Below, one piece after another: positions 1 to 64,000 of a DNA stretch of 64,000 nucleotides. A program made the position numbers and the translations under genes. The stretch is from Flavobacteriales bacterium (GTDB lineage: Bacteria; Bacteroidota; Bacteroidia; Flavobacteriales_F; PHOS-HE28), in assembly GCA_019638085.1 (NCBI GenBank), contig JAHBUL010000012.1, positions 1 through 64,000 of the forward strand, read 5' to 3'. Within the stretch, counting starts at the first letter, position 1. Each line of letters begins with the position of its first letter. The notes below the pieces were generated by a model. The model had not been told where the DNA came from. It ran no database searches and saw nothing but the letters and a program-made list of their open reading frames with translations.

Positions 1-235
1 CTACGTCGTACCACTGCTGGTTCTGCCCTTGAAGGTCGGTGCGGAGCAGGCGGATGCGTACCCGGTCCCCGGTGGTGAAGGTCTCCCGCACCAAGGTGCT
101 ATGGCCTTGGGCATCGCTCACGGTGGCCACGGCCTCTTGCAGGTTGGTACCGCCATATTGGAGTTGGAAGCCTTGGGCGCTGATGGCTGTTGAGAGCAGT
201 AGCAGGAATGCGAACAAGAAGGAGCGAGAAAGCAT
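1..235 (-). CDS. Secreted protein of unknown function (3' end outside window)
   Basis: Only the first 78 codons are visible; the gene continues past the left edge. It opens with an ATG at 235 and a clear signal peptide (MLSRSFLFAFLLLLSTAISA, then QG), so the product is exported to the periplasm or beyond. The mature part starts with a stretch rich in Q, T and V that matches no family I can name. A TACCTTCG box lies 4 bases upstream of the ATG on the same strand, so the transcript probably has almost no leader. It is the last visible gene of a minus-strand run. Confidence 0.7.
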   Translation of the reverse strand, partial: MLSRSFLFAFLLLLSTAISAQGFQLQYGGTNLQEAVATVSDAQGHSTLVRETFTTGDRVRIRLLRTDLQGQNQQWYDV

Positions 236-239
236 ATCG

Positions 240-247
240 CGAAGGTA
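240..247 (-). promoter_or_regulatory. Probable -7 box (TACCTTCG)
   Basis: Matches the Bacteroidota -7 element TAnnTTYG and lies directly upstream of the ATG at 235. I see no TTTG at the expected -33 position. Confidence 0.4.
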
Positions 248-259
248 GGTGGGCAAGGT

Positions 260-1249
260 TCAATACAGGAACTTCACCAGGTCGTCAATGCCTACGCCGT
301 CAAAGATCTCGTCGGCTTTCACCGATCCTGCGGCCGCCCGAATGTCCTCGTGCTGGTAGCGGACACCGGTAAGCGCTTTCTCCAGTTCGGTGATGTCGCG
401 GTGGGTGAAGAAGTCCCCATAGAATTTCACACCTCGCACATAGCCATCCTCCACTTGCAGACGCGCATCGACTTCGCCGATCGGGAAGCGCTGGATCCGC
501 TGGAGGTTGAAGGCCGGGGATTCCCCGAAATTCCAATCCCATGTGCGGTATTTGCTGGCGGCCAAGGCGTGTACTTTCTCCCAGTCGGCATCGGTAAGCT
601 GTACCATCGGTGGTGTGCTTGTATCCGGAAAGAGGTGCGTTAGCAAGGCCGCACGGAATTCCTCCATGTCCACCGTGGCGGGCAGGAAGTCGCCGATGTT
701 CACCACACGGCTGCGGATGGACTGGATCCCTTTGGAGATCATCTTCCCCGGTTTGGGTTTCAGTGCATGCACCACATCTTCAAGTTCGGAGCGGAATAAC
801 AGGGTGCCGTGGCTCACCATGCGATCGCGTCGCACGGCCTGTGCATTGCCGGAAACCTTCCGACCGTCCACTAGGATGTCGTTGCGCCCGGTCAATTCAG
901 CCTTCACGCCCAACTCGTTCAGCGCAGCCACCACCGGCCCGGTGAACTCGCGGTAGTTGTTGAAATGCTCCGGCGCGAAGCGCTTGATAAAACTGAAGTT
1001 CAGATTGCCCAGATCGTGGTACACCGCGCCGCCGCCGGAGATGCGCCGCACCACCCGGATCCCGCGCTCCTCCACGAAGTCGGTATCGATCTCCTCCAAG
1101 GTGTTCTGGTGCTTGCCGATGATGATCGAAGGCGCATTCACATAGAAGAGCAAGTAGCTCTCGTCGATCGACAGGTTCAGCAGGCAGTATTCCTCCAACG
1201 CCAAGTTTAGTGAAGCATCGAGATTGCCTTTGTTATCAATGAACAGCAT
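260..1249 (-). CDS. lplA: Lipoate--protein ligase A
   Basis: 329 residues. LplA activates lipoate with ATP and attaches it to lysines of E2 and GcvH lipoyl domains in the cytoplasm. The family signature RRISGGGAVYHDLGNLNFSF is present near residue 70-90, preceded by IIIGKHQN, and a C-terminal accessory domain brings it to normal LplA length. A downstream lysine-containing motif (GRNDILVDGRKVSGNAQA) fits the adenylate-binding loop. It stands alone: the downstream gene begins 24 bases beyond its stop and the upstream neighbour is separated by 124 bases holding an inverted repeat. lpdA, whose complexes use lipoate, is elsewhere in the window (22.7 kb). Confidence 0.93.
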   Translation of the reverse strand: MLFIDNKGNLDASLNLALEEYCLLNLSIDESYLLFYVNAPSIIIGKHQNTLEEIDTDFVEERGIRVVRRISGGGAVYHDLGNLNFSFIKRFAPEHFNNYREFTGPVVAALNELGVKAELTGRNDILVDGRKVSGNAQAVRRDRMVSHGTLLFRSELEDVVHALKPKPGKMISKGIQSIRSRVVNIGDFLPATVDMEEFRAALLTHLFPDTSTPPMVQLTDADWEKVHALAASKYRTWDWNFGESPAFNLQRIQRFPIGEVDARLQVEDGYVRGVKFYGDFFTHRDITELEKALTGVRYQHEDIRAAAGSVKADEIFDGVGIDDLVKFLY

Positions 1250-1272
1250 GATGGGATAGGGCTATAGTGATG

Positions 1273-1280
1273 CGAAATTA
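1273..1280 (-). promoter_or_regulatory. Probable -7 box upstream of lplA (TAATTTCG)
   Basis: TAnnTTYG-type element on the minus strand, 24 bases upstream of the lplA ATG. No clear -33 TTTG. Confidence 0.35.
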
Positions 1281-1297
1281 CTGGAATTAAATCCTGG

Positions 1298-1350
1298 CCT
1301 ATGTCCCATGTCCTATGCCGGAGGAAGCATGAGACATAGGACATAAGACA
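1298..1350. repeat. Imperfect inverted repeat built from a short word
   Basis: The word ATGTCCTATG (1308-1317) is followed after 17 bases by its perfect complement CATAGGACAT (1335-1344). Partial extra copies of the same word flank both sides, so the whole stretch can fold into a long imperfect hairpin. It lies between lplA and the alpha-2-macroglobulin gene, both on the minus strand, and could act as a terminator or be a dispersed intergenic repeat. There is no U-run. Confidence 0.6.
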
Positions 1351-1373
1351 AGGCCGCACCACCGGCGCAACCC

Positions 1374-4300
1374 TCACTCCCCTGGCTTTACCACCGTCAC
1401 CCATTGCCCGCCGTTCCTCGCATTCACCGTGTTGTCATACATGGCCGAACAAGTCGTGCTGGGCAGGTGAAAGCGGCCCGTGTAGGACGCGTTCAGGAGA
1501 ACACGGTAGGTCACCGATTGACCGGCAGCCAGATCAAAGTAGGTCATCACCCGATCATCACGGATGTCCTGGTAATTGAACGGGCCGTTGCGCAGCACCC
1601 CTTCGGTTTCTTCCAGCCGACTGTTGCGGATCTCCCAGCCACTGGGGAATACCTGGGTGAGGGCGAGCTCCTGGTAGGTGCCCCGGGTACCGGGATTATA
1701 CATGGTCACCACCGCTTGGAAGTCCGTGCCTTGGTCGAGCTTGGTCGGATCGATCACATGACCATCCATCGTACGATACTGCACTTCCATGGCGAGGCCG
1801 TTGCTGGCGGGAGTTTCCTGACCTGCTACGGGTGTGCCGGTACGCACCACGCGTAAATAGATCAGGTTCTTGCCGGTGTTCGCGATGGTGGCCCGTCGCT
1901 TGCCGTCTGGTGCGGGCAATTCCACTTGCACGATGGGTTTTGCGCTCACTCGATTCTCTGTCTTGCCACCAATGGTGGACGTGTAGTGCATGGTCTTATC
2001 GAGATCGTGATCGGCCGCAAAGCGGCTCACGGCAAGCATGGCCCAAGCCGTGCTTTGGGTGCTGTACCACCCGCCACTGCTGAGCCGTTGGCCAATGCGG
2101 CGCACCACACCGGCGGCGGCAGCTTTGTCTTCCATACGCATCAAGGCCTCGGCTATCACGGCTTCATCGCGTAGGTCGCTGCCATAGGTCCACGCCATCT
2201 CGCGATAGGGCGAAACGTTGGTGGTGAGGTCCTTCACGATCTCCCGCGCCACATCCTTGCGGTTGTTCAAAGCAAAGGCAGCAGCAAGCATCCAACGCGC
2301 TTGATCGCTCAGCCCGGGCGTGGTGCGTAGGCGGTTCATGGCACCGGCTTCGGCACTGCCGCCCAAGGCCAGCACGTAGAGGCGATAGGCCTGTGCCAAT
2401 TGGTTCCGCCCGCGGCTCCATTTATCATGCTCGTTTGGTGCCCAATCGCGCGCTTCCCGGCGGGAATAAGAGAGCCAAGCAGTTTTCACACCCGGAGGTG
2501 TGGCGAAGCCTTTTCGTTCGGCTTCCACCATGAAGTGCCCGGCATACGTGGTGGTCCAGTCATTTGGATCGCGGTCGCCCGGCCAGTAACCGAAACCGCC
2601 ACCAGCTGTTTGGAACTGCTTCAACCGTGCCAGACCAGCCTGCACATTTCGGCGCATTTCATCCTCCATGATGTCACTCATTTCCATTACATCAGCGATG
2701 TAGAGCTGCGGGAACGCTTTGCTGGTGGTCTGTTCCAAACATCCGTGCGGATAGTCGATCAGGTATTGCAAGCGACGGCCCAGGTCCACGGGGGGCAGTG
2801 TGCTCAGCTCCAGGTATGCGCTGTTGGTACCTGTGATGCCGAGTGCCTCGGGCGTACCTTCCCATGTGCTGCCCGGCTCCAAGATCGCTTCGGTGACCTC
2901 GGTCTCCGGCTGTCCGGCGTTCCGCACATCCAGTTCAATGCTCTGCGTTGATCTTTCTCCGGCACCTTCCGCGGTCAAGGTCACTTTGCCCACGCCGATG
3001 CGCTCCTTCATCTGCACGCGGAACATCACCACTTGTTCGCCGGTCTTCGGGAAGTTGAGCGTTTGTTCATTGCTGCCCAGCACGGTGAACAGCGCGTTCG
3101 CGGCGAGGCTCAGCTTTACGTTCTTTACCTTGGCGTCCATGGCGAATACGGTCACGGGCAGGTCCACCGTCTCGCCGGGACCTACCACACGTGGCAACGT
3201 GGCCAGCAACATCAATGGCTTGCGCACAGGCACGGCTTTCTCCGCATTGCCGTAAGCTCCAGCCGGCGTGCTGGCGACCACCATGATGCGCACACTGCCT
3301 ACATAGTTACTGATGGTGAAGCTGTGCGTGGCCTTCTTTCCCTTGGCCAAGGTGAACGGACCAACGAATCGGACCACCGGCTTGAAACGTTGTGCCTTGG
3401 CGGCTTCGGCAGGGTCGGCCTGGTCGCTTCCTCCGAGTGCAAGGATCCGGCGCAAGCGCTGACCGAACGCACCGATCACATCGTCATACAGGTCCCACGT
3501 GCGTACACCCAATGCTTCACGGGCATAGAAATGGTTCCACGGATCGGGCGTCTTGAAACGGGTGAGGTCCAGCAATCCTTCGTCCACAATAGCGAGCGTA
3601 TAGGTCATGGCCTTCCCGTCCTTTTCAGTCACGTCCACGCTGAATGCTTCATCGGTCTTGAATTCCTTGGCACTGCCGATCACAGGTGAGAGGTGCGTTG
3701 CGGCATTCTCCACCAGGATGGGGATCACGCCATAAAGGCGTATCGGCAGATCGTTGCCGGTGCTGATCGACGTGTCGGCAGATGCAGTGAGGGCATGGGG
3801 TTGTACCAAGGTGACGTGTGCATATATGTTGGGCGCCATGGCCTCGGTGATGGCGAAGCTGTACTTGGTCTCGGTGTTCTTCAGTTCGATCCACTTCGCT
3901 TCGATGATGCGGCTGCCCGTTTCCAAGCTGACCAAGGCGCGGCCGTGGCCCGAACTGGGGATGGTCAGTTCGCACTCATCGCCCACTGCATACTTCTCCT
4001 TGTCGCTGTTGAAGCGTAGCATGGCCGCGGCTTTGCTGTCCTCGCGTCGGCTGCGGCCACCATATCCCGGCCAGTCCAAATAGAGCTGTGCTGCGGAAGC
4101 ATGGCCACTGATCGGGTCTGAAAGACGCACGATAAAGCGGCCCCATTGTGGCCGATCCACTCGGAAGTTGAAAATGGCCTTGCCACTGGCGTCGGTGGTA
4201 ACGTCCTGCTCACTGATCACATGGGAGCTGGGTGCGGTCATGTAGTTGGAGGGATCATCCATGTTTCCGCTCCACCACCAGTTATATCCCACTTTCACCA

Positions 4301-6980
4301 CCTGCGCTTTCAGCATGCGATGGGGGAGTGGTGTGCCATCCGCATCCACGGATACCGCCCCGAGCGCGTACGTGGTATCGGTGAAATAACTGCCCCAGTA
4401 GCTGTTGCTCTCCGGTACGCGCAGCCCGGTGTAGCTGGTGTACGGGTAGTACTGCACATCGGTCCGATCCATGCTGGCATCGCCGCCTGCCTCGAACACG
4501 CGTGTTACAATGTTGGCCTTTACTGCCGCCGGTGCTCGCCCGTTCAGCTTCAGGTCAAATGGAAAAGAGGCATGTCCATTCGCATCCAGCTGTCCTTCAT
4601 AGATCGGCGTCTCTTCGGTGTTCAAGTCACTGTTCAGGTCATTGAAATCGTATTTCTCATATCCCTTGAAACTGGCGCTTGATCGCGTAAGGCTCACGGT
4701 AACGCGTGCGGTCAGGTCCTTGGCTGGCGAACCATGCAGCCAGTTGCTCTGCAATTGAACGAGCTTGGTGCTGCTCGCTGTCAGTCGTTCGCCTCCGAGA
4801 TCCAATAAGATCTTCAATCGGTTCGGCTTCACGGTCTCGATGCGGATGGGCTTGTAAAAGGTGGTCCCACCCACGATGACGCGCGCACCCCACACCCCGG
4901 TGGGTGCATCCGGGGCGGTTGCACAGCGGAAAGCGTAGGTTCCCTCCACGCCCGATGTGCGCACCATGCGCTGGTCCAACCGCCCTTGCGGATCGGTGAG
5001 CTCCAAGGTTACGGGAATGTCCTTCGGCAGATTCTGTATCGCCTTCTGCAGGATGAAGGTGAGGTAGAGCGAATCCCCGGGGCGCCATACACCGCGCTCG
5101 CCATAGAGGAATCCCTTCAAGCCCTTGTCCACATGATCACCACTCACATCAAATTCGCTCACACTGAGCGCGCTGCCGTCATCGAGCTTCAGGTAACCGC
5201 GTTGCTTTTCCTTGGAGGCCACCAACAGGAAGGGTTTATGGACGGTCGCGTTCAGGGTGATCATTCCGTTCTTGTCGGTGCTGGCCTTGGCCATGGTGCG
5301 GCGCTGCATGTCCAGCACCTTCACCTCCACACCACGGACGGGATCCGTAGTGCGCAGATCACTCACTGCGATCAACAAGGAGCCATCATTGCCGCGCTTC
5401 GCAATGATGCCCAGGTCAGAGGCGAGTATGTTCCGCTGCACCACGCTACCCTTGTTCCGGAAATAGCTGGCTGTGCAGGGATCGTCGCGATCCTTCCAGT
5501 TGTATTCCTCCTCATAGAAGTATCCGTAGTCATCGTCGTAATAATAGCTGTAGGGAGTATCCCACTGGTCCTCATCCAGGTCATCGGGTTCCTGGTCTGT
5601 GAGCGGTGGTGCTACCGGCGTGCTTCCACATGGGTAGCTTGAATAAGGTTGCCGGAATCCCAAGCTGATCCGATAGATCGCGCCAGGCTCGGCCTTGATC
5701 ATTTTGTCCAGGTCCAGATAGTAGCGTTGCCACTGTCCCGCACGTACTTTTTCCTTGGCATCCAGCGGTACGGTCTTCTTCAGCACCAACCGACCCGTGC
5801 GCACCAATTCATCGTTGCCGGACAAGTTGTTCACTTGGAGGAACTGCGGCACGTTGTCCTCATAGATCCGCACCACGCGCACATCCACGGCATTCAGGTT
5901 CACCGCTTCAAAAGGGAAGAGCAGTCCGTCCGTGCTGGGCAGGATGGTACCCGTGCCAACCGCGCGCACATTGGGTTTCACCTCCTGGAAGAGCAGGTCC
6001 ACGCTGAGGTCCTTGCCGAGCGGTCGGCCGTTGATGTTCTTCAAGCCAGCAGCCACAAAGCCCGTTTGATCTCCGGTGAGCCGCTGCTCGGGATAGATCA
6101 TCAGCTTGTTGCCGGTTACGGCAAGGCGCACATTATCAGCACCGGCAATACCCGCCAGTCCGCTGAGGTCTTGTCCGGCATCCAGTGGGTCGCTGAAGAG
6201 GAGGGTGGCGTATTGTTCCCCTTCCGTGAAGGTCTCGGTGGCTATGAGCTGTAGGTCGCCAATGGCCGGCACATCGAAGGTCAGTTGGCCATCGCCCTTG
6301 CCATCGATCTTTTCCGCGTTCCATTTGAAGATCACCGTGCTGGCCTTTTCACCGCGCAACACGCTGTCCGCCATGGCACGGTGCAAGGTGCCCCCGGGTT
6401 CGTGCTCCCAGGTCATGTTCAACTTCTTCCCGTCCTGCGTGGCGCTTACGGTGCCTTCCAGGTCCTGTCCCGTCGCATCATCACTGGTGAATACGCTCAC
6501 GATCACCCGTTGCCAGGTGAGGTCGGAAGGGGAGAGGGACTGCAGATCGCTCACCTTCAGGTCGATGCTTTGCTCAAAGGTGCTTACTGTGAACTTGAGG
6601 TCCTTTACATCGCTCGGCACTTCAGCCAATTGGCCCAAGTGGAAAGTCACGATGTAGTCCGTGTTCTGCTGCAAGCGCTCGCGTGGCTGGAAGGCAAGGG
6701 TATGCGCATCCTGCCAGCTTACGATGCCTTCCACGCGCGGACTGATCGAGAAGAGTTCCTGTAGCGCATTGTCAGTGGTGTCCTTCAATGCCAACCCTTC
6801 AGCGATGCGCACACGCACCGCTGCCCGCGCCGAAATATGTCCAGCGGTAAAGGCCGTGACGTACGGTGTGAAAGAGGCATCCGGCCGAAGGGGCGTTTTG
6901 TCGCTCTTGCAGCCAAAGGCCAACAGAATAGCAAGGATAGGAATGAAGGTAGCACGTGATGGACGTAACTGCTTCAGCAT
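1374..6980 (-). CDS. Bacterial alpha-2-macroglobulin family lipoprotein
   Basis: 1,868 residues, the size of the large YfhM/ECAM class of bacterial alpha-2-macroglobulins, which trap proteases through a reactive thioester in the periplasm. A lipobox ends at Cys24 (LLAFGC), predicting outer-membrane anchoring. Long MG-type beta domains fill the first two thirds. The thioester motif CLEQ sits near residue 1,410 (in PHGCLEQTTS), followed by the alpha-helical TED region and a C-terminal receptor-like beta domain. An acidic, tyrosine-rich insert lies near residues 465-500. Many bacterial members sit beside pbpC; no such partner is visible here. A TACCTTTC box (7002-7009, minus) lies 21 bases upstream of the ATG. 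Confidence 0.92.
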   Translation of the reverse strand: MLKQLRPSRATFIPILAILLAFGCKSDKTPLRPDASFTPYVTAFTAGHISARAAVRVRIAEGLALKDTTDNALQELFSISPRVEGIVSWQDAHTLAFQPRERLQQNTDYIVTFHLGQLAEVPSDVKDLKFTVSTFEQSIDLKVSDLQSLSPSDLTWQRVIVSVFTSDDATGQDLEGTVSATQDGKKLNMTWEHEPGGTLHRAMADSVLRGEKASTVIFKWNAEKIDGKGDGQLTFDVPAIGDLQLIATETFTEGEQYATLLFSDPLDAGQDLSGLAGIAGADNVRLAVTGNKLMIYPEQRLTGDQTGFVAAGLKNINGRPLGKDLSVDLLFQEVKPNVRAVGTGTILPSTDGLLFPFEAVNLNAVDVRVVRIYEDNVPQFLQVNNLSGNDELVRTGRLVLKKTVPLDAKEKVRAGQWQRYYLDLDKMIKAEPGAIYRISLGFRQPYSSYPCGSTPVAPPLTDQEPDDLDEDQWDTPYSYYYDDDYGYFYEEEYNWKDRDDPCTASYFRNKGSVVQRNILASDLGIIAKRGNDGSLLIAVSDLRTTDPVRGVEVKVLDMQRRTMAKASTDKNGMITLNATVHKPFLLVASKEKQRGYLKLDDGSALSVSEFDVSGDHVDKGLKGFLYGERGVWRPGDSLYLTFILQKAIQNLPKDIPVTLELTDPQGRLDQRMVRTSGVEGTYAFRCATAPDAPTGVWGARVIVGGTTFYKPIRIETVKPNRLKILLDLGGERLTASSTKLVQLQSNWLHGSPAKDLTARVTVSLTRSSASFKGYEKYDFNDLNSDLNTEETPIYEGQLDANGHASFPFDLKLNGRAPAAVKANIVTRVFEAGGDASMDRTDVQYYPYTSYTGLRVPESNSYWGSYFTDTTYALGAVSVDADGTPLPHRMLKAQVVKVGYNWWWSGNMDDPSNYMTAPSSHVISEQDVTTDASGKAIFNFRVDRPQWGRFIVRLSDPISGHASAAQLYLDWPGYGGRSRREDSKAAAMLRFNSDKEKYAVGDECELTIPSSGHGRALVSLETGSRIIEAKWIELKNTETKYSFAITEAMAPNIYAHVTLVQPHALTASADTSISTGNDLPIRLYGVIPILVENAATHLSPVIGSAKEFKTDEAFSVDVTEKDGKAMTYTLAIVDEGLLDLTRFKTPDPWNHFYAREALGVRTWDLYDDVIGAFGQRLRRILALGGSDQADPAEAAKAQRFKPVVRFVGPFTLAKGKKATHSFTISNYVGSVRIMVVASTPAGAYGNAEKAVPVRKPLMLLATLPRVVGPGETVDLPVTVFAMDAKVKNVKLSLAANALFTVLGSNEQTLNFPKTGEQVVMFRVQMKERIGVGKVTLTAEGAGERSTQSIELDVRNAGQPETEVTEAILEPGSTWEGTPEALGITGTNSAYLELSTLPPVDLGRRLQYLIDYPHGCLEQTTSKAFPQLYIADVMEMSDIMEDEMRRNVQAGLARLKQFQTAGGGFGYWPGDRDPNDWTTTYAGHFMVEAERKGFATPPGVKTAWLSYSRREARDWAPNEHDKWSRGRNQLAQAYRLYVLALGGSAEAGAMNRLRTTPGLSDQARWMLAAAFALNNRKDVAREIVKDLTTNVSPYREMAWTYGSDLRDEAVIAEALMRMEDKAAAAGVVRRIGQRLSSGGWYSTQSTAWAMLAVSRFAADHDLDKTMHYTSTIGGKTENRVSAKPIVQVELPAPDGKRRATIANTGKNLIYLRVVRTGTPVAGQETPASNGLAMEVQYRTMDGHVIDPTKLDQGTDFQAVVTMYNPGTRGTYQELALTQVFPSGWEIRNSRLEETEGVLRNGPFNYQDIRDDRVMTYFDLAAGQSVTYRVLLNASYTGRFHLPSTTCSAMYDNTVNARNGGQWVTVVKPGE

Positions 6981-7067
6981 GGGCTTGGGTGGATTGGGGC
7001 TGAAAGGTAACGGCTCATGGTTGCGGATATTCCGCCCACTACCTGCACGATCCGATACGGGTGATGC

Positions 7068-9149
7068 CTATTGGCCTTTCTGCAACCGCTCGGCGTCCTC
7101 CGCTTGGATGATGCGACCGTTCATCTCACCCACCACGAAGGCATCTTCGAAGCCGAGGTTCTGCAGTTCCTTGCGGGCCAGTTCGGCAGCGGCACGGGAG
7201 GAGTACTCTCCGTATAGATAACGCACGGCGCTTTGACTGGCCACGGGTTTCACGTTGCCCAGGTCCACGTATTTGCTCATGGTCTCCATCGGCACGTTAC
7301 CGGCGAACGTACCCACCTGCACGCGGAAGTGCAGATTGTCCGTGTTGATGCTTCCCAACGGGATGTTGTTCAGGTTCTCGGGCCCGGTGAGCTGTGCTCC
7401 TGCTTCGGTGATGGAGACGCGCTTTCCATCCTTGAAGGCCACCAGGAAGGCCCCTTCGAAGCCCTTCAGCAGCATGTTCACCTTGTGCTTGGCCGCCTCG
7501 TTGATGTCGGTGAAGGAGCCGGTATAATAACGGGTGAGCCCATCGTTGCCCTTCAGCGTCACCAGATCGTTGATGCCCTCGAAGATGTTCTGGGAGAGTC
7601 GGTGTCGGAAGGCACCCAACTGCACCCGCACTACCACTTGACCCGGCTTCTCCGGCGTGCCGGGTGTGAGGTTGGTAAGCACCTCCTCTTCACGCGGGGT
7701 GATGCCACCGCTGGGCAGGTCGAGCAGTTTTCCGTTCTGCTCCATCATCACCGTACCATCGAATCCTTGTCCCTTCAATTGCAGTTCGCGCTTGATCGCA
7801 TCGGGAAGTTCATCGTAGTTGCCAACGATGTAGAATGTGGTGTCACCACGCTCGATCGTTCGCACATCAGGCAAGCTCAGGATCCGCTGGATCAGTTCCT
7901 CGCTGATGCCCTCCACCTGTGTGCCCACCTTCACGACATAGGTGCGCTTGGCCGGGGTGGCCGGACGGGTCACTCTCGGGTTGCCGATCGGTCCGAATGA
8001 TTCCACCCGGCTATAGATCATGGTGATGTTCGCGGAGTCCTTGAAGTTGAGCCAAGCTCGGAGATGGTCATCATCCGTAAGCGTTACACCGCGGTCGTCC
8101 ACCGCTGCTCCTGCCAAGGTGCCGGCCTCATCATCCCTATGGTCCGGAACACCATCGCCATCGCTGTCCAGCGGGCAACCGAATTGATCCACGGCCACAC
8201 CCGGCGGCGTATGCGGGCAGCGGTCGTTCCAATCGGATACACCGTCGCCATCCTCATCATCGTTCATGGCGATCACATCCATCTGCTCAGGCGTGAGGGT
8301 GGGCTTGAACTTTTTCTTCTTGGGCTTGGTACTGATCGTATAACCTACGGAGAAAGAGGTAAAGAGGAAGCGGTCGTTGCGTCCATCTCCTTGGCGAGTG
8401 CCGATGCTGTTGTTGGATACCCCATCAATGAAGTCCGTACCCGTGAAGTGCATGGTGGCCCCGATGCGTGCTTCAAACCCATGGCTTAATTTCATCTTCA
8501 CGCCTACACCTACTGGAATCGCCCAAGTTTGTTCCGTGTATTTTCCGAAGCCATCGGCGTTCACTTCACGGATATCACTTTCGTACGTGTAATCACGTTG
8601 GATCTCCACCGCATTTTCCGCGTTGGTGGCATCTTCGGCAATGTCGCGGATGGTGCCGTCGCTCCAATAATTGTAGCTGCGACCTTTGGCGTCCATCAGA
8701 TCGGTCTTGCTCAGGAACTCCAAGCTCTCGAAGCCGATGCTCACCCAAGGCTCCACCGTGCGGCCCGGTTTCATTAAGTGGTGAAAGTTGTAGCTGAACT
8801 GCAATCCTCCAGTGGTAATGCGTGACTCGAAGTTGAGGTTGCGTGTGATGCTGCGCTCATTGGTGCTCAATCGTCCATGTAATGCGAAAAGGCTCACATC
8901 GAGCCATTCCGTTACCGGAGCAGATGCGCGCAGTTCATAGCCGATGCGCGAGACCAATGGACTGAAGTTTTTGCTCTGGAAGCCCACATCCCCATAAAAT
9001 CCCAGCATACCCGTGCCCAAGGAGAACGTAGGCTTCAATTCGAAGCCGGAGGAATCCGCCTGCGCGTGCGCCAATTGTAGGGTACCCACACCCAACGCGG
9101 CACCCATTACCATGGAGCGGAGCAGGGGGGGCGTTGCCGGGATGCGCAT
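7068..9149 (-). CDS. Outer-membrane beta-barrel protein with TSP3 repeats and three SPOR-like modules
   Basis: 693 residues with an N-terminal signal peptide ending LAHAQ. Residues about 35-275 alternate like an OmpA-type beta-barrel (many aromatic strand ends, FxVGY near the end). Residues about 295-345 are thrombospondin type 3 calcium-binding repeats (DDEDGDGVSDWNDRCP, DSDGDGVPDHRDDE). In OmpA-family proteins an OmpA peptidoglycan-binding domain usually follows. Here there are instead three repeats of a module resembling SPOR domains (starting near residues 398, 505 and 600), with the pattern VQVGxF, RYxxGxF/Y and GFxxAFVV. The next gene upstream carries the same module. A role in linking outer membrane and cell wall is inference. 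Confidence 0.75.
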   Translation of the reverse strand: MRIPATPPLLRSMVMGAALGVGTLQLAHAQADSSGFELKPTFSLGTGMLGFYGDVGFQSKNFSPLVSRIGYELRASAPVTEWLDVSLFALHGRLSTNERSITRNLNFESRITTGGLQFSYNFHHLMKPGRTVEPWVSIGFESLEFLSKTDLMDAKGRSYNYWSDGTIRDIAEDATNAENAVEIQRDYTYESDIREVNADGFGKYTEQTWAIPVGVGVKMKLSHGFEARIGATMHFTGTDFIDGVSNNSIGTRQGDGRNDRFLFTSFSVGYTISTKPKKKKFKPTLTPEQMDVIAMNDDEDGDGVSDWNDRCPHTPPGVAVDQFGCPLDSDGDGVPDHRDDEAGTLAGAAVDDRGVTLTDDDHLRAWLNFKDSANITMIYSRVESFGPIGNPRVTRPATPAKRTYVVKVGTQVEGISEELIQRILSLPDVRTIERGDTTFYIVGNYDELPDAIKRELQLKGQGFDGTVMMEQNGKLLDLPSGGITPREEEVLTNLTPGTPEKPGQVVVRVQLGAFRHRLSQNIFEGINDLVTLKGNDGLTRYYTGSFTDINEAAKHKVNMLLKGFEGAFLVAFKDGKRVSITEAGAQLTGPENLNNIPLGSINTDNLHFRVQVGTFAGNVPMETMSKYVDLGNVKPVASQSAVRYLYGEYSSRAAAELARKELQNLGFEDAFVVGEMNGRIIQAEDAERLQKGQ

Positions 9150-9172
9150 CCAAGGGTGGGGGTGGGTTCAAA

Positions 9173-10609
9173 TCACTGGGCCGAACTCTGTTTGGCGATC
9201 ATCAAGGCTTCCTGCACGGTGATCCGTTCGCCGTTGTTGTATGCTGTAACGAAGGGACCGGGGAAGTTATAATTGGCATCAAGATAGGCTTGGCGTTGTT
9301 CACGCGCTGCACGATAGCGATCGAACATGCCGGTGACATACTTGATCCAACCGTCATTATGCTCAATGCTGAAGGGGCCGTCATAGCGGTGGCGCTGGAT
9401 GAAATATTCACGTCCCACCTCGCGGTGCGCCGCTGTGATCTGCACCTTGTATGTGATACCCGCCTCGGGAGCGGGGGTGGTGGTGGCCTTGGGCGGTGCG
9501 ACCTTCGCAACGGTGGTACTGGTCTCCTTCTCTTTGGTGCGATCCTTCTCTTGTGCAATGTCCTGCTGGTCAGGTGTGGTCACTACCGGCTTGGTTACTT
9601 CCGGTGTGCGTTCAGGTTGCTTTTCTGCCACCGGTGCCTCCTTGGTCACAGGAGTTTGGGTGGCGAGCGCCTCCCCGTCCAAGGTAAAGCTGGAGCTTCC
9701 CACCACGGCGCGTTGGGTAAGGTCGTTCACCAGATAGCCGAATTCGCCATTCACGGTAAAAGTTCCAGTGGATCCAGTGGGTGCCAATAAGCGATAGCTC
9801 ACCTTCACATCGCTCTTCGACGGCAGGTTCAACCAGACGAATTTCGCAATGCGGTCCTTCACGCTGAAGATGGCATCATCATTTTCCTTCACCACTGCGG
9901 TGAATCCTACAGGCAAGTTCTCCTGCAGCTTTCCGAACCCACGCAGTGTTCCTTTCTTGATGGTCACCTCCACCAGCACCTCCGTCCCGCTGATCGGTGT
10001 AACTATACGTGTAGCGCTCACATCGCCTGGGCCATTCAGTGACGGGAGTCCGGGCGTTTCCGTAATGGGTGCATCGGGGATCGCCGATCCGGCTGCACTG
10101 GCAAGGTCCTCGCTGTTGGTGTTGGTACTGCTGGTCTCGGCTGCATCGCTCCGGTGGTCGGCAGGAGTGGATGCCACGGCTGTACCGCTACCCACGATCA
10201 AGGTTGCGGGAGCCATGTCCACGGTCTTCCGTTCATTGTCTTCTATATAGGATAGCCGTGCTGTTACCGGGAGGCTTCCGCTCAAATTGGCATCAGCGGT
10301 AAGGGTGTAGCTTACCTTGAAGGATGCTTGGGTGGGAAGGGCCATCCAGATGAACTTGGCCTTGCCATCGGCGAATGTGAAGGATGCACCACGTGTATCG
10401 ATCGCGGTGGCCGTGAGCCCTGGTGGCAGGTCGATCTGTAGCTTGGCAAACCCGGAGACCTGCGCCTTGTTCACGGTGACGGTTACACGTGTTTCCGTTC
10501 CGGGATCCAAATGGGAGGGCATGTCCTGCACGATACTGACATCACTTCCGAAGATCAAGTTGAAAAGGAGTAGTCCGGCGAGGTTGAAAAGAGTGAAGAG
10601 CTTGATCAT
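9173..10609 (-). CDS. Exported protein with duplicated beta domain and C-terminal SPOR-like module
   Basis: 478 residues. A hydrophobic N-terminus (signal peptide or anchor) is followed by two copies of a roughly 115-residue beta domain (about 23-140 and 200-315). Both copies share the series T/V-V-V, GFxKLQ, LPxGxTA, AKFxWxxLP and KVSYxL. A Thr/Pro/Lys-rich linker (about 320-390) leads to a SPOR-like C-terminal module (YKVQITA, KYVTGMF, GPFVTAYNNGERI). That module matches the ones in the downstream outer-membrane protein, whose ATG is only 23 bases past this stop, so the two are probably co-transcribed and functionally linked. I do not recognise a named family for the repeated domain. Confidence 0.65.
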   Translation of the reverse strand: MIKLFTLFNLAGLLLFNLIFGSDVSIVQDMPSHLDPGTETRVTVTVNKAQVSGFAKLQIDLPPGLTATAIDTRGASFTFADGKAKFIWMALPTQASFKVSYTLTADANLSGSLPVTARLSYIEDNERKTVDMAPATLIVGSGTAVASTPADHRSDAAETSSTNTNSEDLASAAGSAIPDAPITETPGLPSLNGPGDVSATRIVTPISGTEVLVEVTIKKGTLRGFGKLQENLPVGFTAVVKENDDAIFSVKDRIAKFVWLNLPSKSDVKVSYRLLAPTGSTGTFTVNGEFGYLVNDLTQRAVVGSSSFTLDGEALATQTPVTKEAPVAEKQPERTPEVTKPVVTTPDQQDIAQEKDRTKEKETSTTVAKVAPPKATTTPAPEAGITYKVQITAAHREVGREYFIQRHRYDGPFSIEHNDGWIKYVTGMFDRYRAAREQRQAYLDANYNFPGPFVTAYNNGERITVQEALMIAKQSSAQ

Positions 10610-10649
10610 GGGGTTGTGCTTCGCGAATGGATGCTTTTTCCTACGCGAG

Positions 10650-10657
10650 CAAAACTA
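10650..10657 (-). promoter_or_regulatory. Probable -7 box (TAGTTTTG)
   Basis: TAnnTTTG element on the minus strand, 40 bases upstream of the ATG at 10609, inside the 192-base gap after uvrA. No good -33 partner was found. Confidence 0.35.
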
Positions 10658-10801
10658 TCCGCACCTCTATGCATGCACGCCGCACGTCTCATGCATCTTC
10701 CAACAACGGCGTGTTGAAGAGCATCCTGATAGATGCCCTTCTTTCGGCGGTTGATCCCGACTTATGCCGAGCGGGTCATATTGCGTGCGCTCACCACGGA
10801 T

Positions 10802-13681
10802 TCAATCATAGAGCTCCCTTTCCAGGAATTTGGCCGTATAGCCCCTTCCGGACAAGGCCACCTCTTCGGGCGTGCCCTGTACCACGATGCGCCCGCCGCC
10901 ACCTCCACCTTCCGGCCCCATATCGATCACATGATCCGCCACCTTGATGATGTCCATGTTGTGCTCGATGGTGAGTACGGTGTTCCCTTGCTCCACCAAT
11001 TTATCCAACACGTGTATCAGCTGGCGGGTATCCTCGAAGTGCAATCCTGTGGTGGGCTCGTCCAGGATGTAGAATGTACTTCCTGTATGGCGCTTGCTCA
11101 ATTCGGTAGCGAGCTTGATCCGCTGCGCCTCGCCTCCGCTCAGGGTGGTGCTTCCCTGGCCGAGTGTGATGTAACCCAAGCCCACGTCAAGCAAGGTGGT
11201 CAACTTCATGCTGATGTTGGGGATCTCGCTGAATACGCCCATGGCCTCCTCCACACTAAGGGCCAGCACATCGGCGATGTTCCTTCCTTTGAACCGGACC
11301 TCCAACGTTTCACGGTCGTAACGTTTGCCACGGCAGGTTTCGCAAGGCACGGCAACATCCGGCAGGAAGTTCATAGCGATGGTGCGCACACCGGCGCCCT
11401 TGCATGTTTCGCAGCGCCCGCCCGGTGTATTGAAGCTGAAGCGTCCTGCCTTGTACCCTCGGATCTTGGCGCTGGGCAACGCGGCGAAAAGCTGGCGCAC
11501 ATGATCGAACAATCCGGTATATGTGGCCGGGTTGCTGCGCGGTGTGCGCCCGATCGGTGATTGATCCACCTCGATCACTTTATCGAGGAACTTCAATCCC
11601 TCTATCGTCTTATAGGGCAATGGATGTGACTGCGCCCGATGGAAGGTCTTGCTGAGAATGGGATAGAGGGTGTCGTCTACCAAGGTGCTTTTGCCGCTGC
11701 CGCTCACACCTGTGATGCAGATGAACGTGCCCAAGGGAAGAGCAAGATTCACATTCTTCAGGTTGTTCCCAGTAGCCCCTTTGAGGTGCAACGTGTGTCC
11801 ATTTCCCTTTCGCCGCTCAGCGGGGATCTCAATACGCTTTCTTCCCGTGAGGTATTTCGCGGTGAGCGAATCGCTCTTCATCAGTTCCTGCGGCGTTCCC
11901 TGTGCCACGATGTGACCACCATGGATACCAGCTCCGGGCCCGATATCGATAATGTGATCGGCGTGCATCATCATCTCCTTATCGTGCTCAACCACCAGCA
12001 CGCTGTTGCCTCCATCACGGAGATCGCGCAAGCTGTCGATCAAGCGGTGGTCGTCGCGCATGTGCAGGCCGATGCTGGGTTCGTCGAGGATATAGAGCAC
12101 ACCGGTGAGCTGGCTCCCGATCTGCGTAGCCAAGCGGATCCGCTGTGCCTCGCCCCCACTGAGGGTGCGTGCACTACGGTCCAGCGTGAGGTACTCCAGG
12201 CCCACGTCCAACAGGAACTTGCTGCGCGAAGCGATCTCCTTCACCACTTCATGCGCGATCAAGCGCTGGCGGTCATCGAGGCTTTCGGGCAAGTCCAGCA
12301 TGTGTGCATGCAGCTGATCAATGGGCATTTGCGCCAACTGCGAGATGTCCTTGTCAGCGATGCGGAACCAACGCGCGGTCTTCTTCAGTCGGGTGCCTTC
12401 ACACAAGGGACACTCCACCATTCGGGTGAATTGCCCCGCCCATTTCCGTGCGCTCTGAGGACCGTCCTGCGCCTGTTCCAGGATGAAAGGAATGATGCCG
12501 TCGAAACGGACCGAGCGATCACTCAGCCCCGCCTTGCTCACGATCTTCAGCGGTTCATCCAAGCCGTTGAGGATGCCGGTGAGCACTTCCTCCTCCATCT
12601 CTTCGAAGGGGGTGTTCGCATCGTGGCCGAAGTGCTCCAGAAGGGCTTCCACCTGCCGGAAGATGCCCATGGGCTTGTAGTTGCCCAACGCCGGAATGGC
12701 CCCACGCTTCAGGTTTTTCGTGCGATCCGGAACGATCTTGTCCGGTGCGGCCTCGGTCACTTGTCCCAGTCCTCCGCAACGGGGGCAAGCACCATAGGGA
12801 CTGTTGAAGCTGAAGAGGTTCGGTTCTGGTTCCTCGTACGCGATGCCACTCACGGGATCCATCAAATGACGGCTCAAGTAGCGCGGGGTTGCAGCGGCGT
12901 CAGCGTTCAATGCCATCAGGTTGCCCTTGCCATACTTCAGTGCCGTGGCGCAACTCTCACGTAGTCGTTTGGCCTGCGAGGCGCTCACCTTCAGCCGGTC
13001 CACCACCAGTTCAATATCATGGATCTTGTAACGGTCCAAGCGGGGACGGCCTGTGATGTCGATCACCTTGCCATCCACCCGGGCACGTAGGAAGCCTTGC
13101 CGGATCAATTGCTCGAAGAGGTCGCGGTAGTGGCCTTTCCGCCCGCGCACCAAAGGGGCTAGGATCAGCAGGTCCTGGCCCACGTGTTCAGTGAGCAGCA
13201 GGTCCGTGATCTGTTTGTCGGTATATCGCACCATGCGTTCCCCGGTCACATGGCTGTATGCCTCGCCGATGCGGGCATAGAGCAGGCGCAGCAGGTCATA
13301 GATCTCGGTGATGGTGCCCACTGTGCTCCGTGGATTGCGACTGATGGTCTTTTGTTCAATGGCGATCACGGGACTAAGGCCGGTGATCAGGTCCACATCG
13401 GGTCGTTCGATCCCTCCCAGGAATTGCCTCGCGTACGCGTTGAAGGTCTCGATATAGCGGCGCTGACCTTCAGCATGGATCGTATCGAATGCCAAGGAAC
13501 TTTTTCCGCTGCCGCTCAAGCCCGTCACCACAACCAAGCGATCGCGGGGGATCCGGACATCGATGTTCTTCAGGTTATGCACACGTGCACCGAGCACCTC
13601 GATGTATTCCGCCTCCAAGGGGATCTGCTCCACCACCTCCGCGACCTCCTTTCCCGTAGGGATCTTGCCCTTATTGCTCAT
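10802..13681 (-). CDS. uvrA: Excinuclease ABC subunit A
   Basis: 959 residues, the usual UvrA length. UvrA dimerises and recognises DNA lesions in nucleotide excision repair. Two ABC ATPase modules are visible: Walker [14 protein letters not shown] near residue 60 and [13 protein letters not shown] near 650, ABC signatures [12 protein letters not shown] and [12 protein letters not shown], and zinc-binding cysteines including CPRCGGLG and CETCKGAG. The ATG at 13681 is preferred over the in-frame ATG at 13711. The shorter start overlaps the transglycosylase stop by 11 bases, and the extra residues simply read through that gene's 3' end in another frame. It is the last gene of the exopolysaccharide operon, an unexpected place for a repair gene. 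Confidence 0.97.
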
Positions 13682-14642
13682 CGTCCGCCATGGCCTTGTC
13701 GAAGCCCTCATCCGGCAACAGTACCGTATACGTCTTCCCGCGATGTTCCTTCTGCACCTTCAACACATTGTCCCGGAGCCACGGATTCAACAATTTCAAG
13801 GTCTTATAGTTCGTGCCGTTCACCCGGGCGAATTCATTCAGGTCATCCACAGGTGGTGTCATTTCCACGGAATAGGTGCGATAGGGTGGATAGAGGTCCT
13901 TCTGGCGCAAATGGAAGCCGTAGCGATCCGGGTCGGTCATGATCAACTTCATGGCAAGCATCCGGAAGACGTAACGAGATGTTTCCTCCGGCAGCAAGAG
14001 CGCGAAGTAGTCCGTCTCCTTTTGCCTCTCCAGTTGCCGTTGCAAATTGCCTTGGCCCAAATTGTAGCTCGCAGCTGCCATGGCCCAAGAACCGTAGCGC
14101 GCATGGGCTTCCTTCAGGAAGATGCAAGCGGCCTCCGTACTACGTACTACGTTGTAGCGTTCGTCCACTTCGCTGTTCACCTCCAATCCTTCCGCAATGG
14201 CGGTAGGCTCCATGAATTGCCAAAAGCCGACTGCACCAGCGGGGCTCACCACATTGGTAAGGCCGCTTTCCACCAAAGGGATGTACTTCATGTCCTCCGG
14301 CACTCCTTCCCGTTTCAGTATGGATTCGATCAAGGGGAACCAGCGATTGGCCCGCTTATGGGCTAGCAGAGAACTGCTCTGCCAGTAGGTGTTCACCAGT
14401 AGTTCACGGTCCAATCGTTCCCGCACATCGATCAGTTCCAAGGGGACGGGTTCATTGCAGAAGGTGAGCTGTGAGGGCAGGTTAAGACTGAAGATGTTAT
14501 AGCTCTCATTGAAACGGCGCTGGTGGTCCAGGTCCGTTTCACTACTGCTGGTGCTGAAGGTGAGGACATGTAAAGCGAGTGCTGCCGCGCTGAGAAAAAG
14601 GAGCATCAACAAGCTTTTGCTGATGAGGGAAGGATTCCGCAT
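13671..14642 (-). CDS. Lytic transglycosylase (MltD-like SLT domain)
   Basis: 323 residues. It cleaves the MurNAc-GlcNAc bond of peptidoglycan in the periplasm. An N-terminal membrane or signal segment (about 8-27) precedes a goose-lysozyme/SLT domain with catalytic Glu125 (YIPLVESGL), then [12 protein letters not shown] and [10 protein letters not shown]. Residues about 245-312 look like a divergent LysM unit ([20 protein letters not shown]). The start lies 4 bases after the sugar-phosphate transferase stop, and the 3' end overlaps uvrA by 11 bases, so it is translated from the same operon. Its presence beside polysaccharide export genes could reflect local wall opening for export machinery; that is inference. 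Confidence 0.88.
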
Positions 14643-14646
14643 GGGA

Positions 14647-15729
14647 CTACAAAGGTCGTTCGATCCCTGACCTTTTCGTCAAACTGAAAAGGAAGATGAA
14701 GATCACCAGTGCGTATCCAAGGTACAGGATGGAATGAAAAGGTTGCCACACCGGGATGAAACGCAGGGAGATAAAACCGAGGAAACAGGACATCAGACCC
14801 AGTCCGCCGAACACCATGGCCACCTGGGAGTCTGTAAGGCCCACATAGCTGAGGTAGTGCGTGGTGTGGTCCTTTCCACCCACGAATGGGGAAGTTCCCC
14901 GGAGCATCCTATTGATCGATACAGTGGTGGTATCCGCTAGGGGGAGGATGAAGATCACGAGGGTGATCGAGATCTGGCGCCACGGCTCGATGGCGCCGGT
15001 AAGGGAAGTGCCGTTCCAGAAGTAGCGGATACCGATGTAGGCCAACAAAACACCGAGGAATTGGCTGCCCGTATCTCCCATGTACATGCGCGAAGGGTGC
15101 CAGTTGAAGAAGAGAAAGCCCCCGATGGCACCGCACACCGCGATGATGATCACCGAGTTCACATCTGCGGCCGCACCGGTGAGCAGTTGGGAGAGCAGGG
15201 CCGCGATGAAGATGGCCAGCGATACCACGGATGTAATGGCATCCATGTTGTCAAGCATATTGATCGCGTTCATCATGCCTACCACCCATAGGATCGTAAG
15301 CGTATGGTCCACCAAGGGGATATGGAAGATCTGGATGCTCGTGCCAGTGGCCAAGAGCAACACGCCGCAGACCACTTGTATCAGGAATTTCAACAACGGT
15401 CGCGTATTGTAAGCATCGTCGGCCAAACCCATGAGGAACCCCAGCCCCGTGGCGGCCAGCAGACCCACCAGTTCCGGTTGGAACGGGTCGGACTCCTTGG
15501 GGAACAATACACCATAGGCTGAAAAGGCGAACAGAAAGACGATGAAGAAACCGATGCCTCCGAAGGCCGGTTTGGACGAGGCGTTCCAGCGCACCATGGA
15601 AGGGGCGTTCTCCCGGATCCCGAAGGTGCGGAAGAACCGCATGAAGACCGAATTCACCAATAGAGTGAACACCAAGGCCAGAAAGAACAGACCGGAGAGC
15701 AGGAAGAACAACTGGTTGTCCGAATACAT
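14647..15729 (-). CDS. Undecaprenyl-phosphate sugar-1-phosphate transferase (WecA/MraY family, glycosyltransferase 4)
   Basis: 360 residues with about ten membrane segments. It transfers a sugar 1-phosphate, probably N-acetylhexosamine, from a UDP-sugar to undecaprenyl phosphate, the first step of a lipid-linked polysaccharide. Family motifs include FGGIGFF, the aspartate pair GLADDAYNTRP, NMLDNMDAIT and MYMGDTGSQFLG. The ATG at 15729 (MYSDNQLFF) is chosen because the longer frame starts at GTG inside the rfbC stop region. The gene follows rfbC by 2 bases. WecA is more likely than MraY given the exopolysaccharide context and absence of mur genes. Confidence 0.88.
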   Translation of the reverse strand: MYSDNQLFFLLSGLFFLALVFTLLVNSVFMRFFRTFGIRENAPSMVRWNASSKPAFGGIGFFIVFLFAFSAYGVLFPKESDPFQPELVGLLAATGLGFLMGLADDAYNTRPLLKFLIQVVCGVLLLATGTSIQIFHIPLVDHTLTILWVVGMMNAINMLDNMDAITSVVSLAIFIAALLSQLLTGAAADVNSVIIIAVCGAIGGFLFFNWHPSRMYMGDTGSQFLGVLLAYIGIRYFWNGTSLTGAIEPWRQISITLVIFILPLADTTTVSINRMLRGTSPFVGGKDHTTHYLSYVGLTDSQVAMVFGGLGLMSCFLGFISLRFIPVWQPFHSILYLGYALVIFIFLFSLTKRSGIERPL

Positions 15730-15731
15730 CG

Positions 15732-16280
15732 CTACTGCTCCCACGCTCTTTCAGCCAATCTTGTTCCCATCAGGTCCTTTCCACTTACGATCGGTTCATT
15801 GATGCCCCACTGGATGTTCAGCTCGGGGTCGTTCCAGAGGATCGTGCGTTCTGCCTGTGGTGCATAGTACGCGGAACATTTATATGAGAATACCGTGTCA
15901 TCCTCCAAGGCCAGAAAACCATGGGCAATGCCCTCGGGAATATACAGCATTTCATGGTCCACGGCGTCCAGTCGCACGCTGATATGCTCTCCGAAAGTGG
16001 CGCTGTTCGTACGGACATCCACACAGACATCCAGCACAGCTCCTTGTATGACCCTCACGAGCTTGGCTTGCGCGTGTGGGGCTGCCTGTAAGTGCAGTCC
16101 TCGGAGTACACCTGCCCTGGATCGGCTCTCGTTGTCCTGCACGAAGTGTGGCTTCACCCCGGTTGCCTTGGCAAATGCTGCTTCATTGAACGTCTCCATG
16201 AAGTGACCGCGTGGGTCGGCGAAAACTTTGGGACGTAGACGTAATACCCCTTCCAGACCTGTTGGGAAAACCTCCATCAT
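15732..16280 (-). CDS. rfbC: dTDP-4-dehydrorhamnose 3,5-epimerase family protein
   Basis: 182 residues, a normal RmlC length. It epimerises dTDP-4-keto-6-deoxyglucose at C3 and C5 on the way to dTDP-L-rhamnose. Cupin signatures are visible: FADPRGHFMETF, FVQDNESRSRAGVLRGLHLQ (catalytic His), DVRTNSATFG and IPEGIAHGFLALED. The ATG overlaps the stop of the kinase gene in an ATGA arrangement, with a second ATG at 16277. The other rml genes (A, B, D) are not in the window, so they must lie elsewhere, or this enzyme acts on a different dTDP-sugar. Confidence 0.93.
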   Translation of the reverse strand: MMEVFPTGLEGVLRLRPKVFADPRGHFMETFNEAAFAKATGVKPHFVQDNESRSRAGVLRGLHLQAAPHAQAKLVRVIQGAVLDVCVDVRTNSATFGEHISVRLDAVDHEMLYIPEGIAHGFLALEDDTVFSYKCSAYYAPQAERTILWNDPELNIQWGINEPIVSGKDLMGTRLAERAWEQ

Positions 16281-18724
16281 ATGCGATTGAAGAGCTTGGA
16301 TAACCAATTGCCTTGCACTGGTTGCTTGGCTTTATCCTCATAGTAACCGTATCCGTAGCCATAGCCATATCCATAGCCGTAGCCGTAGGAATAGCCGTAC
16401 TTGTTACGATCCACATCCACACCGTTCAGCACAGCGCTCAACTTCGTGATGTGGTTCTCGTTCATTAAGCGATCCACGTTCTGTACAAAGGCCTTTTTGG
16501 AATAATCGGCCCGGAAGATATAGATGGGGATGTCCGCTTCCTGGATGATCTTGATGCCATCGGTGACCAATCCAACAGGCGGGGTGTCTATGAGCACCAC
16601 ATCATATTCCTTTTTCAGCTCTTCCAGGATCCGGTCCATGTTCGAGCTGATGATCAGTTCGCTCGGGTTGGGAGGGATAGGACCGGCCGTAATGAAGTCC
16701 AGGCCGGGGAGGTTGCTCTTTTGGATACAGCTATGCACCTGGTCCTTGCCGATGAGCAAGGTGCTCATGCCCCGGATATTCTCCACACCGAAACCGAGGT
16801 GGATCTTGGGCTTGCGCATGTCCAGGTCGAGGATCACCACCCGCTTGTCGCTGAAACTGATGATACCTCCAAGGTTGATGGCAACAAAGGTCTTGCCCTC
16901 ACCGGAAATGGTGCTCGTAACCGCGATCACTTTAGGACCGGGGGTATTATCCACGAATTGCAGGTTCGTTCGCACGCTGCGGAAGCTCTCCGCGATCAAC
17001 GATTTCGGATTCTTGTCCACCAAGAGCTGGCTCACAGGGATCTCCTTCTTGTACTTGGGGACCATGCCCAATATCCCGACCGAGGCATTGCTGGCCTTGG
17101 CGATGTCATTCAGCGAGGTGATGTTGTTGTGCAGGATGTAGCGCACCATTACGATCAGCACGCCAAGGATCAGGCCGGTCAGGATATACGAGAGCATCAC
17201 CATGTTCCGGTTGGGCGATACCGGCTGTGTGGGCAGTACTGCAGATTCCAGCACATGGTTCTCGGAAACGAACCCTGCCTTGCTGATCCGGTATTCGATG
17301 TCCTTCTCCAATAACTGGGTATAGTATTTCTCGTTGATATTGAACAACCGCTCGATGCGAGCATAGGCCAATTCCTTCTCCGGAAGTTCGCTGAACCGGT
17401 CCTCGTATTCGTTCAGTTTGGCATTGAAATCCGCCATGCGCGAGGCGATCCGTTCGCGCATGGTGGTGATGCTTTCCATGATAAGGCCCTGCTGGAGTTC
17501 TATCTGCCGGTCCAGTACCCGCAGGTTTTCATTCTCCAGTGTCACCTCGAATGCCATCCCCTCCCGTTCCTGCAAAAGCGTGCCCAGCACGGCGATCGCA
17601 TCCTCAAGAGAAGGTGCCAGATCCGTCCCGGCCATCAAAGGGGCCAATTCGTATACGTTCAAATGGCCTTCCTCCTGTTTAGCGGCGGCCTCGATCTCCT
17701 TCAGCAGATTGTCCTCCATACGCAGCTTCAGGATCTCATCCTCATACTCGTCGGATCGCTTCAGCAGTAGGGGAGTTAGCTGCTCCATGTTCGCCACTCG
17801 ATTGTCCCGCTTGAACATTCCGAGCTTTAGCTCGCTGTCGCGGAGTTCGGCAAATACCGTGTCTTTCTGGTTTTCAATGAAGCGAAGGATGCTCTCGGCA
17901 CTCTCCGATTTGCGCTGCAGGTCGTACAGGATGTATGCGTCCGCCATAGCCTGGCACAGGTCCCGGGCCAGCATCGCGTTGTGGTCCTTATAGGCGATCA
18001 CAATGGTCTTCGCGTTCGGGTCAGCGATGGACACACTGATCTGAGAGGCAAGTTCAGCGGTGAGCGAACGGGTATCGTTAAGGGTGAAATAGTACGTGCC
18101 ACGATCTTGGCCTATGGGCCAATTACCCCGCCCCGAATAGTGTATTTCACCACTGAAATGGGGGGTAGTGAATGCACGTCCAAGCACGACCGGAAAGTTG
18201 AATGCCGTAGCACCAATGGTATATGAGAGTTGGATGTTCCCATCGTCCATCCGTGACACAGTGATGGGCCGTCCACGTACGGTCACATTGGTCACCTTTA
18301 TATGTGTGATCGAATAGAAGGATTGTTTGTAATGCTCCTCGGTAAGGATCTGCCCCCGGAAGAAATACCTCACGTCCAATGGCAGCCGCTCCACAGCCTT
18401 GGCGATGAAGAACTTGGAACGCAGAAGCTGAACATCCGCTTGCAAGTTGTTGTCCTCCATCAGGTTGTTCACCTTCAGGACCGTCTGGGCGTTGTTGCTC
18501 TGCCCCAACTGGAGAACTACGCTGCTGGCATATGTGGGGGCCGTGTAGCGCAAATAAAGATAGGCCGCTCCGAATGCCAATACGAGGCACATGCCGATCC
18601 AAACCAAGGTCCGCTTAACGATATAAACGAAAAGGCCGAGATCAAACTCATTGCTGAAGTTGGTGATGCGATCACGATAGCTGTCCAACTGGGCAGCCTG
18701 ATTGCTCACATCATCGTTCAACAT
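16277..18724 (-). CDS. Polysaccharide co-polymerase with cytoplasmic tyrosine kinase domain (Wzc-like)
   Basis: 815 residues. It controls chain length and export of exopolysaccharide from the inner membrane together with the Wza-like pore. A Wzz domain has a first membrane segment near residues 38-58 and a long coiled-coil periplasmic region (about 260-460). A second membrane segment lies near 510-535. A BY-kinase domain follows with Walker A GEGKT (about 608), Walker A' LDLDMRKP (about 631) and Walker B VVLIDTPP (about 710). The C-terminal tail (about 776-795) has eleven tyrosines in twenty residues, mostly GY repeats, the autophosphorylation cluster typical of these kinases. No phosphatase partner (Wzb) is visible. 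The stop overlaps the rfbC start. Confidence 0.94.
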   Translation of the reverse strand: MLNDDVSNQAAQLDSYRDRITNFSNEFDLGLFVYIVKRTLVWIGMCLVLAFGAAYLYLRYTAPTYASSVVLQLGQSNNAQTVLKVNNLMEDNNLQADVQLLRSKFFIAKAVERLPLDVRYFFRGQILTEEHYKQSFYSITHIKVTNVTVRGRPITVSRMDDGNIQLSYTIGATAFNFPVVLGRAFTTPHFSGEIHYSGRGNWPIGQDRGTYYFTLNDTRSLTAELASQISVSIADPNAKTIVIAYKDHNAMLARDLCQAMADAYILYDLQRKSESAESILRFIENQKDTVFAELRDSELKLGMFKRDNRVANMEQLTPLLLKRSDEYEDEILKLRMEDNLLKEIEAAAKQEEGHLNVYELAPLMAGTDLAPSLEDAIAVLGTLLQEREGMAFEVTLENENLRVLDRQIELQQGLIMESITTMRERIASRMADFNAKLNEYEDRFSELPEKELAYARIERLFNINEKYYTQLLEKDIEYRISKAGFVSENHVLESAVLPTQPVSPNRNMVMLSYILTGLILGVLIVMVRYILHNNITSLNDIAKASNASVGILGMVPKYKKEIPVSQLLVDKNPKSLIAESFRSVRTNLQFVDNTPGPKVIAVTSTISGEGKTFVAINLGGIISFSDKRVVILDLDMRKPKIHLGFGVENIRGMSTLLIGKDQVHSCIQKSNLPGLDFITAGPIPPNPSELIISSNMDRILEELKKEYDVVLIDTPPVGLVTDGIKIIQEADIPIYIFRADYSKKAFVQNVDRLMNENHITKLSAVLNGVDVDRNKYGYSYGYGYGYGYGYGYGYYEDKAKQPVQGNWLSKLFNRI
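16340..16402 (-). repeat. Hexanucleotide repeat encoding a Gly-Tyr tail
   Basis: The 3' end of the kinase gene is a run of alternating Gly and Tyr codons (GGN TAY) with third-base variation, one Ser codon near its start and a final Tyr-Tyr. Such a tract can change length by replication slippage or unequal recombination, changing the number of phosphorylatable tyrosines. Confidence 0.8.
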
Positions 18725-18731
18725 GCCCCGA

Positions 18732-19490
18732 TTATTTCAGCGATTGCACAATGCCCACCACGAGTATGGTGGTGGTTAGCAGTGTGATGATCGGGGCGAT
18801 CTGTTGTAGGACGCCTCGGGCGATCTCCGGGTTTGGTTGCACATAGACAACATCATCCGCCTGCATGACCACATCTGCATATTTGAGATTGGCAATGTCC
18901 GAAAGATCGAACTGCATCACTTTCCGTGTGCTACCCTCGCGGCGGAATAGTTTCACCTTGTGGGCATTGCCACGGCTGGCCATACCGCCCGCCTTGGCCA
19001 ATACCTCCAACATCGTTGTGTTGTTGTTTTCCAAGGACACCACTTTGGCATCGCCTCCACCGCCTGGAAAGACAACGACCCTGCGGTTTCCCACTGCCAG
19101 CAGAACAAAGGGCTTCTGATAGTACTGCGAATATCTTTCCTCCAAAAGGAGTTCCGCCTCTCGGACGGTCAAGCCCGCAACATGCACGGTGCCGATCACG
19201 GGGAGCTTCGCCGTGCCGTCCGGAAGTACAGGGTAATTGAATTGTATCCTATTGGAGGAGACCAAACTGGTTTGGTTCTCGTTGATCAGGTCGATCATCT
19301 TGAAACCATCATTGGAGAACATGCGGAACGTCAGCATGTCGTTCGGCTGGATCTTGAACTCCTGGTCCAATGTATCCGATACGGTATCGAACTGATAGCC
19401 GCGCGGGGTCTTGAACATGATGTCCCGGTTCAGGGTACAACCCGTGAACACGAGAACTGCCAACACCAGCGCGATCGATACCTTCCCCAT
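18732..19490 (-). CDS. Polysaccharide export lipoprotein (Wza-like)
   Basis: 252 residues from the ATG at 19490. The lipobox ends at Cys18 (LVFTGC), so it is an outer-membrane lipoprotein. A poly-export domain (about 40-130: IQPNDMLTFRMFS, PVLPDGTAKLPVIG, VREAELLLEERYSQY) is followed by an SLBB-type domain (VSLENNNTTMLEVLAKAGGM, ADDVVYVQPNP). A C-terminal hydrophobic helix (IITLLTTTILVVGIV) replaces the longer E. coli Wza end. An in-frame ATG at 19520 is rejected because a TACTTTTG promoter box (19508-19515) lies within the extra codons. Seven bases separate the gene from the kinase; the pair forms the export apparatus. Confidence 0.9.
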   Translation of the reverse strand: MGKVSIALVLAVLVFTGCTLNRDIMFKTPRGYQFDTVSDTLDQEFKIQPNDMLTFRMFSNDGFKMIDLINENQTSLVSSNRIQFNYPVLPDGTAKLPVIGTVHVAGLTVREAELLLEERYSQYYQKPFVLLAVGNRRVVVFPGGGGDAKVVSLENNNTTMLEVLAKAGGMASRGNAHKVKLFRREGSTRKVMQFDLSDIANLKYADVVMQADDVVYVQPNPEIARGVLQQIAPIITLLTTTILVVGIVQSLK

Positions 19491-19507
19491 TCCCTTCGGA
19501 TTTCGCG

Positions 19508-19515
19508 CAAAAGTA
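19508..19515 (-). promoter_or_regulatory. Probable -7 box for the wza-wzc part of the operon (TACTTTTG)
   Basis: TAnnTTTG followed by CGCG on the minus strand, 17 bases upstream of the ATG at 19490. It suggests a second, internal promoter for the export genes and settles the start choice. Confidence 0.4.
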
Positions 19516-19536
19516 ACCATTGACGCCGCCCGCCGC

Positions 19537-20763
19537 TCAAGCGATCAACCCCTTATAAAGAGTTGCCATGTCGCTTACCAAGCGCGAGTAGTGGTAACGC
19601 TCGCCCACATGGGGCCATCCGGCAGCGGACATACCGGCGCGCAGGTCACTATCCTCCACCACACGTAAAAGGTTCTCGCCGAAGGCCATCGCATCATTGT
19701 TGCAGCTGAGCAAGCCGGTCACCTCATTCTCCACAACATTCTCGATTCCACCTACCCGAGTACTAACCACTGGTCGGCCAGCCGCTTGGGCCTCGATCAG
19801 GCTTACCGGCGTACCTTCATTGAAGCTGGTCAATACGACCGCATCCACACCGGCATGTACGATGTCGATCTCGTTCACCCAGCTGGTGAAGGTGATGTCG
19901 GCCCGGCCAACCACGGGCTTGCCGTTCACGCCATGACCGAATCCATGTCCATTGAAGCTTTTGGCATGGGCCATGGACAGGCCCAGAGCGGATGCTTGCT
20001 GTTGGATGTGTTCCCGTTCCTCACCATCGCCCACGATAAAGGCGCGGACCTTCTTGCCAGTCCGTTCTTGAACATGCTTCAGGCCTTTTAGGAATAGGGC
20101 GTGGTTCTTCACCGGCACCAAGCGGCCCACGATCCCGATCGCGATCTCGTCGTCGGCCACACCATATACCCGGCGGAACAAGGCGCGTTTTTCGGCTTGG
20201 CCCTCTCGGAATTTGGACAGGTCGAAGCCCAGCGGGATCACTGAGACCTTATCTGCAGAACAGATGCGATGTTCATCCACCAACTCGCTCTTCTGTTTCT
20301 CACTGATGGCAATGATGCGCGACGTACGGTGTGAGAGATAGCGTTCCACACCCTTGAATACCGAAGTGCGTACAGGACCGAAATAACTATGGAACACATG
20401 TCCGTGAAAGGTGTGTACCACAGCCTTGACACCGAGCTCATGAGCAGCCATTCGACCTACCGCACCGGCCTTGGCAGCATGGGTATGTACCACATCGGGC
20501 CTGAAATCCTTGATGATCTTCTTGATCCGCCGATATGCGGAACGATCCCGCCAAGGCGAAACCTCACGACGCATTTCAGGAAGTATCGTCGCTTCGATGC
20601 CCAAGGAGGATAGGATATGTCCACTGCCCTCTTCGTTCTCACCTTCTGGACCGCCTATAAGAAGCGTCTCGAAATCGGATGGGAGGTATCGCGTGAGGTA
20701 GGCTGCGTTGTGCGTGGGGCCACCTAGATTGAAGCGATTGATGATACGGAGGACGCGAGGCAT
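19537..20763 (-). CDS. Glycosyltransferase family 4 protein
   Basis: 408 residues with a GT-B fold. N-terminal motif NRFNLGGPTHNAAYL and HTHAAKAGAVGRMAAHELG lie in the acceptor domain. The C-terminal donor domain has VGRLVPVKNHALFLKGL and the family E-x7-E signature in SFNEGTPVSLIEAQAAGRPVVST. It builds a glycosidic bond in the polysaccharide repeat at the cytoplasmic membrane; the sugar is not predictable. The ATG at 20763 (MPRVLRIINRF) is taken because the longer frame only adds residues overlapping asnB. It sits 38 bases after asnB and about 46 before the wza-like gene. Confidence 0.9.
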   Translation of the reverse strand: MPRVLRIINRFNLGGPTHNAAYLTRYLPSDFETLLIGGPEGENEEGSGHILSSLGIEATILPEMRREVSPWRDRSAYRRIKKIIKDFRPDVVHTHAAKAGAVGRMAAHELGVKAVVHTFHGHVFHSYFGPVRTSVFKGVERYLSHRTSRIIAISEKQKSELVDEHRICSADKVSVIPLGFDLSKFREGQAEKRALFRRVYGVADDEIAIGIVGRLVPVKNHALFLKGLKHVQERTGKKVRAFIVGDGEEREHIQQQASALGLSMAHAKSFNGHGFGHGVNGKPVVGRADITFTSWVNEIDIVHAGVDAVVLTSFNEGTPVSLIEAQAAGRPVVSTRVGGIENVVENEVTGLLSCNNDAMAFGENLLRVVEDSDLRAGMSAAGWPHVGERYHYSRLVSDMATLYKGLIA

Positions 20764-20801
20764 GGGTTGGGACGGGACGAAAGTAGGTGTTCCGCAGCGG
20801 A

Positions 20802-22676
20802 CTAGTTCCAATGGGATCTCCACCACGATACATAGACGAGCAAAGCATGGACGGTTGCCTGCGAATGGCCGGTATTTGCTGAACGCAGCTGCCGCACGGC
20901 GATCGCCACCCGCTCCTTGTCCAAACCGGCTTCGGTGACGAGGTCCGGAGCAAGAAGCTCATCCACCAAGTGCTGCAAGGGGCCTCGGAGCAGGGCTGAA
21001 AGCGGTACCTCAAATCCTTTTTTCGAGCGCGACATTACCGTGCTGGGGACCAGATCTCCGAAAGCTTCCCGGAGAATGTGCTTTCCCGAACCCTTCCTGA
21101 GTTTCTCCTCTGGTGCAAGGCTGAAGGCCAATTCCACCACACGACGGTCCAGGAATGGGGTGCGCACCTCCAGGCCGTGGGCCATACTGGTGAGGTCCAC
21201 TTTATACAACATGTCGTTGGGCAGTGTGGAGGCTACGTCTGCAAGCAGTACCGCGTTCATTCCGGGCAGTTGTCGGAAGGACTCCATGAGCCGCTCGTCA
21301 CGTTTCTTCAGATCATCGGCCCTATTCGGTCCGGATACCAGCACATTCGCCTCTTCCGGTGGAATGAATGCGGCCAGTTGCAGGAAGCGATGTCCTGCAT
21401 CGGTACTGCTCATTCGTGCAAACCGGTCCAATTGTCTTACCCGGTCCTGTACGAGGCTGTTGCGGCTACGCGGAAGCATGCGCCACAACGGAGCGAGCAA
21501 GGCAACGGCTTTCTCCGCAGCTCCGGGATCGCGCCAACGGAGTTCGGCCTGGTGCTTCCGATATCCGCCGAAGACCTCATCCGCGCCATCACCGCTCAAC
21601 GCCACGGTCACTTGGCGGCGTGTGCGCTCGCACAGGAGAAAGGAGGGCAGGGCGGAGCTGTCAGCGAACGGCTCATCCAGTGCCTTCAGCATCCGTATGT
21701 AGCCATCCGCCAATTCTTCCCGGCCTATTTTGAAGGTACTGTGTTCACTGCCGATATGCCGCGCTACTTCTTCCGCATAGCGGGTCTCATCAAAAAAGGG
21801 GTCGTCCGAATAGCCTATGCTGAAGGTGTGCAGATGCTTATGGTGCCGTGCTGCCAACGCACTTACAATACTGCTGTCCACGCCACCGCTGAGGAAGGCC
21901 CCAACCGGAACGTCCGAAATGAGTCGTAAGCGGACTGCATCTTCCATTAGTTCGCGCAGCTTTCTCCGCGGATCTGCAGGGCGTGCAACCTTCGAACTGG
22001 CTTGCACCAGATCGTACCAACGCTGCTCCGTAACTCCATCGGCATCCACCAAGAGCGAATGGCCGGGCCTCAGCTTATGAGCACCCATAAGCGCACTGTA
22101 TGGCGCGGGAATGAAGAGGTAGGTGAAGAACTGGCGAAGTGAGAGGAGATCCGGTTGCGTGCCAGCTCCCAAGGCCACAAGGGCGCGTAACTCACTCCCG
22201 AAGAGGAAACGACCGTCCACTTCAGCCCAATGCAGCGGTTTTATTCCGAAGCGATCGCGGGCCAAGAACAGCGTGTCCTTCTCGGCATCATGGATCGCCA
22301 TGGCGAAGAAGCCGTTCAGATCATGCAGAAAATCCGGCCCTTTCAATGTGTAGAGGCGGAGTACCACCTCGGTATCGGTGCCACTCCGGAACTGATGTCC
22401 CTCTGCTTCAAGGGTGGCGCGGAGTTCCTGGAAGTTGAAGACCTCACCATTGAAAACGATGGTATGCCTGCCGTCCTGGTCGGTAAAGGGCTGGTGCCCC
22501 GCATCCGATGTATCGATGATGCTGAGCCTGCGATGCCCCAGTACCGCGCTCCCTTGTACATAACGGCCCTCGTCGTCGGGTCCGCGATGCGCCAAACATT
22601 GCAAGGCCGAGCCGATCCGCTCCCCGGTGACCGGCTGCCCGGTATCAAGCTGGAAGGAGCCGGCTATTCCACACAT
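20802..22676 (-). CDS. asnB: Asparagine synthase (glutamine-hydrolysing) family
   Basis: 624 residues. The start at 22676 leaves MCGIAGSF, exposing Cys2 as the glutaminase nucleophile after Met removal; the longer frame (22688) would bury it. Motifs: LAHRGPDDEG, RLSIIDTSDAGHQP and FNGEVFN in the class II amidotransferase domain, and the PP-loop FLSGGVDSS near residue 245 in the synthetase domain. Length and motifs fit AsnB. Its place at the head of an exopolysaccharide operon matches the AsnB-like enzymes often found in O-antigen and capsule clusters, which may amidate sugar acids rather than aspartate. The sequence alone does not decide between these. Confidence 0.93.
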   Translation of the reverse strand: MCGIAGSFQLDTGQPVTGERIGSALQCLAHRGPDDEGRYVQGSAVLGHRRLSIIDTSDAGHQPFTDQDGRHTIVFNGEVFNFQELRATLEAEGHQFRSGTDTEVVLRLYTLKGPDFLHDLNGFFAMAIHDAEKDTLFLARDRFGIKPLHWAEVDGRFLFGSELRALVALGAGTQPDLLSLRQFFTYLFIPAPYSALMGAHKLRPGHSLLVDADGVTEQRWYDLVQASSKVARPADPRRKLRELMEDAVRLRLISDVPVGAFLSGGVDSSIVSALAARHHKHLHTFSIGYSDDPFFDETRYAEEVARHIGSEHSTFKIGREELADGYIRMLKALDEPFADSSALPSFLLCERTRRQVTVALSGDGADEVFGGYRKHQAELRWRDPGAAEKAVALLAPLWRMLPRSRNSLVQDRVRQLDRFARMSSTDAGHRFLQLAAFIPPEEANVLVSGPNRADDLKKRDERLMESFRQLPGMNAVLLADVASTLPNDMLYKVDLTSMAHGLEVRTPFLDRRVVELAFSLAPEEKLRKGSGKHILREAFGDLVPSTVMSRSKKGFEVPLSALLRGPLQHLVDELLAPDLVTEAGLDKERVAIAVRQLRSANTGHSQATVHALLVYVSWWRSHWN

Positions 22677-22714
22677 CCTGCTATCCACCCTTTGGGGCGA
22701 ATGTTCTTGCGCCC

Positions 22715-24103
22715 CTACAGGTGGATCACTTCACCGTATGCCGCCGCTGCCGCCTCCATGATGGCTTCACTCATGGTGGGGTGGGGGTGTACCGTTTTGA
22801 TGATCTCGTGTCCGGTGGTCTCCAGCTTGCGCATGGCCACGCATTCGGCGATCATCTCGGTCACGTTCATTCCGATCATGTGGGCGCCCAGCAATTCTCC
22901 GTACTTGGCATCGAAGATCAGCTTCACAAAACCGTCCTTGGCCCCGGCGGCGCTGGCCTTTCCGCTGGCGCTGAAGGGGAACTTGCCGATCTTCAGCTCA
23001 TAGCCCTTTTCCTTGGCAGCCTTCTCGGTATAGCCCACGCTGGCGACCTCCGGTGAACAATACGTGCAGCCGGGGATGTTGTTGTAATCCAGCGTTTCCG
23101 GATTCTTGCCCGCGATCTTTTCCACGCAGATGATGCCCTCCGCACTGGCCACGTGGGCAAGCGCTTGACCGGGGGTCACATCACCGATGGCATAGTATCC
23201 GGGGATGTTAGTGGCGCTGAAGCCATCCACGGTGATCTTGCCCTTGTCGGTCACGATGCCCACTTCCTCCAGACCGATGCCTTCAATATTGCAGGCGATG
23301 CCCACCGCGCTCAGCACGATGTCGCACTCGATGGTCTGCTCGCCCTTCGGCGTTTTTACGGTGACCTTACAGCCCTTGCCGCTCGTGTCCACCTTGGTCA
23401 CTTCGCTGGAGGTCATCACATCGATGCCCTGCTTCTTGAAGCTCCGCTCCAGTTGCTTGCTCACCTCTTCATCCTCCACGGGTACCACATTGGGAAGGAA
23501 TTCCACCAGGGTGACCTTCGTTCCCAACGCATTGTAGAAGTACGCGAACTCACTGCCGATCGCGCCGCTTCCCACCACCACCATGCTCTTCGGCTGGGCG
23601 GGTAATGACATCGCCTCACGATAGCCGATCACCTTTTTGCCGTCCTGTTTCAAGTTGGGTAGTTCGCGGCTGCGTGCACCCGTGGCAATGATGATGTGCT
23701 TTCCCTCAAGCGTCTGCTTCTTCCCATCTGCGCCGGTCACTTCCAGCTTTTTTCCGGGCTTTAGCACACCGGTGCCCATAACCACGTCGATCTTGTTCTT
23801 CTTCATCAGGAATTGCACGCCGCTGCTCATTCCCTTGGCCACGTCACGGCTGCGCTGCACAACGCCCTTGAAATCCACCTTCGCTTCACTCACGGTGATC
23901 CCGTAGTCCTTCGCATGGTTGATGTACTCGAACACGTTGGCGCTCTTCAGCAGGGCCTTTGTGGGGATACAGCCCCAGTTCAGGCAGATGCCGCCGAGGG
24001 CTTCCTTTTCAACGATGGCCGTCTTAAGGCCCAGTTGGCTGGCACGGATGGCGGCCACATAGCCGCCGGGGCCGCTGCCGAGAACGATCAGATCATAGGT
24101 CAT
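22715..24103 (-). CDS. lpdA: Dihydrolipoyl dehydrogenase (E3)
   Basis: 462 residues. This FAD enzyme reoxidises dihydrolipoamide of the 2-oxo acid dehydrogenase and glycine cleavage complexes using NAD+. Motifs: FAD-binding GSGPGGYVAA, redox disulfide Cys40/Cys45 in GGICLNWGCIPTKALL, NAD-binding VVVGSGAIGSEFAYF, second FAD motif GYYAIGDVTPGQALAHVASAEG, and the C-terminal catalytic His-Glu in HPHPTMSEAI. The ATG at 24103 (MTYDLIVLG) is used; two extra codons upstream would begin at TTG. A TACCTTCGCGCC element upstream suggests its own promoter. No E1 or E2 gene is nearby. Confidence 0.96.
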   Translation of the reverse strand: MTYDLIVLGSGPGGYVAAIRASQLGLKTAIVEKEALGGICLNWGCIPTKALLKSANVFEYINHAKDYGITVSEAKVDFKGVVQRSRDVAKGMSSGVQFLMKKNKIDVVMGTGVLKPGKKLEVTGADGKKQTLEGKHIIIATGARSRELPNLKQDGKKVIGYREAMSLPAQPKSMVVVGSGAIGSEFAYFYNALGTKVTLVEFLPNVVPVEDEEVSKQLERSFKKQGIDVMTSSEVTKVDTSGKGCKVTVKTPKGEQTIECDIVLSAVGIACNIEGIGLEEVGIVTDKGKITVDGFSATNIPGYYAIGDVTPGQALAHVASAEGIICVEKIAGKNPETLDYNNIPGCTYCSPEVASVGYTEKAAKEKGYELKIGKFPFSASGKASAAGAKDGFVKLIFDAKYGELLGAHMIGMNVTEMIAECVAMRKLETTGHEIIKTVHPHPTMSEAIMEAAAAAYGEVIHL

Positions 24104-24174
24104 CTTCAAAGGATAGGATTTTGTTGGTCAGGGATCCCGATGGAATGTAAATGGCACCCGTAGGGACTGCGGCG

Positions 24175-24182
24175 CGAAGGTA
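24175..24182 (-). promoter_or_regulatory. Probable -7 box for lpdA (TACCTTCG, followed by CGCC)
   Basis: TAnnTTYG element on the minus strand, about 70 bases upstream of the lpdA ATG. It is extended by the CGCC seen at many starts in this window. Confidence 0.4.
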
Positions 24183-24215
24183 TGCCGATGGTTGGAAAAG
24201 CCATGGTCAGTCCGG

Positions 24216-24563
24216 TCAGGTGTTCCGAAGAACGCCCCAACCGAGGATCGCCACGGCCCAGATGAGTACAACGAGATTGTAGGACGACAGGGGGCGAACA
24301 GCCTTGAGGAGCCTGCCCCAAGCCACATGTAGCGCGAGGAACGGAATGCTCACGACCAACAATGCATTATAACCGAAAGCCGCACCGATATGGCCATGCA
24401 GTAGCTCATGTATAGCGCGTTGGGATCCACAGCCCGGGCAAAGCAGGCCGGTGAGGCTGCGGAACGGGCATGCAGGAAAGCCCCCCGCGCTGGGGTTGAA
24501 TAAGTACAACACGACCACGGCCCCTGCCAGAACTGGCAGCACCGCCCATTGCCAACGAAGCAT
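24216..24563 (-). CDS. DUF2752 family membrane protein
   Basis: 115 residues with three predicted membrane helices. The DUF2752 hallmark is present: CPFRSLTGLLCPGCGSQRA (residues about 32-50), with paired cysteines and GSQRA, followed by HELLHGH. The function of the family is unknown. The gene begins 18 bases downstream of the CD225-family gene on the same strand and is probably co-transcribed with it. Confidence 0.87.
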   Translation of the reverse strand: MLRWQWAVLPVLAGAVVVLYLFNPSAGGFPACPFRSLTGLLCPGCGSQRAIHELLHGHIGAAFGYNALLVVSIPFLALHVAWGRLLKAVRPLSSYNLVVLIWAVAILGWGVLRNT

Positions 24564-24581
24564 GCTCCCCTTGGAACTCGG

Positions 24582-24869
24582 TCACATGCCCATGCCCATG
24601 CCCAAGCCGGCCATGCCGAAGACGAACACCATCAGGATGTAGATCACTACGCCGGCGAGCCCTACGAAGAAACCGATCTTGGTCCATTTGGAGGCATCCG
24701 CACTGGCGCGTTCCGCTCCTGCGATGTCACCCGAATCAAACTTGGAATTCACGTTGGCAGCGTTGATGATACCAACGATGCCGAACGGAAGGCAGCAGAA
24801 GATGGTAACAAGAATGGATTCCACGAGCCAGTTCTTGGGTCGTGCGGAAGTAGGAGTGATCGTATCCAT
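24582..24869 (-). CDS. CD225/dispanin family small membrane protein
   Basis: 95 residues. Domain order: short soluble N-terminus, hydrophobic segment WLVESILVTIFCCLPFGIVG, conserved loop INAANVNSKFDSGDIAGAE, then a second helix ending in a Gly-Met run (GLGMGMGM). This is the CD225 layout also found in eukaryotic IFITM proteins, where it affects membrane curvature and fusion; the bacterial role is unknown. The frame stays open for over 200 further codons upstream, but those lie antisense to the next gene; the ATG at 24869 gives the family's usual size. Confidence 0.85.
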   Translation of the reverse strand: MDTITPTSARPKNWLVESILVTIFCCLPFGIVGIINAANVNSKFDSGDIAGAERASADASKWTKIGFFVGLAGVVIYILMVFVFGMAGLGMGMGM

Positions 24870-24996
24870 GGTGGGATTGTTTAAGGCAAGTGTAATGGAA
24901 ATCCTGGATCGAACAACGGGATGTCGAAAACTGTGTACTTTCCGTGAGCATCGTTCGCCCAGGCCAATAGCTTCGTACCGAAAAACATACCTGACC

Positions 24997-25503
24997 ATGA
25001 ACGATATCAACGCCATTCCACCTCCTGTAGCTACGCCGCGCCCCACGCTATTGACGGTGATCTGCATTATAGCATTCATCCTAGGGGCATGGGGCATATT
25101 CAGTGGGGTCAGGACCATTACCCAAGATCCCATCGAGGTAATGGCAAAGGCGCAGGCCGACATGGAGCAGGCCCGGGCTGATCTGGGTGATAACGCGGAG
25201 GGCATGGCAGGTCGGTTCTTGGATTCGGCCATGGAGGTCACTGAAAAGGCCGTTGCTAATGCAGTCCCCATCGGCGTTGCCGGGATCATTCTGGCATTGA
25301 TAAGCCTTCTTGGAGTTTGGCAAATGTGGAACATGCGAAAGAGCGGGTTCTGGCTGTATCTCCTGGCAGCCGTGGGAGGACTGATCGTTCCGCTTGTTTT
25401 TCTGGGTGGAAGCATCCTCGCGATACTGTCCGTTGGCATTGGCGGATTTATTTCGCTGGTCTTCATCATCTTATTCGCCGTGAACCTCAAGTACATGCAT
25501 TAA
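24997..25503 (+). CDS. Four-helix membrane protein, tandem paralogue 1
   Basis: 168 residues, family not recognised. Hydrophobic segments lie near residues 20-40, 92-110, 121-140 and 143-165, with a charged soluble loop (about 45-85, AKAQADMEQARADLGDNAEG) between the first two. It resembles the following gene: RPTLLTVICIIAFILG corresponds to RPRMLTWLCVASFINQG, and QMWNMRKSGFWLYLLAAVGGLIVP to RMWHGWKDGFHIYTSAQLLGMLIP. The pair therefore arose by duplication. The ATG at 24997 is chosen because earlier codons of the open frame run through the divergent CD225 promoter region. A hairpin terminator follows directly. Confidence 0.75.
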   Translation: MNDINAIPPPVATPRPTLLTVICIIAFILGAWGIFSGVRTITQDPIEVMAKAQADMEQARADLGDNAEGMAGRFLDSAMEVTEKAVANAVPIGVAGIILALISLLGVWQMWNMRKSGFWLYLLAAVGGLIVPLVFLGGSILAILSVGIGGFISLVFIILFAVNLKYMH

Positions 25504-25522
25504 GTGAGATTTACTTGCACGG

Positions 25523-25553
25523 AAAAGCCCCGGCAGTGTCGGGGGCTTTTTGT
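25523..25553 (+). terminator. Rho-independent terminator
   Basis: AAAAGCCCC, an 8-10 base loop, then GGGGGCTTTTT. A strong GC stem with flanking A and T runs lies between the two paralogous membrane-protein genes, so they can be transcribed separately. Confidence 0.8.
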
Positions 25554-25564
25554 TGCTTAGCACC

Positions 25565-26044
25565 GTGGAACAAGATCAGAACGTGACGACGGTGAAAACC
25601 CGGCCACGCATGCTCACGTGGCTCTGTGTGGCCAGCTTCATCAATCAAGGAGTGGTGTTCCCACTGTACTTGATGGGTATGCTCGTGGCCTATGTCCTGC
25701 GTGATTCAACCACCGAGGAGCTTCATGAAATGGTGGAGAAGACCTACGCGGTCTTCATCCAACCTGATCAGCGCGAGCAAATGATCACCTACTTGAAAAT
25801 GCTCCAAGTACACGGTGTCGCATTGATGGGTGTTTTTGCCCTCCGCACCTTGGCCCGTTTCATCGGAACCTTCCGCATGTGGCATGGTTGGAAGGACGGT
25901 TTTCACATTTACACCAGTGCCCAGCTGCTTGGGATGCTCATTCCCATCCTCATCGCAGGCCCCATCACCATCAACTTCGTGGGTTTCATCCTTGCGATCA
26001 ATTGGTGCTACCTCTATTTCATCCACCGCAAGGCATTGAAATAG
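25565..26044 (+). CDS. Four-helix membrane protein, tandem paralogue 2
   Basis: 159 residues from a GTG start; an ATG at 25610 is an alternative, giving 144 residues. Four hydrophobic segments with a polar loop between the first two, as in the preceding gene. Shared features are the RPRMLTWLC start, a loop rich in E/D, R-MW-G-KDGF, a helix with LGMLIPIL, and a last helix ending in a basic tail (YFIHRKALK). Function unknown. It is convergent with the RidA gene, whose stop is 40 bases away. Start choice is uncertain because the frame is open back into the terminator. Confidence 0.7.
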   Translation: MEQDQNVTTVKTRPRMLTWLCVASFINQGVVFPLYLMGMLVAYVLRDSTTEELHEMVEKTYAVFIQPDQREQMITYLKMLQVHGVALMGVFALRTLARFIGTFRMWHGWKDGFHIYTSAQLLGMLIPILIAGPITINFVGFILAINWCYLYFIHRKALK

Positions 26045-26084
26045 GGCGCAAGTGCTCAAGGCACAGCTCCGGGATCCTGAATGA

Positions 26085-26462
26085 TCACCGCATGGCGATC
26101 CCGCTGATCTCCACGTTCACGCCACGCGGAAGGCCAGCTACACCAACCGCTTCACGAGCCGGGGGGGCATCGTTGAAATAGGTGCCATACACGTCGTTCA
26201 CTGCGGCATAATGATCCATGCTGCTCATGAAGATGGTGCATTTCACCAAGTGCTCGAAGCCAAGCCCTGCCGCTTGCAGTAACAGGCCCATGTTCTCCAT
26301 TACCTGCCTCGTTTCCGCTGCGATACTGGACATCTGTAGTTCACCCGTATCGCCCACCAAGGCGATCTGGCCGCTCAGGAAGACCATGCCGTTCGCTTCG
26401 ATAGCGGGGGAGTAAGGTGCGAGCGGTTTCGCTCCACCGACTGGGAAAATGGGCTTTTTCAT
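26085..26462 (-). CDS. RidA/YjgF family enamine/imine deaminase
   Basis: 125 residues, the standard size. RidA hydrolyses reactive enamines and imines formed by PLP enzymes such as threonine dehydratase. Motifs: PYSPAIEANGMVFLSGQIAL, the R-containing active-site strand PPAREAVGVAGLPRGVNVEI with the catalytic Arg, and the C-terminal GIA. It forms a trimer in characterised relatives. Single-gene unit; its upstream region is the GATCAG-word intergenic stretch. Confidence 0.93.
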   Translation of the reverse strand: MKKPIFPVGGAKPLAPYSPAIEANGMVFLSGQIALVGDTGELQMSSIAAETRQVMENMGLLLQAAGLGFEHLVKCTIFMSSMDHYAAVNDVYGTYFNDAPPAREAVGVAGLPRGVNVEISGIAMR

Positions 26463-26480
26463 GAGGCAAAGATCGGGATG

Positions 26481-26585
26481 GATCAGGCGATCAGAAAATT
26501 GGATGATCAGAAAATGCTTGGCCTGCTCATTCGGCAGAAAGGCGGGACAAGGACATCGCCGATACCGTCATCTGCTCATCTGATC
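26481..26585. repeat. Intergenic stretch made of repeated GATCAG words with inverted partner
   Basis: GATCAG occurs at 26481, 26489 and 26505. The 11-mer GATCAGAAAAT is perfectly repeated (26489 and 26505). The inverted form CTGATC is at 26580, preceded by CATCTGCTCAT. It fills the divergent gap between the RidA gene and surE. Confidence 0.5.
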
Positions 26586-26606
26586 CTATAGTCCTGAGCG
26601 CCCTCT

Positions 26607-26614
26607 TAGCTTTG
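26607..26614 (+). promoter_or_regulatory. Probable -7 box for surE (TAGCTTTG)
   Basis: TAnnTTTG followed by GCGCC, with the surE ATG only 7 bases after it, so the mRNA is probably leaderless or nearly so. Confidence 0.45.
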
Positions 26615-26621
26615 GCGCCGC

Positions 26622-27401
26622 ATGAAGAAGACTGATCGAACGTTGATCCTCGTTACCAATGACGACGGCATTTTTGCACCGGGCATCAAGACCCTTGCCG
26701 AAGAGATGAAGAATTTCGGCGACGTGCTCGTGGTAGCGCCGGACAAGCCGCAAAGCGCCATGGGGCATGCCATCACCATCCACAATTTCCTTCGCCTACG
26801 CGAGGTGGAGTTCATGGAAGGGGTGAAGGCATACAGCTGCACAGGAACACCCGTGGATTGCGTGAAGCTCGCGGTGTACCACATCATCAAGGGTCGTCCG
26901 GCCTTGTTGGTCAGCGGGATCAACCATGGCAGTAATATCAGCATCAACGTGCTGTACAGCGGTACCATGAGCGCCGCTGTTGAAGGTGCGCTGGAAGAGA
27001 TCCCAAGTATCGGATTTTCCTTGATGGACTACGATCCCGAGGCTTCTTTTGATCATACTCGCCCTGTGGTCCGTTCAGTCACCGCCAACGTGCTGAAGAA
27101 CGGTTTGGGAAAAGGTTGCTGCCTGAATGTGAACATTCCGTCAATTGCTGTCGGACCGCTCAAGGGGATCCGGGTATGCCGTCAAGCGCTCGGTCGTTGG
27201 GAAGATGCGGTGGAAACACGCAAGGATCCAGCAAGCCACGAGTACCACTGGCTCAAGGGCATGTTCACAGCCAACGACAAGGGCGAGGACACCGATGTAT
27301 GGGCCACCGACCATGGCTATGCCAGCTTGGTACCGGTGCAGTTCGATATGACGGCTCATCATGAAGTGGGCATCATCAACACCTGGGATCATGCGCTTTG
27401 A
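26622..27401 (+). CDS. surE: 5'/3'-nucleotidase SurE
   Basis: 259 residues. SurE is a metal-dependent phosphatase acting on nucleoside monophosphates and linked to survival under stress. The N-terminal metal site LVTNDDGIFAPGI (Asp14, Asp15) is intact, as are SGINHGSNISINVLYSGTMSAAVEG and, further on, FDHTRPVV and NVNIPS. It opens a compact run surE, membrane protein, lpxB in which each gene overlaps the next (11 and 22 bases), so they must be co-transcribed. Confidence 0.96.
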   Translation: MKKTDRTLILVTNDDGIFAPGIKTLAEEMKNFGDVLVVAPDKPQSAMGHAITIHNFLRLREVEFMEGVKAYSCTGTPVDCVKLAVYHIIKGRPALLVSGINHGSNISINVLYSGTMSAAVEGALEEIPSIGFSLMDYDPEASFDHTRPVVRSVTANVLKNGLGKGCCLNVNIPSIAVGPLKGIRVCRQALGRWEDAVETRKDPASHEYHWLKGMFTANDKGEDTDVWATDHGYASLVPVQFDMTAHHEVGIINTWDHAL

Positions 27402-27711
27402 TACCGTTCGATTCGGATTCCTTCTGGGGATCTTGGCTCCTGCTGTCGGACTGCTTGCTTATTCAACGTTCGCCGTCACCGTGCTGCGCCCTGAATTGGA
27501 GTTGGGCTTTCTGCTCAAGCGGATGCTCTTCGGCATCCGTGGCAACATCGCACCCACGCTCTCCCTGAGCCTGTTAGCGGACGTGGTGTTGTTCTTCGCG
27601 TTGGATCGCCGCCGGATGCTCAAGGCCATGCGCGGCGTAATTGGTGCAATGCTGGTGTATGGGGCGGTGATCGTGCTGCTCCTGCTGCTATGGGGAAGAA
27701 GCTTTATGTGA
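27391..27711 (+). CDS. Small membrane protein between surE and lpxB
   Basis: 106 residues with three hydrophobic segments (about 8-30, 54-68, 80-102) separated by basic loops (FLLKRMLFGIRGN, DRRRMLKAMR). No family recognised. The ATG overlaps the surE stop by 11 bases, and its own 3' end overlaps lpxB by 22 bases. This coupling suggests a role tied to lipid A synthesis or the inner membrane; that is inference from position only. Confidence 0.75.
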   Translation: MRFDTVRFGFLLGILAPAVGLLAYSTFAVTVLRPELELGFLLKRMLFGIRGNIAPTLSLSLLADVVLFFALDRRRMLKAMRGVIGAMLVYGAVIVLLLLLWGRSFM

Positions 27712-28814
27712 TAGCCGGAGAGGCCAGTGGCGACCTCCATGGGGGAAACCTGATCCGCGCATTGAATGATCAAGCGGGCGGGGAGGAGCTTATGGTACGG
27801 GCGTGGGGTGGTGACCAAATGCAAGCAGCCGGTGCGGAAGTGGTGAAGCACTACCGCGAACTCGCCTTCATGGGCTTCACGCAAGTCCTGTTGAACCTGC
27901 GCACGATCCTGGGCAATATCAAAGCGTGCAAGGCGGACATCCTTTCATTCAAGCCGGATGCGATCATTCTCATCGACTATCCCGGCTTCAACTTGCGGAT
28001 CGCCGACTTCGCACATGCCCAAGGCATCAAGGTGTTCTACTACATCAGTCCACAAGTTTGGGCTTGGAAGGCTGGTCGGGTGAAGACCATCAAACGTGTG
28101 GTGGACCGCATGTTCGTGATCTTGCCATTCGAAAAGGACTGGTATGCGGAGCGTGGGGTGGAAGTGGAGTTCGTGGGCCATCCCTTGCTGGATGCCATTG
28201 AACGGGAGCACCTTGAACTGAACGATCCGAACGTCAACGTTGATCCGCGTCCGGTGGTGGCATTGCTCCCCGGCAGCCGCATGCAAGAGCTCAAGCGCAT
28301 GCTCCCTGTAATGCTCTCCGTGGTGAAGCACTTTCCCGATCATCGCTTCGTGGTGGCCGGCGCGCCTTCCATACCTGAGGAAGTTTACCGCTCCTACATC
28401 GGCTCGGCACCGGTGGAACTCATCACAGGCCGCACCTATGGCCTGCTCCGGAAGGCGAAGGCAGCTTTGGTCACCAGTGGCACGGCTACCTTGGAGACCG
28501 CCCTGATCGGAACGCCCGAAGCGGTGTGCTACGGTGGGGGCGCGGTGAATGTCTGGCTTGCCAAACGCTTCATCAAGGTCCCGTTCATATCCCTTGTCAA
28601 CTTGATCATGGGGCGCGAGGTGGTGCGGGAGCTCATCCAAGACAAGCTGGAACCCAAGGAACTTCGCAAGGAACTGGACCGATTACTGAACGATACCGCC
28701 TATCGCGAGCGGATGAAAGCTGACCTACGTGAACTCCGCGTGAAGCTGGGTGGCCCCGGCGCTTCCGCACATGTGGCCGATCAGGTGTGGAAAAGTCTGC
28801 ACGAACAGCCATAG
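27690..28814 (+). CDS. lpxB: Lipid-A-disaccharide synthase
   Basis: 374 residues. LpxB (glycosyltransferase family 19) joins UDP-2,3-diacylglucosamine and lipid X to give the lipid A disaccharide at the inner membrane. Motifs: IAGEASGDLHGGNL, DYPGFNLRIADFA, YYISPQVWAWKAGRVKTI, VGHPLLD, LLPGSRMQELKRMLP and VTSGTATLETALIGTPEAVCYG. Normal length. It starts inside the preceding membrane-protein gene and ends 33 bases before the SpoIID/LytB gene. Confidence 0.96.
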   Translation: MGKKLYVIAGEASGDLHGGNLIRALNDQAGGEELMVRAWGGDQMQAAGAEVVKHYRELAFMGFTQVLLNLRTILGNIKACKADILSFKPDAIILIDYPGFNLRIADFAHAQGIKVFYYISPQVWAWKAGRVKTIKRVVDRMFVILPFEKDWYAERGVEVEFVGHPLLDAIEREHLELNDPNVNVDPRPVVALLPGSRMQELKRMLPVMLSVVKHFPDHRFVVAGAPSIPEEVYRSYIGSAPVELITGRTYGLLRKAKAALVTSGTATLETALIGTPEAVCYGGGAVNVWLAKRFIKVPFISLVNLIMGREVVRELIQDKLEPKELRKELDRLLNDTAYRERMKADLRELRVKLGGPGASAHVADQVWKSLHEQP

Positions 28815-28832
28815 GCGGGCTGCCTAAGCCGG

Positions 28833-28840
28833 TAGATTCG
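28833..28840 (+). promoter_or_regulatory. Probable -7 box (TAGATTCG)
   Basis: TAnnTTYG followed by CGGCGC, 7 bases before the SpoIID/LytB ATG at 28848. A leaderless transcript is predicted. Confidence 0.4.
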
Positions 28841-28847
28841 CGGCGCA

Positions 28848-30014
28848 ATGCAACGTAACCTCCTTCTTTTCACCATCCTTTTGTGCTCGTCCATGGCATC
28901 CGGCCAGTATGCGGATGTACGGGTGGGCCTTCTGTGGGAAACCCCCACGCGCCAAGTGATGGTGATGGGCGATGGTGGTCCGTTGACCATCTGGGTGGAT
29001 GGAAAGAAGGCCGCCGAGTTGTCCTCCTCGGATGGATTGGTGCTGAAGTACACCGATGCCGGAATTCATGCAAGATCCTTGCTGCTGGACCTTACGGCGA
29101 AGAAGACCATCACTTTCCGTTCGCCGGTGGGAAGAGGCTTCCGCCTCCGCAACATGGCACCCAAGACCGCCGAGCGCGCCTATCCCGGTTCCTTGGAGTT
29201 GAGCAAGGCCGGCGGCAATTTGAAGATGGTGGCCACCGTACCGCTGGAAGAGTACGTGGGGGGTGTGGTGCAGGCCGAGGCTGGGAAGGGGCATTGGTTG
29301 GAGTACTACAAGCTGCAATCGGTGAGCTGTCGCACATATGCATTGGCCAATAAGCGCCGCCATGCGGGGGAAGGTTTTGAGGTCTGCGATGCAACGCACT
29401 GCCAAGTATTCCACGGTCGCAACAAACAGGACAGCATCCGTCTGGCCGTGGCACTCACACGGGATCTGGTGGTGGTTGATTCCGACATCCGCCTGATCCA
29501 CGCCACCTTCCACAGCAACTGCGGCGGGGAGACCATGAATGCAGAGGACGTGTGGAGCAAGAGCGAACCGTACCTGATAAGCACCATCGATACCTTCTGC
29601 CTGCACGAGCCGCATTCAGTATGGACCAAGTCCGTACCGCGCACCAAGTGGCTCAACTACTTGCGCAAGGAATACGGGGTGAACACCGATGACAGCAATA
29701 TCGTGGCCAGCGTTACCGAGCACGTGCCGGAATGCCGGGAAATATTCTTGGCGAACATCAGCCCGGAGGTTTCGCTAACGCGCTTGCGTCGGGATTTTCA
29801 CCTCCGCTCCGCATACTTCAGTATCCATCCGGAAGGCGATATGGTGGTGTTGAATGGCAGGGGCTTTGGCCACGGAGTCGGCCTCTGCCAGGAAGGGGCC
29901 ATGCACATGGCACGAGGTGGGTACACCTACACGGACATCCTGCACCACTACTTTGCCAATGTCCACTTGGTGAAGCTCCAGAACCTGGATTTCTTCCGGG
30001 ATGATGGCCTGTGA
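28848..30014 (+). CDS. SpoIID/LytB domain protein
   Basis: 388 residues with a signal peptide (MQRNLLLFTILLCSSMASGQ). The SpoIID core is recognisable: PLEEYVGGVVQAEAGKGH with the catalytic-type Glu, LQSVSCRTYALANKRRH, CDATHCQVFHG and the C-terminal GRGFGHGVGLCQEGAMHMA. In SpoIID this fold cleaves glycan strands lacking stem peptides. In non-sporulating Bacteroidota the protein is presumed to act on periplasmic peptidoglycan. Cysteines in CDATHC and NCGGE are retained. It is convergent with the following beta-barrel gene (13-base gap). Confidence 0.9.
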   Translation: MQRNLLLFTILLCSSMASGQYADVRVGLLWETPTRQVMVMGDGGPLTIWVDGKKAAELSSSDGLVLKYTDAGIHARSLLLDLTAKKTITFRSPVGRGFRLRNMAPKTAERAYPGSLELSKAGGNLKMVATVPLEEYVGGVVQAEAGKGHWLEYYKLQSVSCRTYALANKRRHAGEGFEVCDATHCQVFHGRNKQDSIRLAVALTRDLVVVDSDIRLIHATFHSNCGGETMNAEDVWSKSEPYLISTIDTFCLHEPHSVWTKSVPRTKWLNYLRKEYGVNTDDSNIVASVTEHVPECREIFLANISPEVSLTRLRRDFHLRSAYFSIHPEGDMVVLNGRGFGHGVGLCQEGAMHMARGGYTYTDILHHYFANVHLVKLQNLDFFRDDGL

Positions 30015-30027
30015 TACCAAGCCGCGC

Positions 30028-30687
30028 TCAGTCCTGCGCCTCCTTATCGAGCCGCTTCTGTTCCTTTTCCGCTTGGGTGGCAAAACGCCACGCCACTTGG
30101 ACTGAATACACCACGTTATGCGAACGCACGACCGGTTGGAACGTGTTCAAGCTGCTCTGTCCGCGAAGCTCCCACATCCAGTGCCCGATCTCGTGGCCGA
30201 GCCCCAGGGCCGCACTGAATTGGCTCCGGTTCGTTCCTTCCGCACTGAAGGTGCCATTACTGACCAGTTGCCCATATTCGAAATTCTTGACCCTTCCACC
30301 TAAGTAATAACCATACATCAGGCCGCCACTGATGAACAATCCTTGTGGGTCCGGGTTCGTGCTCACCTTCACCAGTATCGGCATTTCCAGGTAGTTCAGG
30401 GTGATCGATGTCCGGGTTTTGTACTGACTGTTCACGGTTAAGCTTCCCTTGGTGATATACATCGGCTCGATCAGTAGGCTCACCTGTGAGGTTACAGGTG
30501 CTTCAAAGCTCCAGCCCATGATTGGGCCCACCTTTGGTAAACCGCTCCACGCCAAGAACTGCCCCGCAGTTTGAGTGGAGATACCCAGACCGATCTTCGG
30601 ACCGTTACGGGATTCCTGGGCGGCAACCGTCAGCGGTAGCAAAAGGAGAGCGATCAAATTCGCTCTGAAAGGAAGGCAGGATCTCAT
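30028..30687 (-). CDS. Outer-membrane beta-barrel protein (PorT-like domain)
   Basis: 219 residues from the ATG at 30687. The signal peptide (ANLIALLLLPLTVAAQ) is followed by alternating amphipathic strands (GLGISTQTAGQF, MGWSFEAPVTSQVSLLIEPMY, TSITLNYLEMPILVKVS, GLFISGGLMYGYYLGG, FSAALGLGHEIGHWMWELRG). This is the outer-membrane beta-barrel pattern common in Bacteroidota. The mature protein ends in a charged tail (EKEQKRLDKEAQD), so the barrel is not terminal. A longer frame from 30747 would put 20 residues before the signal peptide and is rejected. A CATCTTCG box lies upstream (30706-30713). Confidence 0.8.
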   Translation of the reverse strand: MRSCLPFRANLIALLLLPLTVAAQESRNGPKIGLGISTQTAGQFLAWSGLPKVGPIMGWSFEAPVTSQVSLLIEPMYITKGSLTVNSQYKTRTSITLNYLEMPILVKVSTNPDPQGLFISGGLMYGYYLGGRVKNFEYGQLVSNGTFSAEGTNRSQFSAALGLGHEIGHWMWELRGQSSLNTFQPVVRSHNVVYSVQVAWRFATQAEKEQKRLDKEAQD

Positions 30688-30880
30688 CTTGGTCCAAGGA
30701 AAGGACGAAGATGCAACACGGGGCGAGAAAGCCATGCCAATTGACAATGATCTGCATTTGAAGCATCTGTCAGCATGATCATTTCTTGGCGCATATCGAT
30801 GTTCGTCGATGAAAATTCGTCATTCGTCTTGACATCGGTGGTGTTCGACCCCCATCTTGCGGCGCTCAATCCAAAGAAAC

Positions 30881-31054
30881 ATGTGGCCCGTACTGACCGT
30901 CACCCTCCTGCTCCAGCTCACCGACGAAGAGCAACTATTCGCCCAACAGAAGCTACCTGTGATACAGCCACAAGTGGAAGAGCAGGTTGCGCCGGCCACG
31001 GTTCCCGAGGAGACTTGCGCCCAATGGCCCGAGGCGGCCACGGTCGACTGCTGA
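30881..31054 (+). CDS. Possible small exported protein
   Basis: 57 codons. A hydrophobic start (MWPVLTVTLLLQLTDEEQLFAQQ) resembles a signal peptide, then a short Pro/Val/Glu-rich tail with two cysteines. The region 30748-31157 between the beta-barrel and peptidase genes holds nothing else recognisable except short TTCGTC words near 30805-30832. No homologue is recognised and coding status is doubtful. Confidence 0.3.
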   Translation: MWPVLTVTLLLQLTDEEQLFAQQKLPVIQPQVEEQVAPATVPEETCAQWPEAATVDC

Positions 31055-31146
31055 ACATAATGGACCGGCGACGTTGGTTGCCGGCACTTCGGAAGCCCTG
31101 ACGCTCCTTGCTGCGTTGGGGTTTCCTCATTTTCGGGGGAGCGCGC

Positions 31147-31154
31147 CATCTTTG
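31147..31154 (+). promoter_or_regulatory. Probable -7 box (CATCTTTG)
   Basis: Near-consensus -7 element followed by CGC, ending 3 bases before the peptidase ATG at 31158; predicts a leaderless mRNA. Confidence 0.4.
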
Positions 31155-31157
31155 CGC

Positions 31158-32885
31158 ATGCCCATTTCCTATCGTCTGCCTCTGTTCATTACCGCAGTGC
31201 TGCTCGGTGTGGCCACCCAAGCACAATTGACATTTGAGGGCAATGCGTCGGTTACATGGCAGGAGGCTGTTTCGCGCTTTCAGCGCATGGATTCGCTGTA
31301 CCGCGGAGCCAAGCTCGAAGTGATCGCCAAGGATGATGGTGGCCAGCCCATTCATCTTTTTATCCTCAGTGACGGCAGCGGTTTCACACCGGACAGCATC
31401 CGCGCGGCAGCAAAGAACATCCTTTGGATCACCAACGCGATCCACCCGGGAGAGCCGGACGGCATCGATGCCAGCCTGATGCTGGCCCAAACCCTGTTGG
31501 ATAGTGATCAGCTGATGGGCTTGTTGGTGAATACAGCCGTATGCATTGTACCGGTATACAATGTGAGCGGTGCCTTGAACAGGGGTAGCTACAGCCGTGC
31601 AAACCAGAACGGACCGCTGGAATACGGCTTCCGCGGGAATGCCCGGAACTTGGACCTCAACCGCGATTTCATGAAAATGGACTCGAAGAATGCCCGTTCT
31701 CTCGTAAGCGCACTCTCGCGCTGGGATCCGGATGTCTACTTCGAGACGCACGTAAGCGATGGCGCGGACCACCAGTACATCATGGCATTGTTGGCTACAC
31801 AGAAGGATAAGCTTGCTCCCTCATTGGCGAAGTTCATGACCCAAGTGCTGGTGCCGGAACAATACCAATGGATGGGGGAGAAGGGCCTGTTGATGTGCCC
31901 TTATTTCGAGACAGGAGGGAAGGCTCCGGAGCAGGGATTGCGCGGATTCTACGACAGCCCCCGCTACAGCACAGGCTACAATGCGCTGTTCGACCGCATC
32001 GGGATCGTCAGTGAAAGCCATGTGTTGAAACCATACGCGGAACGTGTGAACGCCACGTATCAACTGCTTTTGGGTACACTGGCTGCAATGGACCGGCATC
32101 CTAAAGAACTTCAGGAGGCACGCGTAGCTGCCAAGGAACATACACGCACACAAACATCCTTAAGGATGAATTGGCGTTTGGACTCCACGGTGGTGGACAG
32201 TATTCCATGGAAGGGGTACACTGCCCGCAGGGATACCAGCAGCGTCACAGGTCTTCTCCGGCTCCGCTATGATCACGATGCCCCCACGGATACTCGCGTT
32301 CCTTGGCGGGATACCTACCGGCCATCGCTCACCGGCACCAAGCCCAAGGCTTACATCGTTCCCCAGCAGTGGCACGAGGCGATCGACCGGTTGCGCCTGA
32401 ACGGCGTGGAAATGAGAATGCTGGCGAAGGACACCGTGTTGCTTGTGGAACAGGACAGCATTGGCGAATTCAATACGGTGCCCATGGCCTACGAGGGCCA
32501 TTACCTGCACAAGAACATCGAAGCGACACGGCAGTTGAAGAAGGTGCCCGTGCATGCGGGGGATGTGCTCATTCCCATGGGCCGCACTACGGACCGCTAC
32601 GTGATCGAAGCACTGGAAAGCCGTGCCGAAGATGGCTTTTTCGCATGGAATTTCTTCGATGCGATCCTGCAGCAAAAGGAGTGGTTCGATGGCTACGTGT
32701 TCGAGGATCTCGCCGCACGATTATTGGCGCATGATCCCGGATTGATGGCTGCATTTGAAGAGAAACGTGCCAACGACCCCCTGTTCGCAAAAGATGCTGA
32801 CGCACAACTTATCTGGGTTTACCGGCGCTCCCCATGGATGGAGCCCACTTGGCGGAAGCATCCTGTACTTCGTGTGGTGGAATGA
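31158..32885 (+). CDS. M14 family zinc carboxypeptidase
   Basis: 575 residues with a signal peptide (LPLFITAVLLGVATQAQ). The M14 zinc site is visible: HPGEPDG (His and Glu ligands near residue 95), the RNLDLNRDF substrate-binding Arg/Asn motif, and the third ligand in FETHVSDGADHQ. A catalytic Glu is likely in GIVSESHVLKPYAERV. The C-terminal third is a separate beta-rich domain found in large exported M14 peptidases. It probably removes C-terminal residues from peptides outside the inner membrane. The ATG at 31158 is chosen: the longer frame has no signal peptide at its start and overlaps the candidate small gene. Confidence 0.9.
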   Translation: MPISYRLPLFITAVLLGVATQAQLTFEGNASVTWQEAVSRFQRMDSLYRGAKLEVIAKDDGGQPIHLFILSDGSGFTPDSIRAAAKNILWITNAIHPGEPDGIDASLMLAQTLLDSDQLMGLLVNTAVCIVPVYNVSGALNRGSYSRANQNGPLEYGFRGNARNLDLNRDFMKMDSKNARSLVSALSRWDPDVYFETHVSDGADHQYIMALLATQKDKLAPSLAKFMTQVLVPEQYQWMGEKGLLMCPYFETGGKAPEQGLRGFYDSPRYSTGYNALFDRIGIVSESHVLKPYAERVNATYQLLLGTLAAMDRHPKELQEARVAAKEHTRTQTSLRMNWRLDSTVVDSIPWKGYTARRDTSSVTGLLRLRYDHDAPTDTRVPWRDTYRPSLTGTKPKAYIVPQQWHEAIDRLRLNGVEMRMLAKDTVLLVEQDSIGEFNTVPMAYEGHYLHKNIEATRQLKKVPVHAGDVLIPMGRTTDRYVIEALESRAEDGFFAWNFFDAILQQKEWFDGYVFEDLAARLLAHDPGLMAAFEEKRANDPLFAKDADAQLIWVYRRSPWMEPTWRKHPVLRVVE

Positions 32886-32921
32886 TCACGGCACGTATTA
32901 TTGCGGAATAACAAAGCGTTC

Positions 32922-33458
32922 ATGGAACTCTACGACATCGGCATCGGCGCACGTGTGAAGCACCCATCGTTGGGCTTGGGAGTGGTCTACAATATCGACC
33001 CAAGCTCCATTCACATCTTCTTCCGCGAGCACGGCGAGAAGCCCATCGCCCGTTCTTTCGAGGACCTGGTGGTGATCGCTCCCGGCGTGGAGGTGGAACC
33101 GCCGGAACTCGACATTGAAAGCGTGAAGGACGCACTGCGCGAAGTGCTTGACGAGGACAACAGCCTGAAGAAACCGGTGCCTCTGGCGCGTCGCTGGCAG
33201 AAGGGTATGCTGGAAATGAAGTCCGCCGATCCCAGCCTGAAAAGCAAGGAGGTCCCCATCGAGGATTTCTTCCACAAGATCGTGATGATGCGCGACCGTT
33301 TCCGTGTGCTGGAACAGCGGATCAACTCCCACACAGGCCTGAGCGATCAGGATAAAGTGGAGTTGCAGCAGTACATCACCCGATGCTATGGCAGCCTCAC
33401 CACCTTCAATATTCTCTTCGAGGACAAAGAGGACCACTTTGTGGGACAGAAGGGATAG
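32922..33458 (+). CDS. Unknown protein with Tudor-like N-terminus
   Basis: 178 residues, cytoplasmic (no signal or membrane segment). The first 45 residues (IGARVKHPSLGLGVVYNID, then IHIFFREHGEKPIARSF) resemble the small SH3/Tudor-like beta barrel at the end of UvrD-type helicases. The rest is charged and helical (about 65-170), with IEDFFHKIVMMRDRFRVLEQRI and a long amphipathic helix. I do not recognise a named family. The ATG at 32922 is preferred over a TTG 21 bases upstream. It follows the peptidase by 36 bases and could be co-transcribed. Confidence 0.65.
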   Translation: MELYDIGIGARVKHPSLGLGVVYNIDPSSIHIFFREHGEKPIARSFEDLVVIAPGVEVEPPELDIESVKDALREVLDEDNSLKKPVPLARRWQKGMLEMKSADPSLKSKEVPIEDFFHKIVMMRDRFRVLEQRINSHTGLSDQDKVELQQYITRCYGSLTTFNILFEDKEDHFVGQKG

Positions 33459-33488
33459 GGTAGTGGGAACTTAATGTAGGTTACCGAG

Positions 33489-33656
33489 TTGGAAAATGGT
33501 ACGGGTTACGAGTTGCTCCCGGCACAACCCGCAACCCGCAACCCGTGAACCCGTCAACCCGCAACCGGTCAACCCGTCAACCCGCAACCGGTAAACTCGT
33601 CAACCCGCAACCGGTCAACTCGTAACCCGCAACCGGTCAACTCGCCAACCCGCAAC
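33489..33656. repeat. Short-word tandem array (AACCCGCAACCGGTCAAC-type)
   Basis: About seven degenerate copies of a 20-25 base unit built from AACCCGCAACCGGT and CAACCCGT/CAACTCGT. The first unit (ACGGGTTACGAGTTG, about 33502-33516) is in the inverted orientation relative to the rest. It is non-coding and lies directly upstream of the promoter at 33659. Units abut without spacers. Confidence 0.75.
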
Positions 33657-33658
33657 AT

Positions 33659-33689
33659 TTTGCATTCCCACAGGATCGCATTACCTTCG
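33659..33689 (+). promoter_or_regulatory. Bacteroidota-type promoter (TTTG, 19 nt, TACCTTCG)
   Basis: TTTG at 33659-33662 and TACCTTCG at 33682-33689 with exactly 19 bases between them, the canonical -33/-7 arrangement. It lies about 280 bases upstream of queE and reads into the structured non-coding element. Confidence 0.65.
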
Positions 33690-33694
33690 ACCCA

Positions 33695-33925
33695 CTGACA
33701 CGTTCTTTCTCAGCCGTGCGCTGATCAACAGACAGCCCACATAGGCCATAGGTTCTCAAAACCAACATTTCTACCTCAGGGAGGGAAGATCCAAAGGGCA
33801 AGGGCGGGCCTCGCCACCTTCGGGTGGTATCCTTCGGGAACGTCGAGGATTACCGACCCCTTTCTGTCCCCCCCGCTCATGTGATCCATGGGTTTTTTGA
33901 ACTCGGTCCTGTGTGGGCTTTTTTT
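33695..33925 (+). ncRNA. Candidate structured non-coding RNA with intrinsic terminator
   Basis: Helices found by eye: UCAGC/GCUGA 33710-33714 with 33720-33724; an 11-bp closing helix 33735-33745 with 33908-33918 (one G-U); 33752-33763 with 33891-33902 (10 of 12 pairs); 33779-33786 with 33867-33874 (7 of 8); 33793-33798 with 33858-33863; 33809-33813 with 33844-33848. Two apical hairpins close with C(UUCG)G tetraloops (33814-33827 and 33830-33839). The closing helix runs straight into seven U (33919-33925), as in an intrinsic terminator. No convincing reading frame crosses it. tmRNA, RNase P RNA and SRP RNA signatures are absent. A multi-copy palindromic repeat is the main alternative. Confidence 0.55.
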
Positions 33926-33969
33926 GTCCTCCCGTGGACCAACCTTCCCCCGCTACATCCCTTCGTGCA

Positions 33970-34581
33970 ATGACTGCTGATGGCCAACATCTGCCTGTGA
34001 TGGAGAGCTTCCATACGCTGCAAGGCGAGGGTGCTTTCACAGGACAGGCTGCTTACTTCATCCGCTTGGCGGGTTGCGATGTGGGCTGCACTTGGTGTGA
34101 TGTGAAGGACAGTTGGGATGCCTCCAAGCATCCGGTCCATTCCGTGGAGCAGATCGTGGAGGATGCCTCGCGCCATCCGGCCCGCATAGCCGTGGTCACA
34201 GGAGGTGAACCCTTGCTCTACAATTTGCTTCCACTTACAACCGCCTTGCGCAAGGCTGGTTTTCGTACACATATCGAAACAAGTGGCTCATCGCCGCTCA
34301 GCGGTGAGTGGCATCATATATGCTTCAGTCCTAAAAAATTCAAGGCGCCCGTTTCAGGCTTTCATGCACTGGCCGATGAATTGAAAGTGGTGGTATTCAA
34401 CAAGCACGATCTGCAATGGGCCGAAGGACATGCGTCACTTACGCGCCCCGAGTGCGCAGTATACCTACAACCGGAATGGAGCAAACGCGATACGATGATG
34501 CCCTTGGTGGTGAACCATGTGTTGGAGCATCCGCGTTGGCGGGTCTCCTTGCAGACGCACAAATACATGAACATTCCCTGA
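33970..34581 (+). CDS. queE: 7-carboxy-7-deazaguanine synthase
   Basis: 203 residues. This radical SAM enzyme converts 6-carboxytetrahydropterin to 7-carboxy-7-deazaguanine in queuosine and preQ0 synthesis. Motifs: FHTLQGEGAFTGQAAYFIRL and the compact cluster motif Cys36-x3-Cys40-x2-Cys43 (CDVGCTWCD), then VVTGGEPLLYN and IETSGSSPL. The ATG at 33970 is used; a GTG at 33913 lies within the stretch leading into the RNA terminator and is unlikely. No queC, queD or queF is adjacent. The stop overlaps the next ATG (TGATG). Confidence 0.93.
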   Translation: MTADGQHLPVMESFHTLQGEGAFTGQAAYFIRLAGCDVGCTWCDVKDSWDASKHPVHSVEQIVEDASRHPARIAVVTGGEPLLYNLLPLTTALRKAGFRTHIETSGSSPLSGEWHHICFSPKKFKAPVSGFHALADELKVVVFNKHDLQWAEGHASLTRPECAVYLQPEWSKRDTMMPLVVNHVLEHPRWRVSLQTHKYMNIP

Positions 34582-36629
34582 TGCAGTCGACGCTAAATAG
34601 TTGTCAGTTGCCAGTTGTCAGGCTCCCACGCCAAAGCGCTTTTGCGACGGCGGTTTCTCAGGGGACATCACTGTACCTGCGGGGCCTTCGGAACCTTCTG
34701 CTTGTTGTGTACTGCCTCATCCAGCTACCAACTGTTCAAGCCCAATCCACCAAGTACACCACCACGGACAAGAAGGCCATCAAGCTTTATGAAAGTGGGG
34801 CGGAGTGCATGCGTCTGCGGAAATGGGACTGTGCCGAAAGTGGTTTGAAGAAGGCCGCAGCGGCGGATCCACGCTTCATCGAACCGCGGATCTACTTGGG
34901 CGAGATGTACGAGCAACGCGGCATGCCAAAGGAGGCCATGGCCATGTATGCGGAAGTGGTGGCGGTGAACCCCGGGTACTTTCCCCCGGCCACGCTGCAT
35001 CTTGCCGAGCTGGAATTGTCGCAAGGCATGTATGCCGAGGCACGCAAGCATTTTGCCATGGCCAAAGAGCTGGACCGCGATCCACAGCGGAAGCAACGAG
35101 CGATAAAAGGTATGGCCAACGCTGATTTTGCCGAGCACGCCGTAAAACAACCCGTTCCGTTCGAACCCATCAATCTGGGTGCGGGCGTCAACACCAAAGA
35201 GCCGGAATACTTCCCATGTGTCACTGTGGATGATAGCACCCTGATGTTCACTCGGCTGATCCCCGATGAACGTTCATCATACGGCAAGCAGGAGGACTTT
35301 TTCGTGAGCCACCGAACCGCTGATGGAGCCTGGGGCACGGCCCGACCGATCACTTCTGTCAACACTGTCGACAACGAAGGTGCCGGCACGCTCACACCTG
35401 ATGGACGCTTTATCGTTTTTACCAAGTGTGCCGGTATGGATGGCACCTATGGCAAGGGCGTGAAGGGTATGGGCAGTTGTGATCTCTTTATCAGCCGCCG
35501 CATGGGCGACCGATGGACCAAGCCTGAAAACCTCGGACCACCGGTGAACACCGCGAATTGGGAAAGCCAACCCTCCATGGGCAGCGATGGACGCACGCTG
35601 TACTTCATCCGCGCCACCAAGGGCGCTGGTGGGCAGAAGAACATGGACATCTATGTGACCCGCCTCGGGGATGAAGGTGCCTTCGGTACGCCGGAACGCT
35701 TGGGCGATAATGTGAACACGCCGGGGCAGGAAGAGAGCGTGCAGATCCACCCCGATGGGAAAACGCTTTACTTCAGCAGCGATGGACACCCGGGAATGGG
35801 CGGTCTCGATATCTACATGAGCCGCATGCGGGAGGACGGCACATGGGGACAGGCGCTCAACCTCGGCTATCCCATCAACACCGGCGGCGACGAGAACAGT
35901 TTGCTGGTGAGTGCCGATGGCCGCTTGGCCTACTTCGCCAGTGACCGCGAAGGGGGCTTCGGTGAGCTTGATCTTTACAGCTTCGAGCTCTATCCGGAGG
36001 CCAGACCAATGGCCGTGAGCTACATCCGAGGAAAGGTGACCGATAAGGCCACCGGCAAACCGTTGGAGGCCGATGTGGAATTGTTCGGACTGGCAAATGG
36101 CAAACTGGCCACTGCAGCATACAGTGATCCGGTCACCGGTGAATTCCTGGTCTGCTTGCCGCGCGGTTTCGACTACGCCTTGAATGCATCCGCAGAAGGC
36201 TACCTGTTCTTCTCCAAGAATTACAGCGTGGCGCAAAGCGAAACGGCCAAGCCCTTGGACCTCGATGTGCGCTTGGAACGGATCGAAAAGGGCGGGAAGA
36301 TCGAGCTGCGCAACATCTTCTTCGAAACGGCCAGCTATGCCCTATTGCCGACCTCCACGGTGGAACTGGATAAGCTGGTGAAACTGATGAAGACCAACGT
36401 GGAGATGCGGATCGAAGTGGGCGGCCATACCGACAATGTGGGTAAGGATGCGGCTAACCAAGTGCTCAGCGAGCAACGCGCCAATGCGGTACGCGACTTC
36501 CTGATGGACCATGGAATAGCAGGTGACCGCATAGTGGCCAAGGGATACGGCGCCACCACACCCGTGGCCACCAACGATACGGACGAAGGCCGCGCATTGA
36601 ACCGGCGCACCGAGGTCACGGTGTTGTAG
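34581..36629 (+). CDS. PorE-like OmpA family protein (TPR, PD40 propeller, CarboxypepD_reg, OmpA)
   Basis: 682 residues if started at 34581. After a signal peptide (LLLVVYCLIQLPTVQAQ) come TPR-like helices (about 65-175), then WD40-like PD40 repeats forming a propeller (about 190-470; SMGSDGRTLYFIRA, QIHPDGKTLYFSSDGHPGMGGLDIY). A carboxypeptidase-regulatory beta domain (about 475-560; YIRGKVTDKATGKPLEADV) and an OmpA peptidoglycan-binding domain (about 572-682; VGGHTDNVGKDAANQVLSEQRA) follow. This order is that of PorE, a periplasmic T9SS component. The start is uncertain: the first 30 codons contain a GTCAGTTGCCAGTTGTCAG word typical of intergenic DNA, and the signal peptide sits unusually far in. 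Confidence 0.82.
   Translation: MQSTLNSCQLPVVRLPRQSAFATAVSQGTSLYLRGLRNLLLVVYCLIQLPTVQAQSTKYTTTDKKAIKLYESGAECMRLRKWDCAESGLKKAAAADPRFIEPRIYLGEMYEQRGMPKEAMAMYAEVVAVNPGYFPPATLHLAELELSQGMYAEARKHFAMAKELDRDPQRKQRAIKGMANADFAEHAVKQPVPFEPINLGAGVNTKEPEYFPCVTVDDSTLMFTRLIPDERSSYGKQEDFFVSHRTADGAWGTARPITSVNTVDNEGAGTLTPDGRFIVFTKCAGMDGTYGKGVKGMGSCDLFISRRMGDRWTKPENLGPPVNTANWESQPSMGSDGRTLYFIRATKGAGGQKNMDIYVTRLGDEGAFGTPERLGDNVNTPGQEESVQIHPDGKTLYFSSDGHPGMGGLDIYMSRMREDGTWGQALNLGYPINTGGDENSLLVSADGRLAYFASDREGGFGELDLYSFELYPEARPMAVSYIRGKVTDKATGKPLEADVELFGLANGKLATAAYSDPVTGEFLVCLPRGFDYALNASAEGYLFFSKNYSVAQSETAKPLDLDVRLERIEKGGKIELRNIFFETASYALLPTSTVELDKLVKLMKTNVEMRIEVGGHTDNVGKDAANQVLSEQRANAVRDFLMDHGIAGDRIVAKGYGATTPVATNDTDEGRALNRRTEVTVL
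34601..34622. repeat. Short-word repeat (TTGTCAG/CAGTTG)
   Basis: TTGTCAG occurs twice (34601 and 34615) and CAGTTG twice (34605 and 34612), interleaved. It lies immediately after the queE stop within the presumed 5' end of the PorE-like gene, which casts doubt on that gene's start. Confidence 0.45.
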
Positions 36630-36674
36630 CCAGTGGGTTGGTTGGGGCACCTCGCCTCCGTGGGATGCAATGCC

Positions 36675-36682
36675 GACCTTTG
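36675..36682 (+). promoter_or_regulatory. Probable -7 box (GACCTTTG)
   Basis: Near-consensus -7 element 4 bases before the ATG at 36687; predicts a leaderless transcript. Confidence 0.35.
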
Positions 36683-36686
36683 TGAA

Positions 36687-37331
36687 ATGAAAGTGCAGAT
36701 ATGGTCGGACGTTGTGTGTCCGTATTGCTACATCGGTAAGCGTGAATTCGAGAAGGCTCTATCGCAATTCCCACATAAGGATGAAGTGGAAGTGGAATGG
36801 AAAAGCTTCGAACTGGACCGCGAGGCACCCGTTCGCAGCCCGGACGACATGTTCGATCACTTGGCCAAGAAATACGGGAAGACCCGTGACGAGGCCAAGG
36901 CCATGGTGGCCGGTACGGTGGAGAGAGCACGCTCCGTTGGCTTGGAATACGCCATGGAAAAAGCCGTTCTGGGCAGTTCGTTCGATGCACACCGGTTGAT
37001 CCAATACGCCAAAACCAAGGGAAAAGGGGATGCCGCTGAGGAGCGCTTGTTCCAAGCCTTCTTCATGCGCGGTGAGCACATCGGCGACCATGAGGTGTTG
37101 AAGCAGATCGCTTCGGAGATCGGACTGGATGCAAAAGAGGTTGGAACGATGCTGGCCTCGGATGCCTTCACGGAGGCAGTGCATGCCGATGAGTACGAAG
37201 CGCAACAGATCGGGGTGCGCGGCGTGCCGTTCTTCGTGCTCGATAACAAGTACGCCGTGAGCGGGGCACAATCCAGCGAGCACTTCCTCGGTGCCTTGGA
37301 GCAGGCTTGGAAGGAACGGAAGGCTGAGTAA
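36687..37331 (+). CDS. DsbA family oxidoreductase (FrnE-like)
   Basis: 214 residues. Thioredoxin fold with inserted helical domain; active-site motif CPYC (Cys11, Cys14) right at the N-terminus, and the cis-proline loop GVRGVPFFVLDNKYAVSGAQ near residue 180. There is no signal peptide, so it acts in the cytoplasm like FrnE, a dithiol/disulfide isomerase-type protein associated with oxidative stress tolerance in studied bacteria. The ATG at 36687 (MKVQIWSD) is chosen: the longer frame adds 18 residues across a promoter-like element. Convergent with proC. Confidence 0.9.
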   Translation: MKVQIWSDVVCPYCYIGKREFEKALSQFPHKDEVEVEWKSFELDREAPVRSPDDMFDHLAKKYGKTRDEAKAMVAGTVERARSVGLEYAMEKAVLGSSFDAHRLIQYAKTKGKGDAAEERLFQAFFMRGEHIGDHEVLKQIASEIGLDAKEVGTMLASDAFTEAVHADEYEAQQIGVRGVPFFVLDNKYAVSGAQSSEHFLGALEQAWKERKAE

Positions 37332-37340
37332 CGAGCGGTG

Positions 37341-38144
37341 CTAGGAAGAAGAGAGTTCCTTGGAGCGCTGTTCGGCGGCCTTGATCCCTCGCATCAGCAC
37401 ACCTTCAAGGTCGCCTTGTGCGAACACGGCAAAGGCCGCTTCCGTGGTGCCTCCCTTGGAAGTGACCGCATGCACCAACGCATCCAGTGAAAGGTCGGAA
37501 TGATCCATCAGATGAACCGCACCCAGCATGGTCTGTTGCACCAGGGCTGCGGCCACATGCTCCTCCAGCCCCATGGAACGGCCCGCCTCCAGCAGCACTT
37601 TGGCCATGTGGAAGATGTAGGCCGGACCACTTCCGCTGAGCGCTGTTACGGCGTTGAGCTGATCCTCCTTTTCCAGGTGAATGGAACGACCGGTGCTGTT
37701 GAGCAGGCGTTCCACGGTGATCACTTGCCGCATCGTGAGGTCGTGCGCGGTGGTGTATGCGGTAATGCCCATGCCGATCTGCGCCGGGGAATTGGGCATC
37801 GCACGCACCACCATGCGGTGGGAAAGGGAATCCTGTAAGCGCTGCAAAGTGATTCCCGCCATGATCGAGAGCACGATCTGGTCGGAGCGCAACGCTCCAG
37901 CCAATGCTGGAACGATGGCACCGTAGTCCTGCGGTTTAACGGCCACTACCACGATCTCGCTTTCAGCGATCCGCACATCGATCAACGGTAGCACTTGCCC
38001 CAGGCCCAATGCTTCCAGTGCCACACGCTTGGCGGGATCGCGGACAACCAAGAGCAGTTCATCCTGCTTGGCAATGTGGTATTTGCGGAAGCTGCGTGCA
38101 TAAGCCAAGCCCATGTTGCCGCAACCGATGATGGTGATCTTCAT
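37341..38144 (-). CDS. proC: Pyrroline-5-carboxylate reductase
   Basis: 267 residues. ProC reduces 1-pyrroline-5-carboxylate to proline with NAD(P)H in the cytoplasm. N-terminal Rossmann motif IIGCGNMGLAYA, then VVAVKPQDYG, VRAMPNSPAQIGMG, the signature ALSGSGPAYIFHMAKVL and the C-terminal TSKGGTTEAAFAVF. Normal length and all signatures present. It follows the SMR gene on the same strand with a 24-base gap. proA and proB are not in the window. Confidence 0.95.
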   Translation of the reverse strand: MKITIIGCGNMGLAYARSFRKYHIAKQDELLLVVRDPAKRVALEALGLGQVLPLIDVRIAESEIVVVAVKPQDYGAIVPALAGALRSDQIVLSIMAGITLQRLQDSLSHRMVVRAMPNSPAQIGMGITAYTTAHDLTMRQVITVERLLNSTGRSIHLEKEDQLNAVTALSGSGPAYIFHMAKVLLEAGRSMGLEEHVAAALVQQTMLGAVHLMDHSDLSLDALVHAVTSKGGTTEAAFAVFAQGDLEGVLMRGIKAAEQRSKELSSS

Positions 38145-38168
38145 GCGAATGGAGCGTTCAAGTGAGCT

Positions 38169-38495
38169 TTAGTCGGTCACGAATTTGAGCCCCACGATAC
38201 TGGCGATCAAAGTGAAAATGAAGAACAGCCGCCAAAACTCAGCCGGTTCCTTGAAGACGATCATACCCATGATAGCGGTGCCGATGGCTCCGATACCCGC
38301 CCACACCGCATAGCCGGTACCCATGGGTATGGTGAGCGTGGCGCGGTGGAGAAGGTACATGCTGAGCGAAACGCTGAGGACGAAACCGATCCACCAGAGC
38401 AACGCAGTGGTGCCGGTGGATCCCTGTGCTTTACCCATACAGGTGGTGAAGCCCACTTCAAAGAGTCCGCCAATAATGAGAATGATCCAGTTCAT
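38169..38495 (-). CDS. SMR family exporter (Gdx/SugE-like)
   Basis: 108 residues, four membrane helices, the fixed size of small multidrug resistance proteins, which work as antiparallel dimers using the proton gradient. The essential Glu is Glu13 (WIILIIGGLFEVGF). The sequence follows the SugE/Gdx guanidinium-exporter subtype (GTGYAVWAGIGAIGTAIMGM, FKEPAEFWRLFFIFTLIASIVGLKF) more than EmrE. The ATG at 38495 gives the right length; a longer frame to 38654 is antisense to vsr upstream DNA. No ykkC-type guanidine riboswitch was recognised upstream. Confidence 0.9.
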   Translation of the reverse strand: MNWIILIIGGLFEVGFTTCMGKAQGSTGTTALLWWIGFVLSVSLSMYLLHRATLTIPMGTGYAVWAGIGAIGTAIMGMIVFKEPAEFWRLFFIFTLIASIVGLKFVTD

Positions 38496-38608
38496 AGGGC
38501 AAAGAAAGGCCGAAGGGCGGCTCGACACTGCATCGCTCCCGGGCGACGCCAGCCGAACAACCTTCCTATTGATCCGTTGTCTTTTTGCATCCTGCACAAC
38601 TTTACGCC

Positions 38609-39076
38609 GTGGGAACGAAGACAGAGCGCACCTATCTCCGCGATGGCCGGGCACCCGTACCCAAGGATTCGCGGGTGAGCGAACAAATGAGCCGGATCCG
38701 TGGAAAGAACACGAAGCCGGAGCAGGCTATGCGTGCAGCATTAAGCGCTCACCGCATCCGGGGCTATCGATTGAACTACGCCAAAGTGCCGGGCAAGCCG
38801 GACATTGCTTTTGTGGGAAGGAAGGTCGCGGTCTTCGTACACGGCTGCTTCTGGCACGGCTGCCCCAACTGTCAACTTCCGAGACCTAAGACCAATACCG
38901 ACTTCTGGGACCGGAAATTGGACCGGAACATCCAGCGCGACCGGCAGAAGGAGCGGGCCTTGAGGCAAGCAGGGTGGCGGGTGGTAACCGTTTGGGAGTG
39001 CCGGCTCAAGAAGGACCCGGAAGCACAAGTGCGCCGCGTGCGGAAAGCCTTGGAAGCAGGGCCGATCGAGCGATAG
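38609..39076 (+). CDS. vsr: Very short patch repair endonuclease (Vsr)
   Basis: 155 residues from a GTG at 38609; an ATG at 38687 is a shorter alternative. Vsr nicks next to T:G mismatches formed by deamination of 5-methylcytosine. Motifs: MSRIRGKNTKPEQAMRAAL, GKPDIAF with the catalytic Asp65, VFVHGCFWHGCPNC with His and Cys zinc ligands, and the C-terminal GWRVVTVWECRL. Usually vsr accompanies a cytosine-5 methyltransferase; none lies within the window. It is divergent from the SMR gene. Confidence 0.92.
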   Translation: MGTKTERTYLRDGRAPVPKDSRVSEQMSRIRGKNTKPEQAMRAALSAHRIRGYRLNYAKVPGKPDIAFVGRKVAVFVHGCFWHGCPNCQLPRPKTNTDFWDRKLDRNIQRDRQKERALRQAGWRVVTVWECRLKKDPEAQVRRVRKALEAGPIER

Positions 39077-39130
39077 GGCGGTTCGATGCTGATCTGTCCT
39101 GTCTTGTTCTTGGGTGTGAGCGTGGCCCTT

Positions 39131-39164
39131 CGAGAGGCTCTGGGACCACCCTCACGAGAGGCTC
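39131..39164. repeat. Direct repeat CGAGAGGCTC
   Basis: The 10-mer occurs at 39131-39140 and 39155-39164 in the 110-base gap between the vsr and small membrane-protein stops. It looks like a fragment of a dispersed intergenic repeat; copy number cannot be judged from this window. Confidence 0.4.
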
Positions 39165-39186
39165 AGCGCTCCGTGCAATAAGCTGC

Positions 39187-39513
39187 TCACTTCTTTTTCC
39201 TGCCGAGCATCCTGCGGAAGAACCGCTGCTCAAAGGCCCAGAAGAATTTGAACTGCCCGAACAAAGCACCATAGATCAACAAGATCAGGTTGTACACAGG
39301 AAGGATCAGGATGTAGTACAGGATCGAGAACAGCAGAGGCTGTTCGCCATGCTCCGTGAAGAGGCTCACCACGGGGCGCTTCAGGAACATGACAGTGGTG
39401 CCGGTACATGCAAATACCAAAAGGATCAGTACCACCCGGCCCGGTCCTACGCCCCAATGCTTGCCCAGGCGCTGCATCCATCCCATCCGCTCAGGGGTGC
39501 CTTTATCATTCAT
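39187..39513 (-). CDS. Small membrane protein (resembles DUF6787)
   Basis: 108 residues. Two hydrophobic segments (about 24-43, VVLILLVFACTGTTVMFL, and 60-82, LFSILYYILILPVYNLILLIYGA) and a strongly basic C-terminus (FFRRMLGRKKK) that should lie in the cytoplasm. The start at 39513 gives MNDKGTPERMGWMQRLGKHWGV, a typical soluble lead-in; the open frame upstream overlaps another gene's 3' end. It resembles small Bacteroidota proteins of the DUF6787 type, function unknown. Confidence 0.7.
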   Translation of the reverse strand: MNDKGTPERMGWMQRLGKHWGVGPGRVVLILLVFACTGTTVMFLKRPVVSLFTEHGEQPLLFSILYYILILPVYNLILLIYGALFGQFKFFWAFEQRFFRRMLGRKKK

Positions 39514-39613
39514 TTCGGGCGCGAAGATCGGTCTTGTAGGGGAGAGGGCTCGCAGGAAAACAGAAAGAGCGGAAGTTTCGTCCCGCTCTTTCTGTTCAAC
39601 AATGATCGAAAAG

Positions 39614-40747
39614 TTACTCCTTCCACTTGGCCATGAAGAGGTTGGTCTCACGGTTCACTCCTCCGCGATTGCTGCTGAACATCAAGTATTTGCCATCCTT
39701 GCTGAATACAGGGAACGCATCGAACATGTCCGTTTCGGTGAGCTGCTCCAAGCCATTGCCGTCCGTATCGATCATGAACAGTGTAAAGGGGAAGCCACGC
39801 TCCGACTTGTGGTTGCTGGCGAAAACGACGTGCTTGCCATCCGGGTGCCAATACGGTGCCCAGTTCGCTTGACCCAAGTTGGTGATCTGTTTGGCATCAC
39901 TTCCATCGGCGTTGGCGATAAAGAGTTCCATATTGGTTGGCTGAACTTGGTTGATCGCGAGCAGGTCTTTGTATTCCTTCACTGCTTCCGGTGTCTTCGG
40001 ACGGGAGGCACGCCAGAGCAACTTACTGCCATCAGGGCTGAAGAAGGCGCCGCCATCGTAACCCAATTCGTGTGTTACCTGCTTCACATCACTTCCGTCG
40101 ATGTTCATGGTGTACAGATCCAGGTCACCGTTACGGGTACTGGTGAACACGATCCGGTCACCCTTGGGCGAAACGGTTGCTTCGGCATCGTAGCTGGGGC
40201 TATCCGTTAGGCGCTTGCGGATATTTCCCTTCAGGTCGCTCACGAAAATATCGAAGCTGGGGTAGATCGGCCAGATGTACTTGCCACCGGGAACGTGAGG
40301 AGGAACCGGAGGGCAGGCCGTATCTCCCAAGTGGGTGCTCGCATACAGGACCAAGCTGTCGCCCGGGAGAAAGTAACTGCACGTGGTGCGGCCTCCGCTG
40401 AGGCTGATCTGTTGCGGCTTGTTGTTCTTTAGGTCGTCCGTGAACGGGTTGAACACATAGATCTGGTCGCACTCTTCTCCCCAAGCGGGTACAGTGGCCT
40501 GGAACGACAGCATTTTTCCGTTGAAGCTCCAATAGGCTTCGGCATTGTCACCTCCGAAGGTGATCTGGCGCAGGTGCTCGAAATGCTTTCTTTCGATCGG
40601 GTCGATCAGGGAATCAGCATTCCAGAACAAGCTGTCAGGAATTTGTGTGGAGACTTCGGCCTTGGGTGTGTCCGTGGTTTGTGGATCCGTGGAACTGCCG
40701 CAACCAAGGAGGGCAATGAGGGGAAGGAGAACGATGTTTTGCTTCAT
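39614..40747 (-). CDS. PD40/TolB-type beta-propeller lipoprotein
   Basis: 377 residues with a lipobox ending at Cys16 (LIALLGC). Repeated WD40-like PD40 blades form a TolB-type propeller: PKGDRIVFTSTRNGDLDLYTMNIDG, SPDGSKLLWRAS, HPDGKHVVFASNHKSERGF and SKDGKYLMFSSNRGG. Such periplasmic or outer-membrane propellers usually bind proteins or ligands; no catalytic residues are seen. The ATG at 40747 sits at the signal sequence; the extra upstream codons overlap a TAGTTTCG promoter-like box (40763-40770). Confidence 0.85.
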   Translation of the reverse strand: MKQNIVLLPLIALLGCGSSTDPQTTDTPKAEVSTQIPDSLFWNADSLIDPIERKHFEHLRQITFGGDNAEAYWSFNGKMLSFQATVPAWGEECDQIYVFNPFTDDLKNNKPQQISLSGGRTTCSYFLPGDSLVLYASTHLGDTACPPVPPHVPGGKYIWPIYPSFDIFVSDLKGNIRKRLTDSPSYDAEATVSPKGDRIVFTSTRNGDLDLYTMNIDGSDVKQVTHELGYDGGAFFSPDGSKLLWRASRPKTPEAVKEYKDLLAINQVQPTNMELFIANADGSDAKQITNLGQANWAPYWHPDGKHVVFASNHKSERGFPFTLFMIDTDGNGLEQLTETDMFDAFPVFSKDGKYLMFSSNRGGVNRETNLFMAKWKE

Positions 40748-40762
40748 GATCTTGAAAGTGCG

Positions 40763-40770
40763 CGAAACTA
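40763..40770 (-). promoter_or_regulatory. Probable -7 box (TAGTTTCG, followed by CGC)
   Basis: TAnnTTYG element 15 bases upstream of the lipoprotein ATG at 40747. Confidence 0.4.
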
Positions 40771-40821
40771 TCCTGACGGAATTTGGCAATTGTCAGGCTT
40801 AAGCAATGCTATCTTGGGAGG

Positions 40822-41892
40822 ATGGAAATTGACGGGAAACCCATCAAGGGAAGGGGTGCCCAGATCCAGGTGCCCAATCGTTTCTTAAAGCGCAGTATGG
40901 GCATAGTTCATTGGGAAGGCATCGATGAACCGGAGGATGAACGGGAGAAACCGACGAAGTATGTAGTGGACCACCCACGTACGATACTGAACAGGGTCAC
41001 TTCCCCGGACTTGGGCATGGATTGGAGCCTGAATCCCTACCAAGGCTGTGAACATGGATGTGCGTACTGCTATGCCCGGCCCACGCACGAGTACTGGGGG
41101 TACGGAGCGGGCTTGGACTTTGAGCGAGTGATCTTGATGAAGCGCGAAGCACCGGCCTTGCTCGAAAGGGAATTGCGAAAGCCTTCATGGGATGTGGGAA
41201 CCATCTCCATCAGCGGCAATACGGACTGTTATCAACCGATGGAAAGAAAGGAAAGCATAACGCGGAGCGTGTTGGAGGTAACACAACGCTTCCGGCAACC
41301 GATCGGCATCATTACCAAGAATGCTTTGGTTCTGCGGGACCTGGACATACTCGCGGAAATGGCGGCGCACAATCTGGCACATGTGGCCATCAGTCTTACC
41401 ACGCTGAACGAGGAACTCCGCCGTGTGATGGAGCCGCGCACCAGCACTTCCATGAATCGACTACGCACCATCGAAGCATTGGCCACCTCTGGAGTACCGG
41501 TACTGGTAATGGTGGCCCCCATCATTCCCGGACTCACCGACCACGAGGTGCCAGCTATATTGAAGGCAGCAGCAAGTGCTGGTGCGTTGCAGGCAGCTTA
41601 TACCGTTGTGCGTACAAATGGTGCCGTACAGCCGGTTTTCAGATCTTGGTTGCACGAGCACTTTCCGGATCGGGCATCCAAAGTGATCGCCCAGATAGCG
41701 CACGCGCACGGAGGAACAATGAATGACAGCACCTTCGGCAGAAGGATAAAGGGGAAAGGTGCTTTCGCCGAGAACATTGGCTCGGTCTTCCGTCTCTTTC
41801 GCGATCGCTATTTTAAAGGTCGGGAAATGCCCACCCTGGACCGCAGCCAGTTCAGGCCGCCTCCGGAGGGTCAGCTCGATCTTTTCAGTTGA
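40822..41892 (+). CDS. PA0069 family radical SAM protein
   Basis: 356 residues. The radical SAM cluster motif is Cys76-x3-Cys80-x2-Cys83 (CEHGCAYCYARPTHEYWG), in the spore-photoproduct-lyase-like group to which PA0069 belongs. Further group motifs are ISGNTDCYQPMER, ITKNALVLRDLD, VAISLTTLNEELRRVMEPR and VMVAPIIPGLTD. Substrate unknown. A GGGAGG ribosome-binding sequence stands just before the ATG at 40822, which decides this start over an earlier in-frame one. The stop is 1 base from the convergent acylphosphatase stop. Confidence 0.9.
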   Translation: MEIDGKPIKGRGAQIQVPNRFLKRSMGIVHWEGIDEPEDEREKPTKYVVDHPRTILNRVTSPDLGMDWSLNPYQGCEHGCAYCYARPTHEYWGYGAGLDFERVILMKREAPALLERELRKPSWDVGTISISGNTDCYQPMERKESITRSVLEVTQRFRQPIGIITKNALVLRDLDILAEMAAHNLAHVAISLTTLNEELRRVMEPRTSTSMNRLRTIEALATSGVPVLVMVAPIIPGLTDHEVPAILKAAASAGALQAAYTVVRTNGAVQPVFRSWLHEHFPDRASKVIAQIAHAHGGTMNDSTFGRRIKGKGAFAENIGSVFRLFRDRYFKGREMPTLDRSQFRPPPEGQLDLFS

Positions 41893-41893
41893 T

Positions 41894-42178
41894 TCATCGC
41901 TCGATTGAAAAGCCGGAAAAGGCCACTGTCGGTAGTTCTTCCACCACCACCTTCGCTACCCTCGCCTTGGGAGGGCCTTTCGCACACCATGCCAGGAATT
42001 CGTCCAACGGGGTTCGCTCGCCTTGCGCATGAATGCATACGCTTCCATCCGGTAGGTTCTTCACCGTGCCTGTAAGGCCTAGGCGCTCAGCTTCCTGCAA
42101 GGCGCTTTTGCGGTACCAAACTCCTTGTACCCTGCCTGTTACGCGAACGCGAAGGTGAACTGGTTCAATAGGAGGCAT
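41894..42178 (-). CDS. acyP: Acylphosphatase
   Basis: 94 residues, standard size. It hydrolyses acyl phosphates such as acetyl phosphate and carbamoyl phosphate. The signature VTGRVQGVWYRKSALQEAERLGLTGTVKN contains the phosphate-binding loop (GRVQGVWYR, catalytic Arg) and the catalytic Asn in VKNLPDGSV. Monocistronic, divergent from the large GSDH protein. Confidence 0.94.
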   Translation of the reverse strand: MPPIEPVHLRVRVTGRVQGVWYRKSALQEAERLGLTGTVKNLPDGSVCIHAQGERTPLDEFLAWCAKGPPKARVAKVVVEELPTVAFSGFSIER

Positions 42179-42203
42179 TGTTGATAGTTAATTAGGCTAG
42201 GAG

Positions 42204-42234
42204 TTGACATTTCGCATACGAATGGGCACTTTTG
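42204..42234 (+). promoter_or_regulatory. Possible promoter (TTGA, 19 nt, CACTTTTG)
   Basis: TTGA (42204-42207) and CACTTTTG (42227-42234) are 19 bases apart, close to the Bacteroidota consensus, about 42 bases upstream of the GSDH-protein ATG. Confidence 0.35.
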
Positions 42235-42276
42235 TCGGACGAGTGACTGTTTTCACCTGACTAAAGATAAGTGAAT

Positions 42277-45200
42277 ATGTTCAAATGCCCTCTCCGGTGC
42301 GTGGCCGCCGGGCTGCTGATGACCCTATGTGGCACAGGCTTGCACCTGATGGCTCAAAGCGTGCCGTCAGGCTTCAATGATGCGGTGGTGATCAGTGGTT
42401 TCAGTGCGCCCGTGGGATTCACCTTCGATGCGAATGGTCGCATGTACGTGTGGGAAAAGCAGGGTAAAGTGTGGATCGTGGAGAATGGGGTGCGCTTGCC
42501 CAGCCCGTTGATTGATATCAGCGAAGAGGTAGGCAACTGGCGTGATCATGGCTGTCTCGGTTTCACGCTGGACCCGAACTTCCTCAGTAACGGCTATATT
42601 TATTTGCTCTACACGGTGGATCGGCACTACCTGATGAAGTACGGCACACCGGAATACAATGCAGGAACGAACGAGTACTATAGCGCCACGATCATGCGGG
42701 TGACCCGATACACTGCGGTCGGCCCCAATTTCAATTCGGTGGACATGGGAAGCCGGAACGTACTCATCGGAGAGTCGAAGAGCACGGGCGTCCCCTTACT
42801 TCATGAATCACACAGTACCGGATCCCTGGTCTTTGGGAACGATGGCACCCTGTTGCTCACCACCGGGGATGCTGCCAGCTACAACGCTGTTGACGTAGGA
42901 AGTGACCCTCAGACCTATTATGCACAAGCACTTGCCGACAGCATTCTTCGGCCTGAAGAGAATGTGGGCGCCATGCGGTCGCAGTTGCTCAATAGCATGA
43001 ATGGTAAGATGCTTCGGATCGATCCCGCCACCGGGAATGGTGTGCCGAGTAACCCATTTTATGATCCCAATGAACCACGGGCTGCCAAAAGTCGGGTGTG
43101 GGCTTTGGGTCTTCGGAACCCTTATCGGTTTACTCGAAGGCCGGGTACGGGAAGCACGGACCCTGCCGCAGGGGACCCCGGGGTTTTCTATATCGGCGAT
43201 GTAGGTTGGAGCACCTTCGAGGAAATGAACGTTTGCTATACGGGCGGGATGAACTTCGGCTGGCCGATCTTCGAAGGGATGGAACAGAACACATCCTATC
43301 TCAATGCACGGACGCAGAATACTACCGCACCGAATCCACTCTACGGGCAAGGGGGATGTACCAAAAGATACTTCGACTTCCAAGACCTTCTGGTGCAAGA
43401 AACCCTCACTCACCCTGCGGGCTTGCCGAACCCGTGCGATCCATCGGTAATGATCCCGCCGAACATCCATTTTTTCACCAATGATCGGCCGGTGATCGAT
43501 TGGATTCATGGCAACCGCTCCCGTTGCGCAGCATTCAACGGCAACATTGCCGTGACCTATGACCTGGATGATCCGGCCTCCCCGGTTCCGGGCCCTCGCT
43601 TCGGGGGCAACGCGGCTGTTGGTGGTACCTTCCTTGCCGGCGTAGGGTGGCCTGCGGGCTACCAAGACAGTTATTTTCAGGCGGATTATGCCGGTGCGTG
43701 GATCCGGCGGGTGAAGATGTCACCGGACAACAAACCTGTGGAAGTGTACAATTTCGCGACCAACATGGGGGCGGTCGTCTATGTGAACGAAGGACCGGAT
43801 GGAGCTTTGTGGTATGTGCGGTACGAGAATGGGCAGATCCGGAAGGTTTCACCTCTAGGCGTAACCAACCTGCCACCGGTGGCTGTTGCAGAGCAGGACG
43901 TGCTCTACGGGCCTGGCCCCCTCACGGTGCAGTTCACGGGAAGCAATAGCACTGATCCGGAGAATGGCGCACTTACCTATTTCTGGGATTTTGACGATGG
44001 TACCACCAGTACTTCCACGGATCCATCACATGTGTTCACCGCACCTCCCGGAGTTCCAACGGTATACTCCGTCAACCTGACGGTGCGGGACGATCAGAAT
44101 CAACCAAACACGACCACCATTCTCGTGAACGTGAACAATACACCTCCCGAGGTGGCGATCACCAGCTTCCCGGACGGGCAGTTCTATCCCGTAGGTGTCG
44201 ATTCCACTTTTGCACTGGAAGCTTCAGTAAGTGATGCCGAGCATTCTGCTGCGCAGCTGACCTATTCCTGGCAAACCGTGCTTCATCATAACAACCATGT
44301 CCACGCTGAACCGGTCGACCATGCCGTGAGCAGTTTCACGGTGATATCCGGTGTGGGTTGTTACGGAGAGGAGTTCTTCTACGAAGTAAAACTAACAGTG
44401 AAGGATCCCGGTGGACTGGCCACAACGGTGGTGCATCAACTCTTGCCTGCCTGTGACAGGATACCACCCACTGCAGTGATCAGTGCGTCCACAGTTCAAG
44501 GGTTAATTCCCTTGGCAGTTACATTCGACGGAGGGGGGAGTGTGGATAATGGCACCATCGAGTACTACGAGTGGAATTTCGGGGACGGAACCTTTGCTAC
44601 GGGGCAGGTGGTAGCCAAAACCTTTACTGAGCCTGGGGATAACTATGTTACGCTTACGGTTACCGATAACGATGGACTAACGGCCTCCATCACCAAGGTG
44701 ATCGGAGGCTATAACATGGATCCACCTCAATGCTTGGGTGCGGCCGGAAGTGTGCTGCGCGAATATTGGACAGGTATATCTGGTTCCACCATCAGTTCGC
44801 TGATCAATAGTCCGAACTATCCGGACTCTCCGAATGGCACCACCTACCCTACAAGCATACAAGGGCCCGTGAACTTCGCCAACAACTACGGAACACGAAT
44901 GCGGGGGTACATCATTCCGGCCATCACCGGAAAATATACCTTCAATACCACTTCGGACGATGCTTCGGTGCTCTATTTGAGCCTCAATGCAGATCCAGCG
45001 CTGAAGGAACTGATCTGTGAGGTCCCTGGTTGGACCAACGACAACGAATATGCGAAATACCCAAGGCAGCAAAGTGACTCCATCGCGCTAGTGGCAGGGA
45101 AGTATTACTATTTTGAATTCCTGCAAAAGGAAGGGAGCGGTGGCGACCACATGACGGTACGCTGGACCAGGCCTGACAATCCCACACTGACTGTTGTGGG

Positions 45201-45972
45201 TGGATCATATGTTGCGCGGTGGCAGGACTGCGGCCCAAGCGTGAAAGTGCGAATGGCCTTGGATGGTCCGTACGATAAGACGACGGGCTTGATGAATGAT
45301 GATCTGCGTGCGAACGGTGCGATCCCATTACAGGAGCCGTACACGGCATTGGGCTTTGCGCAAGCAGGTGATGGCGGTGGGGAGACCATTTCACCGGCCA
45401 TGCTGAATGTGATCGGCAAGAACGCCATAGTGGATTGGGTACTGGTGGAGGTTCGGAACAAGCAGAATCCGTCCCAACTACTGGACACTAGAGCAGCATT
45501 GCTTCAACGGGACGGTGACGTGATCGGAGTGGATGGTTTCACCACGCTGATCTTCAACCTCCCTCAAGACATGTATTATATCTCCGTTCGTCACCGGAAT
45601 CATTTGGGTGCTCTGAGGACCCCGCAATCGGAGATGAAAAGGCATACCGCCCTTGTGGATTTCACCAAGCCTTCCACACCAACCTATGGGGACGATGCCC
45701 GAAACGCCGTCCCATATGATAGGATGACATTACGGGCAGGTAATGCGGTGAATGATGGACGGATAAAATATACCGGCTTCATGAACGACCGGGATGCCAT
45801 TCTCCTGAAGGTGGGAACTGTGCCCACGTCCTCGCAATCAGGCTACCACTCTGAGGATACCAATATGGACGGTATGGTCCGGTACACGGGTGCGAACAAT
45901 GATCGCGACCTGATCTTGCAGAGTATTGGAGGGATGGATCCGATCAACGTGGTGGTAGAGCCGTTGCCTTGA
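42277..45972 (+). CDS. Large exported glucose/sorbosone dehydrogenase-like protein with PKD, PA14 and dockerin-like domains
   Basis: 1,231 residues. The signal peptide ends near LHLMAQ. Residues about 30-525 are a GSDH-type propeller, the fold of PQQ-dependent soluble sugar dehydrogenases (GFTFDANGRMYVWEKQGKVWIVENG, RDHGCLGFTLDPNF, ALGLRNPYRF). PKD domains lie at about 531-608 (WDFDDGTTSTSTDPSHVF) and 731-810 (WNFGDGTFATGQ), with a further beta domain between. A PA14 carbohydrate-binding-like domain is at about 825-980 (TTSDDASVLYL, GGDHMTVRW). The C-terminus has two dockerin-like NDRD units (IKYTGFMNDRDAILLKVG, VRYTGANNDRDLILQSIG). No T9SS tail follows. It probably binds or oxidises polysaccharide-derived sugars outside the cell; that role is inferred. 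Confidence 0.85.
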   Translation: MFKCPLRCVAAGLLMTLCGTGLHLMAQSVPSGFNDAVVISGFSAPVGFTFDANGRMYVWEKQGKVWIVENGVRLPSPLIDISEEVGNWRDHGCLGFTLDPNFLSNGYIYLLYTVDRHYLMKYGTPEYNAGTNEYYSATIMRVTRYTAVGPNFNSVDMGSRNVLIGESKSTGVPLLHESHSTGSLVFGNDGTLLLTTGDAASYNAVDVGSDPQTYYAQALADSILRPEENVGAMRSQLLNSMNGKMLRIDPATGNGVPSNPFYDPNEPRAAKSRVWALGLRNPYRFTRRPGTGSTDPAAGDPGVFYIGDVGWSTFEEMNVCYTGGMNFGWPIFEGMEQNTSYLNARTQNTTAPNPLYGQGGCTKRYFDFQDLLVQETLTHPAGLPNPCDPSVMIPPNIHFFTNDRPVIDWIHGNRSRCAAFNGNIAVTYDLDDPASPVPGPRFGGNAAVGGTFLAGVGWPAGYQDSYFQADYAGAWIRRVKMSPDNKPVEVYNFATNMGAVVYVNEGPDGALWYVRYENGQIRKVSPLGVTNLPPVAVAEQDVLYGPGPLTVQFTGSNSTDPENGALTYFWDFDDGTTSTSTDPSHVFTAPPGVPTVYSVNLTVRDDQNQPNTTTILVNVNNTPPEVAITSFPDGQFYPVGVDSTFALEASVSDAEHSAAQLTYSWQTVLHHNNHVHAEPVDHAVSSFTVISGVGCYGEEFFYEVKLTVKDPGGLATTVVHQLLPACDRIPPTAVISASTVQGLIPLAVTFDGGGSVDNGTIEYYEWNFGDGTFATGQVVAKTFTEPGDNYVTLTVTDNDGLTASITKVIGGYNMDPPQCLGAAGSVLREYWTGISGSTISSLINSPNYPDSPNGTTYPTSIQGPVNFANNYGTRMRGYIIPAITGKYTFNTTSDDASVLYLSLNADPALKELICEVPGWTNDNEYAKYPRQQSDSIALVAGKYYYFEFLQKEGSGGDHMTVRWTRPDNPTLTVVGGSYVARWQDCGPSVKVRMALDGPYDKTTGLMNDDLRANGAIPLQEPYTALGFAQAGDGGGETISPAMLNVIGKNAIVDWVLVEVRNKQNPSQLLDTRAALLQRDGDVIGVDGFTTLIFNLPQDMYYISVRHRNHLGALRTPQSEMKRHTALVDFTKPSTPTYGDDARNAVPYDRMTLRAGNAVNDGRIKYTGFMNDRDAILLKVGTVPTSSQSGYHSEDTNMDGMVRYTGANNDRDLILQSIGGMDPINVVVEPLP

Positions 45973-45992
45973 TCCGGGACCGGGGATCTGAG

Positions 45993-46019
45993 GAAGGGTC
46001 GCCGGTTTGGCGGCCCTTC
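45993..46019. terminator. Hairpin terminator, possibly bidirectional
   Basis: AAGGGTCGCC and GGCGGCCCTT form a 10-bp stem with one G-U pair, followed by CTGGTTTTCC. It lies between the convergent large GSDH gene and the 55-codon minus-strand gene. Confidence 0.6.
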
Positions 46020-46042
46020 TGGTTTTCCAGTCTGATCGTGGG

Positions 46043-46210
46043 TCACGCTTTCTTGGTGCGCTTGCCTTGGCTGCGTAGGAACGCCTCCAGCGCATGTCCT
46101 GGCGGCTCCTTCAGTATGGCGTTGAGCACAGCCCGACTACGGGCATCCAGCACGCGTTCTGCGGTGGGCTCCTGCGTGCGCTTCGTGAATTTTTTGCTGG
46201 TCGTCACCAT
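46043..46210 (-). CDS. Small basic protein of unknown function
   Basis: 55 codons, ATG at 46210, stop at 46043. The product begins MVTTSKKFTKRTQEPTAERV and continues with a predicted helix (DARSRAVLNAIL), a short turn and a lysine-rich end (GKRTKKA). It has no cysteine and no membrane segment and is strongly basic, so nucleic-acid contact is possible but unproven. A CACCTTTG box lies 18 bases upstream. It is flanked by hairpins on both sides and therefore looks like an independent unit. It is too short for routine gene calling and has no recognised family. Confidence 0.5.
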   Translation of the reverse strand: MVTTSKKFTKRTQEPTAERVLDARSRAVLNAILKEPPGHALEAFLRSQGKRTKKA

Positions 46211-46299
46211 GTTTGTTCAGATATGGAACAAAGGTGCTTGGTGCTGAGCGGCAATACCATACCACGATCGAGGTATTTCCTCCTACGGCCAATAACAGC

Positions 46300-46323
46300 A
46301 AAGCCGCCCTTGGAGGCGGCTTT
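46300..46323. terminator. Hairpin terminator after the ahpC-ahpD operon
   Basis: AAAGCCGCC, a 6-base loop, then GGCGGCTTT: a perfect 9-bp stem 21 bases beyond the minus-strand ahpD-like stop. A/T flanks on both sides allow use in either direction. Confidence 0.75.
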
Positions 46324-46344
46324 GTTGTTGATCTATTTCGAACG

Positions 46345-46944
46345 TCAGTGTACTACGCGATCATAGCTGGCCACTACGGATGCGATGCGAATGGCATCCC
46401 ATACTTGTTCCTCGGTGGCACCAAGGCCCATCAAGGAAGCTTCGTGGCTCTTCACGCATTGCTCGCAACCATTCACGGCGCTTACTGCAAGGCTCATCAG
46501 CTCGAACAGTAGTTTGCCCGTGGTGGGGTTCATCATGATGTTCATGCGCAGCGAAGGACGCAGTTCGTTGTACTTCTCCTTGTCGGCGAAGTGACGAAAG
46601 CGGTATAGCACATTGTTCGCAGCCAACAGGCTCGCACAAGCCACGGCCTCTGCGGTTTCCTCATCGTTCGCACCAGCGGTGGTCGCCATTTCGCCGAAGT
46701 GATCGGTCAACAGGTCGTTCTTCTGGTTCGCCGCAACGCTCAAGGCCAGCAAAGCTGTTTCCTTCTCGGTGAGATGGGCGCTCTTCAGCACAGCCTTCAA
46801 GTTGAGCTTCATGTCGCGTGCATAACGGGAAGACACCGAACCCAAGAACCGAAGCGCACTGTTGGCATGATCGGTGGCCACCCCTACCTCTTCGAGAAGA
46901 GATAGGGTACCTTCTTCATAAGTTGATATCGATAGTTCGCTCAT
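46345..46944 (-). CDS. AhpD-like carboxymuconolactone decarboxylase family protein
   Basis: 199 residues. The AhpD fold is indicated by the redox motif Cys160-x2-Cys163 with His (CEQCVKSHE) in the second half and matching helices in the first half (ETALLALSVAANQKNDLL), which lacks the cysteines. In AhpD this site reduces a lipoylated partner that recycles AhpC. The ATG lies 2 bases after the peroxiredoxin stop, so both come from one mRNA, and the hairpin at 46300-46323 ends it. Confidence 0.92.
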   Translation of the reverse strand: MSELSISTYEEGTLSLLEEVGVATDHANSALRFLGSVSSRYARDMKLNLKAVLKSAHLTEKETALLALSVAANQKNDLLTDHFGEMATTAGANDEETAEAVACASLLAANNVLYRFRHFADKEKYNELRPSLRMNIMMNPTTGKLLFELMSLAVSAVNGCEQCVKSHEASLMGLGATEEQVWDAIRIASVVASYDRVVH

Positions 46945-46946
46945 GC

Positions 46947-47528
46947 TTAGTTCAAGGTCGCTTCACCCTTGGTCCAGTTGCAAGGGCAGAGTTCATCGGT
47001 CTGCAAGGCATCCAGCACACGCAGCACTTCATCCACGCTACGCCCCACGCTAAGGTCATAGGCGCTCACCCAGCGCACAATGCCATCCGGATCGATGATG
47101 TAAGTGACACGGTAGGCTACCTTCTCATCGGCCGTGAGGATACCGAGTTCCTCACCGAGGCTCTTGCTGGTATCGGCCAACATGGGGAATTTCAGGTCGC
47201 GCAGGTCCTCGTGGTCGCGGCGCCATGCGGCATGAACGAACTCACTGTCAGTGCTGGCACCGATCAGTTGCGTATCGCGGTCCTTGAACTCGCCAAAGGC
47301 CTTGTTGAAGGCGGCGATCTCCGTGGGGCATACAAAGGTGAAATCCTTCGGCCACCAGAACATCACAGTCCAGCGTCCGGGTGTGTTGGTGAGGTCGTCA
47401 CTGGTGATCTCGGTGAATTCCTTGCCTTTGTCGATGCTTACGCATGCGGTTTTCTTGAAGATCGGGAACTTGCTCCCGAGGCCCACCATGCGCTGCTGGG
47501 CGAGTTGTACTTGTCCTTTCGTTTCCAT
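46947..47528 (-). CDS. ahpC: Peroxiredoxin (alkyl hydroperoxide reductase AhpC type)
   Basis: 193 residues. Two-cysteine peroxiredoxin: peroxidatic Cys67 in FTFVCPTEI, active-site Arg in the later strand, and C-terminal cysteines 181 and 183 (ELCPCNW) as resolving pair. It reduces hydrogen peroxide and organic peroxides. The ATG at 47528 is chosen; the open frame extends 25 codons upstream across the mRNA start predicted from the promoter at 47581-47611. Divergent from oxyR and co-transcribed with the AhpD-like gene. No ahpF is present, consistent with AhpD-type recycling. Confidence 0.94.
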   Translation of the reverse strand: METKGQVQLAQQRMVGLGSKFPIFKKTACVSIDKGKEFTEITSDDLTNTPGRWTVMFWWPKDFTFVCPTEIAAFNKAFGEFKDRDTQLIGASTDSEFVHAAWRRDHEDLRDLKFPMLADTSKSLGEELGILTADEKVAYRVTYIIDPDGIVRWVSAYDLSVGRSVDEVLRVLDALQTDELCPCNWTKGEATLN

Positions 47529-47580
47529 GTTTAAAAATGATAGGGATGATGACCCGGAAGGGCCGTTTTGATTCGTGGTG

Positions 47581-47611
47581 CAAAGATCGTGATCCTGATT
47601 CATTTATCAAA
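47581..47611 (-). promoter_or_regulatory. ahpC promoter (TTTG, 19 nt, GATCTTTG)
   Basis: On the minus strand TTTG (47611-47608) and GATCTTTG (47588-47581) are exactly 19 bases apart. The sequence TTATCA next to the -33 box and TGATAG 20 bases away (47630-47635) form an inverted pair where a LysR-type regulator could bind. Confidence 0.6.
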
Positions 47612-47649
47612 CTGAATGTATGAATGTGCTGATAGATGGAGTGAATGAG

Positions 47650-47657
47650 TAATTTTG
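47650..47657 (+). promoter_or_regulatory. Probable -7 box for oxyR (TAATTTTG)
   Basis: TAnnTTTG ending 7 bases before the oxyR ATG; a very short leader is predicted. Confidence 0.4.
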
Positions 47658-47664
47658 TCCTCTC

Positions 47665-48603
47665 ATGACCATTCAGCAATTCCAATACATCGTGGCGATC
47701 GATACGCACCGGCATTTTGCACGTGCGGCCGAGGCGTGCTTCGTTACGCAGCCCACGTTGAGCAGTATGGTGAAGAAACTGGAGGAGGAACTCGGGCTGG
47801 TGCTATTCGACCGGAGCAGATCACCCGTGGTCCCCACGGCCGAAGGGGTGGTCGTGGTAGCACAGGCCCGGGTAGTGCTCAAGGAGGTACAGATCCTGAA
47901 GGAAATGGCGGATGCCAGCCGGGATGAGCACGCAGGCGAGTTGCGCATCGGAATGATCCCCACTTTGGCTCCCTACTTGCTTCCGCTATTCCTGGGGGAG
48001 TTGCTGCGGAAGCATCCGGCATTGAACGTCAGTGTGGAGGAACTCACCACGGAGGCCATCATCGAACATTTGGAGCACGGCCGATTGGATGTGGGTGTTC
48101 TGGCCACCCCGTTAGGAGTGCCGGGCTTGAGAGAAGATCCCCTTTTCAATGAGCGCTTCCTGTTATATGTATCCCCGGATGAAGGCATCGGGAAGAAGCA
48201 GTATGTGCTCCCATCGGAGATCCAGCCGGATCGGCTTTGGCTGCTGGAGGAAGGTCACTGCCTACGCTCGCAGGTGATGGACCTCTGCGAGATACGCGAA
48301 CAACGCGAGGGAGCAGGTCGCTTTTCCTATGTGTCGGGCAGCATTGAAGCACTGATGCGCATGGTGGATGTGCAAGGCGGGCTCACCGTCGTACCGGAGC
48401 TGGCCACCTTGGGCATGGAGCCCACACAACGTGCTCGCCTGCGCGAGTTCAAGTCACCTGTCCCGGTGCGCGAGATCGGTCTGGTGACCTATCGCCATTC
48501 CGTAAAGGATAGGCTGCAACAGCTATTGCGGGACAAGGTGATGGCCGGTGTTATTCCTCACCTGAGGCAGACAAGATCCCCCCGGATCCTGCCGGTGGGT
48601 TAA
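47665..48603 (+). CDS. oxyR: Hydrogen peroxide-sensing LysR-type regulator OxyR
   Basis: 312 residues. N-terminal winged helix (QQFQYIVAIDTHRHFARAAEACFVTQPTLSSMVKKLEEELG) and a LysR substrate domain. Cysteines fall at residues 199 and 208 in EEGHCLRSQVMDLCE. These are the same numbers and context (H-C-L-R-x-Q) as the peroxide-sensing disulfide of E. coli OxyR, so redox sensing is very likely conserved. It is divergently oriented from ahpC-ahpD, its classical targets, across a 136-base shared control region. Confidence 0.95.
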   Translation: MTIQQFQYIVAIDTHRHFARAAEACFVTQPTLSSMVKKLEEELGLVLFDRSRSPVVPTAEGVVVVAQARVVLKEVQILKEMADASRDEHAGELRIGMIPTLAPYLLPLFLGELLRKHPALNVSVEELTTEAIIEHLEHGRLDVGVLATPLGVPGLREDPLFNERFLLYVSPDEGIGKKQYVLPSEIQPDRLWLLEEGHCLRSQVMDLCEIREQREGAGRFSYVSGSIEALMRMVDVQGGLTVVPELATLGMEPTQRARLREFKSPVPVREIGLVTYRHSVKDRLQQLLRDKVMAGVIPHLRQTRSPRILPVG

Positions 48604-48621
48604 CTGTAAAGTGCAATATAT

Positions 48622-48652
48622 TTTGCTACTGGACATTATCGTATTACATTCG
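48622..48652 (+). promoter_or_regulatory. rpmG promoter (TTTG, 19 nt, TACATTCG)
   Basis: TTTG at 48622-48625 and TACATTCG at 48645-48652 with exactly 19 bases between, followed by CGCCCC; 19 bases upstream of the rpmG ATG. Confidence 0.65.
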
Positions 48653-48671
48653 CGCCCCATTACCATAAGCG

Positions 48672-48854
48672 ATGGCCAAGAAAGGAAACCGCGTACAAGT
48701 GATCATGGAGTGCACCGAGCACAAGACCTCCGGTCTTGCGGGCACTTCCCGTTACATCACCACCAAGAACCGAAAGAACACCACCGAGCGTTTGGAGTTG
48801 AAGAAATACAACCCCATCATGCGCAAGATGACCGTTCATAAAGAGATCAAGTAA
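48672..48854 (+). CDS. rpmG: 50S ribosomal protein L33
   Basis: 60 residues, basic, with the L33 core [26 protein letters not shown] followed by [15 protein letters not shown]. It has lost the zinc cysteines (a C-minus form: only one Cys). It begins the conserved Bacteroidota block with the DUF4295 gene and ftsY. rpmB, often directly upstream in relatives, is absent; oxyR lies there instead. Confidence 0.96.
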
Positions 48855-48857
48855 GCC

Positions 48858-49016
48858 ATGGCAAAGAAATCCATTGCATCACTCAAGAAAGCGGACGCCA
48901 AAGTGTTCGTAAAGGTCATCCGTATGGTGAAGAACAATCAGACCGGTGGCTATCAGTTCAACGAGCAGGTGATGCCTGCGGAAGACGTGGACAAAGCACT
49001 GGCCACAAAGAAGTGA
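48858..49016 (+). CDS. DUF4295 family protein
   Basis: 52 residues: MAKKSIASLKKADAKVFVKV, then a helix-strand stretch (NNQTGGYQFNEQVMPAEDVDKAL) and a basic end. It is a Bacteroidota-restricted family almost always next to L33, which suggests a ribosome-associated role, unproven. The ATG is 3 bases after the rpmG stop, and a strong hairpin terminator follows. Confidence 0.93.
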   Translation: MAKKSIASLKKADAKVFVKVIRMVKNNQTGGYQFNEQVMPAEDVDKALATKK

Positions 49017-49035
49017 CCTTAACCTCAACCCATTG

Positions 49036-49070
49036 AAAAGGCTTCCACCGACTCGGCGGGGGCCTTTTTT
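49036..49070 (+). terminator. Rho-independent terminator after rpmG-DUF4295
   Basis: AAAAGGC with CCACCGA on the left pair with TCGGCGG and GCCTTTT on the right across a minimal loop, ending in six T. Confidence 0.8.
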
Positions 49071-49130
49071 GCGCTGGGAGCATTGAGGGAATGTATCCGG
49101 GGCGGACTCCTGCGTCCGTGTAGGGCGCCT

Positions 49131-49172
49131 CATCAGCAGATCAGCCAATCCACACCATCAGCTAATCATATC
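49131..49172. repeat. Short-word intergenic repeat (CATCAGC / ATCAGC)
   Basis: CATCAGC at 49131 and 49156, with further ATCAG and AATC words between, immediately before the ftsY ATG. A quasi-palindrome (CGGAC at 49103, GTCCG at 49114) stands just upstream. Confidence 0.4.
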
Positions 49173-49173
49173 C

Positions 49174-50124
49174 ATGGCCCTATTCGGATTATTCGGGAGT
49201 AAGCAGAAGAAGGAACAACTGGATGCCGGTTTGGACCGTTCCCGCAGCTCCTTGTTCGGAAAGCTCACACGAGCCATTGCAGGTAAGAACACTGTGGACG
49301 ATGAAGTGCTCGATGCGCTGGAGGAGACCTTGGTCAGCAGCGATGTCGGAGTGGATACCACATTGAAGATCGTCAAGCGCGTACAGGAACGGGTGAAGAA
49401 GGACGGATATCTGGGTACATCCGAATTGAACGGGTTATTGCGCGCTGAGATCGCATCGCTGATGCGTGACGCGGATGGGGGCAGCGAACCGTTCAGGATA
49501 ACCGGACCGAAACCACATGTCATCATTGTGGTTGGCGTGAACGGGGTAGGTAAGACCACTACCATCGGCAAGCTGGCCCATGCATATAAGCAAGCGGGAA
49601 ACACCGTGCTACTTGGCGCGGCGGACACCTTCCGTGCAGCAGCCGTGGATCAGTTGAAGATCTGGAGTGAACGCACCGGGGTTCCCTTGGTGCAGCAGGG
49701 CATGGGTGCCGATCCCGCAGCCGTGGCCTACGATACTGTGGAGAGCGCCAAGTCCAAAGGCATTGATGTGGTGATCGTGGACACAGCGGGCCGCTTGCAT
49801 AACAAGGTGAACCTGATGAATGAGCTCACCAAGGTGAAGCAAGTGATGCGCAAGGTGATCCCTGAGGCGCCGCACGAGGTGCTGCTTGTTCTGGATGCCA
49901 GCACGGGCCAGAATGCCATTGAGCAAGCCCGCGAGTTCACCAAGGCCACGCAAGTGACGGCACTGGCGCTCACGAAATTGGATGGCACGGCCAAAGGAGG
50001 TGTGGCCATTGGCATCAGTGATCAGTTCCAAGTACCCATCAAATACCTTGGTGTGGGAGAGGGAATGGAAGATCTCCAAGTGTTCAACAAGGAGGCATTC
50101 GTGGAGGCGCTGTTCAAAACCTGA
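49174..50124 (+). CDS. ftsY: Signal recognition particle receptor FtsY
   Basis: 316 residues. FtsY is the SRP-receptor GTPase that docks ribosome-SRP complexes at the inner membrane. NG domain motifs: GVNGVGKTTTIGKLAH (P-loop), DTFRAAAVDQL, DTAGRLHNKVNLM, and TKLDGTAKGG. The acidic A domain of E. coli FtsY is missing; the protein starts with a short amphipathic segment (MALFGLFGSKQKK) that could bind membrane, the common Bacteroidota form. The start codon overlaps the word repeat region. Confidence 0.97.
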   Translation: MALFGLFGSKQKKEQLDAGLDRSRSSLFGKLTRAIAGKNTVDDEVLDALEETLVSSDVGVDTTLKIVKRVQERVKKDGYLGTSELNGLLRAEIASLMRDADGGSEPFRITGPKPHVIIVVGVNGVGKTTTIGKLAHAYKQAGNTVLLGAADTFRAAAVDQLKIWSERTGVPLVQQGMGADPAAVAYDTVESAKSKGIDVVIVDTAGRLHNKVNLMNELTKVKQVMRKVIPEAPHEVLLVLDASTGQNAIEQAREFTKATQVTALALTKLDGTAKGGVAIGISDQFQVPIKYLGVGEGMEDLQVFNKEAFVEALFKT

Positions 50125-50686
50125 ATGGGCCGCACATGGGCGCGGTGCTTTCGGTTCCATCGATCCTTCAGGTCTATTTTATGGCACCTCTCACGTCCCA
50201 GTCCATGCCTGTGCGCTCAGGAGCGCCAAGGATCCCGCGAACAAATCGGTGGTGAAGGAGGGAAGGAAGTACATCCTAGGACGGTTGAGGCACTTGGCCA
50301 TCGCTCCTTCCCTTGATCGGCTCGTCGGTCAAAAGGTAGCGTTCGTCCGTGCTGGCCGGTTATTCAAGTGCTATTTATTGCTAAGGCTGATTTTGTATCC
50401 TGCCTCTTTCCAGACAGATCTCCAGAACGGTTAATTCGTACGGCTGACCTCCACATGGTAGCTCAAAGGAGCTGCTGACGATGCTGAAAGACAATATGCG
50501 GTGAAGTACATTCGCGGCATGCGTGCCCCCCTTGACCATACCATTAAAGGGGAGCGGACTTCGTGCTGAGAATGCCAATGACCCTCCTTCCACCGGTAGT
50601 GCATCGCTCGCAGCAAGTCACAACACACTTTCAGGGATGATGCGAAAGATGTCGTTTCTTGAACGGGGCGCGATGTTCAACCACGT
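50125..50686. other. 562-base gap without a recognisable gene
   Basis: No plausible coding frame was found. It contains an inverted repeat GGGAAGGA (50260-50267) / TCCTTCCC (50305-50312), and a TACATTCG box (50507-50514) without a clear -33 partner. It probably holds the SulP promoter; nothing else is supported. Confidence 0.4.
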
Positions 50687-52393
50687 ATGTCAATGAACCC
50701 CTCATCCGATCCGAGCAGGAACAGCATCATGGGTGAGTTCATGCCGAAATTCTTTTCCTTGCTGAAGGAAGGGATCTCCAAGGAACAGCTGAGGAAGGAT
50801 ATACTGGCGGGATTGATCGTAGGCGTCGTGGCCCTTCCGTTGGCCATCGCCTTTGCCATCGCTTCGGGCGTATCCCCTGAAAAAGGCCTGATCACCGCCA
50901 TCATCGGCGGTCTTGTAGTATCCCTCTTCGGCGGTAGCCGGGTGCAGATCGGTGGACCTACCGGGGCCTTCATCATCATCGTTTTCGGCATCGTACAGAA
51001 ATATGGTATCGAGGGGCTGACGGTTGCCACCTTCATGGCCGGCTTCCTCATCATGCTCATGGGTTTTCTACGGGCCGGGCAGCTATTGAAGTACTTCCCG
51101 CACACACTGGTAGTAGGCTTTACCGCAGGTATTGCCGTGGTGATCTTTTCCACCCAAGTGAAGGACCTCTTCGGTCTGGATATCGCTGACGTACCTGCCG
51201 ATTTCGTGGAGAAGTGGGTCGTGCTCGTTACTAACTTATCCACCATCGATCCCGTCGCCACAACCTTGGGGATCGTCTCCATGGTTCTATCGCTTTATCT
51301 CTCCCGTTTCACCAAGGTGATACCCGGGCCTTTGGCTGCGATCCTTATCTGCACGGCAGCCGTTTATTTCCTTGATCTGCCAGTAGAGACCATCGGTAGC
51401 CGTTTCGGGGCCATTTCCGCGAGTATTCCCATGCCGGAATTCCATTTCGTGGACATGGCCACCATGCGCGAGTTGATCCAACCCGCCATTGCCATTGCCC
51501 TTTTGGGTGGCATCGAATCCTTGCTTTCCGCAGTGGTTGCCGACGGTATGATCGGGGGCAGGCACCGCAGCAATATGGAACTGGTGGCCCAGGGTGGTGC
51601 CAATGTGCTCAGTTCCATGTTCGGTGGGATACCCGTTACAGGAGCCATTGCCCGTACCGCCACGAACGTGAAGAACGGCGGACGCACACCCATCAGCGGC
51701 ATTGTACATGCGCTTACCCTTTTGGTGATCATGCTCGTGGCCGCGCCGCTTGCAGGGCTGGTGCCCATGGCCTGCTTGGCGGGCATCCTGGTGGTGGTGG
51801 CCTACAACATGGGCGAGTGGAGCTACTTCCGCAACGCCATCAAAGGCAACCGTTACGACCTGGCCGTGCTGTTGGTCACCTTCGGGATCACCGTACTCTT
51901 CGATCTGGTGCTGGCCATCGAGGTGGGCATGGTGCTCGCGGCCTTCATCTTCATGAAACGCATGGCCGATGTGACGGACCTGCAGCCGGCCATTTCAGAA
52001 GGCAGCGGTTCCACCACGCGCGAGGTGAGCGAAGAGCTCAAGCACCTACCCAAGGATATCCAGGTCTTCGAGATCACCGGACCCTTATTCTTTGGGGCGG
52101 CCTTGCGTTTCCAACAAGTGCTCGCGGAGATGAACGACAAGCACCGCGTGGTGGTGCTCCGCATGAAGTATGTGCCTTTGATCGATGCCACGGGCATAAA
52201 GCGGCTTGAAGACATCGTGAAGGGCATGCATGCGAGAAAGCGTACGGTATACCTGACCGGTATTACGCCGCCCGTGCTCCACGAACTCGAACAGCATGCT
52301 TGGTTCACGCCCGAACTGCATGCGGAGGACCTGGCAGAGGTGCTCCGCCGACGGAATGTTGCAGCCGAAAGCAAGAAGGGATCATCTACTTGA
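50687..52393 (+). CDS. SulP family anion transporter with STAS domain
   Basis: 568 residues. An SLC26/SulP transporter of the inner membrane carrying sulfate, bicarbonate or similar anions. About 12-14 hydrophobic segments fill residues 25-420, with LVGVVALPLAIAFAIASGVSPEKGLITAI and GGSRVQIGGPTGAFIIIV near the substrate site. The cytoplasmic STAS domain (about 445-555) has VVVLRMKYVPLIDATGIKRLEDI, with Thr at the position that is phosphorylated in anti-sigma antagonists. No carbonic anhydrase gene is adjacent, so the substrate cannot be assigned. It sits between ftsY and rimO, normally close neighbours in this phylum. Confidence 0.94.
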   Translation: MSMNPSSDPSRNSIMGEFMPKFFSLLKEGISKEQLRKDILAGLIVGVVALPLAIAFAIASGVSPEKGLITAIIGGLVVSLFGGSRVQIGGPTGAFIIIVFGIVQKYGIEGLTVATFMAGFLIMLMGFLRAGQLLKYFPHTLVVGFTAGIAVVIFSTQVKDLFGLDIADVPADFVEKWVVLVTNLSTIDPVATTLGIVSMVLSLYLSRFTKVIPGPLAAILICTAAVYFLDLPVETIGSRFGAISASIPMPEFHFVDMATMRELIQPAIAIALLGGIESLLSAVVADGMIGGRHRSNMELVAQGGANVLSSMFGGIPVTGAIARTATNVKNGGRTPISGIVHALTLLVIMLVAAPLAGLVPMACLAGILVVVAYNMGEWSYFRNAIKGNRYDLAVLLVTFGITVLFDLVLAIEVGMVLAAFIFMKRMADVTDLQPAISEGSGSTTREVSEELKHLPKDIQVFEITGPLFFGAALRFQQVLAEMNDKHRVVVLRMKYVPLIDATGIKRLEDIVKGMHARKRTVYLTGITPPVLHELEQHAWFTPELHAEDLAEVLRRRNVAAESKKGSST

Positions 52394-52506
52394 TCTGAAT
52401 TGAGCGGATACTATCTGGTTCAGTTGTTGGAAAAATGATGCGTTGAGGTCAGCAGCGACTCGATGTTTCCTTCTACATTCGCTTAAACCAACCATTGAAC
52501 CCGACC

Positions 52507-52869
52507 ATGGAAGCACAGGAACCGATCACTGAACCGATCATCAATACTGCAATGGAGGATAAGACCACCGCGATCATTGCATACATCACTCTCATCGGTT
52601 TCATCATAGCGATCATCCTGCATGGGCAGAAAAAAACGGCGCTTGGTGCATTCCACCTCCGCCAAATGCTCGGGATCGTGGTTGTTGGGTTTGCGTCGTA
52701 CATTCTGGTGTTCATCCCCATTCTCGGTTGGCTGGCCATGGCAGCCTTGGGCATCATCAGTTTGATCATGTGGATCATGGGCTTGATCGCTGCAGTGAAC
52801 GGAGAGATGAAGCCCGCTCCTATCCTGGGAGCCAAATACCAAGAGTGGTTCAAGAACGCCTTCAACTAA
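52507..52869 (+). CDS. Small membrane protein (DUF4870-like)
   Basis: 120 residues. An acidic N-terminus is followed by three hydrophobic segments (about 24-40, 59-77, 79-101) and a soluble tail (NGEMKPAPILGAKYQEWF). KTTAIIAYITLIGFIIAIILHGQKK followed by LGAFHLRQMLGI is the DUF4870-type pattern. Function unknown. The ATG at 52507 is used; an in-frame TTG lies 12 bases upstream. It precedes rimO by 95 bases. Confidence 0.78.
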   Translation: MEAQEPITEPIINTAMEDKTTAIIAYITLIGFIIAIILHGQKKTALGAFHLRQMLGIVVVGFASYILVFIPILGWLAMAALGIISLIMWIMGLIAAVNGEMKPAPILGAKYQEWFKNAFN

Positions 52870-52927
52870 GGCGAGGTTCCCAAGGTAGGGTAGTGGTATG
52901 GGCGATCAGGACGGGATCCAAGAACCG

Positions 52928-52935
52928 TACCTTTG
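52928..52935 (+). promoter_or_regulatory. Probable -7 box for rimO (TACCTTTG, followed by CGCCCC)
   Basis: Full TAnnTTTG match with the CGCCCC extension, 29 bases upstream of the rimO ATG. The -33 region is not recognisable. Confidence 0.45.
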
Positions 52936-52964
52936 CGCCCCTCCACACCAGCCGGTGGAACTAA

Positions 52965-54275
52965 ATGAAAGTTAAGACCCTCAAGCCCACCAAGGTGAAC
53001 GTGATCACCCTCGGCTGTTCGAAGAACACGTTCGACAGCGAGGTGCTGATGGCCCAACTGAAGGCCAACGACATCGCGGTGGAGCATGAGTCCGCTAGCG
53101 GTGACCACAACGTTGTTGTGATCAATACCTGTGGCTTCATCGACAATGCGAAGCAGGAGAGCATCGACATGATCCTGAACTACGCGAATGCCAAGGATCA
53201 AGGATTGGTGGAGAAGGTATATGTGACCGGATGTCTCAGCCAACGCTACGCACCGGAACTGAAGGACGGCATTCCCCAGGTGGATGCATGGTTCGGTACG
53301 CGTGACCTGCCCCGCTTGCTAAAGACCTTGAAGGCCGACTACAAGCATGAATTGGTAGGGGAGCGGCTGCTCACCACGCCTGTCCACTATGCCTACTTCA
53401 AGATCAGTGAGGGCTGTGACCGCAAATGCTCGTTCTGCGCCATTCCATTGATGCGTGGCCAGCACATCAGCACGCCCATCGAGGCCTTGGTGAAGAGTGC
53501 CAAGCAGCTCGCCGCCAACGGCACGAAGGAATTGATCCTGATCGCGCAGGACCTGACGTATTACGGGCTCGACATCTACAAGAAGCGCAATCTGCACGAA
53601 CTGCTCGCACAGCTCAGTGATGTGGAAGGCATCGATTGGATCCGCCTGCACTATGCGTTCCCTAGTGGTTTTCCGATGGAGATCCTCGATGTGATGAACG
53701 AGCGGAGTAACATCTGCAAATACCTCGATATGCCTTTGCAGCATGGCAGCACCAACATGCTTAAGCGCATGCGGCGCGGCATCACGCAAGAAAGGACCGA
53801 AGTGTTAGTTGATACGATTCGACAGAAGGTGCCTGGCATTGGCATTCGCACCACGCTGATCGCGGGCTTCCCCGGTGAAACGGAAGCCGATCACGCCGAC
53901 AACCTCCGTTGGATCGAACGCATGCGCTTCGATCGATTGGGTGCCTTCACATACAGCCATGAAGAGGATACGCATGCCCACACCATGGAGGACGATGTGC
54001 CCGCTGACATCAAACAGCAACGTGCCACAGAGATCATGGAATTGCAAGGTGGCATCAGCTTCGACCTCAATCAAGAAAAGGTGGGCAAGACCTTCCGCGT
54101 GCTGGTGGACAAGGCCGAAGGAGGCTTCTACTTCGCCCGCACCGAGCACGATTCACCGGAGGTGGACAACGATGTTTTGATCCCGACCTCTGCGGGTCAT
54201 TTGCGCATCGGTGACTTTGCGGAGGTGCGGATCACTGAGGCGCGTGAGCATGAGCTTTCGGCAATGCCAGTGTGA
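52965..54275 (+). CDS. rimO: Ribosomal protein S12 methylthiotransferase RimO
   Basis: 436 residues. RimO methylthiolates the conserved Asp of ribosomal protein S12. The N-terminal UPF0004 domain supplies cluster cysteines 18, 56 and 90. The radical SAM domain has Cys151-x3-Cys155-x2-Cys158 (CDRKCSFCAIP). A C-terminal TRAM domain is present (about 370-436: FRVLVDKAEGGFYFARTEHDSPEVDN). Length and motif order separate it from MiaB. It belongs functionally with the rpmG-ftsY block. Confidence 0.96.
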   Translation: MKVKTLKPTKVNVITLGCSKNTFDSEVLMAQLKANDIAVEHESASGDHNVVVINTCGFIDNAKQESIDMILNYANAKDQGLVEKVYVTGCLSQRYAPELKDGIPQVDAWFGTRDLPRLLKTLKADYKHELVGERLLTTPVHYAYFKISEGCDRKCSFCAIPLMRGQHISTPIEALVKSAKQLAANGTKELILIAQDLTYYGLDIYKKRNLHELLAQLSDVEGIDWIRLHYAFPSGFPMEILDVMNERSNICKYLDMPLQHGSTNMLKRMRRGITQERTEVLVDTIRQKVPGIGIRTTLIAGFPGETEADHADNLRWIERMRFDRLGAFTYSHEEDTHAHTMEDDVPADIKQQRATEIMELQGGISFDLNQEKVGKTFRVLVDKAEGGFYFARTEHDSPEVDNDVLIPTSAGHLRIGDFAEVRITEAREHELSAMPV

Positions 54276-54318
54276 GATGCCGTAAAGGCTATTCGGATTA
54301 CTCTCTACATTGGGGCGG

Positions 54319-55719
54319 ATGGGAAAGCTGTTCCGATCGGGCTTGATAGGGCCGTTGCAGCTATGCTTGTTGCTTTGGCTTATAGGCAGTGGTTCACATG
54401 CGTGTGCGCAACGGCTCATTGATCTCTCCAAAGCCACGCCGGTGGTGGTACCTGAGGGTATCTACATCGATTCAGTTCTTGCTTCCTTCAGTGATTCGGC
54501 GCGTATCGGGACGGTAATGCGCGGCTTGGGCAACAAAGCTGTGCCCGCCTTCCTTGCCGGAGGGGTTGCCAAAGGGATCCAAGGGATCTTGGTGAATCCG
54601 CCAGGGGATGAGGGCGTGCGGCACTGCACCATGCGCGTGAATGCGTTGGAGATCTCGGAGGTCTCCGGAAGTACTTCCGAACGGTGCTATTGCGGATTGA
54701 ACTTCGAATTGCTCACGCGGACGGATAGCGGCTGGGTACGGTTTTTCGATCATGCAGCTACCAGCACTGTCGGGGGTGGGCTGGATGCCACGGGCAAACA
54801 GCCAGAGAACATCGCCACGGGGGTTACTGAAGGCTTCGCTGAATACAGCCGGATGCAACAAGCCGGAACGCTCCCAGTACCGGTGATTGTTCACCCGCCC
54901 AAAGCTGGCGTGTTCGATGGACAGGACAGGGCCTATCCTGTGTTGACCGTAAGTGCACCTGCCCGTGGGAGCTACCCCGACTTCATGTCGCTCCGCGATC
55001 AGCAGGTGGACACTTCCCTCAATTTCACATTGAAACCCGTGGGCAAGAATGAGCAGCTGTTCAAATTGAAAACGACGCGCGATGATCCTGCACCGAATGA
55101 CCTGTGGGGCGTGAGCGATGGGAGATACCTGTACATCAACGTGGGGAATCGGTTCCTGCGAATGGATCGCGCGGGGAATGAATTCAGTGCGAACTACAAC
55201 CATACAGGTTCAACCCAAGGTGAAGTCGCTGGGGCGGTAGCTGTCGGTGTCGCATTTGGTCTCATCGGTGTGGGTTTGTACTATGCCATGTCATCCGGGT
55301 CGGAGATGATCCCGCTAAGGCTGGATATGCTAACGGGTAGCCTGGTACACGCCGATCACCATGGAGGAGAAGGGGCCAAGAAGGAAGAAACCAGCGATCA
55401 CCTCTTTCTGTACAGCCGCCATTGCCCGGTGGATACCACGGTGAACATTTTCGTTTACGGTGGTCTGGAAACCGCACTTCAGCAGGAAGGATACCATGTG
55501 GTGAGCCTGGTCCCCCGTCCGGGTCCCGTACCGGTGGAGATCCAAGTGGGGGAAGGGCTACCGACCGGCATTGAGATCGTTACCGGTCGCACAGGCGGAG
55601 ATCCCGATGTCTACTTGATAAAAGTGGGGAAGGATGGCACACCCACTGTGGACCGCCTCACCGGTGAAATGGCCAGCTCCATTCTTAAAAAGCTGGATCC
55701 CGCGAAGGAGGTGAAGTAG
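54319..55719 (+). CDS. Exported protein of unknown function
   Basis: 466 residues. The signal peptide (GPLQLCLLLWLIGSGSHACAQ) is followed by a mainly soluble protein with one internal hydrophobic helix (about 303-325, VAGAVAVGVAFGLIGVGLYYA). Cysteines at CYCG could form a disulfide. The C-terminal half has DGRYLYINVGNRFLRMDRAG and a final helix (LTGEMASSILKKLDPAKE). No family recognised. The ATG at 54319 is chosen over a non-ATG codon 9 bases upstream. It follows rimO by 43 bases and is convergent with the haem-binding protein gene. Confidence 0.7.
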   Translation: MGKLFRSGLIGPLQLCLLLWLIGSGSHACAQRLIDLSKATPVVVPEGIYIDSVLASFSDSARIGTVMRGLGNKAVPAFLAGGVAKGIQGILVNPPGDEGVRHCTMRVNALEISEVSGSTSERCYCGLNFELLTRTDSGWVRFFDHAATSTVGGGLDATGKQPENIATGVTEGFAEYSRMQQAGTLPVPVIVHPPKAGVFDGQDRAYPVLTVSAPARGSYPDFMSLRDQQVDTSLNFTLKPVGKNEQLFKLKTTRDDPAPNDLWGVSDGRYLYINVGNRFLRMDRAGNEFSANYNHTGSTQGEVAGAVAVGVAFGLIGVGLYYAMSSGSEMIPLRLDMLTGSLVHADHHGGEGAKKEETSDHLFLYSRHCPVDTTVNIFVYGGLETALQQEGYHVVSLVPRPGPVPVEIQVGEGLPTGIEIVTGRTGGDPDVYLIKVGKDGTPTVDRLTGEMASSILKKLDPAKEVK

Positions 55720-55776
55720 GAACGGCAGTGCTCAGTCTGAACGTGATCGCATGTTCATGACGAGTGATGAACAGGT

Positions 55777-56271
55777 CTACTTGCCTTCCCCCGCAGCCTT
55801 ACGGCGTGCCTTCTCAATGTCCCAGGAGCCGTCCCGCAAGCTTTCGAAGTAGGCATATAGTTTGTCGTATTGTGCCTCCGTCATCTTGGCGTCCGCGTGC
55901 CGCCCGATGTAGAAATAATCCGGGATCGGCATTTCCTTCTTCTCCATCATTTCCATGCCCTCCTTCGCCTGATGGTCCCTGTCATAGCCGAGCACACTAC
56001 CCCACGTGGAAGCATCGAAATGCTTCCGCCCGTCCACAATGTGATCATGCAACCACCAGTTCACAGGCGTAATGAAGTTGTACCAAGGGTAGTGCGGTTG
56101 CCCGCTGTGGCAATCATAACAGGAAGTCCGTAGGATATGTTCCACCTCCGCATCGGGTCGGGTCACTGCGATCAGGTCGTTTGCGGGGTCCACAGGTTCC
56201 GCGATCCGCGGTGGGCGGATGAACTGGGCGATGAGGAAGATCGCAAGGAGGATCAGGAGAACCTTTTTCAT
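55777..56271 (-). CDS. Haem-binding domain protein (haem_bd, c-type cytochrome-like)
   Basis: 164 residues. One N-terminal membrane helix (VLLILLAIFLIAQFI) anchors a periplasmic domain with a single c-type haem site, Cys51-x2-Cys54-His55 (SCYDCHSGQPHYPWYN). The sequence after it (ITPVNWWLHDHIVDGRKHFDASTWG) is diagnostic of the haem_bd family common in Bacteroidota. The tail is highly charged (EKARRKAAGEGK). Likely electron transfer or redox sensing; partner unknown. Confidence 0.92.
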   Translation of the reverse strand: MKKVLLILLAIFLIAQFIRPPRIAEPVDPANDLIAVTRPDAEVEHILRTSCYDCHSGQPHYPWYNFITPVNWWLHDHIVDGRKHFDASTWGSVLGYDRDHQAKEGMEMMEKKEMPIPDYFYIGRHADAKMTEAQYDKLYAYFESLRDGSWDIEKARRKAAGEGK

Positions 56272-56356
56272 GGGCTTGGTCTTGTAGTACGAATATGGAA
56301 CCGTAGGCCAATTTCAATTGTGACGCAGGTCAGTTTTTCTACAATACGTCCTTGTT

Positions 56357-57943
56357 CTACTGTTTATCGATCTGTAGTACAATGGCCAACGTGTTCTTCA
56401 CCGCAGGTGCCTTGGCACCAAATGTTTCGCCTTGGCTGTAAGCTGGGGTCCCCGCATCGATAAGCTCATCGCCCAATACAGCGGTCAGCTTGGCATCCAA
56501 ACCTTGGGCAGTGCTGGCCTTCATCGCTTCGTTGATCTTCGGATAATCCAACGGTTGGTTGGCCACCAGGATCGCCATTACGTCCGTGTTCCCGATCTCG
56601 TCCGCGGTCAGGCTTTGGTCCTTCGGGAACACACGAGTGCCGGTGATGCCGCAGTAGGGGGAATGCTTCGGCGTGTAGGGGAAAAGCACGTAGGTGCTGC
56701 CGTCCGTTTCCAGTCCGAAGAGGTAGGTGTAGCATTCCGCGTTGTTGGTCACTTCGATCTTGAACCGATCACCTTTCCGGATAGGGGAGGTGGTGCGGAA
56801 AACACGTCCCTCCGTATGTTGCAGCGCGATGTGCTTTCCGGTGGCGACACCTTTCGCATCCACTTGTACCAGGCCGAATCGGATATCATATTCCGTCGGC
56901 TTCACATCCACGCCCTCACCTTGGGGGTACACTGCGTAGGCTTCCTTCGCGAAGAAGTCGAAGTCCGCGTAGCGCACCCATGCGATGCCGTTCTTACCCC
57001 ACTCGGGGCCCCAGCTGTTCATGATCTGAAAGGCCCCTCCTTCCTTGTAATCATCATAGCCGATCACGCACATGGCATGGCCGCCGAAGCCGGACATCCG
57101 GTAATCGTTCTGCGAAGGCATCCACACCTCGCGTCCCGCCATATCCTGCATGAAGCTGCCGCCCACCATCATGCCGACCACTACCGGGGAACCTTGGCTC
57201 AACTGCTGCTTCATGGCCAGCATATCCGTGCGCTGGTCGTCCCCATTATAGCTCAGCCGCTGGAAACCCTTGATGCGGTACTGTTGTGCTTGTTGCTTGT
57301 CGGCTCCGGAAGGCTGCTTTTGGCAGCTTTCATCGGTGTAGGCGAATTTGCTCAAGGGCAGTACACCACCGGCCTGCATGTTCTCCATGGCCTTGAAGAT
57401 GTATGCGCCTTGGCATTGGTTACCGAGCTTGATCTGGTTGTAAAGGAAGCTGGGACTGAAGGCGGTGCTATTGGGGTCCTTCCCGGTGGCCTCTGCCTGC
57501 ACAATGGTGCGGGCACCATACGCGCTGGCCCATGCCACGCAGGAGCCCTGCTGGCCTTGGTTCAAGCGGCGGGGAGCGAATTGTTCCAAACTGATGCGCT
57601 CCGGTAGTGGTGCGTTCACATTGTCGGCCAGCGGCTCGAACACCTCCGCCTTGTCGTACAACTTCGGATCGAAGTCGGCACCGCGCGCGGTAACGAAGTT
57701 GTTCACCACTTGGGTGATCTGGTTCCCACCGGATGAACCGGCGCAACCATCACCGAAGTAATAGTATAGACCGAAGAGCACCGCCACGATCAGCAGCAGT
57801 TTCGGACGCTTGAATAAAAAGCCGATCAGCAGGGGCAGCATGTTCCCCAAGCCGCCACCGCCACCACCGCCTCCACTGCGCCCGCGTTGTGGTGTGGACC
57901 GGCGTTCTTCTCGTCCCTCGTCCGGGGTCATCCGTATCGGCAT
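56357..57943 (-). CDS. Membrane-anchored papain-like (C1) cysteine protease with DUF4384-type C-terminus
   Basis: 528 residues. The N-terminal cytoplasmic part contains eight glycines in a row, then a membrane helix (about 48-63, LLLIVAVLFGLYYYFG). The C1 peptidase domain (about 110-340) has the oxyanion Gln129 and nucleophile Cys135 (NQGQQGSCVAWASA), catalytic His in FGGHAMCVIGYDD and Asn in IMNSWGPEWGKNG. The last 150 residues (DRFKIEVTNNAECYTYLFGLETDGSTYVLFPY) match the DUF4384 style found behind caspase-like and peptidase domains. Start uncertain: ATG at 57943 or 57931. Divergent from bshC across 118 bases. Confidence 0.87.
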   Translation of the reverse strand: MPIRMTPDEGREERRSTPQRGRSGGGGGGGGLGNMLPLLIGFLFKRPKLLLIVAVLFGLYYYFGDGCAGSSGGNQITQVVNNFVTARGADFDPKLYDKAEVFEPLADNVNAPLPERISLEQFAPRRLNQGQQGSCVAWASAYGARTIVQAEATGKDPNSTAFSPSFLYNQIKLGNQCQGAYIFKAMENMQAGGVLPLSKFAYTDESCQKQPSGADKQQAQQYRIKGFQRLSYNGDDQRTDMLAMKQQLSQGSPVVVGMMVGGSFMQDMAGREVWMPSQNDYRMSGFGGHAMCVIGYDDYKEGGAFQIMNSWGPEWGKNGIAWVRYADFDFFAKEAYAVYPQGEGVDVKPTEYDIRFGLVQVDAKGVATGKHIALQHTEGRVFRTTSPIRKGDRFKIEVTNNAECYTYLFGLETDGSTYVLFPYTPKHSPYCGITGTRVFPKDQSLTADEIGNTDVMAILVANQPLDYPKINEAMKASTAQGLDAKLTAVLGDELIDAGTPAYSQGETFGAKAPAVKNTLAIVLQIDKQ

Positions 57944-58047
57944 CCGTGCTGGTATTGTGTCGGCGAAATGTACGCTTGTCCGTACAGTCCCGAATTGGGA
58001 TCGCAAGAAGCACCCGATGGAAGCCGGCCCGGCATTTCGTTGGCTGC

Positions 58048-58055
58048 TACCTTCG
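58048..58055 (+). promoter_or_regulatory. Probable -7 box for bshC (TACCTTCG)
   Basis: Full TAnnTTYG match followed by TCGCCC, with the bshC ATG 6 bases later; a leaderless mRNA is predicted. Confidence 0.45.
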
Positions 58056-58061
58056 TCGCCC

Positions 58062-59684
58062 ATGCAGCGTATCGCTATTCCGTACCGGGAAACGGGCCGG
58101 TTCTCACCGTTGGTAACGGACTACCTGGACGCAGCGCCGGGCTTGCGCGATTTCTACCGGTGGAGCGCGGACGCCGATGGCTTACACGCTGCTGCACAGG
58201 CCCGTGAGTTCGATCCGGCATCCCGCCGAGTGCTTTGTGATGCGCTGGATCTGCAGTATGCCAACATGCAGCTGCATCCGGAAGTCCGTGCCAATCTGGA
58301 CCTGCTGCGCAAGCCGAACACGCTCACCGTTACCACCGGCCACCAGCTCTGCCTGTTCACCGGGCCGCTGTACGTACCGTTCAAGATCCTCAATATCGTG
58401 CGGTTGGCACGGCAGCAAAGCACACCGCAACGTGCGGTGGTCCCCGTTTTCTGGATGGCCACCGAAGACCACGACCGGCCCGAGATCGATCACACCTGGA
58501 TCAATGGGACACAAGTGCGCTGGCCGGGGGAGACCGCGGGAGCCGTGGGCCGCTTGCCGATGGAAGGCATCGATGCCGTACTGGCCGAAGTGGATGTGTT
58601 GCTCGGACCCGGTAGCCATGCCGATGACCTGCGCGCGCTGCTCCGCCGATGTTATCGTCCGGAACATGATCTCGCCCAAGCCACCCGGATGTTCGTGGAC
58701 GCCCTTTTTGGCCGGTTCGGCGTGATCATTCTGGATGGCGATGATGCCAACTTGAAGCAACTCTTCGTGCCGTTGATGCGCGAGGAGCTGATCAACCAAG
58801 TAACCGTGCGCAGCGTTCACTATGCCGATGGCAAGCTTGCGGAGCATTGGCGCACCCAGGCTTTCGCCCGCGACATCAACCTCTTCCACCTGCGCCCGGG
58901 ACATCGTAGCCGGATCGAACTCCAAGGGGATCGCTACCACGTACTGGATGATGGACCCTCCTTCAACTTGGATGAATTGCTGGCGGAGTTGGGCCAGCAT
59001 CCCGAGCACTTCTCGCCGAACGTATTGATGCGGCCGCTCTATCAGGAGCGTATCCTACCGAACATCGCTTATGTGGGTGGTGGGGGAGAGCTGGCCTATT
59101 GGTTCCAGCTCAAGTGGCTCTTCCAAGCCATGCAGGTACCCATGCCCGTATTGCTGTTGCGCACCTCAGCCGCATTCATCAGTGACAAAGATCATCAACG
59201 CCTTGAAGGCCTGGGGTTATCCTTCGCCGATCTCTTCCGCCCACAGGAGGAAATGAAGGCGCAGTTAGCGCTGAAGAATGCATCTTTTCCCACTTCCATC
59301 GAAGAGGAGAAGGCCGCTGCCACGAGATTCTACGAAGGGCTGAAGGCACGGGCCATGGCGGCCGACCCCACGTTGGAAGGCGCGGTCAGTGCCGTTGCTA
59401 AGCGGGCGCTGAACGCCTTGGACACCTTTGGCAAAAAACTGGTGCGTGCCGCCAAACGGGAACAGCAGGCACCTCTCGAGCAGTTGTCCTTGGTACACGA
59501 ACACGTCTTCCCCGGTGGTGGATTACAAGAACGGCGCGAGAACTTCATGCCGTGGTATGTGCGGGAAGGGCCAGCGTTCTTCGATCGGTTGTTGAGCGAC
59601 CTGGATCCCATGGACCCCCGTTTCAGCATACTCCCGCTCCATGCGGAGGTGGAGCAGACCATTCGGGAGTCCGGGGACGAATAA
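58062..59684 (+). CDS. bshC: Putative cysteine ligase BshC (bacillithiol synthesis)
   Basis: 540 residues. BshC adds cysteine to glucosaminyl-malate in the last step of bacillithiol synthesis. Family motifs: TTGHQLCLFTGPLYVPFKILN, PVFWMATEDHDRPEIDH, LRPLYQERILPNIAYVGGGGELAYW-type core (here MRPLYQERILPNIAYVGGG) and FPGGGLQERRENFMPWY. The ATG at 58062 follows directly after a promoter box; the frame is open further upstream but would cross the protease gene's 5' end and encode a proline run. bshA and bshB are not in the window. Confidence 0.93.
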   Translation: MQRIAIPYRETGRFSPLVTDYLDAAPGLRDFYRWSADADGLHAAAQAREFDPASRRVLCDALDLQYANMQLHPEVRANLDLLRKPNTLTVTTGHQLCLFTGPLYVPFKILNIVRLARQQSTPQRAVVPVFWMATEDHDRPEIDHTWINGTQVRWPGETAGAVGRLPMEGIDAVLAEVDVLLGPGSHADDLRALLRRCYRPEHDLAQATRMFVDALFGRFGVIILDGDDANLKQLFVPLMREELINQVTVRSVHYADGKLAEHWRTQAFARDINLFHLRPGHRSRIELQGDRYHVLDDGPSFNLDELLAELGQHPEHFSPNVLMRPLYQERILPNIAYVGGGGELAYWFQLKWLFQAMQVPMPVLLLRTSAAFISDKDHQRLEGLGLSFADLFRPQEEMKAQLALKNASFPTSIEEEKAAATRFYEGLKARAMAADPTLEGAVSAVAKRALNALDTFGKKLVRAAKREQQAPLEQLSLVHEHVFPGGGLQERRENFMPWYVREGPAFFDRLLSDLDPMDPRFSILPLHAEVEQTIRESGDE

Positions 59685-59768
59685 TACCGTTTCCCGATCT
59701 GTAATCATCCAATTCTCGAATGCAGAATCGGACGAAACAGCTTCTTTCACGCGCATTGACCACTTCCA

Positions 59769-59799
59769 AGTCCAAATTCACTTTGGCTGAATTTGAACT
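59769..59799. terminator. Inverted repeat between convergent genes
   Basis: AGTCCAAATTCA (59769-59780) and TGAATTTGAACT (59788-59799) pair at 11 of 12 positions around a 7-base loop, between the stops of bshC and the TerB-like gene. AT-rich and without a U-run, so its strength as terminator is doubtful. Confidence 0.4.
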
Positions 59800-59855
59800 A
59801 AGAAATGGTTTAAACGGCTTCGTTCGCCGGAGGTCGGAACCCCGGATCGGATCAC

Positions 59856-60248
59856 CTATCCGAACAGCGCCTCCAGCTTCTTGATCACCTTCTGCTCCTC
59901 CTTGCTCTTGCCTTCAAATGCACGGGCAATGGACTTGCTGGTCCGCACGATCATGTTACGGGTGCTGGGATCGAACTCTGTTGGGTGCTTGTGGAAAACC
60001 TCACCGAAACGATCGAAGGCTGCCGCTGGCTTCATCCCGCCAGCGTTCGCATGGTCAAAACCGATCTCGATGTAATAGGCCAGATCACTGCCGACAGAAT
60101 CCCGCTGTGGTTCCAGCGGCATCCATTCCTGCTTTACCAAGGCCTTGAGCTTTTCCGTTTCAGCGGGTGCCACATGGCCATCGCTGGCGGCTATGCTATA
60201 AAAGAGGTGGCCGAGGCCTGCGTATACTTCTTGCTTTTGGTCCTTCAT
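59856..60248 (-). CDS. TerB-like domain protein
   Basis: 130 residues, all-helical, cytoplasmic. YAGLGHLFYSIAASDGHVAPAETEKLKALV is the TerB/DjlA-like metal-binding helical pattern (acidic SDGHV-x-E). The second half has GEVFHKHPTEF and a basic helix ending KKLEALFG. TerB-type domains occur in tellurite resistance and stress-linked proteins; here it stands alone, divergent from a universal stress protein gene. No other ter genes are near. Confidence 0.75.
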   Translation of the reverse strand: MKDQKQEVYAGLGHLFYSIAASDGHVAPAETEKLKALVKQEWMPLEPQRDSVGSDLAYYIEIGFDHANAGGMKPAAAFDRFGEVFHKHPTEFDPSTRNMIVRTSKSIARAFEGKSKEEQKVIKKLEALFG

Positions 60249-60400
60249 CGGTGCGTTTTTTCAGGTGTTACATTCCGGGCTGGTGCCGGAATGCATTGGT
60301 TAAAGAACAAAGATGCCCCTAACATCCTCCGTGTGATGTGACGATCGTCTCCTTTCGACCCGAGTTCTGGACGAACTTTGCGCCAGACGATATGCACGCC

Positions 60401-61204
60401 ATGAAGAATATCCTTTTGCCCACCGATTTCAGCGATACCTCCATGAGGGCCGCCATATTCGCCCTAGACCTTTTTGGTACAGAGGGGGTGCAATACACGC
60501 TGCTGAACACCTACCTGAAACCGGCTTACCGGAATGCCCTGATCCCACTGACCGTGGATACGGAGCGGTCTTCGCGCAACGGCCTGCGCCGCATGGAACG
60601 GCGCTGCCGCCAGCATGCGGGCACTGTATACATCGCCTTGCGCTCCAGTTTTGAACAATTGGTGCAGGCCGTGAACGACCTGGACGCCGCCAAGCCAATA
60701 GATCTCGTGGTGATGGGCACCCAAGGTGAGGGGAACTACGGTCGGGTGGGCCGCAACACCAGTTCAGTGGTCACCAGCGCCCTTCCGCCAGTGATCGCCG
60801 TGCCGGCCCAATGGGAGCCGGCACCCATCGCACACATCCTGTTCGCCGATGATGGTCAAGCGATCCCCCGGGCCAGTTTGGATCCGCTGTTGGCCATCGC
60901 CCGACGCACCGGAGCACATATCACCGTATTGTACGTAGGGAGCACCGCCAATGACCCGAGGACCAAGGAACAGCTGCGAAAACTATCCAGTAGTTTCAGC
61001 GGTATACCCCATTCCTTCACCACAGTGGAGGATCATGCTGTTACGGACGCCATGGAGCGTGCGGTGGTGGAAAAGGACATTCAACTCGTGGCCGTGCTCC
61101 GCAGGAAACGCAGCTTCTGGGAACGGATCTTCCAAAGCAGTACATCCAAGCGCATGGCATTGCATACCACGGTTCCGCTGTTGGTGCTGCGGGAGAAGGG
61201 GTGA
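60401..61204 (+). CDS. Universal stress protein (two UspA domains)
   Basis: 267 residues. The first Usp domain (MKNILLPTDFSDTSMRAAIFALDLF through VMGTQGEGNYGRVGRNTSSVV, about 1-140) carries the family start and a partly conserved nucleotide-binding loop. The second (about 145-267, HILFADDGQAIPRASLDPLLAIARR) is diverged and its loop (FQSSTSKRMALHTTVPLLVL) keeps only part of the pattern. ATG at 60401 is favoured, with 60392 possible. A GAACTTTG box (60373-60380) followed by CGCC lies just upstream. Confidence 0.88.
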   Translation: MKNILLPTDFSDTSMRAAIFALDLFGTEGVQYTLLNTYLKPAYRNALIPLTVDTERSSRNGLRRMERRCRQHAGTVYIALRSSFEQLVQAVNDLDAAKPIDLVVMGTQGEGNYGRVGRNTSSVVTSALPPVIAVPAQWEPAPIAHILFADDGQAIPRASLDPLLAIARRTGAHITVLYVGSTANDPRTKEQLRKLSSSFSGIPHSFTTVEDHAVTDAMERAVVEKDIQLVAVLRRKRSFWERIFQSSTSKRMALHTTVPLLVLREKG

Positions 61205-61231
61205 TCCACACGTAGGACCCGGCAACGGTGG

Positions 61232-61693
61232 TCATCTGATACTGAAGATGATCAGGTTCCCTTGCTTGGTGAAGTATTGATCGAAATGCTCAGGCTTTAT
61301 CACGGTGGTCGTACTACCCTTCCGGACCGTAAGGCGCTTCAAGTTGAACTGCCTCCCATTGATGAAGTATTGATCGTAGCGGGCATAGGTGTCATTGGAT
61401 AAACTTCCGATCATGAGGCCCTTGTCCGGGTGAAGGATGAAGTGGACCCGCGACCTCGTCGTATCGAGATCGACGATCGGACGCGTTCTGTCCCAACGGA
61501 TGGCGTCAGTGGGTTCCAGATCGTAAACGCGCGGAACATCGTTGAAGATCGGGAAGCCATCCATCGGCAGTTCGATCTCATATTCGATCGCGATGTCAGC
61601 CCCGGTCCGGTTGGTCACCACGACATATTCCTGCCTGGAACAGCCCTGTAGCAGAAGAACAAGGGGCAACAGGATGAGCGCCTCTATTTTCAT
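61232..61693 (-). CDS. Small lipoprotein of unknown function
   Basis: 153 residues with lipobox ending at Cys18 (LVLLLQGC), so lipid-anchored. The mature part is beta-rich (YVVVTNRTGADIAIEYEIEL, RSRVHFILHPDKGLMIGSL, FNLKRLTVRKGSTTTVI) and ends in IIFSIR. No recognised family. It follows the T9SS-exported protein gene's direction but is upstream of it by 49 bases, possibly co-transcribed. Convergent with the stress protein gene. Confidence 0.75.
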   Translation of the reverse strand: MKIEALILLPLVLLLQGCSRQEYVVVTNRTGADIAIEYEIELPMDGFPIFNDVPRVYDLEPTDAIRWDRTRPIVDLDTTRSRVHFILHPDKGLMIGSLSNDTYARYDQYFINGRQFNLKRLTVRKGSTTTVIKPEHFDQYFTKQGNLIIFSIR

Positions 61694-61742
61694 TCGTTCA
61701 TGTGACCAACGAGCTCGCTGCCCTCAGCAACGGGTAAATTGG

Positions 61743-64000
61743 CTAATAAGCCACCCGCGTGCTCTCCGTTCGGACGCCATCAGACAAGCGTATCAGGTAT
61801 ACCCCATGCGCCATGCGGTCCAATGGCAGCTTCATCAAGCCTTGGCCGGTAATGCCCGTGCTGCTCACCACGCGCCCGGTGAGGTCCATCACCTCCAGCG
61901 TGCTCCCGGGGGCGAAGTCATGCATCACAAAGAGGCCGTTATTACCATAGAGCACTTGCAGCGGCTGGCCTTTGCTACTGCTGAAGAACACCGGTACTGC
62001 ATCGCTCACCTCTGAGGTGCCGTCAAGATCAGTCTGGCGAAGGCGGTAGTAGCTCAAGCCGCTCAGGGGCTGGCGGTCCTCATCGGCGTAGTTAACGATC
62101 TGTTGGCTGTTTCCTGCACCCGGTACTTGGAGTAGTGCCTGGAAGTTCATTGCATCCGCACTGCGCTCCACAGTAAAATGATCGTTGTTCTGTTCCGATG
62201 CCGTGCTCCAGCGGAGATCCACCTTGCTATTCTTCGGCACTGCAGTAAAGGAGAGGAGTTCGATGGGTAGCGGGTTCTCCGAGGATACAGAGGCCAGGGT
62301 CCAGTAGTTCGCTGCGGATGTGAAGGAGGTTTGCAATGTACCGGATGTGACGGTGCCGGATGCCGGGGTACCCGTGGTGGCACTGTTGCCACGGTTCATC
62401 CACAGGCCCGCCACATCATCCCAATACGCCACGCGAAGATCCGCAAGGAGGGTGACACCACAGCTCACGGGGTCTTCCCAGCTGAGGTTGACGAAAGCAT
62501 TCGGGGTCCATGCACCACTACGGTCGATCTGCCAATGCTCACAATCACTCACATGGTGCAGTGCGGGTTCATGTGCAAGACTGAGCGGGGGCAGCATGGC
62601 CTCGTTGAAATACTCAGCAGTAAAAGCAGAACCAGCTGCTCCGCTGATGGAGGAAAGCGATGCGGGCCGGTAGGTATTGTTCTTTCCGATGGGGAAAGTA
62701 AAGTCCGTGTTGCCGAACTTTTTCACCGGGCCGTGAACGAAACCCGCATTGCTGGCATTCACCACTGCGGCACCGGCGTTGAGCGTAAGTAACTCTGTGG
62801 GCGAAGAGAAGATGCGACCTTGGGTAAGGTCCAACTCGTTCCGGATGGTTATCGGTGAGGTGAGGTATACGTCGCCTCCGCTTTTATCCACCTTCAGATC
62901 ACCGAATAGTTCAGTGGGATCGCTGTTCAGGATGTATTGGTCAACCACCCCATTGAGGATCACCGAACTGTAAATGTCCTTGAAGTGGAACTCATCCTCC
63001 AGATTGGTGAAGTCCCCGCCCAGTCGTAGAGTACCGAAAGCACTTATGGAGCTTTGAAGATCCAATACCCCACCGATCCCGATCGTGAGATCTCCGGAAA
63101 CATGGACCTGGGAGCCTGTCGCATTGGCTCGTAACCGGGCGGTGCTGCTGCCAACGGTATTACCGGATAGCTCAACGGTTCCGGCATTCAATGTGGCATT
63201 GGCAAGCACATCCGTACCCAAAAGCCCGGTCCCAACGGTGTTCTGGATCCGGAAGAGGCCACCCACCGTAAGCGTACTGTTTGCTTCCACTGTAAGGTAT
63301 CGAAGCACGTTGTTGTTCGTGATCTGGGTCAATGAAGCACATACTGCGGTGCCTCCGGGCTGGTTTCCCGAGATCAACCCTACACTGCAATGTCGCGTGG
63401 CGTTTTCCGTGATCACCACATCCGTGGCCGCATCCGGTATCCGTGCATCATCCCAGTTCTTGCACTCGAACCAGTCGGTGTTGATCGCACCACGCCATAG
63501 GCCGTGGGTCATCGGTGTTGAATTGATCGGAAGGATGGGAGCCGAAAGCCAGTTGTAGCCATTCGCGTAATAGTCGGTACAAGTCGCATAGGAATTCCAA
63601 TTGGCCGTGTTGTCGAGCCGGATGATCCAATCCCGCTGGCTCGCCATGGTGGTGAGTCCCGTATACTTGTTGAAGTCCGAAGCGAGCGTGGGGGACGTAC
63701 TGAAGCATTCCACGCCGGGAGGTAAGTTGCTGCGTTGGTTGGGAGTACTGCTACAGGATGCGACCCACGGATAGGTGGGGTTTGTGCTGAATGCATAGAG
63801 CAGCGTGCCGGTATAGGTCGCGTTATTGCCGTTCGTGGTTCCCGGGGACCACACGCCACCCTGCATGAAGAACAGCTGGTCGCCATTCACATTGAGGGCG
63901 ATATTGGTGCCCCCGATCCCGATCGAGGTACTGCTCCATCCCGCGTCCGGGGCCACCGAACTCACATTGGGGCCTCCCGTGCCTTTGATCCGGAAGGTGA
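61743..64000 (-). CDS. T9SS-exported surface protein (5' end outside window)
   Basis: 751 residues are visible; the reading frame is open through the right edge, so the N-terminus and signal peptide are missing. The final 75 residues (LEVMDLTGRVVSSTGITGQG, then LDRMAHGVYLIRLSDG) are a type A C-terminal domain for type IX secretion. Before it lies a fibronectin-like LPIELLSFTAVPKNSKVDLRWSTASEQNNDHFTVERS block, common just ahead of such tails. The central part consists of beta-helix-like repeats with G/N/T-rich strands (LTVGGLFRIQNTVGTGLLG, LDLQSSISAFGTLRLGGDF). It is an adhesin-like or surface-layer protein; specific role unknown. Confidence 0.88.
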   Translation of the reverse strand, partial: TFRIKGTGGPNVSSVAPDAGWSSTSIGIGGTNIALNVNGDQLFFMQGGVWSPGTTNGNNATYTGTLLYAFSTNPTYPWVASCSSTPNQRSNLPPGVECFSTSPTLASDFNKYTGLTTMASQRDWIIRLDNTANWNSYATCTDYYANGYNWLSAPILPINSTPMTHGLWRGAINTDWFECKNWDDARIPDAATDVVITENATRHCSVGLISGNQPGGTAVCASLTQITNNNVLRYLTVEANSTLTVGGLFRIQNTVGTGLLGTDVLANATLNAGTVELSGNTVGSSTARLRANATGSQVHVSGDLTIGIGGVLDLQSSISAFGTLRLGGDFTNLEDEFHFKDIYSSVILNGVVDQYILNSDPTELFGDLKVDKSGGDVYLTSPITIRNELDLTQGRIFSSPTELLTLNAGAAVVNASNAGFVHGPVKKFGNTDFTFPIGKNNTYRPASLSSISGAAGSAFTAEYFNEAMLPPLSLAHEPALHHVSDCEHWQIDRSGAWTPNAFVNLSWEDPVSCGVTLLADLRVAYWDDVAGLWMNRGNSATTGTPASGTVTSGTLQTSFTSAANYWTLASVSSENPLPIELLSFTAVPKNSKVDLRWSTASEQNNDHFTVERSADAMNFQALLQVPGAGNSQQIVNYADEDRQPLSGLSYYRLRQTDLDGTSEVSDAVPVFFSSSKGQPLQVLYGNNGLFVMHDFAPGSTLEVMDLTGRVVSSTGITGQGLMKLPLDRMAHGVYLIRLSDGVRTESTRVAY

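Follow-up and report, generated by a model that had tools for sequence, protein, structure and literature searches.

The element between positions 33659 and 33925 of the window (the whole 64,000-nucleotide stretch of DNA that was analyzed) is, with a probability of about 0.92, the divergent 6S RNA gene of an uncultured Flavobacteriales genus; judged by its homologies, it belongs to a known class, 6S RNA, and not to a new RNA class. A first-pass annotation had proposed a structured RNA read from the plus strand, with a promoter and a terminator of its own, and offered two readings, a 6S-like regulator or a new sRNA class. The 6S-like reading turned out to be right, by homology and not by shape alone; the labels "undescribed" and "new sRNA class" are not supported, the RNA being homologous to the Rfam families RF01693 and RF01685. 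The predicted features are as follows, with the evidence for each in brackets; R1 denotes a covariance model built from homologs within the genus only.

33659-33662, plus strand: -33 element TTTG of a Bacteroidota-type promoter (sequence; TTTG or TTG-like in most, not all, relatives)
33682-33689, plus strand: -7 element TACCTTCG (TAnnTT(C/T/G)G in 29 of 29 complete genus homologs; the flanks diverge)
33701-33708, plus strand: boxA-like motif CGTTCTTT in the leader (conservation in the genus; match in the genome's own 16S leader)
33710-33724, plus strand: small leader hairpin directly 3' of the boxA-like motif (minimum-free-energy fold)
33734-33925, plus strand: predicted 6S RNA rod including the terminator (R1 model match, 216 bits)
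33734-33747, plus strand: closing helix P1, 5' strand (99.5% paired in 29 sequences; two-sided changes at 4 pairs)
33752-33763, plus strand: helix P2, 5' strand, with its inner part at 33758-33763; expected to template pRNA elongation (role inferred)
33764-33778, plus strand: central bubble, 5' strand (unpaired in the consensus; counterpart in Bacteroidales-1 and 6S-Flavo loci)
33779-33786, plus strand: helix P3, 5' strand, pairing with 33867-33874 (two-sided changes at 5 of 8 pairs)
33793-33798, plus strand: helix P4, 5' strand, pairing with 33858-33863 (two-sided changes at 4 of 6 pairs)
33803-33810, plus strand: GGCGGGCC at the apical junction (invariant in 29 sequences; also in the Bacteroidales-1 consensus)
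33847-33853, plus strand: GGATTAC opposite the junction (invariant in 29 sequences; also in the Bacteroidales-1 consensus)
33858-33863, plus strand: helix P4, 3' strand (as for its 5' strand)
33867-33874, plus strand: helix P3, 3' strand (as for its 5' strand)
33875-33893, plus strand: central bubble, 3' strand, with the hairpin GCUCAUG/CAUGGGU (hairpin 98% paired)
33891-33902, plus strand: helix P2, 3' strand (inner part 33891-33896; pair conservation)
33905-33919, plus strand: closing helix P1, 3' strand, also part of the terminator (pairing in 29 sequences; terminator scan)
33919-33925, plus strand: U7 tract of the intrinsic terminator (sequence; terminator scan)

The rod is 192 nt long and consists of nested helices (33734-33919) followed by seven U. 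The five nested helices described in the first-pass annotation, and the seven U abutting the closing helix, were borne out on re-counting: 33735-33745/33908-33918 is paired at 11 of 11 positions (10 Watson-Crick pairs and one G-U), 33752-33763/33891-33902 at 10 of 12, 33779-33786/33867-33874 at seven of eight (Watson-Crick), 33793-33798/33858-33863 at six of six, and 33809-33813/33844-33848 at five of five. The two apical hairpins with C(UUCG)G loops are likewise present in the window; their loops and lengths differ among relatives, so that they do not form part of the conserved core. This core comprises the two junction motifs, GGCGGGCC and GGATTAC, together with the strands flanking the central bubble, parts of which are invariant as well.

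Folding against shuffled controls came out better than chance, by a modest amount: the minimum free energy of positions 33690-33930 (241 nt) was -85.8 kcal/mol (z -2.08; seven of 200 shuffles folded as well), and that of the rod alone was -77.0 (z -2.9; four of 300 shuffles). Since these z values are modest and the fold of the antisense strand is just as stable (-80.3), thermodynamics alone is not decisive. Among 29 aligned homologs (alignment A1), 98.7% of pair cells are intact; 96-112 cells are changed on both sides, versus 28-34 in shuffled alignments, none of 500 shuffles reaching as high a count. The compensatory base changes that had been proposed as a test of the structure were thus found within the genus, at 15-17 of 40-41 pairs (15, or 17 if P2 is included), with far lower values also in the slid controls, and in 20 homologs from other families 39 of 41 pairs are compensated in an alignment fitted to the model. 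The structured RNA is accordingly judged to be real, and it is this comparative evidence that settles the point. The region is an imperfect palindrome, and its equally stable antisense fold would suit a mobile palindromic element or an inverted repeat acting at the DNA level; the likelihood of this reading is negligible, since the element has one copy in the genome and keeps its syntenic position across the genus, and combines compensatory changes with invariant unpaired motifs. By DNA similarity the element was detected in 35 of the 98 genomes searched, the source genome included, which corresponds to 35 of the 45 genomes of the genus; no match outside the genus was found among these 98.

The promoter can be read directly from the sequence, and re-counting upheld the exact TTTG-N19-TACCTTCG spacing reported in the first-pass annotation, with TTTG at 33659-33662, 19 nt, and TACCTTCG at 33682-33689. 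Covariation, together with the -7 consensus in all 29 complete relatives, strongly supports a structured RNA on the plus strand that has a promoter and a terminator of its own. The leader of the predicted gene is approximately 40 nt long; the sequence of its small hairpin (33710-33724) is kept in nearer relatives and replaced in more distant ones. A tandem array of 23-bp units (CAACCCGTCAACCCGCAACCGGT, 5.8 copies) occupies window positions 33525-33656 and ends three bases before the promoter TTTG; the closest relative (L002) has no 23-bp tandem units beside its promoter.

In nearly all loci of the genus the RNA lies between the gene of a 185-aa protein (window 32901-33458), which is conserved across the genus and has no Pfam match, and queE, which follows downstream on the same strand. 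The constancy of this downstream neighbor, with essentially all genus loci placing queE just behind the RNA in the same orientation, could suggest a cis-acting leader of queE, a gene of queuosine precursor synthesis, in the form of a riboswitch or attenuator (e.g., preQ1-related). The probability of such a leader is close to negligible: the closing stem and U tract end the transcript in all relatives, the Rfam scan yielded no riboswitch match, and homologs in other families reside beside zapA, rny or other genes, not beside queE.

At gathering thresholds, the Rfam scan found no match in the window; at relaxed thresholds, model RF01693 (Bacteroidales-1) matched positions 33734-33924 over all 179 model positions with 24.2 bits, and the window locus is the best match of this model in the 4-Mb genome. 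As RF01693 is currently curated, its gathering cut-off (60 bits) exceeds this score, and the window RNA is a homolog but not a member of the family as drawn. RF01685 (6S-Flavo; gathering cut-off 85) has no match in the genome even at an E value of 10. Two further matches are attributed to chance: a second RF01693 match in the same genome (contig C7; 22.1 bits, 113 nt), which lacks the middle of the model and has no apical junction, boxA or terminator, and a minus-strand suhB/mmgR match with 11.9 bits and an E value of 8.7.

The connection to both Rfam families was obtained with R1, which was used to search 247 genomes of the class and matched nine genus loci and six loci in other families. At the Bacteroidales-1 locus of genome G148, where RF01693 scores 183.9 bits, R1 gave 30.2 bits (genome-scale E value 1.1e-4); among the fetched loci it recovered seven of seven above-cut-off Bacteroidales-1 loci end to end, the six besides G148 with coextensive matches of 19.8-30.7 bits. 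As a caveat, R1 gives 17-26 bits on the antisense strand of its own loci, so that scores below approximately 27 bits were trusted only where the match coincided over its full length with an Rfam locus; a test independent of the genus is provided by RF01693 and RF01685 only. Over the same 247 genomes RF01685 found one above-cut-off locus (G204, 96.8 bits vs. 85), which R1 matches with 37.1 bits and which overlaps an RF01693 match, and loci in three further genomes (G074, G127, and G067) bridge both models. Since several loci match two of the models or all three, the sequence comparisons indicate that the window RNA, Bacteroidales-1, 6S-Flavo and the intermediates form one family; the window RNA scores below the curated cut-offs of both Rfam families, and its membership therefore rests on these intermediates. 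Its divergence (24 bits against a cut-off of 60) is also the reason why Rfam misses it.

The sub-threshold Rfam score, and gene neighbors that differ from those of the zapA-rny 6S loci, could instead be taken to mean that the RNA forms a structured sRNA class of its own, with mRNAs or proteins as targets, and that its likeness to Bacteroidales-1 reflects convergence on a rod shape. Such a class is very unlikely, given that R1 is coextensive with every above-threshold Bacteroidales-1 locus and with the above-threshold 6S-Flavo locus, that the likeness extends beyond shape to the shared motifs GGCGGGCC and GGATTAC, and that intermediates occur in other families. The window RNA has a full-length, collinear match to Bacteroidales-1, with which it shares the closing stem (AGCC...GGCU) with its U tract, the GGCGGGCC/GGATTAC junction, two apical hairpins, and P2 with the central bubble; it differs in its gene neighbors and in its longer leader with a boxA-like motif, which Bacteroidales loci lack. 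Such a motif does occur in the leaders of most 6S-Flavo-type loci; the difference there lies in the gene order, zapA-6S-rny compared to 185-aa gene-6S-queE in the genus studied here.

The features expected of a 6S RNA are found in the window RNA: it is a single-copy, noncoding RNA (within a range of approximately 150-230 nt) with its own terminator; it has a closing stem, a large central bubble and an apical stem, with covarying helices P1-P4 around 33764-33778/33875-33890; a hairpin in the 3' strand of the bubble competes with the closing-side helix; and reciprocal and bridging model matches link it to accepted 6S families. The E. coli 6S RNA gene, ssrS, has zapA as its neighbor, as do relatives of the window RNA; the two RNAs share the rod and a central bubble with a competing hairpin, and differ in the two apical hairpins and the boxA-like leader of the window RNA. 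Several 6S-Flavo-type relatives are located between zapA and rny; in the window genome these two genes are adjacent with no RNA between them (G000 C33, L189), which places the 6S gene at a different location in this genus. The 6S gene has moved either in this genus or in the other Bacteroidota families. The 6S identity of the family as a whole is based on the Rfam label of RF01693 ("6S-Bacteroidales RNA suggested"), on the naming of 6S-flavo as a 6S RNA by Weinberg et al. 2010 (PMC2864571), and on the 6S RNA of Bacteroides thetaiotaomicron, presumed to be of the same family, which was detected with its pRNAs by dRNA-seq (PMC7366714). This RNA, seen experimentally with pRNA and pRNA* (PMC7366714), comes from the same phylum and is the presumed orthologue through Bacteroidales-1; the window RNA is predicted from its sequence.

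By analogy with established 6S biology, the RNA most likely traps RNA polymerase, and synthesis of a pRNA would set the RNA free again. Within the genus, the inner six pairs of P2 are 97.7% intact (two-sided changes at two pairs) and the hairpin 33875-33881/33887-33893 is 98% paired; the two overlap at 33891-33893 and are consequently mutually exclusive. The counterpart of this hairpin in other families is 82.6% paired, with two-sided changes at six of seven pairs. In its P2 state the rod would mimic an open promoter and occupy the holoenzyme of RNA polymerase and the housekeeping sigma factor. When nucleotides return, the polymerase would start a short pRNA on the 5' strand of the bubble, probably near 33764-33775, and proceed toward 33752; pRNA synthesis would displace P2 and free 33891-33893, the 3' hairpin (33875-33893) would close, and the polymerase would be ejected.

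The first-pass annotation did not mention the boxA-like motif in the leader (33701-33708). Of the 29 complete homologs within the genus, 27 keep exact GTTCTTT there, and the remaining two read GTTCATT and GTTCTTA. CGTTCTTT recurs identically in the genome's own 16S leader (L153), where CGTTCTTTGA follows a TACATTTG promoter and appears again approximately 100 nt before the 16S gene; of nine other rRNA loci whose upstream sequence is long enough (one genome contributes two), eight carry GTTCTTTGA at approximately -100 to -140. Outside the genus, exact GTTCTTT occurs at most 110 nt upstream of the rod in 17 of 36 6S loci versus 1.6% of background windows, a difference whose nominal P value (2e-21) is only indicative because the loci are related. 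With variant bases allowed, the motif is present in 10 of 17 families, including one doubtful case (L046, GCTCTTT in a T-rich stretch); it is absent from typical Bacteroidales loci and several other families. Leaders with the GTTCTTT motif, spread over many Bacteroidota families, are those of the window RNA, the genome's own 16S gene (L153), and L041, L044, L045, L055, L066, L067, L155, L162 and L165-L171. Extended forms read CGTTCTTTAACATA, CGTTCTTTACATAA and CGCTCTTTACATA; the boxA of E. coli is TGCTCTTTAACA, which the first and last of these resemble. Their resemblance to the gamma-proteobacterial boxA consensus GYTCTTTAANA (PMC5725501) also leads to the reading of the motif as an rrn-type boxA.

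Within the genus, the distance of the motif to the promoter TA is nearly fixed (14-20 nt), while that to the rod ranges between 32 and 78 nt, a pattern that could point to a promoter-proximal DNA element common to strong promoters, such as an initiation-region or transcription-factor site. This alternative is possible but on balance unlikely: in zapA-rny-type loci the motif stands straight after the zapA stop codon with no recognizable TAnnTTTG before it, rRNA leaders carry it approximately 100-140 nt before 16S, and the extended forms are boxA-like. The sequence evidence gives somewhat better than even odds that CGTTCTTT is a boxA of the rrn type, through which NusB/NusE are loaded onto the polymerase during elongation; NusB is encoded in the genome. 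With the boxA of rrn operons (the NusB/NusE site) and of E. coli suhB (PMC5725501) it has the GTTCTTT core downstream of a promoter in common; the difference is that here it is on a 6S RNA gene and recognized by sequence and position only. The literature searched contained no report of a boxA on 6S RNA, and the presence of such a box in the 6S genes of many Bacteroidota does not seem to have been described.

The arrangement TAnnTTYG-N6-26-CGTTCTTT has three sites genome-wide, at this RNA, in the 16S leader and at L188; a control with the reversed pattern gave none in the genome. L188 (G000:C36:137425-137459, minus strand) precedes a gene predicted to be acyl-CoA reductase-like, has no RNA family match, and is possibly a chance occurrence. 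Approximately 430 to 290 bases before 16S, the genome's own 16S leader holds repeated modules of ACATTTG, GTTCTTTGAGCGCCCCG and a short hairpin, which suggests tandem rRNA promoters.

The 6S RNA assignment fills a gap, as Rfam finds no 6S RNA in this genome, and the alignment can be used to annotate 6S RNA in many Bacteroidota missed by current models. The part worth following is the predicted rrn-type boxA in the 6S leaders of this and many other Bacteroidota. Since the leader carries the same boxA-like signal as stands before rRNA genes, 6S RNA and rRNA may be controlled together; if the leader is functional, it would link a polymerase-parking regulator to rRNA-operon antitermination, and no coupling of rRNA control with global polymerase sequestration was found in the literature searched. 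A boxA just after the start site would load NusB/NusE, so that the polymerase would reach the end of this untranslated, highly structured RNA and 6S output would keep step with rRNA synthesis. The chances are barely above even that 6S genes in much of the Bacteroidota are rRNA-like units of this kind, in which boxA recruits NusB/NusE and ties 6S output to rRNA synthesis; if so, rRNA and 6S RNA would be the only clear clients of a promoter-boxA pair in this genome, going by the search for the promoter with exact CGTTCTTT.
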